NCBI GenBank assembly: GCA_029262055.1
Contig: JAJDAD010000098.1
Span: 1 to 44,815 of the forward strand
Length of the DNA: 44,815 bases
DNA from: Candidatus Zhuqueibacterota bacterium
GTDB lineage: Bacteria; Zhuqueibacterota; Zhuqueibacteria; Oceanimicrobiales; Oceanimicrobiaceae
Direction of reading: 5' to 3'
The position numbers and the translations under genes were made by a program. Positions 1 through 44,815 of the stretch are shown here, piece after piece. Below the pieces are notes generated by a model that saw only the letters and a program-made list of their open reading frames with translations, did not search any database and was not told the origin of the DNA. Position 1 is the stretch's first letter, and each line of letters starts with the position of its first letter.

Positions 1-11
1 GCATCAAATGT

Positions 12-140
12 ATTACACAAGAATCATTTACTCAAAGGGATTTTCCCGGCCCTGAGGAAAGTGGGTAACTCCGCTAACTCTACGAGTTAGCTCCGTCACC
101 CACTTTCGATAGTTACACAAAAATCGTGACACTACCCCCA
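12..140. repeat. Left-edge palindrome with flanking short direct repeats
   Basis: A strong hairpin lies at 57-107. Its outer arms are GAAAGTGGGT and ACCCACTTTC, and its inner arms are GCTAACTC and GAGTTAGC around a TAC loop. It is flanked by near-identical 13-mers at about 12-24 and 114-126 (TTACACAAGAATC and TTACACAAAAATC). The right one continues into GTGACACTACC, which resembles terminal repeats of IS256-family insertion sequences. It may be an IS or MITE remnant, or a structure that ends transcription of the minus-strand gene whose stop lies at 237. No transposase reading frame is visible. The palindrome itself is certain; its identity is not. Confidence 0.5.
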
Positions 141-236
141 AAAAATAGATAGACCAGCTTCGCTACTGATAAAATTTTTTCTTCGATGGCTTTGGCACAT
201 TGACCCTGCACCTGTTTTTGTTCCCTGATAGAATAG

Positions 237-1622
237 TTAAGGGGTTTCAATGGAATATTCTAATGTATAATCACCCTTATGTGATTTAGTTTTAAGGAAA
301 CCTCGTTCTTCTGAAGCATGTCGAACAGAAAAAAGACCAATTCTGTCATTCTCATCATTGAATGATCCCGAGAGCTGCCAGAAAACGTCGTCCTCAATCT
401 CTTCTTTGCGAGCTTTCGTCATATTGGTGTCACTTATTTCAGCCCATGAGTAACCACTATTTTCCCCCATATGATCATGCATCACGTCCGCCTCGAATCC
501 GCACGCAGATATATTAATCTCATCATTTGGATGCAGGTCAAGGGTTACAGAGAAATTCAAAGACTTTGAATTACCTCCAATATCTTTCCAAACCTTCCAA
601 CGTCCATTAATTCCTACATATACATGCCACTCATCTCCCCATGTATCATAATTACCATGCATGTGAATCTTTAATATCTTCACTCTAACTCTTTGACTTA
701 CTCTTGATTCTGTTCCGAGTGGATCGCTCCAACCCGCAGAAATGATCGCACCATAGTTTTCAGGATGAGGTGTCACGCCTTTAAGCGGTATCATAACACG
801 GACCTGTTTTGGCTCTTCACCTGGATATGGCACTATTTGCGGTTGAACCGGTAAATGATCGGTTTTTGCGGTTACTTTGTATTTTGGAACGGCCTCAGGA
901 TACGGTTTGGGTGGCAAATGCAAGTCAAATGCATAATTTTGGTCATTGATAGCATGGCGCCAGTAGCCACCATTACGGCCAATAAAGATAATGGCATTAT
1001 TTGCTCGCGTGGCCCCGGAGTTTCCGGTGAACTTTACAGCTTCCGTGCGAAATGAGATCACTGCTTTCGGAGGATGAATCTCGGTCTTGTGTCCATGTGC
1101 CTCAGGATGGCCACAGTCATAAATCCACCGGCCAGTGATGATCATACGATTTCCCTCCTGCGGCCATGCCCAGGAAGGTAGAAATCGTTCATCTCCAGTA
1201 TCCCACTCACATTCAATTGTGCCCCCATGGTCTTTGAAATTGCTTTCACTGAGCAAATATGTATACTGTTTGTCAGGGATGACAAAAAAATTCCAATCGT
1301 AGTAGGTGTGCCATGGCTTAAGTGGGAAATCGGTATGGGTAATTTTGCTTAGTGCAAGCACTCCTTCGACAGTACGGGTCTCATGATCGTGAACAGGAAC
1401 CCACGACGGCACAACATGGGCAAGCTCACCTGCAACATTCTGGCTCGGTCGATGGCATCCTCTTACAAAGCCATTTCCATCTGCAGGCTTAAGAAAGCTC
1501 CTGTACGCCTCACCTAGGCCTATCCTTGATCCCTGGTAATGATTTGAAAGCGAGTTCCGCAAACTAATGACCTCGTTATCGATGATTTGTTTCTTAAACA
1601 GTTTTTTTATGCTAATGCTCAT
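237..1622 (-). CDS. Hypothetical protein, 461 aa, histidine- and tryptophan-rich
   Basis: I do not recognise the family. The protein has no signal peptide or membrane segment. The middle (about residues 155-190) has the pattern WIYDCGHPEAHGHKTEIHPP, with clustered His, Cys and Asp that could bind metal, and the C-terminal half (about 310-395) is beta-rich and recalls a beta-sandwich. The start is chosen because its ATG shares one base with the stop of the upstream pentapeptide-repeat gene (TAATG), which implies translational coupling. It is the last gene of this minus-strand run, and a palindrome follows its stop. An extracellular or surface role is only a guess from the neighbours. Confidence 0.75.
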   Translation of the reverse strand: MSISIKKLFKKQIIDNEVISLRNSLSNHYQGSRIGLGEAYRSFLKPADGNGFVRGCHRPSQNVAGELAHVVPSWVPVHDHETRTVEGVLALSKITHTDFPLKPWHTYYDWNFFVIPDKQYTYLLSESNFKDHGGTIECEWDTGDERFLPSWAWPQEGNRMIITGRWIYDCGHPEAHGHKTEIHPPKAVISFRTEAVKFTGNSGATRANNAIIFIGRNGGYWRHAINDQNYAFDLHLPPKPYPEAVPKYKVTAKTDHLPVQPQIVPYPGEEPKQVRVMIPLKGVTPHPENYGAIISAGWSDPLGTESRVSQRVRVKILKIHMHGNYDTWGDEWHVYVGINGRWKVWKDIGGNSKSLNFSVTLDLHPNDEINISACGFEADVMHDHMGENSGYSWAEISDTNMTKARKEEIEDDVFWQLSGSFNDENDRIGLFSVRHASEERGFLKTKSHKGDYTLEYSIETP

Positions 1623-2164
1623 TATTTGCCTCTCGACTGATCCTTGATATTGTGTTCCGCCCAGTCTGAAGGTCCCCGAATTATGATCTCTGAAGACAAC
1701 TTTGTTGTTCCGACGACTATTGTTCGACCGGTAAATATTGCCCCAGCCATAATTGCGCCATCTATTTTTGTGTTTTCAAGAACAGCGCCGTCAAAATTAG
1801 CTTTTTCTAAATTCGCACCACTTAAATCAGTATTGCGCAGCAAGACATCCCGCAAATCGGCGCCTGCTAAATTGGCCCCCATGAGCGAGCAGCGAGCCAA
1901 GTTTGCTCCTTGTAATCTTGCACCCGAGAGCTCCACAGCATCAAGATTCTCTCCGGCGAGATTTACACATTGCAAGTCGATAACCGACTGCAAGCTTTTT
2001 CTCCCACGCAATTTTGCGATTGATTCCGCTGGCGGCATCTCTTTCGTCTGTAGAGCGGCAAGGATTTCTGCACGAGCTTGCTTGCCTCTTTTCGTGCGCC
2101 AGCGAGAGATTAATTTAATCCGATTACGAATTTCTAATCTTCGCCTGTCTTTAGATTTTGGCAT
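1622..2164 (-). CDS. Pentapeptide-repeat protein
   Basis: This 180-aa protein has a basic N-terminus (residues 1-65, rich in Arg and Lys). From about residue 67 to 150 it has consecutive pentapeptides of the A(N/D)LxX type, for example LAGEN, LDAVE, LSGAR, LQGAN, LARCS, LMGAN, LAGAD. Such repeats fold into a right-handed quadrilateral beta-helix. Family members range from gyrase-protecting proteins to scaffolds, and sequence alone does not give the role. Its TAA overlaps the ATG of the 461-aa gene, so the two are probably made together and may interact. It has no export signal. Confidence 0.85.
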   Translation of the reverse strand: MPKSKDRRRLEIRNRIKLISRWRTKRGKQARAEILAALQTKEMPPAESIAKLRGRKSLQSVIDLQCVNLAGENLDAVELSGARLQGANLARCSLMGANLAGADLRDVLLRNTDLSGANLEKANFDGAVLENTKIDGAIMAGAIFTGRTIVVGTTKLSSEIIIRGPSDWAEHNIKDQSRGK

Positions 2165-2247
2165 GAATAGTACCTCAATAGGGTCTTTAATTGCTCATTA
2201 AAGAAAAGCTAAAGATATTCAAAAGTTGAATCATTAGAACTGGCAAA

Positions 2248-4578
2248 TTACTTTCTCCAAAAAGTAAATGCAGGGTTAGGTCTTTCGACGTAACAAATAA
2301 AACCAAACCCATGCTCTTGTATGAGCCTGAGAGCGCTCATTGCCGATTGTACGTCATTGAAATTCCAGATACTTCCTGCGATTTCTGAAATTATTAACCA
2401 CTGACCGTTTAGAAATTTCACGAAAAGAGTGCTCGGTTTTATTGGCAAACAGTCTTCAGCCAGGAGATTGCCTGGAACATGACCTTCAGGCGCCTTGCCA
2501 TTAACTAACAAGTAGCTAAAGTCTGTTCCAGGCAACTTGCAGAGTTCATTCACGCGGTAGAATCGAATAATCATAGCAGCTCTATTTGCGATTTTTTTGC
2601 TCCCAGCCCAGACAAGCGCTCCGCCCGATCCTTCAAGTACAAGCCACCCATTCTGTGTTTGAACAACCTTGATAGCTTGAGAGTCGAATTTCCTGCAAAC
2701 AGGTTGTGGCCCATCAGTGAACCATGCCAATGGACCTCCGCCATCATCATGCCAGCGATGTTTCAAGCTGGGTGTTCGCGGGCTTTCTCCCTCTTTTCCA
2801 TGAAAGGGAATCGATGCACCCGAGCTTTCTCCCCAACGACCTGTGAATAGTAACCAAGTCTGCCCATTTAACGGCCAGTATTTTTCTCCAACATTGATCA
2901 CGTGCTGCCAACAATACCAGTAACCACCTTTGCCCTCCGCGCGGTCAACAGGTTTAAATAGTCCGCGACCATAGGTACCTGCCTTTGGATAGCTCGCATG
3001 TGAGGTGTTGGCTGAGTATACAACAGGATGGATGCCATTTGTTTCGAAACTCTCCCAACCACCCTCTCCACCGTGGCGTCCAAAGTAGATTCCAAGAATA
3101 GTATCAGCCCTTTCGTTAACTCTCACGGTGATATGTTCCCAATCGCCTTCGTGATGGCCGTATCCAGCACCTTCTTGAGGATTATGTGGATAGAAAAACC
3201 AATATTGGATATCAATTGCTGCAGACGTAGGCGCCGGTCGCACATGTGCGTAACAAACGGCGTTAGATCGTCCATTCCCACCCAACGATTCACCTTTTCG
3301 AACAGTCTCATTAGATATCCACAAAGCAAATTTTGTTATCATATCATCTATTGAACCGGAAGGTTCTCCATTTTCATACTCGCCAACAAGCGTCTCGATA
3401 TTCAGCGGCATGCCTTCTTTGGGAAGAATGGTTCTCTTTTCCTCATACCTCAGTTCCACTTGGTCTAAAAGCCACGGAACTGAGGATGGTAAGTATTCTG
3501 CGCTGTGAAATCGAACTTCCGGTGCAAATTTCCTTACTATCTCATCAACATTAATCGAAGCGTGAATTTTTGCTTGAATTTCGCTGAACGAGCTGAACCA
3601 AATTTCGTTATCGTGCCTTCCAAGATGACTCATGTATAACACTCCACCTGCCTCGGCAATTGATGGCGTTGCTCTGCTATACTGATCATGCACTTCAATC
3701 CTTTCTTTCCACGATATTCCGTCATATGTCGTATGCCAGATGATTCCATATCTTCGGTCAGTATTATTTATGGTTGCATCCAAATATACCAAATGCAATT
3801 TCCTGTTATATTGGGAGAGTGAGGGCGATGAGAGAGAGCCATGCTTATCGGCTGGAACTTGGTTTTTCGTCCAGGAATGATCGTCATAAATTGCATGCCA
3901 AATAGTAGCTAACCAGTTGAAAACCATATGTAGTTTCCCTTGATAAACAGAAAGAGTTGGGGACGCTGTGCTTTGCAGACCGATTTTGCTATTTGGAGTC
4001 CACGAGTTTCCATCATAAACAGAATGCCAGATATCGTTGGAACCCTTGCCAAGGTGAACTATATGAAGCTTGTCTTTGTAAACAGCAAGAGAGGCGGGGG
4101 CTTGGCTCTTTTGATCAATTTTCATGTTTGGCGTCCAGCTACTTCCGTCATAATTCGAGTGCCAGATATCAGGAGCGCTTTTTCCTAGATGAACCATGTG
4201 CAGCCTGTCTTTATAGACAGCAAGAGCAGGAGAGGCAAAGCTCTTTTGTCCAATTTTCACATTGGGAGTCCAGTTGACCCCATCATAAACAGAATGCCAG
4301 ATATCATCGTTTTCATTACCCAAATGCAGCATGTGTAATCTGTGATTGTAAAAGGCGAGAGCGGGAGGAACTTTGCTTTTCTGATCTGGAATCTTTTGAT
4401 CCTTCGTCCAAGTAATGCGCGAATATGGTTTGAACCTTTTCTGTAAATAATTCAACTTGGCCCTTAAAGAATTTCCATTCGGCGCTTTTGGTAATCCATA
4501 GATATTTTTTCGAAGAAAAACCTCACCCGTATGAAAAAATCGGTCCCGCACAATACTTCTGACGCTCAATGAATTCAT
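2248..4578 (-). CDS. Beta-propeller-like repeat protein fused to a Vps62-like domain
   Basis: This 776-aa protein has two parts. Residues about 60-330 hold six or so repeats of about 45-48 aa with the core HLG-x-x-x-x-DIWHS-x-YDG-x-SWTPN followed by a KIGQKS-like segment, resembling the blades of PLL-type bacterial lectins or sialidase-like propellers. Residues about 335-620 resemble Vps62-family proteins: a KFAPEVRFHSAEYLP entry, then IDIQYWFFYPHNP and GHHEGDWEHITV motifs. The tail (620-776) is unassigned. There is no clear signal peptide. The start is firm: TAGGAGGAAAGCGATG puts a perfect ribosome-binding site 2 bases before the ATG, and the TAG is the stop of the decayed fibre-like remnant upstream. 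A glycan-binding role is inferred. Confidence 0.8.
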   Translation of the reverse strand: MNSLSVRSIVRDRFFHTGEVFLRKNIYGLPKAPNGNSLRAKLNYLQKRFKPYSRITWTKDQKIPDQKSKVPPALAFYNHRLHMLHLGNENDDIWHSVYDGVNWTPNVKIGQKSFASPALAVYKDRLHMVHLGKSAPDIWHSNYDGSSWTPNMKIDQKSQAPASLAVYKDKLHIVHLGKGSNDIWHSVYDGNSWTPNSKIGLQSTASPTLSVYQGKLHMVFNWLATIWHAIYDDHSWTKNQVPADKHGSLSSPSLSQYNRKLHLVYLDATINNTDRRYGIIWHTTYDGISWKERIEVHDQYSRATPSIAEAGGVLYMSHLGRHDNEIWFSSFSEIQAKIHASINVDEIVRKFAPEVRFHSAEYLPSSVPWLLDQVELRYEEKRTILPKEGMPLNIETLVGEYENGEPSGSIDDMITKFALWISNETVRKGESLGGNGRSNAVCYAHVRPAPTSAAIDIQYWFFYPHNPQEGAGYGHHEGDWEHITVRVNERADTILGIYFGRHGGEGGWESFETNGIHPVVYSANTSHASYPKAGTYGRGLFKPVDRAEGKGGYWYCWQHVINVGEKYWPLNGQTWLLFTGRWGESSGASIPFHGKEGESPRTPSLKHRWHDDGGGPLAWFTDGPQPVCRKFDSQAIKVVQTQNGWLVLEGSGGALVWAGSKKIANRAAMIIRFYRVNELCKLPGTDFSYLLVNGKAPEGHVPGNLLAEDCLPIKPSTLFVKFLNGQWLIISEIAGSIWNFNDVQSAMSALRLIQEHGFGFICYVERPNPAFTFWRK

Positions 4579-4588
4579 CGCTTTCCTC

Positions 4589-4760
4589 CTATTGCAAAGT
4601 AACCAATACTGGGATCAGTCCTTTGTCCTCCGTGATGCGGCGCAGAGCTTTGCCAATGACGGCGCCAGAGGCATGCGTTTATTCTGTGATTGCTTTTTCC
4701 CAGAATAATGCCCGGTTTGTACTTGCCGGCCCCAGAAAGCACACCGGCTGTCTGGTTAAG
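4589..4760 (-). pseudogene. Decayed, internally deleted copy of the fibre-like protein C-terminus
   Basis: The minus strand encodes AGVLSGAGKYKPGIIL, nearly identical to AGVLSGAGKYRPGIIL of the intact protein at 6705-7718. Translation in that frame then diverges, but another frame continues as GAVIGKALRRITEDKGLIPVL and ends VTLQ-stop, matching the intact GAVIGKALQPLESGRGLIPVL-VTLH end. The junction ATGCCTCTGGC-GCCGTCATTGGC joins the MPLA and GAVIG parts directly, so roughly 45 codons between them are missing and the frame is shifted. The upstream limit of homology is near 4760. The remnant stop abuts the ribosome-binding site of the Vps62-like gene, which suggests an ancestral operon of fibre-like and Vps62-like genes. 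Confidence 0.85.
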
Positions 4761-4978
4761 GATCTTTTCAATAATTGTTCGTACGCTTAGCAAATTGATC
4801 CTACCGAATCTGATTATTCCAAACTAAAAATTTGCATTGCAAAAACCGTTGACCGAAGCCTCGTTGCGCGACAAGCACCCACAACTCAGAATAATTTCTT
4901 GACTCTCAAGTAATACGTTTCTTAGCTGGTTGAACAATGCCCTGCTGGATACTGACGACTATATCATCACCGGCACCA

Positions 4979-5197
4979 TCAAGGAATATCACTGGGGATG
5001 ATGTCAAGATTAGACCTTTTGCCTATTCGTTGGTACAAGGCATCCACCAAATACCATGTCACAAGAAATGCAAGGCACTCCAAAGTAAAGCTGTGAAATT
5101 TGAACAAAAATTCAGCGATAACTAAGGAAAGCCCGAGAACAGGAACTTGCTCGGCAAGCACTTTGCGAAGAGACGATGAACTGATTAGTGTATACAT
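4979..5197 (-). CDS. Possible small membrane protein, 72 aa
   Basis: The minus-strand frame gives a 72-aa protein with a hydrophobic stretch at about residues 17-55 (VPVLGLSLVIAEFL, then LECLAFLVTWYLVDAL). This would form one long or two short membrane helices with a short polar N-terminus and a polar C-terminal tail. An AGAGG sequence lies about 9 bases before the ATG. The even distribution of hydrophobic and aromatic residues looks like real coding sequence, but I recognise no family. It sits alone between the decayed fibre remnant and the 309-aa membrane protein. Confidence 0.45.
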   Translation of the reverse strand: MYTLISSSSLRKVLAEQVPVLGLSLVIAEFLFKFHSFTLECLAFLVTWYLVDALYQRIGKRSNLDIIPSDIP

Positions 5198-5575
5198 GAA
5201 TTATTACCTCTCAATGATTGTTGTCGGCATAAGCTCCCTTTCGCTTCGAAGATTCACCGAGACAACCCCAGATGCTCCCTTAATTCCGTCGCAATCGAAG
5301 CACATATCCAAAGACCATATCACAGCAAAGCGATCTTTCATTTCTCCCACCAGCTCATAAAATATAGTTGTAACTACCACCAGGACTGAATTCTACTGGC
5401 AGAGCTGGAATAGGGCATCGATATGTAACATTTGAGAACACATTTCTCAATACCCCGCTCGTTTTTAGGTATCCCAGAAGAAGGACCAAGTCACCCTATG
5501 AGATAACCACAATATCGACCATTATCATTATGCTTTTGTTGCTTCTGTCACAGGTGTTGCGACCTAACATCAAAG
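5198..5575. other. Intergenic stretch, no supported gene
   Basis: These 378 bases separate the possible 72-aa membrane protein from the stop of the 309-aa membrane protein. I see no convincing reading frame, RNA or strong hairpin. Promoter elements for the 72-aa frame would have to lie at its left side, but I cannot point to a clear pair of hexamers. Confidence 0.5.
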
Positions 5576-6505
5576 CTATGCCCGGAGCTTCTGTGTGCCA
5601 CGCGCTTTCTGGGCAACACGAGAGATTCCGGTGACTGTGTCATGCCAAAACGGTGCCCCGAGCCCAGCGAGCCCAGACGTAAATAAGATACCAAACAGCC
5701 ATGTCAGCCAGCCACTAAAGTTGTTTCTGCGTTGGAAATCCTTAGACTTCACTTCTTGAAGCCCAGAGTGCGGGAAATAGGACCAACCGATTGGAAAGCT
5801 GACGCTCGTCAAGACGTCGAGTTGCTCTTGACTGTCGCTGAATGCATATGCGAGTTCTTCTTTCGTAACCGAATCATTGCCCTCCTCCTTCTCGAGGGAC
5901 TCAACCAAGGCATTATAGTCTTCTACAAACGCGTCCCTCTGCGCGATCACGCCTTGGCTCATGTTTGCATTTCTGATGTATGAGTCCAAAATATGGATAC
6001 TGTCAATATTGAGCGAAAGTGCAAGCACGAGCGCAACGCCAGTTGCCCATTTCCTTGAGTTTTTGCGAAATGACTCAGTGAACTTATCGCCTACGACTTC
6101 GTAGCGTCGTCCCAGTTCATTAAAGACGGTTTGGGCTTGGTCACCAAGTTCCTTCATTAGTTTTTGACCTAACGTGGAACGTTTGAGCCGTTCAGTTAGC
6201 TCTTCAGTTGACACTTCGATAAGCGTGGTCAGTTCGTCTTGGTTAAATAGCTTGGACTCGTTTACATTATCCGCTGTATCGACAAGTTCGGCGGCAACTT
6301 GGTCCTTTATATTCTTGTTAAGTCTAACCAATTCCCGTCGGACTATAGGCTGAAGCTCTTTGTCGAAATACTCCGTTAACATTTTTTGCAGCTCGCTGCT
6401 GCGTAATTTAGCTGTATTCCTCAGGAAACGAACGATATGTGTCACAACCGTCGCTACTATGAGCATTGTCAGTGCAAATGCTAGGACGGCATCAAGAAAA
6501 TGCAT
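5576..6505 (-). CDS. Three-helix membrane protein with central coiled coil, 309 aa
   Basis: The protein is anchored by an N-terminal helix (residues about 3-25, FLDAVLAFALTMLIVATVV) and has a long charged alpha-helical segment (about 30-150) likely to be coiled coil, a second hydrophobic helix (about 155-172, GVALVLALSLNID) and a C-terminal helix (about 262-285, LTWLFGILFTSGLAGLGAPFW). The ATG at 6505 is preferred over the one 45 bases upstream because GGAGG lies 6 bases before it. The final helix followed by a PFWHD-x-VTGISR tail looks familiar from uncharacterised bacterial membrane proteins, but I can name no function. It stands between two fibre-like loci. Confidence 0.8.
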   Translation of the reverse strand: MHFLDAVLAFALTMLIVATVVTHIVRFLRNTAKLRSSELQKMLTEYFDKELQPIVRRELVRLNKNIKDQVAAELVDTADNVNESKLFNQDELTTLIEVSTEELTERLKRSTLGQKLMKELGDQAQTVFNELGRRYEVVGDKFTESFRKNSRKWATGVALVLALSLNIDSIHILDSYIRNANMSQGVIAQRDAFVEDYNALVESLEKEEGNDSVTKEELAYAFSDSQEQLDVLTSVSFPIGWSYFPHSGLQEVKSKDFQRRNNFSGWLTWLFGILFTSGLAGLGAPFWHDTVTGISRVAQKARGTQKLRA

Positions 6506-6704
6506 TGCATTCCTCCAATTTCGCTTAAAGCCTCTGGCAGCAATTTCCATTGCGCCGCCTTATGGCCTTAAAAGATGTGATGTACTAGCGGCACCTCGCC
6601 GAAGATACCGATAAAATAAAACGTTGAAAATGCCCAGAAATAGCCCAAGAATTTACAGACTGTAGTTGACTGTAGTATTTCCTGAACTCCCGGATACTGC
6701 ATTA

Positions 6705-7718
6705 TTAGTGCAAAGTAACCAAGACCGGGATCAGCCCTCTTCCGGATTCTAACGGTTGCAGGGCTTTGCCGATAACAGCTCCAAAGGCTCTCACCTGGTC
6801 GAGTGCCTTCATCGCAAAACCCGGTGTAGAGGAGGTAGTGAGCAAATCGCCGACCTCGACTGGTGAACGGTCCGCATCCACTTTAACAAACACCTTGCCT
6901 GTCAGTGCCAGGGGCATGCGTCTCTTCTGAGACTGTTTTTTGTCCAGGATAATACCAGGCCTGTATTTGCCAGCCCCTGACAGTACACCCGCCACCTTTT
7001 TGTCATAGGCCTGCGTGCATTGCTGCAATTTGTCTTCATCGCAAATGACCATCACAGTTCCCGGATCAAGGTCTTGCCCATCTTTAACGTCGAAATCTTC
7101 CGCACAATCAGCGCCGGAGAGCAATACATCTCCAGTAACTATAACATTTCCACGAACCTCAAGTTTTTCATTTGGTGTGGGCGTTCCAATTCCAACATGG
7201 CCTTCTTTTCCCACGAAGATGGAATGAGAAGGAGCATTTTGTTCAATAGTGAATGGAATTTTATCCTCTCCCGGTTCGGTTTGTTGAATTTCAAAATTAC
7301 CTGCGCGAGCAGTGCCTAAGGAGAATAACGTCCATTGACTTGCACCGGCAGCTTTTGAAGTAATTGCTATACCGGGGTTCCCCTCAGATGACACATCAAG
7401 TTTCCAAGACGGACTGGCGGTTCCAATTCCAACATTGCCTTTTTTTCCTACGAAGATGGAATGAGAAGGAGCATTTTGTTCAATAGTGAATGGAATTTTA
7501 TCCTCTCCCGGTTCGGTTTGTTGAATTTCAAAATTACCTGCACGAGCAGTGCCCAAGGAGAATAATGCCCACTGACTTGCACCAGCAGCCTTTGAAGTGA
7601 TTGCTATGCCGGGATTCTCCTCAGAAGTCACATCCAGCTCCCGATTCGGACTTGTTGTCCCTATACCAACATTCCCATTGTCCGGAAAGACATTTTTTGA
7701 ATCCGATGGATTTGCCAT
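6705..7718 (-). CDS. Fibre-like repeat protein with conserved C-terminal domain
   Basis: This 337-aa protein opens with NVGIGTTSPNRELDV, the head motif of many tail-fibre-like and adhesin-like repeats. Two near-identical 79-aa units follow (about residues 16-95 and 95-174), each ending HSIFVGK(K/E)G and beginning (N/H)VGIGT-x-(S/T)P. Residues about 175-195 (EKLEVRGNVIVTGDVLLSG) link to a C-terminal domain (about 197-337) with ADCAEDFDV, GTVMVICDEDKL, AGVLSGAGKYRPGIIL, KVDADRSPVEVGDLLTTSSTPGFAMKA and GAVIGKAL motifs. Such C-terminal domains occur at the end of fibre-like proteins in many bacteria; their role is unproven. There is no signal peptide. AGGAGG precedes the ATG. A decayed second copy lies at 4589-4760. 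Confidence 0.75.
   Translation of the reverse strand: MANPSDSKNVFPDNGNVGIGTTSPNRELDVTSEENPGIAITSKAAGASQWALFSLGTARAGNFEIQQTEPGEDKIPFTIEQNAPSHSIFVGKKGNVGIGTASPSWKLDVSSEGNPGIAITSKAAGASQWTLFSLGTARAGNFEIQQTEPGEDKIPFTIEQNAPSHSIFVGKEGHVGIGTPTPNEKLEVRGNVIVTGDVLLSGADCAEDFDVKDGQDLDPGTVMVICDEDKLQQCTQAYDKKVAGVLSGAGKYRPGIILDKKQSQKRRMPLALTGKVFVKVDADRSPVEVGDLLTTSSTPGFAMKALDQVRAFGAVIGKALQPLESGRGLIPVLVTLH
7193..7670 (-). repeat. Two tandem 237-bp coding repeats
   Basis: Two consecutive units of 237 bp, about 95% identical by eye, lie inside the fibre-like gene; the common landmark ACGAAGATGGAATGAGAAGG begins at 7213 and again at 7450. The period is a multiple of three, so it adds exactly 79 residues per unit. 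The near identity at silent positions implies recent duplication or gene conversion, and such arrays can change copy number by slippage. Confidence 0.9.
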
Positions 7719-8093
7719 TTCTTCCTCCTTTTTTGAACTACTATGGTTTAGTCCTACCTTTAAGGGTTTAGCGCACTAGCACCACGATTAGCTACGCGTT
7801 TTGGATTCGGTCTGGATTCTCTATTTAGCACCTGCACTCCCGGTGGGCGTTTATCCAGAAAGTAAGTACTGGATAGGGGGACGGGATTTTGGGCGAAAAA
7901 TATATGTCCTGTTTTAATAGTACTTTGTGCATGTTCATCAGATGTTACTTACTTAAAAGGAACCTATTGGCTCATTATCATTAGAATCGTCAAAGGCGCC
8001 AGGGCTGAAACCACGTGCCGCACAAGATTCCTTTTCATGTCTCGGACATCGGCACAGTCGCGAGAAGTATAACATCAAAGCAGATACTACACT
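7719..8093. other. Intergenic stretch upstream of the fibre-like gene
   Basis: These 375 bases lie between the fibre-like gene and the end of the TonB-dependent receptor. I see no supported gene, RNA or terminator. The minus-strand promoter of the fibre-like gene probably lies in the left half, but no hexamer pair is clear enough to name. Confidence 0.5.
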
Positions 8094-11000
8094 TCATCGA
8101 TGAAATGTTCCACTGAGCACGAATCGCAACGGTATTAGGCGGCGCATCATACGGATGCCGCTACTAACGCTATCTCTAATCAACAACGGGTTGGCTTCGG
8201 TTATTGCCTCAGAATTGAAGATATTGAAAACGCTCGCTTCGAAAGTCATGCATCTATTTGCCTGGTAAGTACAGCCGAAATTGACATCATGGAGAGACGG
8301 TAGTTCCATAGAATTATCGCTATCTGAAAAACGATTCCCAATATGATTCCAAGTCATCCAGGCTCTAAACTTTGGAAGCGCGTAATGTAGAGCTACATTC
8401 GAAAAAACCTGGGGAATACGTTTTATTCTGTTACCGCTGAAGTCGATCTTATCATTTTTGAAATCTATATACTTATTATCTTGAAATGTAATACCTCCAG
8501 TGATCCTCATCCTTGTCGTTAGCGCAATATCCGCTAAAACCTCAACACCTTGGGTCTTAGCTTTCCTTATGACGTAGGGCGCAAAGATGACCGATCGGGT
8601 TTCCGGGACAAGCTTAGTTTCCTGACCGAACATATTGCTAATCTCAGAAGAAAAAATAGACGTGGACAAACTCAGCCCAGACATCCTGACTCTGAAATCC
8701 GCGGCTATCCTGCGGAGCCGTTCAGATTTCAGTTTCATTTGCTGCTCAAAAAGTAAATCATCTGTGGTGGGAACATTGTAGGTATTGGAACCCCTGAAAT
8801 TAAGAGAAACAAAGTCGCTCGGTGAATAATTCATGCCTATCGATCCTGCAACATTATCGAAGGTTTGCAGTCTAGTAGTATATGACTCACTGCTTCCAGC
8901 GATGGCATCATCAGCATCTGTCGCGCCACCAAGATCATGAAGCTTGCCATTGTCAACTGTTTGCTTCAGCTTAGTTCGTTCTAGGCGAGCCCCAATCTTC
9001 AAGCTAAATCCATGAGAAAAGTTATGTTCGTTAGAAAAGAAAAAAGATTCGGTGGACGCATTGGCACGACCCTTAGCGTAGAATGCACCATATCTGAGAA
9101 AGCCGCTATCAGTGACTCGCCTGACAGCATTTCCCGAACTATCCATTACGGCTAGGTCAACCAAGCGTACTTCGACTGGCGTTGGTGCGATCGGAGAGGT
9201 CACTTGTGGAAGGGTCAACACATCATGCCAATCCCACGAATTATGTACGGAATATGCGCCCACATAAATACCTGCGGCCAGAGTATTCCTTCCAATGGTC
9301 GCATTCAACTGCAAGAGGTTTGAGAGGTTGCGCATTGGCTTGACTATATGCCAAAGTCCTGCCTGCTCTAGCATCCCTGAAACAACAGTGATGGTATCGT
9401 CTTTAACTGGCACAGAAAACTCATAGCTTGAACCGTTCGGAGTTGCATCGACAAGTTCCTGAGCATACCCAGTTGCATCAATACGAGTCAATGGGACTAT
9501 CCCATTCCACGTGTGCTCCACATTAATGTAACGGGACTTATAAATGAGCGTTGTTTTGTCTCCCCAATATTTCGTTGCGGCTATTGTGATTGCCCCCCCG
9601 TCTTGTGTTTGAATGTTCCTCAGTGGCACCGCTTGACGACTGCCGTCTTGAAGCAGTACGTCAGCTTTCGCCTTCTCAGGGCTCATTTCGGGAGTGGGAT
9701 AGCGACCAATCTCTAGATCTGGGAAAGTCTTATCTCCCTGCAAAATGGGTGGTTCCAGATTTCCAAATTCTGGAGAACCGAGGTTCAGTCTATTTTCGTT
9801 ATTGAAGTACTTTCCATATATTCTCACTGAAAGATCCTCATAATGCCCGACAACATTCAGCCTTATCTGACTCTGATCGAAACCGGATTTTTTTACTAGG
9901 GCTTCATCACTAAAATCCGAGCTTGAACTGAGAAAAGCTCCAAAATTATATAGGATGTCTAATTTTTTCAGAACGGGCAATTTGTTGCCATAACTGATTT
10001 CCGCGCGGGGTCGCGACTGAAGAGTGGCAGTGAAGGCTTGACGCCCAGTTCTGCTTGCGAAATCTATAACACCGGATTCGTGAATAAGGCCAAAAGGTAC
10101 GGAACTAGCTGACCGGTCTACATGTATGCGACTTATTCCTTCGTCCAGCCTCGTTAATACATCAGGGCTTGTAAAAAGCAACCCCTGAGCATCAAATACG
10201 GGCATACCATCTTCGAGATATATAACATAGCCATAAGGCTCAAATGAAGGCAGCTTATTGGGTATTAAAAAACCATTAGATTCTCCCGCCGACTTGTCTG
10301 CAAAATATCCTGGTACAAAACTTAGTACACTAGTAGGACCAAGAAAACTGTGCTGTCTTATGCTTACAGGGATTTCTCCAGCCCATTCTGAACTATTGAG
10401 CCCGGAGTTCATAGATTTATCGACAAAATTTCTGTAAGCAGGATTACTAGTCATTTGAGGCAATCCCCACCACGGCACCTTAACATCGCCGTCGCCATCC
10501 TTGAAAGTCCCAAACACAAATGTGATCGGCTGATCCCTCGGAAGACGTCTTATTATCTCGGCCTCATACTTACGATTCACCCGACCGACCAAAGCTAGTT
10601 CATGCTTGTCGTCGTTCGTTATTTTTACCTTTAACGTGTCCTTTTTTATGTACTTAGCCTCGAAAGTAGCCACACTGTGCTCACTGAAATCCAATTGCAG
10701 AAGCTCGTCCACTGCAATATCTGGAAATTTCGTTATCTCAATCGAGGCGACACCATTTTCGATCTTATGAATCATAATTTCTTTGATTACACTAAAATCA
10801 ACTTTCCCCGCTCCGTCATGCATAGAAAAATAATAGTCAGTATCTGGAAACTTTTGATGTCGTATCAATGACTCGTCTTGACTCTTGACAAATGCAAGCC
10901 CCACGTCACTTAGGTAAGAATCTTGACCTTCCCAATCGTAACGCATTTTCATTGTCCTTGCCGACTTCCTCTTAGCTCTAAGTATATGTTCCTTTGTGAC

Positions 11001-11153
11001 CGGCGCATCCTTATATAATCCATTTGTACCCACATTAGTCATGGTGACATCTTCACCGGCTGCTGGGATAGGCCTCGGTGATATGAAGCATGATGCTATC
11101 GAAAAGAAGAAGGTGAAATAGCACAGGCCTCCAGGTCGGCTTTCAGGATTCAC
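8094..11153 (-). CDS. TonB-dependent outer-membrane receptor, atypical N-terminus
   Basis: This 1019-aa protein has an N-terminal hydrophobic signal (residues about 9-30). Residues about 35-240 form an extra region I do not recognise. A plug-like segment (about 280-370) contains SVLSFVPGYFADKSAGESNG, YVIYLEDGMPVFD and ISRIHVDRSASSVPFG, which match the order of plug motifs. The rest (about 390-1019) is a beta-barrel with alternating aromatic strands that ends with VFNIFNSEAITEANPLLIRD and a C-terminal strand, as in TonB receptors. The start is GTG, overlapping the upstream stop as GTGA, so it is translationally coupled to the 224-aa coiled-coil membrane protein. The substrate cannot be read from sequence. 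Confidence 0.8.
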   Translation of the reverse strand: MNPESRPGGLCYFTFFFSIASCFISPRPIPAAGEDVTMTNVGTNGLYKDAPVTKEHILRAKRKSARTMKMRYDWEGQDSYLSDVGLAFVKSQDESLIRHQKFPDTDYYFSMHDGAGKVDFSVIKEIMIHKIENGVASIEITKFPDIAVDELLQLDFSEHSVATFEAKYIKKDTLKVKITNDDKHELALVGRVNRKYEAEIIRRLPRDQPITFVFGTFKDGDGDVKVPWWGLPQMTSNPAYRNFVDKSMNSGLNSSEWAGEIPVSIRQHSFLGPTSVLSFVPGYFADKSAGESNGFLIPNKLPSFEPYGYVIYLEDGMPVFDAQGLLFTSPDVLTRLDEGISRIHVDRSASSVPFGLIHESGVIDFASRTGRQAFTATLQSRPRAEISYGNKLPVLKKLDILYNFGAFLSSSSDFSDEALVKKSGFDQSQIRLNVVGHYEDLSVRIYGKYFNNENRLNLGSPEFGNLEPPILQGDKTFPDLEIGRYPTPEMSPEKAKADVLLQDGSRQAVPLRNIQTQDGGAITIAATKYWGDKTTLIYKSRYINVEHTWNGIVPLTRIDATGYAQELVDATPNGSSYEFSVPVKDDTITVVSGMLEQAGLWHIVKPMRNLSNLLQLNATIGRNTLAAGIYVGAYSVHNSWDWHDVLTLPQVTSPIAPTPVEVRLVDLAVMDSSGNAVRRVTDSGFLRYGAFYAKGRANASTESFFFSNEHNFSHGFSLKIGARLERTKLKQTVDNGKLHDLGGATDADDAIAGSSESYTTRLQTFDNVAGSIGMNYSPSDFVSLNFRGSNTYNVPTTDDLLFEQQMKLKSERLRRIAADFRVRMSGLSLSTSIFSSEISNMFGQETKLVPETRSVIFAPYVIRKAKTQGVEVLADIALTTRMRITGGITFQDNKYIDFKNDKIDFSGNRIKRIPQVFSNVALHYALPKFRAWMTWNHIGNRFSDSDNSMELPSLHDVNFGCTYQANRCMTFEASVFNIFNSEAITEANPLLIRDSVSSGIRMMRRLIPLRFVLSGTFHR

Positions 11154-11824
11154 CGGTGTGCTCCCCCAATCTGTGGAGTACCGGCTTGTTTCTCCATCTG
11201 TCGAGTAGCCGCGACCAGCTCACGCTGAATAGCTCTCTTGGCGCCGTTATATATCTCCTCAATATCGGAAAGTGTCTGGATCTTTGCCATCAATTCCTTG
11301 TCATTATGTTTCTGTCTCTTGCTTTCCACAAAAGCCCTGATATTTCTAAGATATTCTAGTAAACCATCCCGATAATCCTCAATTTCATCATGAATCGTTC
11401 GGGGAGCACGAAAATATCCACTCACGAGAGCTGCGACATTCGTATGTTGTCGAAGTGCAGCAGACTCAAGTTTCTCAATCTCGGAATCAAGTTTTCTTAG
11501 AAATTGCTCATCTATCTCCTTTTGATTAAGGAATGGCCTTACGAGGTACTCGGCTTCATTCAGGTATCCCTTCATTGCAAAAAATTCTTCTTGACATGTC
11601 TTCATTTTCTCTAAAGAGAATCTGAGATTAGTATAGCGAGTTTGTGCCTGCCATTCTAAACGTTTTTCCTTTTGTTGGTAGAGGAACAGACCTATACCAG
11701 TAACCAAGGCTCCCAGAAAAAGAATGGCAATTTTACTGTTTAGGAGGCGCCAAACATCACCATCAAGAATCATCGAAAGACGGCTACTATGCTGGTCCTC
11801 GTTTTTTTTTTCTTCCGGTTTCAT
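11150..11824 (-). CDS. Membrane-anchored coiled-coil protein, 224 aa
   Basis: A short charged N-terminus precedes one membrane helix (residues about 32-50, IAILFLGALVTGIGLFLYQ), then a long helical domain (about 52-205) rich in Glu, Lys, Arg and Leu, probably coiled coil and periplasmic. GGGAGGAG lies 4 bases before the ATG. Its stop overlaps the GTG start of the TonB-dependent receptor, so the two are made together. By position it could help the receptor as an energising or scaffold partner, but it lacks ExbB, ExbD or TonB motifs. I do not recognise the family. Confidence 0.75.
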   Translation of the reverse strand: MKPEEKKNEDQHSSRLSMILDGDVWRLLNSKIAILFLGALVTGIGLFLYQQKEKRLEWQAQTRYTNLRFSLEKMKTCQEEFFAMKGYLNEAEYLVRPFLNQKEIDEQFLRKLDSEIEKLESAALRQHTNVAALVSGYFRAPRTIHDEIEDYRDGLLEYLRNIRAFVESKRQKHNDKELMAKIQTLSDIEEIYNGAKRAIQRELVAATRQMEKQAGTPQIGGAHR

Positions 11825-12063
11825 ACAACTCCTCCCAAGCTTAAAAATTGAAGAGCAGAACTAACCTATGTCGTTCAGTGGTGCCCCGTTACTGCAAATA
11901 ACTGACATAATAAAAGAAATCTCGGATACTTTCCATGACCTATGTCCAATGCAAAAGTGTCGGCTGTAGCCGTCCAGTTACACGGTCTTTCAGTTTGCTG
12001 AGACTACCAGCATTAATGTTTCAAGTCTGAAGAAACGTCCCCTCTTTGCCGGTGAGGGTTATG

Positions 12064-12348
12064 CTAGGCGAGCAGCCCAACTACCTTTTTGGCCAAACCA
12101 AGACCGTCTATACCAAGTCGTTGCAGTCGGCTTCTTAGTTGCCCGATGCTTTCATTTCTTTTCGTTGCCTCGTTCACCTCAGCGATCAATTGATCATACA
12201 CAGCGTAGTCAAGAACCTTGGGACGTAGAATCTCCCAATCGATCGTCGTCCGTAACAGCAATTTTAGCTCCTCGTCCACCAGTTCCCGGTCGGTTTTCCG
12301 AAACGAATTACCTCCTTTTTCAGCCATTCTTCCGGGTCTTCTTGCCAT
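12064..12348 (-). CDS. Small hypothetical protein, 94 aa
   Basis: A small, charged, mostly helical protein with no export signal. The N-terminus is basic (MARRPGRMAEKGG), followed by acidic helix (about 18-35) and leucine-rich helices (about 50-94). AGGAG lies 6 bases before the ATG. It starts 17 bases after the stop of the lipoprotein gene upstream, so the two are probably one operon with the membrane protein and receptor downstream. I recognise no family. Confidence 0.65.
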   Translation of the reverse strand: MARRPGRMAEKGGNSFRKTDRELVDEELKLLLRTTIDWEILRPKVLDYAVYDQLIAEVNEATKRNESIGQLRSRLQRLGIDGLGLAKKVVGLLA

Positions 12349-12365
12349 TGCTTTTCTCCTTAACT

Positions 12366-13073
12366 TTATTTAATTGTTTTAGCTGCCGATTTGACTTGTT
12401 CGGTCAGATCGTCCACACTCTCGTCCAGCTGCCGAACCTTTTCAAGTCCTGAAGCAGCTGAATCCGATGCTTTTACCAACGCGTTATTGATTTTATCCCT
12501 CAAGTCTTTGATGTGCAATGCCTCAAGAGCCTCATCTTGAACCTCCTTAACCTCTCGAATACTGTTCAGATGGGCAGTAATGGTTGCGTTCGCTCTCATG
12601 ACTTGTCGGAATGCCATCTCTACCTCCCGACGAAGCGCCGCTTCGTCTTCGTTTAGCGGCTCTAAGAGTATGTTCTCCTTCACCTCGTATGAGTAGAGAG
12701 CATAGTCGACCCAATCACGGACGGCAATCAGTGTCTCCTGTGGATCGGCTCCAGAGGGAGTCGCTATGAGATTTGAGTCCTTCTCGGACCATATCTTGTC
12801 CCCCATTGCGATTGCCAATAGTTCCCCGCCCTCCATCCAGTTTTGTAGGAATCTCGGATACCAAATTTCATCGAGATAAGCCAGTCGCTCGTCTCGCATT
12901 TTATCGTAGTATTCATGGATTAGTTTGTCGTAGGACTCGTACAAGGCGGCCAAGTCTTCACCAGTCCGGTAGGACAACTCGACCACCTCCTTAGGAATCG
13001 ATGCGCATCCGACGATTACCAACAGAAGACTTGCCAAGAAAAATCGGCGCCTTAAGTGTAAAAGATGCCTCAT
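12366..13073 (-). CDS. Helical lipoprotein, 235 aa
   Basis: The N-terminus is a lipoprotein signal: a basic HLRRR segment, a hydrophobic FLASLLLVIV core and the lipobox VGC with cysteine at residue 23, followed by AS. The mature protein is highly charged and helical (DLAALYESYDKLIHEYYDKM, later LEKVRQLDESVDDLTEQV), which suggests periplasmic coiled coil on an inner- or outer-membrane lipid anchor. AGGAGG lies 6 bases before the ATG. It is the first gene of the run 13073-8094, which ends with a TonB-dependent receptor. The function is unknown; an envelope scaffold is a guess. Confidence 0.75.
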   Translation of the reverse strand: MRHLLHLRRRFFLASLLLVIVGCASIPKEVVELSYRTGEDLAALYESYDKLIHEYYDKMRDERLAYLDEIWYPRFLQNWMEGGELLAIAMGDKIWSEKDSNLIATPSGADPQETLIAVRDWVDYALYSYEVKENILLEPLNEDEAALRREVEMAFRQVMRANATITAHLNSIREVKEVQDEALEALHIKDLRDKINNALVKASDSAASGLEKVRQLDESVDDLTEQVKSAAKTIK

Positions 13074-13955
13074 ATTGCTCCTCCTATGACTCCTTTCTCC
13101 TCATGTGAAAGCAGCCATGAGTTAGGATGGGGAGCTGTTCCAAGACTCTCAGAATGTTCATCTAACAAGATTTCTACTCTTGCTATTTTGGTATTCTGCC
13201 CAGATACAGCTCGTTCCAAGTATCCAGTTAGTCTCGCTTTCCCCCCACACTTCGTATCTGATCTACTGATGCCAACCCAAATAAAATCAAAGTGCTCTGA
13301 CAACCACCTTCGGGGTTGATCTTGCTAGAAGACCAAATCCGAAAGAATGCCACAAGTGATACTTCTGATGGATTTTGTCGTCGGACAACGAAAAATACAA
13401 ATCTACTTAGGGCAGTTATTACTTTGACTTCTGAAAACTGAACCTATTTATTTTATAACTTAGAACTCCAGGGCCTCAATAATAAACTGTCATGTAGTGC
13501 TTGTCGGAAAGATGCTGCGCTTGGTAAAAGTTCTCACGAGGTCGCTTCCGTTCATCAATACCGATTAAGTAATGTAAATGTTTTGTCATATGCAACAAAT
13601 TACTGCGAGGGGTTCCTGCTTGTGACTTACCGTGTGATAGAAATTTAGCCAGAGATTTCCAAGGAATTTTCCACTTACCCCCGAATGCAGACAAAAAATT
13701 TTATCCAAATCAATTCACATCCACACCGAATAAAATTCTTAGACTGTCCACCAAAAGAAAGCTCAAGGCAGATACTCGGCTCAGAACCCAATGACCTACC
13801 CCTGATCCCCATTTCTGACCTCGCAACTGCACCCCTCAAGCACTAAATCCGAACACTTGTAGCCGTGTCGCGCGTGTCGCCCGAAACATTGAGAGCTTGA
13901 TCTTCGAATAAGATTTCTGTAAATTGATAATCATAAATTCAGCCAAATCCAGTAG
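13074..13955. other. Long intergenic stretch between divergent gene groups
   Basis: These 882 bases separate the minus-strand lipoprotein operon from the plus-strand DUF6883-like gene. Short open frames exist (for example minus 13070-13303 and 13476-13694), but none has a convincing composition or ribosome-binding site and I do not call them. The stretch must hold both divergent promoters. I see no RNA gene, IS end or array. Confidence 0.5.
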
Positions 13956-14291
13956 ATGAAATTACCAGCCAAGAGCCTAATTCAACCCGAGAAGCTAACG
14001 AAGTATCTTTTGACTCTCCAAAAAAGAAATGATAAATCAAAGTGGCTGGCAAAAGCAGACTATACACCAAAAAATTGGCAAGTACTAGAAAACGACCTGC
14101 GGGCTCAAATATTATCCCTTGATGCCACGCCTACGAGTGAAACAAAATATGGTCAAATGTACGAAATAAGAGGGACATTAACGGGGCCTGATGATAAGGT
14201 CATCTACGTTCGGACGATTTGGATGACAGAATCCGAATCAGATATGACCAAATTTATTACAATGTTCCCGGACAAAAGGAGAAGTTATTGA
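13956..14291 (+). CDS. DUF6883-like protein
   Basis: This 111-aa protein matches the pattern I associate with DUF6883: an N-terminal IQPEKLTKYLLT helix, KSKWLAKADYTPKNWQVLENDL, then a beta-rich part with YGQMYEIRGTLTGPDDKVIYVRTIWM and a C-terminal (T/P)-rich MFPDKRR end. It has no signal peptide. Its TGA overlaps the ATG of the next gene (TGATG), a tight coupling typical of interacting pairs. Small DUF6883 and DUF4926 genes are often neighbours, which has raised the idea of a toxin-antitoxin-like pair; no activity is assumed here. These are among the few plus-strand genes of the window. Confidence 0.7.
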   Translation: MKLPAKSLIQPEKLTKYLLTLQKRNDKSKWLAKADYTPKNWQVLENDLRAQILSLDATPTSETKYGQMYEIRGTLTGPDDKVIYVRTIWMTESESDMTKFITMFPDKRRSY

Positions 14292-14533
14292 TGAAATACA
14301 AGCTTTTTAAAGAGGTCGTTTTACTGAAGGATATTCCTGAGAATAAGTTAAAAAAGGGTGATGTTGCAACAATCGTAGAGCATCATCTTTCGGATACCTC
14401 AGAAGATGGTTACTCCTTAGAGGTTTTTAATGCTCTCGGTGAGACCATAGCAGTGTTAACTGTCTCTGAATCTGATCTTGAAGCTTTAAGAGAAGATGAA
14501 ATCTTTAGCGTTCGCTCCCTGGAGAAAGCTTAG
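14291..14533 (+). CDS. DUF4926-like small protein, 80 aa
   Basis: The start at 14291 is chosen because it shares one base with the stop of the upstream gene (TGATG); an upstream ATG in the same frame lies inside that gene. The protein KLFKEVVLLKDIPENKLKKG-DVATIVEHH followed by GYSLEVFNALGETIAVLTV matches the DUF4926 pattern, a small beta-barrel-like fold with a conserved LKKGDVATIVE turn. Its role is unknown. It probably forms a complex or a toxin-antitoxin-like unit with the DUF6883-like protein. The pair lies just outside the left tRNA-half repeat. Confidence 0.7.
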   Translation: MKYKLFKEVVLLKDIPENKLKKGDVATIVEHHLSDTSEDGYSLEVFNALGETIAVLTVSESDLEALREDEIFSVRSLEKA

Positions 14534-14744
14534 TCTGAAAGGTCAAATGACGCGCATTTATTACATCGAGCAGGCTATCTGGTATATCGAGTAAAAAGAA
14601 TTGTGGGAGTATTGTGGGGGATTGCAGTCACGACAAACCAAAGCAAGGCTACGAAAGCCTATGATAAAACATCAACTTAGGCAAGTTAAGGGTTGCCTGA
14701 GTTAATCCTGCTGTTTTTATTGCACTTATTCCGTTGGTACTCGC

Positions 14745-14790
<46 letters not shown>

Positions 14791-14821
14791 TTTTGATTTA
14801 GACACAATAAAACAATGTGAT

Positions 14822-14848
14822 GGCTTCTCGTTCTGGGAGGCCATTTTT
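14822..14848 (+). terminator. Hairpin terminator after the left tRNA-half
   Basis: The stem GGCTTCTC/GGGAGGCC, which includes G-U pairs, encloses a GTTCT loop and is followed by ATTTTTG. It lies about 35 bases after the tRNA-half 3' end, as expected for the terminator of an ancestral tRNA gene. This suggests that the left copy kept the original downstream sequence of a tRNA locus. Confidence 0.6.
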
Positions 14849-14974
14849 GTTGGTTAGATCAAAAGTGCCAGGAACACAAAAGAATAGCCACTTCTTTAGG
14901 GTTGCAAAAATGGTGGGAAATTTCACCGGGATAGCCAGCTTGACACCTGGGATTTGAAGTTTCGCACAAAAATT

Positions 14975-15721
14975 TCAAAATCCGGAGTAGCTTCCGTCAA
15001 GTTTGGATGCGGCGGCGCTATCGATCACAACGGTCGCGAATTGATGCAGTTGTACAATTGTCGCCGGGTACTTTGCCATGACAGGGCCTTCAACCGTGGC
15101 TTTTATTGCGTCCGCTTTTGCAGCACCACCGGCCATTAGAAGAAGCTCCCGAGCCTGCATAATTGTGCCGACCCCCATAGTAATCGCGTATCTGGGAACT
15201 TCGTCTTTATTTTCAAAAAAACGGGCATTGTCTTCGCAGGTTTTATCGCTGAGGGTTTTTATTCGTGTCCTTGAACCCAAAGAAGAGCCAGGCTCATTAA
15301 AGGCGATATGACCGTTCGCACCAATTCCCAGAATCTGCAAATCGATGCCGCCGCACTCCTCAATTTTTTCTTCATACCATTGACAAAACTCGTCAATATT
15401 TTCCGCCATCCCCATTGGAATATGAACATGTCGAGGGTCTACATTGATATGTTTAAACAGATTCTCCCACATAAAATAGTGGTAGCTTTGCGAATGAGAG
15501 GGCGGCAGGCCAACATACTCGTCCAAGTTAAACGTAATGACTTTTGAAAAGTCCAACCCTTCTTCTTTGTGTAAACGGATCAATTCCTTATACATCCCGA
15601 GAGGCGTACTTCCCGTCGCAAGTCCCAGAACACAATCCGGTTTTCTACGCAGGAGAGTTGCAAGTAGTTTTGCCGCCTCCTTGCTCACCTCGTCAAAATT
15701 GTCTTTTGTAACGACTAACAT
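14975..15721 (-). CDS. nagB: Glucosamine-6-phosphate deaminase NagB
   Basis: NagB converts glucosamine-6-phosphate and water to fructose-6-phosphate and ammonia, the last step of amino-sugar breakdown before glycolysis. The 248-aa length fits the short form of the family. Visible landmarks are the phosphate loop LGLATGSTPLGMYKEL (residues 32-47), FNLDEYVGLP with Asp67 (catalytic Asp72 in E. coli), and LGIGANGHIAFNEPGS with His138 and Glu143 (His143 and Glu148 in E. coli). The ATG directly follows the TAG of the lyase-like gene (TAGATG), so the two are coupled. It is the last gene of the amino-sugar operon. Confidence 0.95.
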   Translation of the reverse strand: MLVVTKDNFDEVSKEAAKLLATLLRRKPDCVLGLATGSTPLGMYKELIRLHKEEGLDFSKVITFNLDEYVGLPPSHSQSYHYFMWENLFKHINVDPRHVHIPMGMAENIDEFCQWYEEKIEECGGIDLQILGIGANGHIAFNEPGSSLGSRTRIKTLSDKTCEDNARFFENKDEVPRYAITMGVGTIMQARELLLMAGGAAKADAIKATVEGPVMAKYPATIVQLHQFATVVIDSAAASKLDGSYSGF

Positions 15722-18361
15722 CTAATTCTCCGGGTATCCCTCTTTTTCCAGCCAATATAGTAAATAAGGAACATTGTAGGCGTGCGTCCAGCCGAATACT
15801 CTTGAGCCGCCGTTAAGGGTCCAGTTGGGACGTCTATCCGGTGCCAGCTCGTTGGGCGGCATATGATCCACACTTTCAAGGGCATTAAAAAGCTCGAGCT
15901 GAGTGTGCGTTCCATCAAAAAGGTTTGGATCAGAAAGTTTGTCCGTTTTCAACACATCAGCTCTTTTAACTGCCTCCCGGTAAAGGCTTGACTCCCCCGA
16001 CAATTTATACCCGATTAACAAACTGTGAATAGTCGATAGAAACGATTCCATTCCGTGATTGCGGGGCGGGACGTCGCGAACCCATCGCGCATGACGTACC
16101 AGAGCAGATTGAATTCTTGGTTCTCCGGTGAGTTGCAAGTATTTTCGCAAGCCATGGGAGACATAGACCTGGGCATATCCATAGCGATCGAGCACAAGGC
16201 TACCGCCCTGCGGATGCTGCAAACGGAGCATGGTGTCCACCCGGTCTTTTAGCTCCTTGAAATATCGCTCATCTTTTGTTGCATCATAGATCTCGGCCAG
16301 GTTCCAGACAGACAGGTATAGGCGCCGACCTCGCAAGTCATGCTCACCCCAAATGCGTTTCAAGTAAGTGTCTGCCGTTAGTTTTGCAACTTCCAGTCCC
16401 CTGTGATATCCACTTAAATAGTAGGACGCGACCCATCCCATGGCCCAGACGTGAGCGCTATATAACGTCCCCCAGTGCTGCCTGCCCTCGCGCGCGCCCA
16501 TTCCGAGATATGGGTTGCCCTGTGGTTTGTCTTTCTCCTTCCAGAAGTCGAGCGCGTAATTGGAATCACCGGCATATTCGGGATCGGCGGGCCAGTGAAT
16601 GTTATCGACGTCCATGCTGTGGCGACTTGCCGCTTCGGCAGAGAGATAAATTTCTCTATCGCCGGTGCGCATAAAGTGCAGCCAGCGCATGTAATCCTGA
16701 CCAGGCTCGTTATTATTCAAAATAACCCAATCCATCTTGTAGTAGTATGTCATTCTATCCCCATAGTCAAACATACCGTACCAGGGTTCCCAGTTTTGAT
16801 TAAAACGCATCCACTTGAACTTGTAATCCATTCCACGCTCAAATTCAGGAAACTCTTCCGAATGCGGTGCGAAAGAACCATATACTTCACTGTTGGCATA
16901 CCACTCAGGATCAGCATGAGCTATCGGCGGATCGAGGAAGTAACGCATTTTGTTTTCGATATCGCGGGGGCCATTTCCCCCTTTGTGGAAATTGTAAACG
17001 AGCTCAGTTGTCTTTGTCACACCTTGCGCAAAATTGCTGACCATCCCACCGTCTTGCTCACTGGAGAGCCGGGCAAAACTCATCGGTTCAGCGTCTGGAG
17101 ACCAGGAAAAAGCGGTTACTTCCTTTCCGGCGATATCCAGATTAATTTCCTTTGGATACTCCTCAAAAAAATGCCGCATACCAACGCTGATTCCCCAGCG
17201 CGGGCCAGAGATATCCAGCCAGCCATCAGCCTTGGCCGACTCAACCAGGAGCGCGGAATCAGAGGTGATCTTCGCGAAAAAACCGTCAATTCTCTTTTCG
17301 GGCGTAGAATTCGGGACCGGTGGCATACGGGTGGGTTTTGGGCCGGATTGCAGGATTGACAGTTCTTTTTGTGAGGTGACACCGGTTTCGAAGAACTCTC
17401 GGTCACCGCGCTGCCACCACATGCCTTTGCGATAAGCGGTCGTATAGTTCAACTCTTCGGACAACTTGTAGTCGAGAGAAATACCTGCTGCCGCTATTCT
17501 ATCATTCGGTTGCGCCCAGCCCGGGTCACCAACCAAAGTCTGCTCATCAACGATATTTTCAGACTGGGTGGCAATTAAGGCGTGTTCACCTTCAAAGGGC
17601 TTGTGCTTGTCGGGTTCACCGGTATAAGTCAATGTGTGCAGTACGCGAACAAAAGACTTGCCGGCATAGGCATGCACCCTCACGATAAACGGAGAGGGAT
17701 TGTTATCCTCACGCGAGTATTGATATTCACCCTCGGCTCTAATTATCATGTGTAGAGGACCCGAGCCTTTTTCAATCCAATTCCTTTTGAGCACAGCCTT
17801 TGATTTGTCAAGTCCTGCGTCGTCAAGAATATCCAGAAATGAGCCCCGGCCCTCAGGTCCTTCAGCTATGATGTCATTTTCATCAAACCCATCTCCGGCC
17901 AAATCCAGTTCCACTTTGTCCAAAAAGCCGTTGCCGCCCTTGTTTATTCGGAAACGAAGCGGGCCCGTGGATACTGTGATATAACCCCGTGCACGCTGGT
18001 TATTATTCACCACAATCCTTTCACTCGCTATCGGGGCGCGAACAATGTTCGCTCCGTACTCCAGGAAATAGCGGTCCGTATTCTCGCAAAAGAAGAATAC
18101 CCAAATCCACTTGATGCTCTCATCAGCGGGCATCCAGGTTGTTACTTCGGTGATTTGAGAAGGAATCTCCTTACCCTTTGCATTTAGCACACGCACATGG
18201 TCAGGCGAATCCAGGACGCCTTTTGCGAAAGGGATTCCCATTGTCAAAGGCGCGCCCGCAATCGGCTGCTCAACCTTAAGCGGTATCCGTGACTGACCGA
18301 ACAAAGCTCCGGCAACCATAGACAAAAGGATTATTAAGGATAGTAAGAGGAATTTTTTCAT
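15722..18361 (-). CDS. YetA/PcRGLX-like putative exported polysaccharide lyase
   Basis: This 879-aa protein has a signal peptide (residues 1-22, cleaved near LFGQS). Residues about 25-110 look like the N-terminal RIFT-barrel of the YetA/PcRGLX (exo-rhamnogalacturonan lyase-like) family, with IPLKVEQPIAGAPLTMGIPF and an AKGKEIPSQ-x-E-x-TTWMPADESIKW pattern. The middle is beta-rich. The C-terminal half (about 500-860) is tryptophan-rich and helical, like an alpha/alpha toroid (YGYAQVYVSHGLRKYLQLTGEP and AVKRADVLKTDKL). The position before nagB and after SusCD suggests action on an amino-sugar polymer, but the substrate is not known. The gap of 265 bp to the ROK gene may mark an internal promoter. 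Confidence 0.75.
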   Translation of the reverse strand: MKKFLLLSLIILLSMVAGALFGQSRIPLKVEQPIAGAPLTMGIPFAKGVLDSPDHVRVLNAKGKEIPSQITEVTTWMPADESIKWIWVFFFCENTDRYFLEYGANIVRAPIASERIVVNNNQRARGYITVSTGPLRFRINKGGNGFLDKVELDLAGDGFDENDIIAEGPEGRGSFLDILDDAGLDKSKAVLKRNWIEKGSGPLHMIIRAEGEYQYSREDNNPSPFIVRVHAYAGKSFVRVLHTLTYTGEPDKHKPFEGEHALIATQSENIVDEQTLVGDPGWAQPNDRIAAAGISLDYKLSEELNYTTAYRKGMWWQRGDREFFETGVTSQKELSILQSGPKPTRMPPVPNSTPEKRIDGFFAKITSDSALLVESAKADGWLDISGPRWGISVGMRHFFEEYPKEINLDIAGKEVTAFSWSPDAEPMSFARLSSEQDGGMVSNFAQGVTKTTELVYNFHKGGNGPRDIENKMRYFLDPPIAHADPEWYANSEVYGSFAPHSEEFPEFERGMDYKFKWMRFNQNWEPWYGMFDYGDRMTYYYKMDWVILNNNEPGQDYMRWLHFMRTGDREIYLSAEAASRHSMDVDNIHWPADPEYAGDSNYALDFWKEKDKPQGNPYLGMGAREGRQHWGTLYSAHVWAMGWVASYYLSGYHRGLEVAKLTADTYLKRIWGEHDLRGRRLYLSVWNLAEIYDATKDERYFKELKDRVDTMLRLQHPQGGSLVLDRYGYAQVYVSHGLRKYLQLTGEPRIQSALVRHARWVRDVPPRNHGMESFLSTIHSLLIGYKLSGESSLYREAVKRADVLKTDKLSDPNLFDGTHTQLELFNALESVDHMPPNELAPDRRPNWTLNGGSRVFGWTHAYNVPYLLYWLEKEGYPEN

Positions 18362-18477
18362 GCTGGGAAAACCTCCCTAAGAGTCTTGCTCTGCTTGCGA
18401 ATAGCTCCGACAACCATTTTCCACAGGGAACGAGAACAGATGGTGTAATCAGTATCTGCCCGAAAACTAACTTCGCT

Positions 18478-18554
18478 GTCATTCCGGCATAGTGTTGAGC
18501 TGGAATCTTCTGGCTAAGCCCATGGATTCCGGCTGAAAAGATCGCCGGAATGAC
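18478..18554. repeat. REP-like inverted repeat GTCATTCCGGC / GCCGGAATGAC
   Basis: An 11-bp perfect inverted repeat, GTCATTCCGGC at 18478-18488 and GCCGGAATGAC at 18544-18554, encloses about 55 bases that include further copies of the GGAATC/GATTCC motif. GTCATTCCGGC-type palindromes are widespread dispersed elements in bacterial genomes. It lies in the gap between the ROK kinase and the lyase-like gene and could attenuate or stabilise the operon transcript. Confidence 0.7.
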
Positions 18555-18626
18555 ATAACTGAACGAGTCTTCGGTCAAGCACTAATCATATTTCAGTTGT
18601 TCAATCTCGGTGTTTTTTCAACAACT

Positions 18627-19481
18627 TCAGGTTGTTTGAGCATCATAATAAAGCGCCGCCGCCCCCAAAATGGCGCCATGCTCCAGCTCTGAGACTTCAA
18701 TCTTCAGCGACTTGATCGAATTTGAATAGACAAAGGATTGTATCGACTCCCACATCGCTTCCTCGAAAAACCGGAAGGCCTTGCGCACTGACCCGCCCAG
18801 GACAATTATCTCAGGATCATAAGCATAAAGAACTGTCTTGATACCATTACCCAGATGATGCCCGAACTCCTTGAACATTCTCTTTGCTTCGTCCTCGCCG
18901 GCCTCTGCCCTTTGACAAACCTGCTCGCCGGTTTGTCCGAATTGACGAGTAAAGAATTGTCCGCAGCAATAGTACTCATAAACACTATCCAGGTAAGCCA
19001 TCATACCGAACTCACCCGCTCCACAATTTCTCCCGGAATACAACTTGTTATCTACGATGATTCCTCCGGCAAAACCTGTTCCCAAAATTAGTCCGATAAC
19101 CGATTGATATCCGACTCCTTTGCCGAAATGTTTTTCACCCAGTGCAAAACAGTTAGCGTCGTTGTTTACAAAAGTCGGCGCGGAATACCGCTCTTCCATT
19201 ATGGATTTAAGATGCACTTCTTTCCAGGATGGGATATTCTGCACATCATAAACGATGCCCTTCTCAACATCCACAACGCTTGGGACGCCTATGCCAATGC
19301 CGTCAAGATCCTCAGGCTGAGACTTATCTATTATCTCAAAAACCTGATCCAGTACATCGTCCACCGAGCCTTGTGAATTTATCTTGGTAGAGGACACCTC
19401 TCCGAGCTGGTGGTTTCGTACTAATCCTGCCCGGACATTCGTGCCTCCTAAATCAAGCCCTAATATGTTTATCTCTTTCAT
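18627..19481 (-). CDS. ROK-family sugar kinase
   Basis: ROK kinases phosphorylate glucose, glucosamine, N-acetylglucosamine or similar sugars with ATP. The 284-aa protein shows the phosphate loop GLDLGGTNVRAG near the N-terminus, FVNNDANCFALGE with the catalytic Asp, and LILGTGFAGGIIV. The zinc motif normally CxCGxxGCxE is altered: after GAGEFG it reads EYYCCGQFFTRQFG, so the second and third Cys positions of the usual motif are missing. The ATG at 19481 is preferred to a TTG nine bases upstream because it gives the usual N-terminus. By context it probably makes glucosamine-6-phosphate for NagB. It follows the MFS gene by 38 bp. Confidence 0.9.
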   Translation of the reverse strand: MKEINILGLDLGGTNVRAGLVRNHQLGEVSSTKINSQGSVDDVLDQVFEIIDKSQPEDLDGIGIGVPSVVDVEKGIVYDVQNIPSWKEVHLKSIMEERYSAPTFVNNDANCFALGEKHFGKGVGYQSVIGLILGTGFAGGIIVDNKLYSGRNCGAGEFGMMAYLDSVYEYYCCGQFFTRQFGQTGEQVCQRAEAGEDEAKRMFKEFGHHLGNGIKTVLYAYDPEIIVLGGSVRKAFRFFEEAMWESIQSFVYSNSIKSLKIEVSELEHGAILGAAALYYDAQTT

Positions 19482-19519
19482 TGTTCTCAAATCGACAGAA
19501 TGGCGGCTCCTAATTTCTC

Positions 19520-20782
19520 CTAACCGTCCGCTGATTCTTTTTTCCCAAATTCGATGGTCACATTCTTAATCAAAGGCTTCGCCCAGAAACCGATACTCAG
19601 GATGTACCCCATTGGTAGATATAAAAATACCATGCCGTTTCTCAAACCCATGAGGTCTCCGAGTCCGCCGACAATCAACGGCAGGACTGCGCCCCCGATA
19701 ATGGCAGTGACCAAAATTCCCGAAAAACTGCCGTGGTGTTCTTCAACTGAATTGAGTGCCAGGGAAAATATGATGGGGTACATGACAGACGAAAAAAAGC
19801 CGACCGCAGGGAAGGCAATTAATGCAACCGGCCCGGACATAAACAGGGCTGCGGTTAAGCTCATAATCGCCGCGATTGTGAAGATGACCAACACTATCTT
19901 GCTGTCGAGCAATTTCAGCAAGACAATGCCCGCGATACCACCGATGGTCATGAGCCCCCAGAAGTAAGCGACCGTTCTAGCGCCGGTTGTCTGCGGATCA
20001 TAGCCATGGTATTTGTTCAGAAACTCAGAGATCCAGTTTGCGACGCCCTGCTCGAGTCCTACATAAGTAAATATTCCAAGGAAAAACAAAACAACAGTTG
20101 GGTTCTTCAGTAACTCAAAGTGAGTTTTCAGGGCGCCAACCTGTTCATCTGCTTTGCGCTCAACTTCAGGTATTCTTGAGACAAATATAATACCTACCAT
20201 GAGTAGAGAAATGACTGCAAAAAGCCAATAAAGGGAGATCCATGGGATACTTTCAGGAACGACATTTGACAGCGTCGAGATCAGCATGTTTGAATCGGAC
20301 GACTTCTTCTCGAGATTAAGCACGAGATATGAATAAACAAGGGGACTGATGAAGGAAGCAGCGCCGAAAATCAATTGCGCTACCGTAGCATTGAATGCGA
20401 AGTGTTCCTCGCCACCGGCTTCCCTTAGCAAGGGGTTGATGGCGACTTGCAGCATGGCCATGCCCGAGCCTATGAGAAACAGGGAAAAAACAGCATTCAA
20501 ATAATTTGGAAACAGTGCCAGAATAAGCGAGCCTAAGAACGCCACAGCAAACGCGGCCACCATGACCGGTTTTTCCTGAAATCTCTCAATGAGTAATCCT
20601 GCAGGAATTGACATGACACCATAAGCGATAAAGAACGCAAACGGCAGCACGGCCACGAGGGTCAAGCTTAACTTGAAATCTTCAATAATCTCAGGGACGA
20701 GAGGACCAATGATATTTGTTAGGAAGGAGATAACAAAAAAGGTCAGAAAAATGAGGCCGACGACATAATAGCTTCTTCGAAT
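19520..20782 (-). CDS. FucP-like MFS sugar permease, probable ATT start
   Basis: The inner-membrane transporter is of the FucP/NagP-like branch of the major facilitator superfamily, with about 12 helices. The reading frame is open upstream of the first TTG to 20797 and continues the family's first helix: YYVVGLIFLTFFVISFLTNI and IGPLVPEIIEDFKLS. No ATG, GTG or TTG lies there, but an ATT at 20782 sits 8 bases after a perfect AGGAGG and just after an in-frame TAA. I therefore start the protein at this ATT (420 aa, N-terminus (M)RRSYYVVG), a rare start codon. The alternative TTG at 20665 would delete helix 1 and has no ribosome-binding site. It likely imports the amino sugar freed in the periplasm. 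Confidence 0.85.
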   Translation of the reverse strand: MRRSYYVVGLIFLTFFVISFLTNIIGPLVPEIIEDFKLSLTLVAVLPFAFFIAYGVMSIPAGLLIERFQEKPVMVAAFAVAFLGSLILALFPNYLNAVFSLFLIGSGMAMLQVAINPLLREAGGEEHFAFNATVAQLIFGAASFISPLVYSYLVLNLEKKSSDSNMLISTLSNVVPESIPWISLYWLFAVISLLMVGIIFVSRIPEVERKADEQVGALKTHFELLKNPTVVLFFLGIFTYVGLEQGVANWISEFLNKYHGYDPQTTGARTVAYFWGLMTIGGIAGIVLLKLLDSKIVLVIFTIAAIMSLTAALFMSGPVALIAFPAVGFFSSVMYPIIFSLALNSVEEHHGSFSGILVTAIIGGAVLPLIVGGLGDLMGLRNGMVFLYLPMGYILSIGFWAKPLIKNVTIEFGKKESADG

Positions 20783-20790
20783 TGGTTTAT

Positions 20791-20796
20791 CCTCCT
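20791..20796 (-). promoter_or_regulatory. Ribosome-binding site deciding the ATT start of the MFS gene
   Basis: On the minus strand AGGAGG lies 8 bases before ATT, the first codon of the frame carrying the missing first membrane helix, and 4 bases after an in-frame TAA. Spacing and strength match the other genes here, so the initiation site is well supported even though the codon is unusual. Confidence 0.7.
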
Positions 20797-20882
20797 CTTA
20801 AGGTGAGACGGGAAATGTAAGACGTGAAACGTGTAAAACAAACACTCAAACCTTCCCTGCTTGGTATTTCATACTTAACGTT

Positions 20883-21788
20883 TCACTTACGCAGCATGGG
20901 GAACATCCTCCGGATTTCCTCTTCACCGGGCTGCTTGCCGTACTCACAAATCTCAAACGCCTCAGCATATTTTACATCCCTGGCTTTTTCAGGTCCGTAC
21001 CACTTTTCAAGCGACTTGCGGAGTTCGGGTGAGATAGATGCACCCTGGTAAACCCCGAACACCTCCTTGAGCCATTTCTTGCGGTCCGCTGGGCCTTCAG
21101 GTACTTCATCAACTCTTCCCACTGTCCATGGCATCCATTCATAAAACTGGGAAACGTGGGCGTCCAGACCGGCCATTTTTTTATCAACGGTTTTATCGAT
21201 TGCTACTGCGATGTCAGGTCGAAATGGATTTGGCCGTTGGAAGTGGTCGCTGAAGTAAAGAAAAATCGGGTTTTTCTTCAAAGGCGGCGTATCCGGCGTG
21301 ACATTCGGTACGATTACCAGATAGGCGGCATCTTGAACTAGTTCACCAGTATATCGGTGGTCGGGATGGTAGTCATTCGGACGTGGAGACAACACAATGT
21401 CTGCATTCCATTTACGGATTTCCCGGATGATCTGGTGCCGGACTTCCAGGCTAGGTACCAATTCGGCATCATGATTGTCGAGGGTGACATATTCGTCGAT
21501 GCCATAACGACGGCCAGCTTCCTCGGCCTCGGCACGTCTGCGTTTGGCGAGGGCGCCGCCACCCTCGGTCTGATGTCCGGCATCACCGTTTGTGACTGAC
21601 ACAAACTTGACCGCATGGCCCATTTCTGCGAAGAGAGCCGCTGTACCTCCGAACTTTGCATCGCAGTCGTCCGGGTGGGCCCCAATCGCAATAATTCGAA
21701 GCTTGCCATCGTCCGAGTTCCCTGCACCCTGTGCGAAGGATAGGATTGTGCTGCAAAGTATCGAAGAAACAATTAGTAACTGCTTCAT
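20883..21788 (-). CDS. Exported PIG-L family deacetylase 1
   Basis: PIG-L family enzymes remove acetyl groups from N-acetylglucosamine units, usually with zinc. The 301-aa protein starts with a signal peptide (residues 1-20, LLIVSSILCSTILSFAQG). The zinc and catalytic motif is GAHPDDCD (residues 36-43, Asp41 expected to be the base), and the third zinc ligand lies in NDYHPDHRYTG (His144). The ATG at 21788 is chosen over one 33 bases upstream because AGGAAAGG lies 7 bases before it and the signal peptide then starts properly. The enzyme would act in the periplasm on sugars taken up by SusCD. A decayed copy lies at 30082-30291. Confidence 0.9.
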   Translation of the reverse strand: MKQLLIVSSILCSTILSFAQGAGNSDDGKLRIIAIGAHPDDCDAKFGGTAALFAEMGHAVKFVSVTNGDAGHQTEGGGALAKRRRAEAEEAGRRYGIDEYVTLDNHDAELVPSLEVRHQIIREIRKWNADIVLSPRPNDYHPDHRYTGELVQDAAYLVIVPNVTPDTPPLKKNPIFLYFSDHFQRPNPFRPDIAVAIDKTVDKKMAGLDAHVSQFYEWMPWTVGRVDEVPEGPADRKKWLKEVFGVYQGASISPELRKSLEKWYGPEKARDVKYAEAFEICEYGKQPGEEEIRRMFPMLRK

Positions 21789-21890
21789 GGTATGGCCTTT
21801 CCTGCGTTTACAGATTGCCACAGAGACTAGAGGGTAGCGAGACGAAATTCCGGTAGAATTCTCCAGGCATCTCTGTGACAGTAAGAATTA

Positions 21891-22748
21891 TCACCGGCCG
21901 CTGCCGATTCCATCCGGCGCACCTTTATAATAGCGAAACCCTTCCATCGCTTTGCCGTCTCTCATGGGAATCTTCTTCATTCTCTCCAGGAATGCCTTGC
22001 GATCTTCGGGTTTCAGATCATCCGGGCTGGGGCCTGTGTAGTTGTTCCACGCTGCACTCATCTGGCTTATGTGCTGGGAGCGCGCCTTTATTTTTTTCTC
22101 CTCATGTCCCGTGATATCAACCCAGGTATTGATATCTTTTTCAACACCACCATAAAACATATACTCTGGAATGGCGTGCGCCTCAAGACCTTCGTGGATA
22201 ATTTGTCCCGGGAAAATCAAACGCCATTCAGCGGCGCGGGCAGCATCCACCGATAGATAAGATGCCGCGCGGTGATCGGTTTTATGCCAGCGCACATAAC
22301 CATGTCCAGGGTCCCAGGAGATTAGTACATCCGGTTTTATTTTCCGATAGTGCCAGACAAGCCGCCGTACCACTTCTTCTTTGTCCGCAAACTCAACCAT
22401 GCCATCGGTGTAGCCAAGATTAATATAATGATCCGCGTCAATGCCTATTTCAGCCAGGGCGTTGAGCTCTTCCTGGCGACGGATTTTGGACAGCCTGTCC
22501 CGCGTCATGGTAGGATCCTTAGTCCCAACATTGCCGGTAGTCAGCAGCAGCACGTAGACTTCGTTACCGTTCTCCCGAAGTAGGGAGAGTGTCCCATACC
22601 TGCCGGCATCATCATCCGGATGAGCCCCAACCAATAGCACGGTCTTTCCTGTCCACTTCTCGACCGGCACTTCTGGTTGTCCGACAGCCAGAGCCGGCAC
22701 AAAGAGAAGTATTGCCAACAAGACGATGACAGAGTTTGCACTATGCAT
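21891..22748 (-). CDS. Exported PIG-L family deacetylase 2
   Basis: A second PIG-L deacetylase, 285 aa, only distantly similar to its neighbour. It has a signal peptide (residues 1-23, VIVLLAILLFVPALAVGQ), the GAHPDDDAGR zinc/catalytic motif (residues 41-50) and HKTDHRAASY (about 155-164) for the third ligand. An AGGAG lies 6 bases before the ATG at 22748; an upstream extension exists in frame but would bury the signal peptide. Two different exported deacetylases suggest two acetylated positions or oligomer and monomer substrates. It follows SusD by 127 bp. Confidence 0.9.
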   Translation of the reverse strand: MHSANSVIVLLAILLFVPALAVGQPEVPVEKWTGKTVLLVGAHPDDDAGRYGTLSLLRENGNEVYVLLLTTGNVGTKDPTMTRDRLSKIRRQEELNALAEIGIDADHYINLGYTDGMVEFADKEEVVRRLVWHYRKIKPDVLISWDPGHGYVRWHKTDHRAASYLSVDAARAAEWRLIFPGQIIHEGLEAHAIPEYMFYGGVEKDINTWVDITGHEEKKIKARSQHISQMSAAWNNYTGPSPDDLKPEDRKAFLERMKKIPMRDGKAMEGFRYYKGAPDGIGSGR

Positions 22749-22875
22749 AAACAACTCCTGTTTCTTAGTCGTGAACATTTGTTTTCGCCAAAGCCTGGCT
22801 ACGACCAGCTCCCATATTTTTTCCGAAACATCGAAAATAATGGAGCCGGTTCCGTAGCACAATCGCCAGGTCTCT

Positions 22876-24345
22876 CTAATAGCCGGGATTCTGTGTCAGG
22901 CCCAAATCTACCTCTCTTTGAGGAATAGGATATAATAACTGATTGGCACTGGGCGGCGGAAATGTTGCATCAACAAAAGTATCGAGTGTGGCTCCCGAGC
23001 TGTGGGCCTGCATCACTTCCAGAGCTTTTCCAAACCGCAGCAGATCATACCAGCGGTGGTTTTCAAATGCCAGCTCTATTCTCCTTTCCTGGAGCAATTT
23101 GTCTTCGAACGTTCCCGGGGTACTAGAGCCTATATCAGCCAGGCCGGCACGACTCCTCACTTGATTAATTAAATCGTAGGCTTCTCCACCCTCGCCAATG
23201 GCCTCCGCCAGCATAAGCAATACATCAGCATAGCGAAATACAATGAAATTATTATCAGCGTCATTTTCACCAAATGGCACGCTAAAATATTTTCGGACGT
23301 ATCTTTGTCTTGCCCCTGATGTTGGGTCCAGGAACGTAGTATCCATGGAAACCTCAAAACGCAAGTCACCAGGCTCATAAGAAGTGATCAAGTCCACCGT
23401 CGGCCTGTTACGGCCGCCGGCCGGCTGTCCACCCACGAGACTTGCGTCCGGAGTGAAGGCATTGGCGTATCCGCTGCCCTCGCCAAGTCCGCCTCCTCTG
23501 AACTGCACTTCAAGGATGGACTCGCTATTAAGTTCATTTGCCTGGCCCCACAGGTCCGCATAATTGGGCACCAATTGATAGGCCCCACTGCCCATAACGG
23601 CACGCAAGGCCGTTGCAGCATTAACCTTGTCCCCCACCGTAAGATACACCCTCGCCAATAGCGTTTGGGCTGCGCCCTTGGTCGCCCTGCCACCTACTGT
23701 TGACGGATGACCGTCAGGAAGTTTCCCCGCGGCCTCCTGTAAATCAGCAATCAGTTGAGTAAAAACAGTCGCAGCAGGAACTTGCTCAAGCTGCGCTGAG
23801 ACGGAGACGGTTTCCGTGAGCGGCATTGGAATATTGCCGAACAGCAGAGCTAAGTTATAATAGAACAATGATCTCAGGAAAAGCGCTTCCCCGGTGAATT
23901 GATCCTTCAAACTCTGATCCATGTCTATATCCACGATGCGGGTAAGAACAATGTTAGCCCTGGCAATACCCGAATAGGATCCCACCCAAGCACCCAGAAC
24001 AAATTCGTTCAAGGCATCTTCGGCGAACACGTTGACTACGGCTATGGAGAAAGCGAGGCCTGTCACATCACCGCCCTGGTCCGTATTATCCGATCTCATT
24101 TCTGTCATCAGCCAATAGCCATTGGTACCGCCTGTGGCAACTGCATCGGTAGTTCCGTAGGTACCGCCGCTCTGTAAAGCATCATAGATGCCGCTTACCG
24201 CAATCTCTATGTCACCGGCAGTCCGATAGAAGTTTTCAACATTTCTTTCCGACTGCGGCGCCAGTGTCGTGAAGCCATCAGAACAAGATTGTACAAGGAA
24301 TGATGACATCATCAGTGCTGATGCCATAAATATTCTTTTTATCAT
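22876..24345 (-). CDS. susD-like: SusD/RagB-like nutrient-binding lipoprotein
   Basis: SusD-like proteins sit on the cell surface as the lid of the SusC transporter and bind the oligosaccharide. The 489-aa length is typical. The N-terminus is a lipoprotein signal with lipobox QSC (Cys21), followed by SDGFTTLAPQSE and an early RTAGDIEIAVSGIYDALQ segment. The C-terminal part has FRYADVLLMLAEAIGEGG and the RRIELAFENHRWYDLLRFG motif, then LYPIPQREVDLGLTQNPGY, the classic family ending. AGGAGG precedes the ATG. It follows the SusC gene by 40 bp. Confidence 0.95.
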   Translation of the reverse strand: MIKRIFMASALMMSSFLVQSCSDGFTTLAPQSERNVENFYRTAGDIEIAVSGIYDALQSGGTYGTTDAVATGGTNGYWLMTEMRSDNTDQGGDVTGLAFSIAVVNVFAEDALNEFVLGAWVGSYSGIARANIVLTRIVDIDMDQSLKDQFTGEALFLRSLFYYNLALLFGNIPMPLTETVSVSAQLEQVPAATVFTQLIADLQEAAGKLPDGHPSTVGGRATKGAAQTLLARVYLTVGDKVNAATALRAVMGSGAYQLVPNYADLWGQANELNSESILEVQFRGGGLGEGSGYANAFTPDASLVGGQPAGGRNRPTVDLITSYEPGDLRFEVSMDTTFLDPTSGARQRYVRKYFSVPFGENDADNNFIVFRYADVLLMLAEAIGEGGEAYDLINQVRSRAGLADIGSSTPGTFEDKLLQERRIELAFENHRWYDLLRFGKALEVMQAHSSGATLDTFVDATFPPPSANQLLYPIPQREVDLGLTQNPGY

Positions 24346-24385
24346 GGTTTCCTCCTGTTTATTCTTGCCGTCAATTTGCTTTGTC

Positions 24386-27300
24386 CTAGAAGGTAATATT
24401 GGTCCCTAAAATCCATGTTCTCGAGAGCGGGAACGCGCCGTAATCTTCCCCCTGGACAAGCGCATTTTGTGCTTGCAGGCTGACTTCCGGGTTAAACCCG
24501 ATATAGTCTGTACTTGTAAACAAGTTTTTGCCCGAAACGTAAATTCTTAAACTTTCGGCAAACTTGCCGGTCAACGAATGCGGGATCTGGTATCCAATGG
24601 TAAGGTTCCTTAAGCGGAAGTATGACCCATCCTCAACCTGGAATGATGAGGGTCTATTATTATTACCCTGCAATCCAGTTTGTCGATCGGCCCTGGGAAT
24701 TTGGCCATTGCCCGGATTTTCCGGAGACCGCCAGCGCTCATTTTCGATGGCATAACTGTTAAAATTAGCCTCACCGTTTTTCAGGTGCCGGGAGGTAAGG
24801 TTCAATATTTCTCTGCCTTCAACGCCCTGAAAAAAGATACTCAGATCAAAATCCTTAAAGTAAAACCTGTTGGTAATCCCATAAGTGAAATCGGGATGAT
24901 AGCTGCCGGTAATGGTCCTGTCATCGTTGTTGATAACACCATCGTTGTTGATATCCTTGAATTTGAAATCGCCAGGCTTGGGATCCGGGGCCAATTCATC
25001 GACCGGAGAACTGGCAATCTCCGCCTCGGACTGATAGATACCGTCAACTACGTGACCCCAATAGCTGCCCATCTCAGCGCCAACCTGTGTGATATGTCTG
25101 ATACCTGCCCCCCCGGGAACCAATATCGGCTCATTATCCGGTCCTAGCGAAAGAACCTCATTGTCGTTAGCTGCGAAATTGAGCTCAGTCGACCACTGGA
25201 AGGCCCCTACCGTGTTCCTTGAAGTAAGGGAGAGCTCAATCCCTTTGTTCCGAACACTCCCGATGTTCGTCAAAGCATTGGTGAAACCAGTTGCGGATTG
25301 CACTCCTACATTAAGCAGCAAATCTTCAGTCTTACTATTATACCAATCGAAGGTACCATAAATCCTGTCTTCGAACAGTGCATAGTCGATGCCAATATCA
25401 GTTTGTTTGGTTGTCTCCCAGCCCAGGTCTTCATTACTGATCGTCGCGGGAAATACCGCAGTAACTGGTTGGTCGTCCTCAATGTAGAGACCTTGGCCCA
25501 ACAAGCCAATCGCGCCAAAGTTTGGAATTAGAAAGTTGCCGGTCTCGCCATAGCTTGCTCTCAATTTGAGTTCACTTAGAAAGCCAAACTGTTCTTTCAT
25601 GAAGTCTTCCTGCATCATGCGCCAGGCAATTGAAAATGAAGGGAATACGCCTGTTTGATTCGCTGCCCCAAATCTGGATGACTTATCTGAACGAATAGTG
25701 GCAGTCAATAGATATTTGTACTTGTAATTATAATTAAGTCGTGTCAATACGGAAACCAAAGACCAATCTTCTTTAAGGCTGTTTCCCGCCGTAACCAGAC
25801 CGCCGCTGATGGTCTGTACTTGATCATCCGGGAAATCGACAGCTTTGACGAAATTTTGGTCATTCACTTCCTTCTGGGCGGAATAACCTAAAAGGGCCGT
25901 GATGTTATGAACATCGCTCAGAGTATTCTTATAATGAAGGGTGTTTTCCCAAACCCAGTTAGTACTGTTCGATGCAGTGGACTCGGCAAAAGGGTCTCCG
26001 GTTGTCGCGTTTCTGTGCAACAAACTGTTGCCCCGGAAAAAAGAATCTTGATAGTTGCTTAAATCTATACCTATCATGGATCTATAGGTCAAATCTTTCC
26101 TGAGCGTAATATCTGTATAGACGTTGCCATAGGTCCGATGATTATCCAGACTCTCGCTAATGCCGTCAATGATCGCCAATGGATTGCTGGCGGAGGTGGT
26201 GCCGCCACCCAGAAAAGACTGGGCGCCATCGGCCTGACGCTGATTGGGCCTGCCAAGAGCATCAAAAGGGTGGACGACCGGCGAATGTACCAAAGCCGAA
26301 TAGACGATGCCCGGAGGCCTGGCAAAATACGGTGCACTTGCGGGTACTCTATCATTCTCGGTAAAAAATGAATTAATGTTGGCGCCAAATTGCACACGTT
26401 CAGTTAAATCACCTGCCAGATGCGCACTTAAACTATATCTTTGAAATTGTGAATTTTCTATAATTCCCTTTTGCTGCAAATAACCGCCTGAGATGTAGTA
26501 TGTTAGCCTTTGGCTCCCGCCTGAGATTGAAACATTCGTATTCGTAATTGGCTCAGACTGGAAGACAAGATCGAGCCAATCTGTGTCCGTGCCATCCCAA
26601 TTGACATATTGATCCGGCAAAGTAAAATTGCCGTTATTGGGACGGCCGGCATTATTAGTCGCATCATAAGAGGGGTTGAAATTAGCGCTGCTGGGATTCA
26701 GCGGATCCAGTTGGTCAATATAGTTGTTATTCCTGGCATCCTGTGTATACTCTATCAGTTCCTGCGCGTTCATCATATCCGGTTTGTTGGCAACCGATTG
26801 AGTACCCGTGTAAGCATCAAACCTGATAACGGGTTTCGCACCCGCCTTGCCTCTCTTGGTTGTAATTAGAACGACACCATTTGATCCTCTCGAGCCATAA
26901 ATAGCTGCGGATGAGGCATCCTTTAAGACCTCGATCGAGGCAATATCGTTTGGATTTAAAGCTGCCAGCGGATTTGTAGCGGGGGGCTTAAAGGCCGCAC
27001 GACGCCGGTCTAGAGAGCCTTGCAGAGTCAAATTCTTAGAAATCGGCAGCCCATCGATGACATACAACGGATCATTTCCAGCACTGATCGATCCGGTTCC
27101 TCTTATCCGAACATTGGGCTCTCCACCCGGTTCACCTGTATTCTCCTGGACATCAACACCCGACAGTTGGCCCTGGATCGCTTGTTCAAAACTAAGAACC
27201 GGGATATCTCGAAATGTTACTTCAGAGATTCGGGCGACCGAACCCGTAATCTCTCTCCGTTGCTGAGTACCATAACCAACCACTGTCACCTCTTCCCCGC

Positions 27301-27913
27301 GAATGACCTGAGATTCCATGAACATGTCGATGACTGCCCTGCCGCCGACCACAACTTCCTGTTTCAGATACCCGATATAGGTGAATACGAGGGTATCTTG
27401 TGGTGAAATACCACCCAGCGTATACCTGCCATCGGCGTCCGTAGTAGTGCCTCGATCGCTATTCTTAACAACGATATTCAGACCTGGCAACGGAGATCTG
27501 TCCTCTGCATCGATAACGCGCCCGTTCACCCCCTGTGTCTGGACAATTGCGCTAGCCGGCTCAGGGCGGGCCGTCGGCAGCTCCATCTGCTGAAGAACCA
27601 CGGTCCTGGCGCCAACCTTCTTGTAGTGAATCGGATATTGGCCCAGAGTCGCTTCCAGAGCTTCTTGAAATTTTTGAGAAGAAGATGCCAGCAGGGGCCC
27701 GGTTCGCCCGTTGACAACAGCATCATCATAAACGATATAGACGCCATAGGCTTGTTCGAGCCTAGACAGCGCCTTCTCCAACGTCACAGATTGCGGGGAT
27801 GGCTGCCTTAAGAGCTGACGATCAACCATCTTGGATGCCAATTGTTGAGCGAGACTGTTCGTCGCAAGCATTCCAACCACAACCACAAGGCATATAGTAA
27901 TAAAACGTCTCAT
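24386..27913 (-). CDS. susC-like: SusC/RagA-like TonB-dependent transporter with STN domain
   Basis: This outer-membrane transporter (1175 aa) imports oligosaccharides in partnership with SusD. Domains in order are a signal peptide (1-22), an STN domain (about 42-110, VTLEKALSRLEQAYGVYIVYDD), a carboxypeptidase-regulatory-like beta-sandwich (about 130-205, GVNGRVIDAEDRSPLPG), a SusC-type plug with VTVVGYGTQQRREITGSV and DPLYVIDGLPI (about 205-355), and a 22-strand barrel to the end (RTWILGTNITF). The STN domain normally contacts a FecR-type anti-sigma factor, so this protein can also signal the presence of substrate to the adjacent FecR/sigma pair. AGGAGG lies 7 bases before the ATG. Confidence 0.97.
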   Translation of the reverse strand: MRRFITICLVVVVGMLATNSLAQQLASKMVDRQLLRQPSPQSVTLEKALSRLEQAYGVYIVYDDAVVNGRTGPLLASSSQKFQEALEATLGQYPIHYKKVGARTVVLQQMELPTARPEPASAIVQTQGVNGRVIDAEDRSPLPGLNIVVKNSDRGTTTDADGRYTLGGISPQDTLVFTYIGYLKQEVVVGGRAVIDMFMESQVIRGEEVTVVGYGTQQRREITGSVARISEVTFRDIPVLSFEQAIQGQLSGVDVQENTGEPGGEPNVRIRGTGSISAGNDPLYVIDGLPISKNLTLQGSLDRRRAAFKPPATNPLAALNPNDIASIEVLKDASSAAIYGSRGSNGVVLITTKRGKAGAKPVIRFDAYTGTQSVANKPDMMNAQELIEYTQDARNNNYIDQLDPLNPSSANFNPSYDATNNAGRPNNGNFTLPDQYVNWDGTDTDWLDLVFQSEPITNTNVSISGGSQRLTYYISGGYLQQKGIIENSQFQRYSLSAHLAGDLTERVQFGANINSFFTENDRVPASAPYFARPPGIVYSALVHSPVVHPFDALGRPNQRQADGAQSFLGGGTTSASNPLAIIDGISESLDNHRTYGNVYTDITLRKDLTYRSMIGIDLSNYQDSFFRGNSLLHRNATTGDPFAESTASNSTNWVWENTLHYKNTLSDVHNITALLGYSAQKEVNDQNFVKAVDFPDDQVQTISGGLVTAGNSLKEDWSLVSVLTRLNYNYKYKYLLTATIRSDKSSRFGAANQTGVFPSFSIAWRMMQEDFMKEQFGFLSELKLRASYGETGNFLIPNFGAIGLLGQGLYIEDDQPVTAVFPATISNEDLGWETTKQTDIGIDYALFEDRIYGTFDWYNSKTEDLLLNVGVQSATGFTNALTNIGSVRNKGIELSLTSRNTVGAFQWSTELNFAANDNEVLSLGPDNEPILVPGGAGIRHITQVGAEMGSYWGHVVDGIYQSEAEIASSPVDELAPDPKPGDFKFKDINNDGVINNDDRTITGSYHPDFTYGITNRFYFKDFDLSIFFQGVEGREILNLTSRHLKNGEANFNSYAIENERWRSPENPGNGQIPRADRQTGLQGNNNRPSSFQVEDGSYFRLRNLTIGYQIPHSLTGKFAESLRIYVSGKNLFTSTDYIGFNPEVSLQAQNALVQGEDYGAFPLSRTWILGTNITF

Positions 27914-27996
27914 AATACAGCCTCCTTCCTTAATTACGGCAGTACGTTAAGTTAATAAAATTGGCACTCCGCGTTCTCTGCGGTAAACAATTCAGG

Positions 27997-29100
27997 TCAA
28001 AAAGAAACCTCCCCCTCCCCAAAAATAATGAGAGCACCTTCCCGGCGAACCGGAACCTCCAGTGCGTTTGCAAGCGCATCCGTGACCACAGCCAGATTCT
28101 GATTTTCGATAGACCCGGATAGCGTTCTTTGTAGCAGACGTTTGTCCGAAACTTCTACCCTGACACCATACGTCTCTTCCAAACGCTGCGAGATCTCTTT
28201 GAACGGAGTCTGTTCCAAAATCATTGCGTTTTTCCACCAGGTAACAAACGATTCAATATTCACCGAAACCGGCTTCAATGTCTGTTTTCCCTTTGTAAAT
28301 TGCAGTAGATGCCCTGGCGTTAGCTTTGTTTTTGTGAGGGACTCCAAATCCACGAGCCGTGTGTCATCCGAAGAAACTTCAACACCACCTTCTTCAACAA
28401 CTACACGCGTGCCCCCACCGCGTTCATGAACGACAAAGCGTGTGCCGGTTACCATAATAGTGCCATCCGTCGTATGCACGAAGAACTCATTCCTGGGCAC
28501 ATCAAAACTCTTGGCGACTGCAAAGTAAGCTTCACCCTTCAATTCAAATCGACGCGTTGAAGATTGCGTCCACACGGCCGGATATCGCAAAGTGGAATTG
28601 GCATTTAATACAATCCTAGTTCCTTCGGGGAGCCTGATCGTAGCGCGCTGGCCATATTCGGTCGAAATAAGTTGATAACTATCTCGCTCTGAAATCCCTG
28701 CTTCTTTTTGGGAAAAATTAACCAACATAATCAGAGCAGTCAGGGTGGTCGCGGCAAATGCTACCGCTGCAAATCGTATCCAGCTATCATATTTCCGACG
28801 CGGGGGGTAGAGTCCGCTCAGAGGCGAAAAGGCTTGCGCAGCTTCTCCCGCTCCCTTGTCGAGCCGCAATTTTTCTTTCAATTTGCTCCACTCAGAGTCT
28901 ATTGCCGGACCTTCTGCGGCGTTGAATCTTATGGATTCCAGAAATTCCGCCGCTTTCAAATAAAGCTCTTCATTCTCCGTGGAACGATTTCGCCACGCAT
29001 CCCATTTCTTCAGGTCCGATGGAGATGCGTTCCCCAAAAGCCAGTCATGAAATGATTCGTCCAGGAGTAAAGAGACAATGTCTTCCATATCTTGAGTCAT
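27997..29100 (-). CDS. fecR-like: FecR-type anti-sigma factor
   Basis: FecR proteins sense the loaded TonB transporter in the periplasm and release the ECF sigma factor. The 367-aa protein has a cytoplasmic N-terminus (about 1-105), one membrane helix (about 107-128, IRFAAVAFAATTLTALIMLV), a FecR domain (about 145-245, with GQRATIRLPEGTRIVLNANS and FELKGEAYFAV) and a C-terminal DUF4974-like domain (about 285-365, PFKEISQRLEETYGVRVEV). It lies between the sigma gene, 139 bp upstream, and SusC, 83 bp downstream, as in trans-envelope signalling loci. Confidence 0.95.
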   Translation of the reverse strand: MTQDMEDIVSLLLDESFHDWLLGNASPSDLKKWDAWRNRSTENEELYLKAAEFLESIRFNAAEGPAIDSEWSKLKEKLRLDKGAGEAAQAFSPLSGLYPPRRKYDSWIRFAAVAFAATTLTALIMLVNFSQKEAGISERDSYQLISTEYGQRATIRLPEGTRIVLNANSTLRYPAVWTQSSTRRFELKGEAYFAVAKSFDVPRNEFFVHTTDGTIMVTGTRFVVHERGGGTRVVVEEGGVEVSSDDTRLVDLESLTKTKLTPGHLLQFTKGKQTLKPVSVNIESFVTWWKNAMILEQTPFKEISQRLEETYGVRVEVSDKRLLQRTLSGSIENQNLAVVTDALANALEVPVRREGALIIFGEGEVSF

Positions 29101-29239
29101 AGAATGTTTTCTTAAGTGTTTGTTAAAGTGAAGGGATTGCGGTTCTTAATGTTATAGAGAGACTAAGCAGGAAAATGTAATGGGGGGTTTTTAAAAAAAG
29201 ATGAAAAATGTGTAATAATGAGGATGGGACGGCTTTCGG

Positions 29240-29851
29240 TTATGTCGAAGGCTCCAGCACTGCCCTGACACGGCGGAATGCCTCCGACAAATAATTGCGT
29301 ACGACTTGGGGTCTTACGTTCATAATCTCGGATATCTCTTTATAGGTTAGATTGTTATAGGTCTTAAGATAAAGTGCCTCACGGACGCGTGCAGGAATTT
29401 TTTCAAATGCACACCGAAGCCTCTTCTGCTCGAATGCTTCCTGCTCTGCAAATATCATCAAATCCTCCGGTGAAAACGTGTCGGCAATTTGTTCTACTGT
29501 AAATTCCTGATGAGCTGTTTTTTGCCGCCGTTGTTTGCTAAGGGTACTCAACAAGAGTCGCCGCAATGAAACAAACAAATAGGCTTTGATTGAATCCACC
29601 GCTGAGAGATTTCTTCGTTTTTCCCAAATATATGAGAACAGTTCCTGAATAGCGTCTTTTACCAGTTCTTCCTCTCTGGCGAGTTTCAGGCCATAGTCAA
29701 ATAGATAAGAATAGTAGGCTCGAAACAAGAACTCTAGAGCTTTAGCATCGCCTCTCTTTAACCGCCCCCAAACTTGACGCTCCTTCTGAGTTCGCCCAGC
29801 CTTCTCGAACGAATCTAAAGAATTCGAAATCTCTATTTTGTTATTTTTCAA
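29240..29851 (-). CDS. ECF-type RNA polymerase sigma factor
   Basis: A 203-aa sigma-70 family ECF sigma factor. Region 2 (about residues 35-108) shows EFLFRAYYSYLFDYGLKLA and the DAIQELFSYIWEKR core that binds core polymerase and the -10 element. Region 4 (about 145-197) shows the helix-turn-helix LTYKEISEIMNVRPQVVRNYLSEAFRRVR that reads the -35 element. The start is a TTG directly after an in-frame TAA, with no in-frame alternative near; the ribosome-binding site is poor. It probably drives the SusCD operon when FecR releases it. Confidence 0.93.
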   Translation of the reverse strand: MKNNKIEISNSLDSFEKAGRTQKERQVWGRLKRGDAKALEFLFRAYYSYLFDYGLKLAREEELVKDAIQELFSYIWEKRRNLSAVDSIKAYLFVSLRRLLLSTLSKQRRQKTAHQEFTVEQIADTFSPEDLMIFAEQEAFEQKRLRCAFEKIPARVREALYLKTYNNLTYKEISEIMNVRPQVVRNYLSEAFRRVRAVLEPST

Positions 29852-30081
29852 TTATGAGAAGTATTTTGTTGGCCTACGATGCAAACACAATTAACCTTAT
29901 TAATTCCTGTGCGGCGGAGCTGCACATTGGCAAACGCAAGATGGAACTTGAAATGAGAACTATGGAAACATCTTTTCAAGTTGTCAGCTTTCGGCGGTCA
30001 GCATTTAGTTTTCTTACTTAAATGATCGATACTTGACCAGAGAAATTCTTTGCACAAGAATGTAAGGCTTCATTGGTAACA

Positions 30082-30291
30082 CTATAACAAGTGACAGACC
30101 GGGGCGAGTTTTGCCGCATGACCCATTTCAGCAAACAGCGTTGCGGTTTCACCGAACTTTACATCGCAATCACTCGGATGTGCACCAATGACTACGACAC
30201 GAAGATTCTTATGCTAAGCCTCGCTGCTTGCCCCAGTGCGAAGATAAAGGATACAGGGTGTGATGACAATAAGAGCCGACAACTATCTCAT
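30082..30291 (-). pseudogene. Remnant of a PIG-L deacetylase gene
   Basis: The minus strand keeps one frame with the start and signal-peptide-like part (M-R-stop-LSALIVITPCILYL), then an in-frame stop, then KNLRVVVIGAHPSDCDVKFG and ETATLFAEMGHAAKL. This matches KLRIIAIGAHPDDCDAKFG and GTAALFAEMGHAVKF of the intact deacetylase 1. Two stops interrupt it, the catalytic AHPDD reads AHPSD, and homology ends after about 40 residues of the mature protein. It is clearly non-functional. It lies upstream of the sigma gene, about 8 kb from the intact copy, so it marks an old duplication or rearrangement of the locus. Confidence 0.85.
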
Positions 30292-30863
30292 GGCACGCAC
30301 TCTCCACAATTGCGGGTCAGGCAAAGACTACGTTGCATCTTTGAGCTCTTGCTCAATTGCTCAATTTTCCTGTAGTTGTCTTGTCTTCTTTCCTATTTGC
30401 AGAATTCGAGGGCTTTCTCAAAGCACTCGTTTTTCCACCAGGAAAACTGATTCAGTTTCAACTGAAACGCGTACTGGACTTGCTTCACCAGTCTTGTGGA
30501 AATACTCAGGCATGCTCCCCAAGGTCAGAGATTGGTCTTATGGAAGTAAAGAAAGTAGATAAATGAATTTCAATAAGCAACAGAAATGGTACTTCTTATT
30601 CGTACAACGGTGCACCCAAGTTTGAAAACAGGTTCCTGCTTCCACCCTCTTGACAGCTCGTCATTGGCTCCATGGACGATATGAATGTAGGCGATATTGC
30701 AGGTTAGTATGGCTCCGGCTGCTTCTGCTTCACGGCCACTTTCTCCAGTGCTATCTCAGGTGACATGTAAGCTGCAGCTCGGTGACCATGACGCATCAAA
30801 AAAACGCGTTGGCTGGATTTGTCTTGTTAGGATATTGCCCTTCGCGGGCTAGCTGCAACTATG
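30292..30863. other. Non-coding stretch with possible second PIG-L debris
   Basis: These 572 bases lie between the PIG-L pseudogene and the end of the metallo-beta-lactamase-fold gene. I see no intact gene. On the minus strand near 30750-30800 a frame reads GHRAAAYMSPEIAL, similar to DHRAASYLSVDAA of the intact deacetylase 2, and nothing else aligns by eye. If real, the debris keeps the same gene order as the intact pair. The rest holds nothing I can name. Confidence 0.35.
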
Positions 30864-31742
30864 TCACTGTTCCGGTCTAGTCACTTGTGGTGAATGCTTA
30901 AATACAATGATTTGTCTCTGCTCTGGTAATGCCTTTTGTGTAAAGTGGTGTTCGTTGCTCGCAAGCCGCAAAACATTCTTCTTGTCTTTAATCCAGGGGG
31001 CAATTGGGCCCAGGTTTTTGGGCCTGTCAGGGGAAGGTTCAAGCTCGGGGATTTGATAATGCATGGGAATGATCACTTTTGGATCGAGCGCGTCAAAGAT
31101 CGATTGAATCTCGACTTCCTTCAAAATATGATAAAGCGCATCAACGGGGATCATTAGAATATCCACTCGACCTACGTTTTCAATCGCCTCACCAGTGAGT
31201 GGCCCGTTGTCTCCTAAGTGGGCAATCCGTAGCCCCGCAGCCTCTATGACCCAAATTGTGTTGATTTGTCCAAACTCTTTGCCATACGGGTCAGCATGTT
31301 TTCCTTTCACACCGTGGATGGAGATGTCTCCAATAACATACTTGCCGGGGTCTCTCAACACCGGTATCTTTTCCGGCCAGGGAAATGGCCTCCCTCTACT
31401 TTGACCGGCATCGTGGTCATAGTGAGGATGCGTAATCAGAACGGCATCAGTCTCTAAGTCCTTGGGGAAATCGTACCCTAACCAGATTTGACTGCCATAA
31501 GGATCGATGATTATCCGCTTGCCATCCCGTGAGTGTATTCGAAAAGATGCGTGCGCAATGTATTCGATCTTAATTGGCCTATCGTCTTGCGAGACTGGAC
31601 TGCTGACAGTGTTGGACGACGCACTCTTCTTTGAGATGCCGGAAACTGCCGGGACCGAACTAACCAGTTCCGTGTTTATGGCGGAGGCGAAAAATGATAG
31701 AACCAGGACCACTACTCGTAGAAAGTGAAAGCGCATATTCAT
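30864..31742 (-). CDS. Exported metallo-beta-lactamase-fold hydrolase
   Basis: The 292-aa protein resembles UPF0173-type metal-dependent hydrolases. It starts with a signal peptide (about 1-24, FLRVVVLVLSFFASAINT). The metal motif is THPHYDHD (His105, His107, Asp109, His110), followed by AHLGDNGPLTGEAIE near the second half and IIPMHYQIPELEPSP for the last His ligand. The ATG at 31742 is chosen because GAGG lies 6 bases before it; a GTG or ATG upstream would add a short N-terminus. It follows the FAD oxidoreductase gene by 47 bp, so they are probably co-transcribed. The substrate is unknown. Confidence 0.88.
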   Translation of the reverse strand: MNMRFHFLRVVVLVLSFFASAINTELVSSVPAVSGISKKSASSNTVSSPVSQDDRPIKIEYIAHASFRIHSRDGKRIIIDPYGSQIWLGYDFPKDLETDAVLITHPHYDHDAGQSRGRPFPWPEKIPVLRDPGKYVIGDISIHGVKGKHADPYGKEFGQINTIWVIEAAGLRIAHLGDNGPLTGEAIENVGRVDILMIPVDALYHILKEVEIQSIFDALDPKVIIPMHYQIPELEPSPDRPKNLGPIAPWIKDKKNVLRLASNEHHFTQKALPEQRQIIVFKHSPQVTRPEQ

Positions 31743-31789
31743 TAGAAACCTCATATCTGATATTCTCTGGAATCCCACCTTGGGGACGC

Positions 31790-32965
31790 TCAGCCGACGA
31801 TACTATACTCATATTTTCCACGAACAGGGTCGTTTTCCTGGTAGCGTCTGAATCTGAAGAGATGGGGGTCGAATACCGGGTTGCGTTCACCCACAATCAT
31901 GTCGGTCACCATTACACCCACTGCTGGACCCAGCTTGAATCCGTGACCACTGAAACCCGAGCAGATGTAGAAGCCGCTGCCCTCAGGCACTTCATCAATC
32001 ACAGGATGCCAATCAGGTGTAACAGCGTAAAGAGAGGCATACCCCCCGGCACTACCGGCCATTTCCATTGCCGGGAATCGACATATGAGCCGTTTTCCAA
32101 CATCCGGCACAAATTCATAATCCAGCGCTTCATTATAATTGTTTGGGTCAACAATCGCATTCGCTTCGGAAGGGTCAACCAGTCCCGCTATGGTAAGATT
32201 ACCAGCCTCCGGCCGAAAGTAGATGGCATTGATAAAATCAACCACAACCGGATGCTGGGCTTCGCTCCCGTCCGGACGCCGAAAGTAGGCAACCTGGACG
32301 CGACAAGCGTTGATGGGTGCATCTACTTCTGCCATTTTTGCCACGGCGCCAGTCCAGGCACCGGTGCAGCACAAGATGTTTGGGGCATCAAGCTTAACCG
32401 TGGACGAATCTATGCCCACGACTCTGTCTCCCTCAAAACGGATTCCTTCTACGTTCGTTTTCACCAATATATTTGCCCCTAAGAGTTGTGCAGCTTGTGC
32501 ATAAGCATTAGTGGCAAGATACGCATCCGCATATCCGCTCTCGGGTTCGTAAACAGCAGCAACCAGGTCAGTAGTCTCCAAGCCCGGTATTATCTCACGC
32601 AAGGCCTCAGGCGACATTACTTCCGTCTTGATTCCCAGTCCTCTTTGGAATTTCACGTTAGCGTCAAGGCCCACCTGGTCTTTGGCTGCAACAAGAGCTA
32701 CAAACCCTGTCCTTTTGAAGCCGCATGTGTCCCCTATTTCATCTTCAAAATTTTGGAAAATGCCCAGACTGTGGTATGCCATTCGGGCAGTAAGCTCATT
32801 GGAATAGTGCTGGCGAATAATTGCCGATGACTTGCCGGTTGGCCCGTCGCCGATATGCCCCTTCTCGACCAGCGCAACTTTCAGTCCGCGCTTCGCCAGT
32901 TGATATGCGCTACTACACCCCATTATCCCGCCACCGATCACGATGACATCGAATGTTTCAGCCAT
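31790..32965 (-). CDS. FAD-dependent oxidoreductase (DAO family)
   Basis: This 391-aa flavoprotein resembles sarcosine oxidase beta/glycine oxidase-type enzymes that oxidise amines such as N-methyl amino acids. The Rossmann motif VIGGGIMGCSSAYQLAKRG (GxGxxG at residues 11-16) and VALVEKG are at the N-terminus, with TGKSSAIIRQHYS just after. The C-terminal part has VTPDWHPVIDEVPEGSGFYICSGFSGHGFKLGPAVG, the typical closing FAD motif. It has no signal peptide. The real substrate cannot be told from the sequence. It is the rightmost gene inside the tRNA-half bounded segment. Confidence 0.9.
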   Translation of the reverse strand: MAETFDVIVIGGGIMGCSSAYQLAKRGLKVALVEKGHIGDGPTGKSSAIIRQHYSNELTARMAYHSLGIFQNFEDEIGDTCGFKRTGFVALVAAKDQVGLDANVKFQRGLGIKTEVMSPEALREIIPGLETTDLVAAVYEPESGYADAYLATNAYAQAAQLLGANILVKTNVEGIRFEGDRVVGIDSSTVKLDAPNILCCTGAWTGAVAKMAEVDAPINACRVQVAYFRRPDGSEAQHPVVVDFINAIYFRPEAGNLTIAGLVDPSEANAIVDPNNYNEALDYEFVPDVGKRLICRFPAMEMAGSAGGYASLYAVTPDWHPVIDEVPEGSGFYICSGFSGHGFKLGPAVGVMVTDMIVGERNPVFDPHLFRFRRYQENDPVRGKYEYSIVG

Positions 32966-33179
32966 GTCGCTTCCTCATTATGAATGATTCTAATCGCTAA
33001 ACCCAATAACATAATGACATGGTCAGCCTTAGAGTATTCTCCCGACAATCAGAACTCTGATTCTTGAGAAAACAATGCATGCTGAGTTCAACTAATAAGT
33101 GTGACTGTTGTGAGAAGGGGTTAATTGTTTATAAATTTCATAAAACACATATAAACAAATACTTACAAACCAATGCTAT

Positions 33180-33227
<48 letters not shown>

Positions 33228-33285
33228 GAGAACAACAATGGAGCACGCCTCAAGACGCCCCACGGTTTCACCTTGATATCACGTT

Positions 33286-33735
33286 CTATCTGCCGCCTCT
33301 TCCAAATACCCAGCAACTGAAGTCGATCCTCCTGAGGTATAGAAACAGGCGCAGCATGTCGGTCGCACGAAAATGAAAGGAATAAGCATCAACCGATGGT
33401 GGCGGCGGTGTATGAAAGGTTAAACTACCAAATTGGTTTGATGTACTATTCCGAGTTACGGCATTAAATGAACCTTCGAAAAAATTGGACCCAAAGATGA
33501 TCACATTATCTCCATATCCATCTCGAAGGCAGCGCTCATTGCTTTCCCGGTGCCCCAGACTCATTTTTGGGTGCTTGCGGCTTATTTCCCGGTGGCCCTG
33601 AGCCATTTTCCGGCGCCACCCACTCATTTTCTGGCGACTCTCAATCATTTTGGGGTGGCACTGAATGATTTTCGGGTGGATCGGAAAGTCTTTACGCTCC
33701 GGAAACCCGCCTGTTTGGCCAACCAGGGAATCCAC
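33286..33735 (-). CDS. Doubtful 149-aa frame containing the 21-bp minisatellite
   Basis: An open frame with a GTG start. Residues about 20-70 consist of seven heptads such as HPKIIQC, HPKMIES, RQKMSGW, RRKMAQG, HREISRK, HPKMSLG. The remainder has no recognisable domain. The opposite strand is also open through the same repeats (33550-33738), since a 21-bp period keeps frames open on both strands, so openness is weak evidence of coding. I list it only because the repeat gives it a regular peptide. Confidence 0.2.
   Translation of the reverse strand: MDSLVGQTGGFPERKDFPIHPKIIQCHPKMIESRQKMSGWRRKMAQGHREISRKHPKMSLGHRESNERCLRDGYGDNVIIFGSNFFEGSFNAVTRNSTSNQFGSLTFHTPPPPSVDAYSFHFRATDMLRLFLYLRRIDFSCWVFGRGGR
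33539..33685. repeat. Seven imperfect 21-bp tandem repeats
   Basis: Seven consecutive 21-bp units of the form (C/A)T(C/G)ATTTT(C/T)-GG-(G/C)G followed by variable bases start at 33539, 33560, 33581, 33602, 33623, 33644 and 33665. The period is exact and the units diverge, mostly outside the ATTTTxxGG core. It is a degenerate minisatellite that encodes seven-residue repeats in either strand. Confidence 0.85.
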
Positions 33736-33924
33736 TGAGAAATCGATTGCCCGGAATTGCAGTCCCTAAGTTCAGTCATAACATCTTCCAATTGTTGGTA
33801 GAAAAATAAATCCAATGGTCGTCAATGGTTTTGTAGTGGGCCATCTGAATCCTTGTCTTCGAAAGGAGCCGTCCGGTTATTTACCCTTGGCCCGCAGGAG
33901 ATACAATCCATCATTCATTTATTC

Positions 33925-33973
33925 CGCGGGGGATTGCTCAAAAGGACGGACTATGAACTGTAAATCCCCCGCG
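33925..33973. repeat. REP-like hairpin 1
   Basis: Perfect 11-bp arms CGCGGGGGATT (33925-33935) and AATCCCCCGCG (33963-33973) flank a 27-base loop. They match the arms of two other hairpins at 39.76 and 40.47 kb. The region just after, AAAACGTCA, is shared with the third hairpin. It lies in the 309-base gap between the minisatellite frame and katG, which otherwise holds no gene. Confidence 0.8.
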
Positions 33974-34044
33974 AACGAATTGAACGTAAAACGTCAGCGA
34001 GCCATCGCGTCGTTGAGTTTCAATTTAGAAGCACTCGACGATGA

Positions 34045-36252
<2,208 letters not shown>

Positions 36253-36265
36253 TTATGCACAGTGC

Positions 36266-36282
36266 CACTATGCATAATAGTG
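36266..36282. promoter_or_regulatory. Palindrome upstream of katG
   Basis: CACTAT and ATAGTG flank a 5-base GCATA spacer, 41 bases before the katG start. The place fits an operator of a peroxide regulator, but it does not match the PerR consensus and could be chance. Confidence 0.3.
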
Positions 36283-36445
36283 TTTCACTGCCCATAAAGC
36301 TACCGCTTTTTTCACCGGATGCCATTCAATCAGCATTCGTGAAATAAACTGATTCTAGTATTTTGCAAATTCCCCAATTCGTGTACGAGAATGGCAGTTC
36401 GAGTGCAAAAATACGTTAGGCCACGCTGCCACCTGCAGACGGGAT

Positions 36446-36655
36446 TTGAATGACAGGGGGGGCATTGCACAGGCAGAAGAAGTCTTTAAAAAAGCACTTG
36501 AGAAACTCGAGCAAGCTAGTCGAGGTGATGCTTACAATTTGTACAGAATGGCGATGGTCTCTGAAGCTACGGGAGATCAAGATAAGGCGGTAGAATTCTA
36601 TACCAGGGCCTCGGGGTTTAGCACAGCGCCGTATGCCCCCGTTGCCTTTGATTAA
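36446..36655 (+). pseudogene. Probable fragment of a TPR protein
   Basis: A plus-strand frame of 69 codons reads AQAEEVFKKALEKLEQASRG and YRMAMVSEATGDQDKAVEFYTRA, which fits two tetratricopeptide repeats (the second has the canonical A-x-G-x-x-x-KA pattern). It opens with a TTG without a ribosome-binding site and starts in the middle of a repeat. No continuing frame lies upstream. I read it as the tail of a decayed gene, but a small genuine TPR protein cannot be excluded. Confidence 0.5.
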
Positions 36656-36746
36656 GCGTTAGTGCGGACAAGGGCCAAGGGAAGGGTCCGGGAGTTGACT
36701 GGCACAAATTAGCCTGAGCTGAAAGACAGTCGCTACTCTGCCTAAT

Positions 36747-39092
36747 TCACTTAAGCAAGATAAGTCGAATGGTCTCGTGATATCCGCCAGCAACTATTTG
36801 TGCGAAATAAATTCCACTAGAAATAGCTCGCCCGGTTTCCTTCCTCCCATCCCAAATCACACGATAAATACCTGGAGTTTGCTGTTCATCCATCAAAGTT
36901 CTTATTTCTTGCCCATAAAGATTATATATTTTCAAAACGACACGACTTGCTTTGGGAATGGAATATTCAATTTGTGTTGACGGATTAAATGGATTTGGGT
37001 AGTTTTGTGACAAACTGAACTCCTCAATTGAACCACCAGAGTTCATATCCTCAACAGAAGTAATCTGCTCAAAAGGCAAGGCCCCCATATCTGTTCTGGT
37101 TCCATCTGAGTCAAGTTCTGAGTTGGGATGGCCTGCATCTATGCACGGAGAATTTTCTTGGAGATGGTAATCACCGTCTGAAGCATCAACATACATAGGA
37201 GCTTCAGAAATATCACCTTCCATTGAAAGTATGCTGCCGTTTCCGGTATCGCAGTAATTACCACCTAAATTATTCCATAAATCGTTATACCTACTTGTTG
37301 GAAATCCATTTGATGTTGCACGGATCCCGGAGCCACCACAGTTTCCCGCAACTCTAAAGGTATTTGTAATAATGTTGTTGGTTATCATAGGATTTGAATT
37401 ACCACAATTTATTCCAGCATCTCCGTTGTTGTCTATGGTATTATGGTCAATTGTTGCTATCATATTCTGATCGTTAGCATTTCTGTTATCAACTCCATAC
37501 CTGGAGTTATCGTAAATTATGTTGCGTCTTATTATTGATGACGCGAAATCGGTAATGATTCCATCAATGTTATCATGAATAGTATTGCCTTCAATCAGTG
37601 GCGTACCGGATGCGACGTGAATGCCCTCATGAACAATATCACTAATCACATTATCTTTAATGGTTGGAGAGCCGATGTCTACGCTAATTCCCGAACGGTC
37701 ACATTTTGCAATTAGAGAATTAGATATTCTTGCGGAGGTATTTTCAAATGAAATTCCAACACGCGCAAATCTAATTTTGCAATACTTAAACTCACTCTCA
37801 TTCGATCCACTATCTTTCATTAAGATTCTATCCCAATCTAAAGGATTAGGATTCGACCTATTTGATGTAAAGAAAATAGAATCTGTGACGGTTCCTACCG
37901 CAGTTATTTTACCAAAGACATTTAATGAAGAAGAGCTATCAAACCTGACCTCTACCCCTGGAGCAATAATTAGAGATATGCCGTCTTGGACATTTATAGA
38001 ACCGACAATAATATAAGGACTACCTGAAATATCCCATACCGTATTTTGGCTAATATCATTGGTAATAAGCGTACCTTGCTGAAATGGAATGGCACCCATG
38101 TCAGGTCTAGTTCCGTCTGGATCAAGCGGACTATTGGGGTCGCCTGCGTCGATACAAGGGGAATCTGGTTGGAGGCTGTAATCTCGATTAGCTTGATCTA
38201 TAAATTCAGGGTCAGCAGAAATATCACCAACCCCAGGAGAAACTCCAAAATAATTTGTACCATTATTCCAAATGTCATTGTAAGAAAGTGCTGGTGTAGC
38301 CCCGTTCACAGCTCTGATCCCGATTTCATTTTGATTGGTAATAATATTATTGGAAATTGTAGGCGATTGATTGTCGCAATTAATGGCTGTTCCATTTTCA
38401 TCTAAGGTATTATTCAGAATAGTAGACCCCGTGCTTGAATTGATTCCATATCTTGTATTTCCATAGATAATATTGTGGTCGATTGTTGGTGTGCCATTAG
38501 TCAACACATTAATGCCATCTTGCTCATTATCGTGCAAAATGTTGTTACTGATTATTGGTGTACCGACTCCAACAAAGACTGATGCGCCTTTAGTAGAATG
38601 AATATTGTTCTTTTCTACTATAGCGGAACCCCCATCTATTTGAACGGCAGAAAAGGTAGTATTACTCATTTCACAATTCTGAATTGTGGGTGATGCCTCC
38701 CTTATCCACACTGCAAATGTTGCATAAGAAAAATTAGCGTATTCAATCAAAGAAGTAGCTCCACTTGAGGTGTCGATTCTAACGGATCCCCAATCCCCAA
38801 TATTTGGAGTGGATTTGTTTGAGGTAAAGATAATCGGATTAGAGTCTTCGCCCTGGGCCATGATGGTACCCTTTACAATCAAACTAGTGGATGAATCAAA
38901 TTTAACTGTAGCACCCGGTTCAACTGTCAAAGATATGCCCTCATTTACAAAAATCGTGTTTAAGATAACATAGGGACTACCAGACAAATCCCATACAGTG
39001 TTTTCGCTAATATCATTTGTGATACTTGTTTGAGCTATTGCCTCCGTTGATAGGGTGATACAAGACAAGGCAAGGAAGAAAATCCTTTTCAT
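36747..39092 (-). CDS. Two-module beta-helix protein with type IX secretion sorting domain
   Basis: The 781-aa protein is secreted: signal peptide (1-20), then right-handed parallel beta-helix repeats (ISNNI-x-x-N and IDHNIIYGNTRYGI patterns, often seen in glycan-active proteins). Two similar modules of about 340 residues start at ITNDISENTVWDLSGSPY and ITNDISQNTVWDISGSPY and each ends with SPCIDAG-x-PNS and RxDMGA(I/L)PF. The C-terminus (about 700-781) is a Por/T9SS sorting domain: FSLSQNYPNPFNPSTQIEYS, VVLKIYNLYGQEIRTL, SGIYFAQIVAGG. No catalytic residues can be assigned. The gene is AT-rich. Confidence 0.93.
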   Translation of the reverse strand: MKRIFFLALSCITLSTEAIAQTSITNDISENTVWDLSGSPYVILNTIFVNEGISLTVEPGATVKFDSSTSLIVKGTIMAQGEDSNPIIFTSNKSTPNIGDWGSVRIDTSSGATSLIEYANFSYATFAVWIREASPTIQNCEMSNTTFSAVQIDGGSAIVEKNNIHSTKGASVFVGVGTPIISNNILHDNEQDGINVLTNGTPTIDHNIIYGNTRYGINSSTGSTILNNTLDENGTAINCDNQSPTISNNIITNQNEIGIRAVNGATPALSYNDIWNNGTNYFGVSPGVGDISADPEFIDQANRDYSLQPDSPCIDAGDPNSPLDPDGTRPDMGAIPFQQGTLITNDISQNTVWDISGSPYIIVGSINVQDGISLIIAPGVEVRFDSSSSLNVFGKITAVGTVTDSIFFTSNRSNPNPLDWDRILMKDSGSNESEFKYCKIRFARVGISFENTSARISNSLIAKCDRSGISVDIGSPTIKDNVISDIVHEGIHVASGTPLIEGNTIHDNIDGIITDFASSIIRRNIIYDNSRYGVDNRNANDQNMIATIDHNTIDNNGDAGINCGNSNPMITNNIITNTFRVAGNCGGSGIRATSNGFPTSRYNDLWNNLGGNYCDTGNGSILSMEGDISEAPMYVDASDGDYHLQENSPCIDAGHPNSELDSDGTRTDMGALPFEQITSVEDMNSGGSIEEFSLSQNYPNPFNPSTQIEYSIPKASRVVLKIYNLYGQEIRTLMDEQQTPGIYRVIWDGRKETGRAISSGIYFAQIVAGGYHETIRLILLK

Positions 39093-39314
39093 GATAATAC
39101 CCTTTATTGTTTGTTGTTTTGTAAACTCTTACAGTGAAAACACGTAACGCTCCGCTTCACGCGCGGCGGGATTTCAACGCCTTGAGAGTACTCCGGCAAA
39201 AAGAGCTCTGGAGATGCAAACAACTAACCCAGATCGCCAGCGACCCGCCGTCGCCGGGTGCCCCTGACCGCCCGTTATTTGCAGCCGTGTGCCGCGTGCC
39301 TTTAGGCCGTGGCA
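39093..39314. other. Short intergenic stretch without supported gene
   Basis: These 222 bases lie between the beta-helix gene and the end of the transposase remnant. I see no gene or hairpin here. A promoter for the beta-helix gene should be within the first 60 bases, but no clear hexamer pair stands out. Confidence 0.4.
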
Positions 39315-39757
39315 TCATTGCATCTGAATCGGGATGTCTGCTCGATCTGGAATGACACCCTGATTGCACAACCTGGCATAGGCAAATGACCATTGCCACT
39401 CTTCAGGTGCAGCTACCCGCCCTGCCCGTACAGGGTTGGCTTCAATATAGTCTATTGAAGAATGAATTGCTTTTGCATTCCATAAGTTTCTGTCGAAGCC
39501 GCCACCGGCTTGCCAGAATCGAAACCTCTTTTTGTCTCCGGTACCAATGCAATCACTCCGATAGATATGTGGGGCAGTTGCTATCAGATGCTCACCGTAC
39601 CGTTTTGCGGCACAGCCTTTAATGGATTGCAGCATTTGTCACTTTTTGTAGGATGCCTCATAAGGAAATAGAAGTAGATGAACGTGATTCGGCATAAGCA
39701 CATAGGCCCAAAGCTTGGGCTTGAATGAGTTCCTTGCCCTCTTTAATTCTTCACGCT
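39315..39757 (-). pseudogene. Interrupted REP-associated Y1-type transposase
   Basis: The upper part reads REELKRARNSFKPKL and WAYVLMPNHVHLLLFPYEAS, which carries the HVH metal motif of REP-associated tyrosine transposases. An in-frame TGA (39639-39641) follows before QMLQSIKGCAAKRYGEHL, and the lower frame continues with FWQAGGGFDRNLWNAKAIHSSIDYIEANPVRAG, with the catalytic Tyr in DYIEANP. The N-terminal part is also missing; the frame hits a TAA inside the REP-like hairpin. The nonsense codon might be a sequencing error, but the missing 5' end makes it a pseudogene. Confidence 0.85.
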
Positions 39758-39807
39758 CGCAGGGGATTTACCCCCCCGCATGCCTTTTTACCATGAAATC
39801 CCCTGCG
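39758..39807. repeat. REP-like hairpin 2, beside the intact transposase
   Basis: Arms CGCAGGGGATTT (39758-39769) and AAATCCCCTGCG (39796-39807) pair perfectly over 12 bp around a 26-base loop. It lies 35 bases from the stop of the intact Y1 transposase and directly abuts the 5' end of the interrupted one. Confidence 0.85.
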
Positions 39808-39841
39808 GAACCAATGAACAAGGAATTTCATTCCAATCCAA

Positions 39842-40387
39842 CTAAAGCATTTGCAACAACTCAACCTTCAGGACTGAATCATCGCCCAAAATATAATTCC
39901 TGGCGCTACTGTAAAGCCAATGTTCTGGCTTGTCCACAAATTCCTTCAGCACAGGATTGTTGTGCATATACTCCAACTTCTGCCGACAGACTTTATCTGT
40001 GTAAGTGATTTGTGGATGATATTCATTTTGCCAAATCTTGAAGTTTCGTTTTCCCTTCTCTCGTTCAGCCGCCTTTTTAAATACATGAAGAAACAATTTC
40101 TGGCTATCGTTGTCAAGTTTGCTGGAGATTTCCTTTGAGGTGAATTTCTTCATGTCCCGCATCACATCCTGGAATCTCACGCCTTCTTCAGTTTGGCCCA
40201 TTAGATGAAAATGAGTGAGCATGATAACATATCCGAAAATATAAAGGCCCTTGTTCTCCTGGCAGTACTCTAAACTCTCAATGATAATTTCAAAATAGTT
40301 GCTTTCCTTAAAGACTGGCAGCCACTCAACAATCGTATGAGTGGTAAAATAAATGCCATCTTCATCAACAATTTTATACCCAGCCAT
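39842..40387 (-). CDS. REP-associated Y1 transposase, intact
   Basis: The 181-aa protein belongs to the single-strand DNA transposases with an HUH motif. Here this reads IMLTHFHLMG (His59 and His61), and the nucleophile is Tyr140 in KLEYMHNNPV. The family motif FKIWQNEYHPQ lies between them, and the C-terminus ends SARNYILGDDSVL. These enzymes cut and move short hairpin (REP) sequences. Two REP-like hairpins flank the gene, at 39758 and 40470, which is the classical REP-RAYT-REP layout. It is unlike the interrupted copy next to it, so the two are not a recent duplication. Confidence 0.92.
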   Translation of the reverse strand: MAGYKIVDEDGIYFTTHTIVEWLPVFKESNYFEIIIESLEYCQENKGLYIFGYVIMLTHFHLMGQTEEGVRFQDVMRDMKKFTSKEISSKLDNDSQKLFLHVFKKAAEREKGKRNFKIWQNEYHPQITYTDKVCRQKLEYMHNNPVLKEFVDKPEHWLYSSARNYILGDDSVLKVELLQML

Positions 40388-40469
40388 TGAATGTCTTTTT
40401 ATGTATCAAAGTGAATGATTATTGTGTTACCGTCTTGCTTTAGGGATGCAATCCCGAATTCAACTATTC

Positions 40470-40517
40470 CGCAGGGGATTCTCTGACGGCCGAACACGGG
40501 GGCTTAAATCCCCTGAG
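40470..40517. repeat. REP-like hairpin 3, on the other side of the transposase
   Basis: Arms CAGGGGATT (40472-40480) and AATCCCCTG (40507-40515) pair perfectly. The loop is 26 bases. It matches hairpin 2 in its arms and hairpin 1 in the AAAACGTCA motif that follows. A smaller palindrome, GGGAT-GCA-ATCCC, lies at 40443-40455. Confidence 0.8.
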
Positions 40518-40621
40518 AGCGTGGCAAAACGTCATTTCAGCTCAGAGCTTAGACCAGCTACCTACTTTTAACTTTGCACGGCGCACCCGCCGTCAAGAGC
40601 AGCCGCTTGTTATGCCAACGG

Positions 40622-41110
40622 TCATTTGATGAATGTTGAAAAAATTGCGATTCCAAGAAGTAGTGTCCCAATAAAAGCAAAACAAGAAATGGCTAATGAA
40701 CTCTTGCCTGATTTAAAATTGATGAGGCTCTTGATTATGCCAATGAAACTTGCGACCAAAAGGAAAATCGAACCAACGAAGGCCATCATTAGTGGATTAG
40801 TCAGGTTTTGATAAAAATATACTATTGGAAATATGTTCGTCAACGTGAAAAACAGAGTGATTATTGAGATTAAAATACCAATTCTCACCAATTTTGTTGA
40901 AGCCCTACTTTGGTTGTAAAAGAAACCGGATAATCTTTTGAGACCGTGCTTTATGTTTTCCAAATCCAAATAGATATCACGGCTAGTCACACGTGGTGGT
41001 AATTCTCTATTCGAATTGAGGAGTTCGTCATAAACGTCAGTCAGAATCTGATCATCTGATTTATTCTTGTCTTTTTTGAGTTCGTCTTCGGCTAATCGTC
41101 TATCTTCCAT
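40622..41110 (-). CDS. Three-helix membrane protein, 162 aa
   Basis: A charged N-terminal cytoplasmic part (about 1-65, EDELKKDKNKSDDQILTD and an amphipathic helix) precedes three hydrophobic helices (about 75-95 IGILISIITLFFTLTNIFP, 105-127 MMAFVGSIFLLVASFIGIIKSL, 138-158 AISCFAFIGTLLLGIAIFS). No family is recognised. It follows the 122-aa gene by 21 bp, so the two form an operon that lies between cassette-like motifs. Confidence 0.7.
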   Translation of the reverse strand: MEDRRLAEDELKKDKNKSDDQILTDVYDELLNSNRELPPRVTSRDIYLDLENIKHGLKRLSGFFYNQSRASTKLVRIGILISIITLFFTLTNIFPIVYFYQNLTNPLMMAFVGSIFLLVASFIGIIKSLINFKSGKSSLAISCFAFIGTLLLGIAIFSTFIK

Positions 41111-41131
41111 CGTTAATTTTCCTTCTCCTTA

Positions 41132-41500
41132 TTAATCTTCCGGTGAGCGTTTGATTGAATCTCGAATGAAGGTCAACATATAGCCCACAATTAGCCCAAG
41201 TAGAAAACCAAATGTCGAACCATCTAATTTGCCAACGTATGTTAGGATTCCTGCAGCTATTACAATGATTGATACTACGAACACCGCAACCTTTGCCATA
41301 TGCACTCTAAAACGAACATCTGTTTCACTTGCCTTAAGTGAGCGCTCTGCTATCGTAGTTATTATTTTTAGCACAGGTTCAACGCGATCAGCAATTGTAT
41401 TTATAATGTCAGATAGGCTCTCTGTGGGCTTATCCGCAACCGGCTGTAAATCAGTATTATCTTGGACTTCTGGGGGATTTTCCTTCTTTGGTTCAGCCAT
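41132..41500 (-). CDS. Two-helix membrane protein, 122 aa
   Basis: The acidic N-terminus (about 1-40) is followed by an amphipathic helix (about 42-72) and two membrane helices (about 73-90 VAVFVVSIIVIAAGILTY, 95-112 GSTFGFLLGLIVGYMLTF), then a basic end RDSIKRSPED. It has no signal peptide or family I recognise. It and the 162-aa protein may form a small membrane complex. The motif AACGTTATGCC lies 26 bases before its start. Confidence 0.7.
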   Translation of the reverse strand: MAEPKKENPPEVQDNTDLQPVADKPTESLSDIINTIADRVEPVLKIITTIAERSLKASETDVRFRVHMAKVAVFVVSIIVIAAGILTYVGKLDGSTFGFLLGLIVGYMLTFIRDSIKRSPED

Positions 41501-42037
41501 GTCATTTTTCCATCATGGTTTAATTCAGGCATAACGTTAAGGATTTTATGCGGAGTTGAGCCGAGTTGTACCATCTGATTTGAAGCGGAGCACGAAAAGT
41601 GACCTTCCAGCCAACTCATGAAGCGTGCTCGCTCAATTACGCATAATAGCATTCATATAGTTTTCTCGATATCTACGCATGAACAGAATCCTCTCATCAC
41701 CGAGCCAAGCTATTAGTAAGAGCCCTAACTGAATAACACGCCCGGCAAGGTAGATCCGAAGATCTGACTAGCACGCAGAAAAGGAATCCACTTAAACAAA
41801 ATGATGAGACGGCCCTTGAACCTGACGCTAAGCAACGGTCTCTTGAAATGTCGTCGGGCGGAACAGCCCGGCCAAAGAATAAATGAAGGAGAGCTTCCAT
41901 TTGCAGGTCCCTCTTTCGTCAACACAACGCCGATTAGGAATAAGAAGTGATTAAAAGATAAAAGACTCCGGTATGGGAAGCAATGAAAATATCATTGCAG
42001 GTAGCAGATGGACGTACTCTTAAGCAAGAACCGGGTT
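41501..42037. other. Intergenic stretch with long imperfect inverted repeat
   Basis: These 537 bases hold no supported gene. At the left, TTATGCG-GAG-TTGAGC (41546-41561) is mirrored by GCTCAA-TTA-CGCATAA (41631-41646), and inside it GAGCACG (41588-41594) pairs with CGTGCTC (41624-41630). The 101-base structure has two box pairs separated by a 3-base unpaired spacer, as in integron attC sites, although the core GTT/AAC is not exactly conserved. Further right I see nothing I can name; short open frames near 41697-41925 have implausible composition. Confidence 0.5.
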
Positions 42038-43702
42038 TCAGAAGGTCATCCCGGCTTCCACAAACAACCGGCCCGCCTTTTGGTTCTCACCAAAGAAACG
42101 GCGGTAGCCAAGCCGGCTGAACCAGCGCCGGTTAAGCCGGAAAGTCCCGTCGCCTTCGACCCAGTTGTTGCGCGTCTCGCGGTTGCCGGTTTGATAGATG
42201 TAGCTGCCCCCAGCCAGACTCAGGCTAAGTCCGCGCAGCGGGCTAAATCGCAGGCTCACGCTTGGCCGGTAAGCCTGGGTAAACATCGTGTTGAAATAGG
42301 ACAAGCGGGCATTGAGCGTCGCCGTGCTGTTCAGGATGCGCTGCACACTCAACCCGGTTGCAAACGAGGTCGTATTTTTGACATCTCCTCCCCGGAAACG
42401 AATGCCAAACGTACCGGACCACCGAATACGACCTGGAAAACGCAAAACAACTCCGGTCCGTACGCCTTTGCGCGTGGCTTCGTCAAACAGGCTGTCCGGG
42501 ATTGAGCGCGTCTCAAAGATCCGCACGTTTTTCCGCGCATCGTAAGACAGATTGAGCGAAATAGCTTTCACCGGCTGGAAATTTGTGCTCAGAAAAAAAT
42601 TGCTGAGCTGGGTGCTGCTCCGGCCCGCGTCACTTTTCCAACCGCGATTCAGGTCAACTTCGATGGTTTGATAGGCGGAAAAGATTGAGCCGTGCGAAAA
42701 GGTGTTCTGCAGATAGACAAACTCCCTGCTGACCTCGCCTTTGTTGTATCTACCGGAGAAAGCTGCCGTGCTAGCAAAGCGGCGTTTGCCGTACTCGCCC
42801 TTTTCGTAACTCAAGAACAGGCCTAACTTTTGCTCCGCTGTCTGCAAACCGGACGTGCGCAGGCTCGGTTGCGTGCCGCCAGCTACCCCAAGCCGCCAGG
42901 CAGGCGCGACTTTGTAGGAAAAAAGCGCGCCGTCGATGTACCCCAAACCACGAATACGATTTGAGGCCACACGGCCGATCCCGAATTCAACATTGCTGTT
43001 CTTCGCGCTGGAAACGACGCCGAATTCATAAACATTGTGCCGCCACTCGTCAGCGGAAATCACGCTGCTGACATTGTCCCGGCTGAATGAGCGCGAACGC
43101 CAGCGCACTTTCAGAGTGACGGGTAGACCCATGAACTGCTGGACTTTGAGCCTGCTGCGAACTCCCATTTGGTAGAAATCGCGATTGCCTGAAGTGCCGT
43201 CTGTTTGCGAGAGCGCCTGCAGGCTGACACTGCCTCTGACGCGGTTATTGGCGCTGCGAGTCTGTCGACGCTTCCTCGGTTTCCGGGGCTGTACTTTCGA
43301 TTTGGTGAGTAACGATTTCTTTTTGGTCTGTTGCCCAGGCCCGATTTGTCCACCCGCCACCTCTTCCTTCCGAAAAAATCCTTCAACGCGGTCGCCGGTT
43401 TTTATCGGCTCTACCTGTGAAACAGCGGTACACGAGGCCGAGAGACGGGCGACACTGGTAACGACCAGCGTTGCGATGCCCCGGCCCCTGCGTACGACCC
43501 GCAAGCTGTCACCGCGCTGAACGCCGCGTTCCGTACCAAGATTAATATAGAAGGCATTGCTGGAGACGTACTTCACTTCTCCGACCTGTCGTTTGCCGGT
43601 TTGGCCGAAGGCTGACACCTGGAAGGTCAGCAAGGACAGGAGACCCGCCAGAAAAACAACCGGGGCCCTCTTAGCTCGTTTCCATTCCTCTGGATTCCCC
43701 AT
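42038..43702 (-). CDS. Outer-membrane beta-barrel with basic linker, 554 aa
   Basis: The start chosen is the ATG at 43702, because the protein then opens with a signal peptide (about 10-33, APVVFLAGLLSLLTFQVSAFGQ); the frame is open further upstream only because it overlaps the cytochrome gene. Residues about 37-120 form a small beta domain (VGEVKYVSSNAFYINLGTER), about 125-150 is a basic linker rich in Lys and Arg, and the rest alternates polar and aromatic residues in barrel-like strands, ending in GRLFVEAGMTF with a terminal Phe as in outer-membrane proteins. It follows the multihaem cytochrome by about 60 bp, so the two are likely co-transcribed. A porin-like conduit is inferred. Confidence 0.75.
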   Translation of the reverse strand: MGNPEEWKRAKRAPVVFLAGLLSLLTFQVSAFGQTGKRQVGEVKYVSSNAFYINLGTERGVQRGDSLRVVRRGRGIATLVVTSVARLSASCTAVSQVEPIKTGDRVEGFFRKEEVAGGQIGPGQQTKKKSLLTKSKVQPRKPRKRRQTRSANNRVRGSVSLQALSQTDGTSGNRDFYQMGVRSRLKVQQFMGLPVTLKVRWRSRSFSRDNVSSVISADEWRHNVYEFGVVSSAKNSNVEFGIGRVASNRIRGLGYIDGALFSYKVAPAWRLGVAGGTQPSLRTSGLQTAEQKLGLFLSYEKGEYGKRRFASTAAFSGRYNKGEVSREFVYLQNTFSHGSIFSAYQTIEVDLNRGWKSDAGRSSTQLSNFFLSTNFQPVKAISLNLSYDARKNVRIFETRSIPDSLFDEATRKGVRTGVVLRFPGRIRWSGTFGIRFRGGDVKNTTSFATGLSVQRILNSTATLNARLSYFNTMFTQAYRPSVSLRFSPLRGLSLSLAGGSYIYQTGNRETRNNWVEGDGTFRLNRRWFSRLGYRRFFGENQKAGRLFVEAGMTF

Positions 43703-43760
43703 GAAAACATTCGGGAATGACAGGGACTTAAGATGTTTCTGCGGCTTTTTGCAACAAAAG

Positions 43761-44815
43761 CTAGTTCGTACTATCATCTGCTTTTCCATTTGGGTGACAA
43801 TCAAAGCATGCACTGCTGGCGTAAACATAGTCCAAGATCTCACCAAGGTGTTTGTCGTCCATCCTTTGCTGACTGTGGTCATGACAGACCAGGCAGGTGA
43901 ATTCTTTGCGATTATCCGGGTTCTTGTGGCAGGTCGTACATGTGTCCCATTCGCCGGCATGCGCCCCTGAAAAAATCGGAAAGAACTGATTGTCGTGCTC
44001 ACGGAACTCGCCCTTTTGACTATCCGGGTGGCACAACAAGCAATCATTACTTAGGTAAACGTAACCAGTGATACCGTTGTGTTTTAAGTCCATTTCGCTT
44101 TGGCGATGCTCGTGGCAAACCAGACAAGTGAATTCCTTGCGGTTGCTCGGGTTTACGTGGCAGGTGGTGCATTCATCCCACGAACCAGCATGCGCGCCAA
44201 CGAAAATCGGAAAGAACTGATTGTCGTGCTCACGGAACTCGCCCTTCTCGCTGTTCGGGTGGCAGAGCAGGCAGTCGCCGCTTTGATAGACGTAGCCGCT
44301 GATGCCGTTGTGCTTGGCATCCATTTCACTCTGGCGATGTTCATGACAGACCAGACAGGTGAACTCTTTGCGGTTACTCGGGTTTTCGTGACAGGTGGTG
44401 CATTCATCCCATGATCCGGCGTGCGCTCCCACAAAAATCGGGAAGAACTGGTTGTCATGCTCACGGAACTCGCCCTTTTGACTATCCGGATGGCAGAGCA
44501 AGCAATCGCCGCTTTGGTAGGCATAGCCAGCGATGCCGTTATGTTTGGCATCCATTTCACTCTGGCGGTGCTCGTGGCACACCAGGCAGGTGAACTCTTT
44601 GCGGTTGCTCGGATTTTCGTGGCAGGTGGTGCAGTCATCCCACGAACCGGCATGCGCGCCAACGAAAATCGGAAAGAACTGAGTGTCGTGCTCGCGGAAT
44701 TCGCCTCTCTGGCTGTTTGGGTGGCACAGCAGGCAGTCACCACTGAGGTAAGCATAACCGGGGATACCACTGTGTTTCAGGTTCATTTCGTCCTGGCGAT
44801 GTTCATGGCAGACCA
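43761..44815 (-). CDS. Multihaem c-type cytochrome of triheme repeats, partial
   Basis: The frame is open to the right edge, so the N-terminus lies outside the window. About 350 residues are visible and contain 13 complete CxxCH haem motifs, plus a cut one at the edge. They are arranged in repeats of 77 aa, each with CLLCH, CTTCH and CLVCH, separated by FFPIF(V/S)GAHAG, NRKEFTC and KHNGI-x-GY-x-Y segments with additional His that could be distal haem ligands. The end is CFDCHPNGKADD. Three haems per about 75 residues recalls c7-type domains, as in Geobacter dodecahaem proteins built from c7 domains. It is expected to act outside the inner membrane in electron transfer. Confidence 0.88.
   Translation of the reverse strand, partial: VCHEHRQDEMNLKHSGIPGYAYLSGDCLLCHPNSQRGEFREHDTQFFPIFVGAHAGSWDDCTTCHENPSNRKEFTCLVCHEHRQSEMDAKHNGIAGYAYQSGDCLLCHPDSQKGEFREHDNQFFPIFVGAHAGSWDECTTCHENPSNRKEFTCLVCHEHRQSEMDAKHNGISGYVYQSGDCLLCHPNSEKGEFREHDNQFFPIFVGAHAGSWDECTTCHVNPSNRKEFTCLVCHEHRQSEMDLKHNGITGYVYLSNDCLLCHPDSQKGEFREHDNQFFPIFSGAHAGEWDTCTTCHKNPDNRKEFTCLVCHDHSQQRMDDKHLGEILDYVYASSACFDCHPNGKADDSTN
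43880..44815 (-). repeat. Tandem 231-bp coding repeats of the cytochrome
   Basis: Units of 231 bp are repeated in register four times in the window; for example the GCCGCTTTG-x-TAG landmark recurs at about 44277 and 44508. The units are highly similar also at DNA level (about 85-90% by eye), which implies recent expansion or homogenisation and possible copy-number variation beyond the window edge. Confidence 0.9.

What the first reader, a model, noticed from the sequence alone, without database searches (positions are those of the whole stretch)
42038..44815. Cytochrome made of 77-aa triheme repeats next to an outer-membrane barrel
Seen: at least four near-identical repeats with three CxxCH each plus a last CxxCH, followed after about 60 bp by a barrel protein with signal peptide and terminal Phe. 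Known: chains of triheme c7 domains (Geobacter dodecahaem type) form haem wires, and porin-cytochrome complexes carry electrons across the outer membrane. Inferred: a haem chain of tunable length coupled to a pore, a possible extracellular electron transfer conduit of a type I do not recognise.
Basis: partly seen in the sequence, partly recalled or inferred. Interest (0 to 1): 0.78.

Follow-up and report, generated by a model that had tools for sequence, protein, structure and literature searches.

The report
Length-variable haem wire beside outer-membrane barrel
A bacterium of candidate phylum KSB1 carries a five-gene set that looks like an electrical line from inside the cell to its surface, with one section built of near-identical three-haem blocks whose number varies between species; it resembles a published but untested conduit called PCC3, here found in many other phyla.

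Summary
The window ends inside a c-type cytochrome gene (T): 13 CxxCH in 350 aa, in 77-aa triheme units. A gene for a 22-strand barrel (D) starts 58 bp downstream. The upstream half lies at the end of another contig of the same genome: flavoprotein A, membrane protein B, 20-haem cytochrome C and the start of T, ending just before the repeats. The same A-B-C-T-D genes occur in KSB1, Zixibacteria, Calditrichota, Ignavibacteria, Bacteroidota (including isolates), Acidobacteria and Gemmatimonadota. T is a fixed 7-haem head, k triheme modules (k = 0-17) and a fixed 3-haem cap, so haem counts are 3n+1 in 56 of 62 counted proteins. k differs within one genus (Maribellus, 1 versus 12). B carries the published inner-membrane-protein signature of the putative porin-cytochrome conduits PCC3/PCC4 (55 of 57 versus 0 of 4042 other ORFs), and the parts list matches PCC3. 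Best reading: a PCC3-like electron conduit with an added NAD(P)-type flavoprotein, outside the mostly proteobacterial range reported for PCC3. Function, direction and surface exposure are unproven. The Geobacter triheme 'nanowire' family test was not met. New variant of a known, functionally untested kind.

The parts
43761..44813 (-). T, 3' part of the repeat cytochrome gene (350 aa, 13 complete CxxCH), cut by the contig end
44583..44813 (-). 77-aa triheme unit 1 (first CxxCH cut by contig end)
44352..44582 (-). 77-aa triheme unit 2
44121..44351 (-). 77-aa triheme unit 3
43890..44120 (-). 77-aa triheme unit 4, merging into the cap
43764..44012 (-). C-terminal 3-haem cap, conserved in other phyla (haem spacing usually 34-35, 15, 26-29)
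42038..43702 (-). D, outer-membrane barrel gene (554 aa), signal peptide, terminal Phe
43373..43594 (-). N-terminal beta domain of D (residues 37-110), weakly FlgT_C-like
42041..43243 (-). 22-strand barrel part of D (residues 154-554), no plug domain in the model

Best explanation
The window holds the distal end of a five-gene operon for a PCC3-like porin-cytochrome electron conduit. Inferred path: NAD(P)H or another donor to A (membrane-anchored Fe-S flavoprotein), to B (five-helix cytochrome b with two probable b haems, at the quinone pool), to C (20-haem cytochrome that could cross the periplasm), to T held in or at the barrel D, to an extracellular redox partner. T is a multihaem wire made of a fixed 7-haem head, a variable number of triheme modules and a fixed 3-haem cap; evolution sets its length by gaining or losing whole modules. 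Shown by sequence: the operon, its conservation, the head-module-cap design, the B signature and the barrel model. Inferred: haem loading, electron flow, direction, surface exposure, and that C45 and C112 are one locus.
For: Operon halves on two contig ends of one genome, barrel single-copy there; T followed by D in 61 of 78 loci, commonest orders BACTD and ABCTD. CxxCH count 3n+1 in 56 of 62 proteins, 10 to 61; near-constant head and cap haem spacings; head found at the expected end in 30 of 30 held-out proteins and cap in 27 of 30. At least one non-motif His per CxxCH (1.02-1.47) and almost no other Cys, as bis-His haems need and zinc sites would not. B signature WX3HX13H / SGXXG / WX3HX13H, published for PCC3 and PCC4 inner-membrane proteins (PMC5566968), in 55 of 57 B proteins and 0 of 4042 other ORFs. 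T profile matches MtrF, NrfB, MtrC and MtrA in the PDB. D modelled as a 22-strand barrel without plug. PF01578 haem-delivery genes over cut-off in the genome.
Against: No experiment. The AlphaFold2 model of T is poor (pLDDT 60, pTM 0.25), so haem packing and linearity are untested. No direct sequence comparison with proteobacterial PCC3 proteins was possible. D has no match to any known conduit porin family. A is not part of the published PCC3 set. One carrier, Emticicia oligotrophica, is to my knowledge an aerobe with no reported extracellular electron transfer.
Confidence: 0.75

Rival explanations
1. T is a periplasmic electron store (capacitor) of variable size; the barrel only anchors it or has another role.
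For: Type I signal peptide and no lipid anchor on T in the own genome; nothing here shows surface exposure; extra haems as a capacitor is considered for PCC3 (PMC10734462).
Against: C is already a long periplasmic-type cytochrome of nearly constant size (17-26 CxxCH, mostly 20) while only T varies; T lies next to D almost always; fixed head and cap suggest two docking ends.
Confidence: 0.2
2. A Geobacter GSU1996-type chain of triheme c7 domains that happens to sit near a porin.
For: Triheme repeats; Pfam Cytochrome_C7 above cut-off.
Against: TIGR04257 absent from the window part and at 16.8 bits against a cut-off of 40 in a full-length relative, while TIGR03508 (DmsE/MtrA) reaches E 1e-15 though below its own cut-off; the barrel is linked across phyla.
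Confidence: 0.05
3. The operon works inward, for electron uptake from Fe(II), minerals or partner cells, feeding quinone and NAD(P)+ (a variant of the best explanation that differs in direction only).
For: PCC3 was found in Fe(II) oxidisers and is modelled as an inward path (PMC5566968); a flavoprotein with a pyridine-nucleotide fold could make NAD(P)H.
Against: Most carriers listed are not known Fe(II) oxidisers (own knowledge); direction cannot be read from sequence.
Confidence: 0.3

Closest known systems
PCC3 porin-cytochrome gene cluster (Sideroxydans, Leptothrix and others; PMC5566968, PMC10734462)
   Same: Four parts: barrel, long periplasmic cytochrome (21-27 haems there, 17-26 and mostly 20 here), second cytochrome with very variable haem number and repeats (10-63 there, 10-61 here), ~300-aa inner-membrane protein with two WX3HX13H and SGXXG.
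   Different: Here an added Fe-S flavoprotein A; other phyla; triheme modules between fixed head and cap counted exactly; barrel with an N-terminal extra domain. Direct homology of the barrels was not tested.
MtrCAB / MtoAB / PioAB
   Same: Multihaem cytochrome with an outer-membrane barrel; T and C are distantly similar to MtrA/DmsE (TIGR03508) and MtrC/MtrF.
   Different: No member of the D family matches the MtrB_PioB Pfam model; 22 rather than 26 strands (the latter from own knowledge); far more haems; no lipidated MtrC seen.
Geobacter GSU1996-type triheme c7 chains (TIGR04257 nanowire_3heme)
   Same: Chains of triheme units; broad Cytochrome_C7 similarity.
   Different: Below the family cut-off; part of a porin operon; fixed unlike ends.
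OmbB-OmaB-OmcB of Geobacter
   Same: Porin-cytochrome idea; OmbB-like porins are reported in Ignavibacteria (PMC7399161).
   Different: Relation of D to OmbB not tested; gene content differs.

Membership tests
PCC3 | ~300-aa inner-membrane protein with two WX3HX13H motifs and SGXXG | tested here: met
   55 of 57 B proteins; 0 of 4042 other ORFs; residues invariant in A5. The signature is shared with PCC4.
PCC3 | long periplasmic multihaem cytochrome (21-27 haems) | tested here: met
   C has mostly 20 CxxCH (range 17-26), signal peptide; slightly below the published range
PCC3 | second multihaem cytochrome with repeats and variable haem number | tested here: met
   T, 10-61 CxxCH
PCC3 | that second cytochrome is extracellular | not testable with these tools
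   only a signal peptide can be read; no localisation data
PCC3 | outer-membrane barrel in the cluster | tested here: met
   D model with 22 barrel strands, pLDDT 86; adjacent in 61 of 78 loci
PCC3 | sequence homology of all parts to Sideroxydans or Leptothrix PCC3 proteins | not testable with these tools
   no named proteobacterial PCC3 sequences could be fetched; the plasmid search gave none
MtrCAB/PioAB | MtrB_PioB-family barrel | tested here: not met
   no PF11854 match in any of 47 D proteins at E 0.01
Geobacter triheme nanowire domain (TIGR04257) | score above the curated cut-off (40 bits) | tested here: not met
   no match in the window part; 16.8 bits in L063 T
Class III / c7-related cytochromes c (Pfam) | PF02085 or PF14522 above gathering score | tested here: met
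   42.6 and 37.6 bits

The most novel reading that the evidence does not exclude
A conduit family separate from PCC3 that links cytoplasmic NAD(P)H directly to the cell surface through a modular haem wire, whose reach is set by the number of near-identical triheme modules between a fixed anchor head and a fixed tip cap, with two module types expanded in different lineages.
Probability: 0.3. Interest if true: 0.75.

Novelty: new variant of a known kind. Interest (0 to 1): 0.55.

Why it matters
Multihaem wires are studied mainly in Geobacter and Shewanella. This operon places a conduit-like system in many phyla, including culturable Bacteroidota (Maribellus, Mariniphaga, Mangrovibacterium, Emticicia), most not known for electron exchange. 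Natural variants from 10 to 61 haems between constant ends give a ready series for testing how wire length affects electron transfer.

Tried and rejected
AlphaFold2 of T (A3): pLDDT 60, not used for geometry. D against PDB sequences: nothing; fold comparison gives generic barrels, 22-strand TonB-dependent receptors and 24-strand ushers; no Mtr-type barrel was among the rows shown, which excludes nothing. Searches for proteobacterial PCC3 on plasmids returned only an Emticicia copy of the operon (B, then A, C, T and D) and B-like proteins near hydrogenase or other cytochromes. Zinc binding rejected: one extra His per CxxCH, Cys almost only in CxxCH. Papers on KSB1, Ignavibacteria, Prolixibacteraceae and Melioribacter did not describe this operon in the titles, abstracts and passages read; supplementary tables could not be read.

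Full report
Observation. The open frame at 43761-44813 (-) runs off the end of the contig and encodes 350 aa with 13 complete CxxCH. Shuffled copies average 0.19 CxxCH, never more than 4. Four units of exactly 77 aa are 82-94% identical as protein and 76-84% as DNA, with 18-31 synonymous codon differences per pair, so they are not very recent copies. The barrel gene begins 58 bp downstream at 43702 and encodes 554 aa with a signal peptide and terminal Phe. Pfam finds class III and c7-related cytochrome domains above cut-off.

The missing half. The window is contig C112 of a 5.7 Mb draft genome. A search with the 20-haem cytochrome of a relative finds one strong match in the own genome, at the end of contig C45. 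That contig end reads A (462 aa, two Fe-S motifs plus FAD/NAD(P) fold), B (290 aa), C (20 CxxCH), then a signal peptide and seven CxxCH of a further cytochrome that stops just where the repeats begin in relatives. The barrel family is single-copy in the genome. That both ends are one locus is inferred. Counting by module phase, the protein would have at least 22 CxxCH. Two relatives (G004, G048) also show contigs that break inside this gene.

Relatives. The repeat occurs in 24 of 147 genomes sampled. A scan of 84,980 species genomes gives 78 loci, the closest from candidate division KSB1, others from Zixibacteria, Calditrichota, Ignavibacteria, Bacteroidota, Acidobacteria, Gemmatimonadota, Rhodothermales and more. 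Profiles built from KSB1 and related proteins label A in 61, B in 52, C in 58, T in 77 and D in 63 of the 78 loci, many of them short contigs; T is directly followed by D 61 times; commonest orders BACTD (25) and ABCTD (8). A plasmid of Emticicia oligotrophica DSM 17448 carries B, A, C, T and D in a row (T with 40 CxxCH) with generic annotations.

Design of T. In 62 ORFs counted as T beside D, the CxxCH count ranges from 10 to 61 and is 3n+1 in 56. Of the six exceptions, at least one (L137) looks like a mis-assigned C, and two rows (L042 and L074) are the same contig and hold a degenerate CxxxCH. Haem spacings show a 7-haem head (32-37, 15-20, 16, 34-35, 16-21, 20-26), a core of triads, and a 3-haem cap (usually 34-35, 15, 26-29). 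In a split-half test the head profile hit the expected end in 30 of 30 held-out proteins and the cap in 27 of 30. So T is head + k modules + cap with k from 0 to 17. k varies among near relatives: Maribellus luteus k=1, Maribellus sediminis k=12, at 68% identity of B. In KSB1 family f1 and some related genomes the modules resemble the cap (77-aa type); in others they resemble the head (about 72-75 aa). Repeats within one protein are more alike (0.64-0.89) than repeats compared between proteins, by clear margins in most pairs, as expected from duplication with homogenisation.

Haem binding. Every T protein has at least one non-motif His per CxxCH (1.02 to 1.47) and almost no Cys outside the motifs, which fits bis-His c haems. 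Haem-delivery genes (PF01578) are present. The structure model of T is too poor to use.

Barrel. AlphaFold2 on 47 aligned D proteins gives mean pLDDT 86: a small N-terminal beta domain (37-110) and 22 barrel strands (154-554), with no plug. Fold matches are generic large barrels, best Z 18.9 with rmsd 5.7 over 345 residues.

What it is. B carries two WX3HX13H motifs and SGXXG as invariant residues, in 55 of 57 proteins and 0 of 4042 other ORFs. This is the signature described for the inner-membrane proteins of PCC3 and PCC4 by He et al. (PMC5566968). PCC3 consists of a porin, a periplasmic cytochrome of 21-27 haems, an extracellular cytochrome of very variable haem number with repeats, and this protein (PMC5566968; PMC10734462). 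All four kinds of part are here. PCC3 was reported mostly from Proteobacteria and is functionally unverified (PMC12442390). A is additional; PCC4 subgroup II has a different Fe-S gene. Direct homology to proteobacterial PCC3 proteins could not be tested.

How it likely works. Electrons pass between NAD(P)H or quinones (A, B), the periplasm-crossing C and the wire T at the barrel D. MtrA, with 10 haems, is about 100 angstrom long (PMC5566968), so by simple scaling C would be about 20 nm and T 10-60 nm; the longest T could not lie straight across a periplasm. With C of nearly constant size and T variable, T at or beyond the outer membrane is the better reading. It is inference.

Verdict. It is a PCC3-like variant with a clear modular length rule, in phyla where I found no report of it.

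Noticed in passing
L058:4675-6003 (own genome, contig C45): Flavoprotein A: in the second Fe-S motif the usual second Cys is an invariant His (CxGHxxCxxxCP) in all 18 aligned proteins; in the first motif that position is mostly not Cys. Possible unusual cluster ligation.
   Followed up: partly
L143:7914-16610 (Emticicia oligotrophica plasmid pEMTOL02): The operon genes (B, A, C, T with 40 CxxCH, D) lie on a plasmid of a cultured Bacteroidota species, right after a ccsA gene.
   Followed up: partly
   Followed up: partly
window 36747-39092 (-): 781-aa right-handed beta-helix protein with a C-terminal FlgD-Ig-like sorting-type tail; probably secreted.
   Followed up: no
window 34045-36225 (-): Catalase-peroxidase type gene (PF00141).
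   Followed up: no
window 43373-43594 (-): The N-terminal domain of the barrel protein weakly resembles FlgT_C (7 of 47 relatives match at E<0.01); possible periplasmic docking domain.
   Followed up: partly
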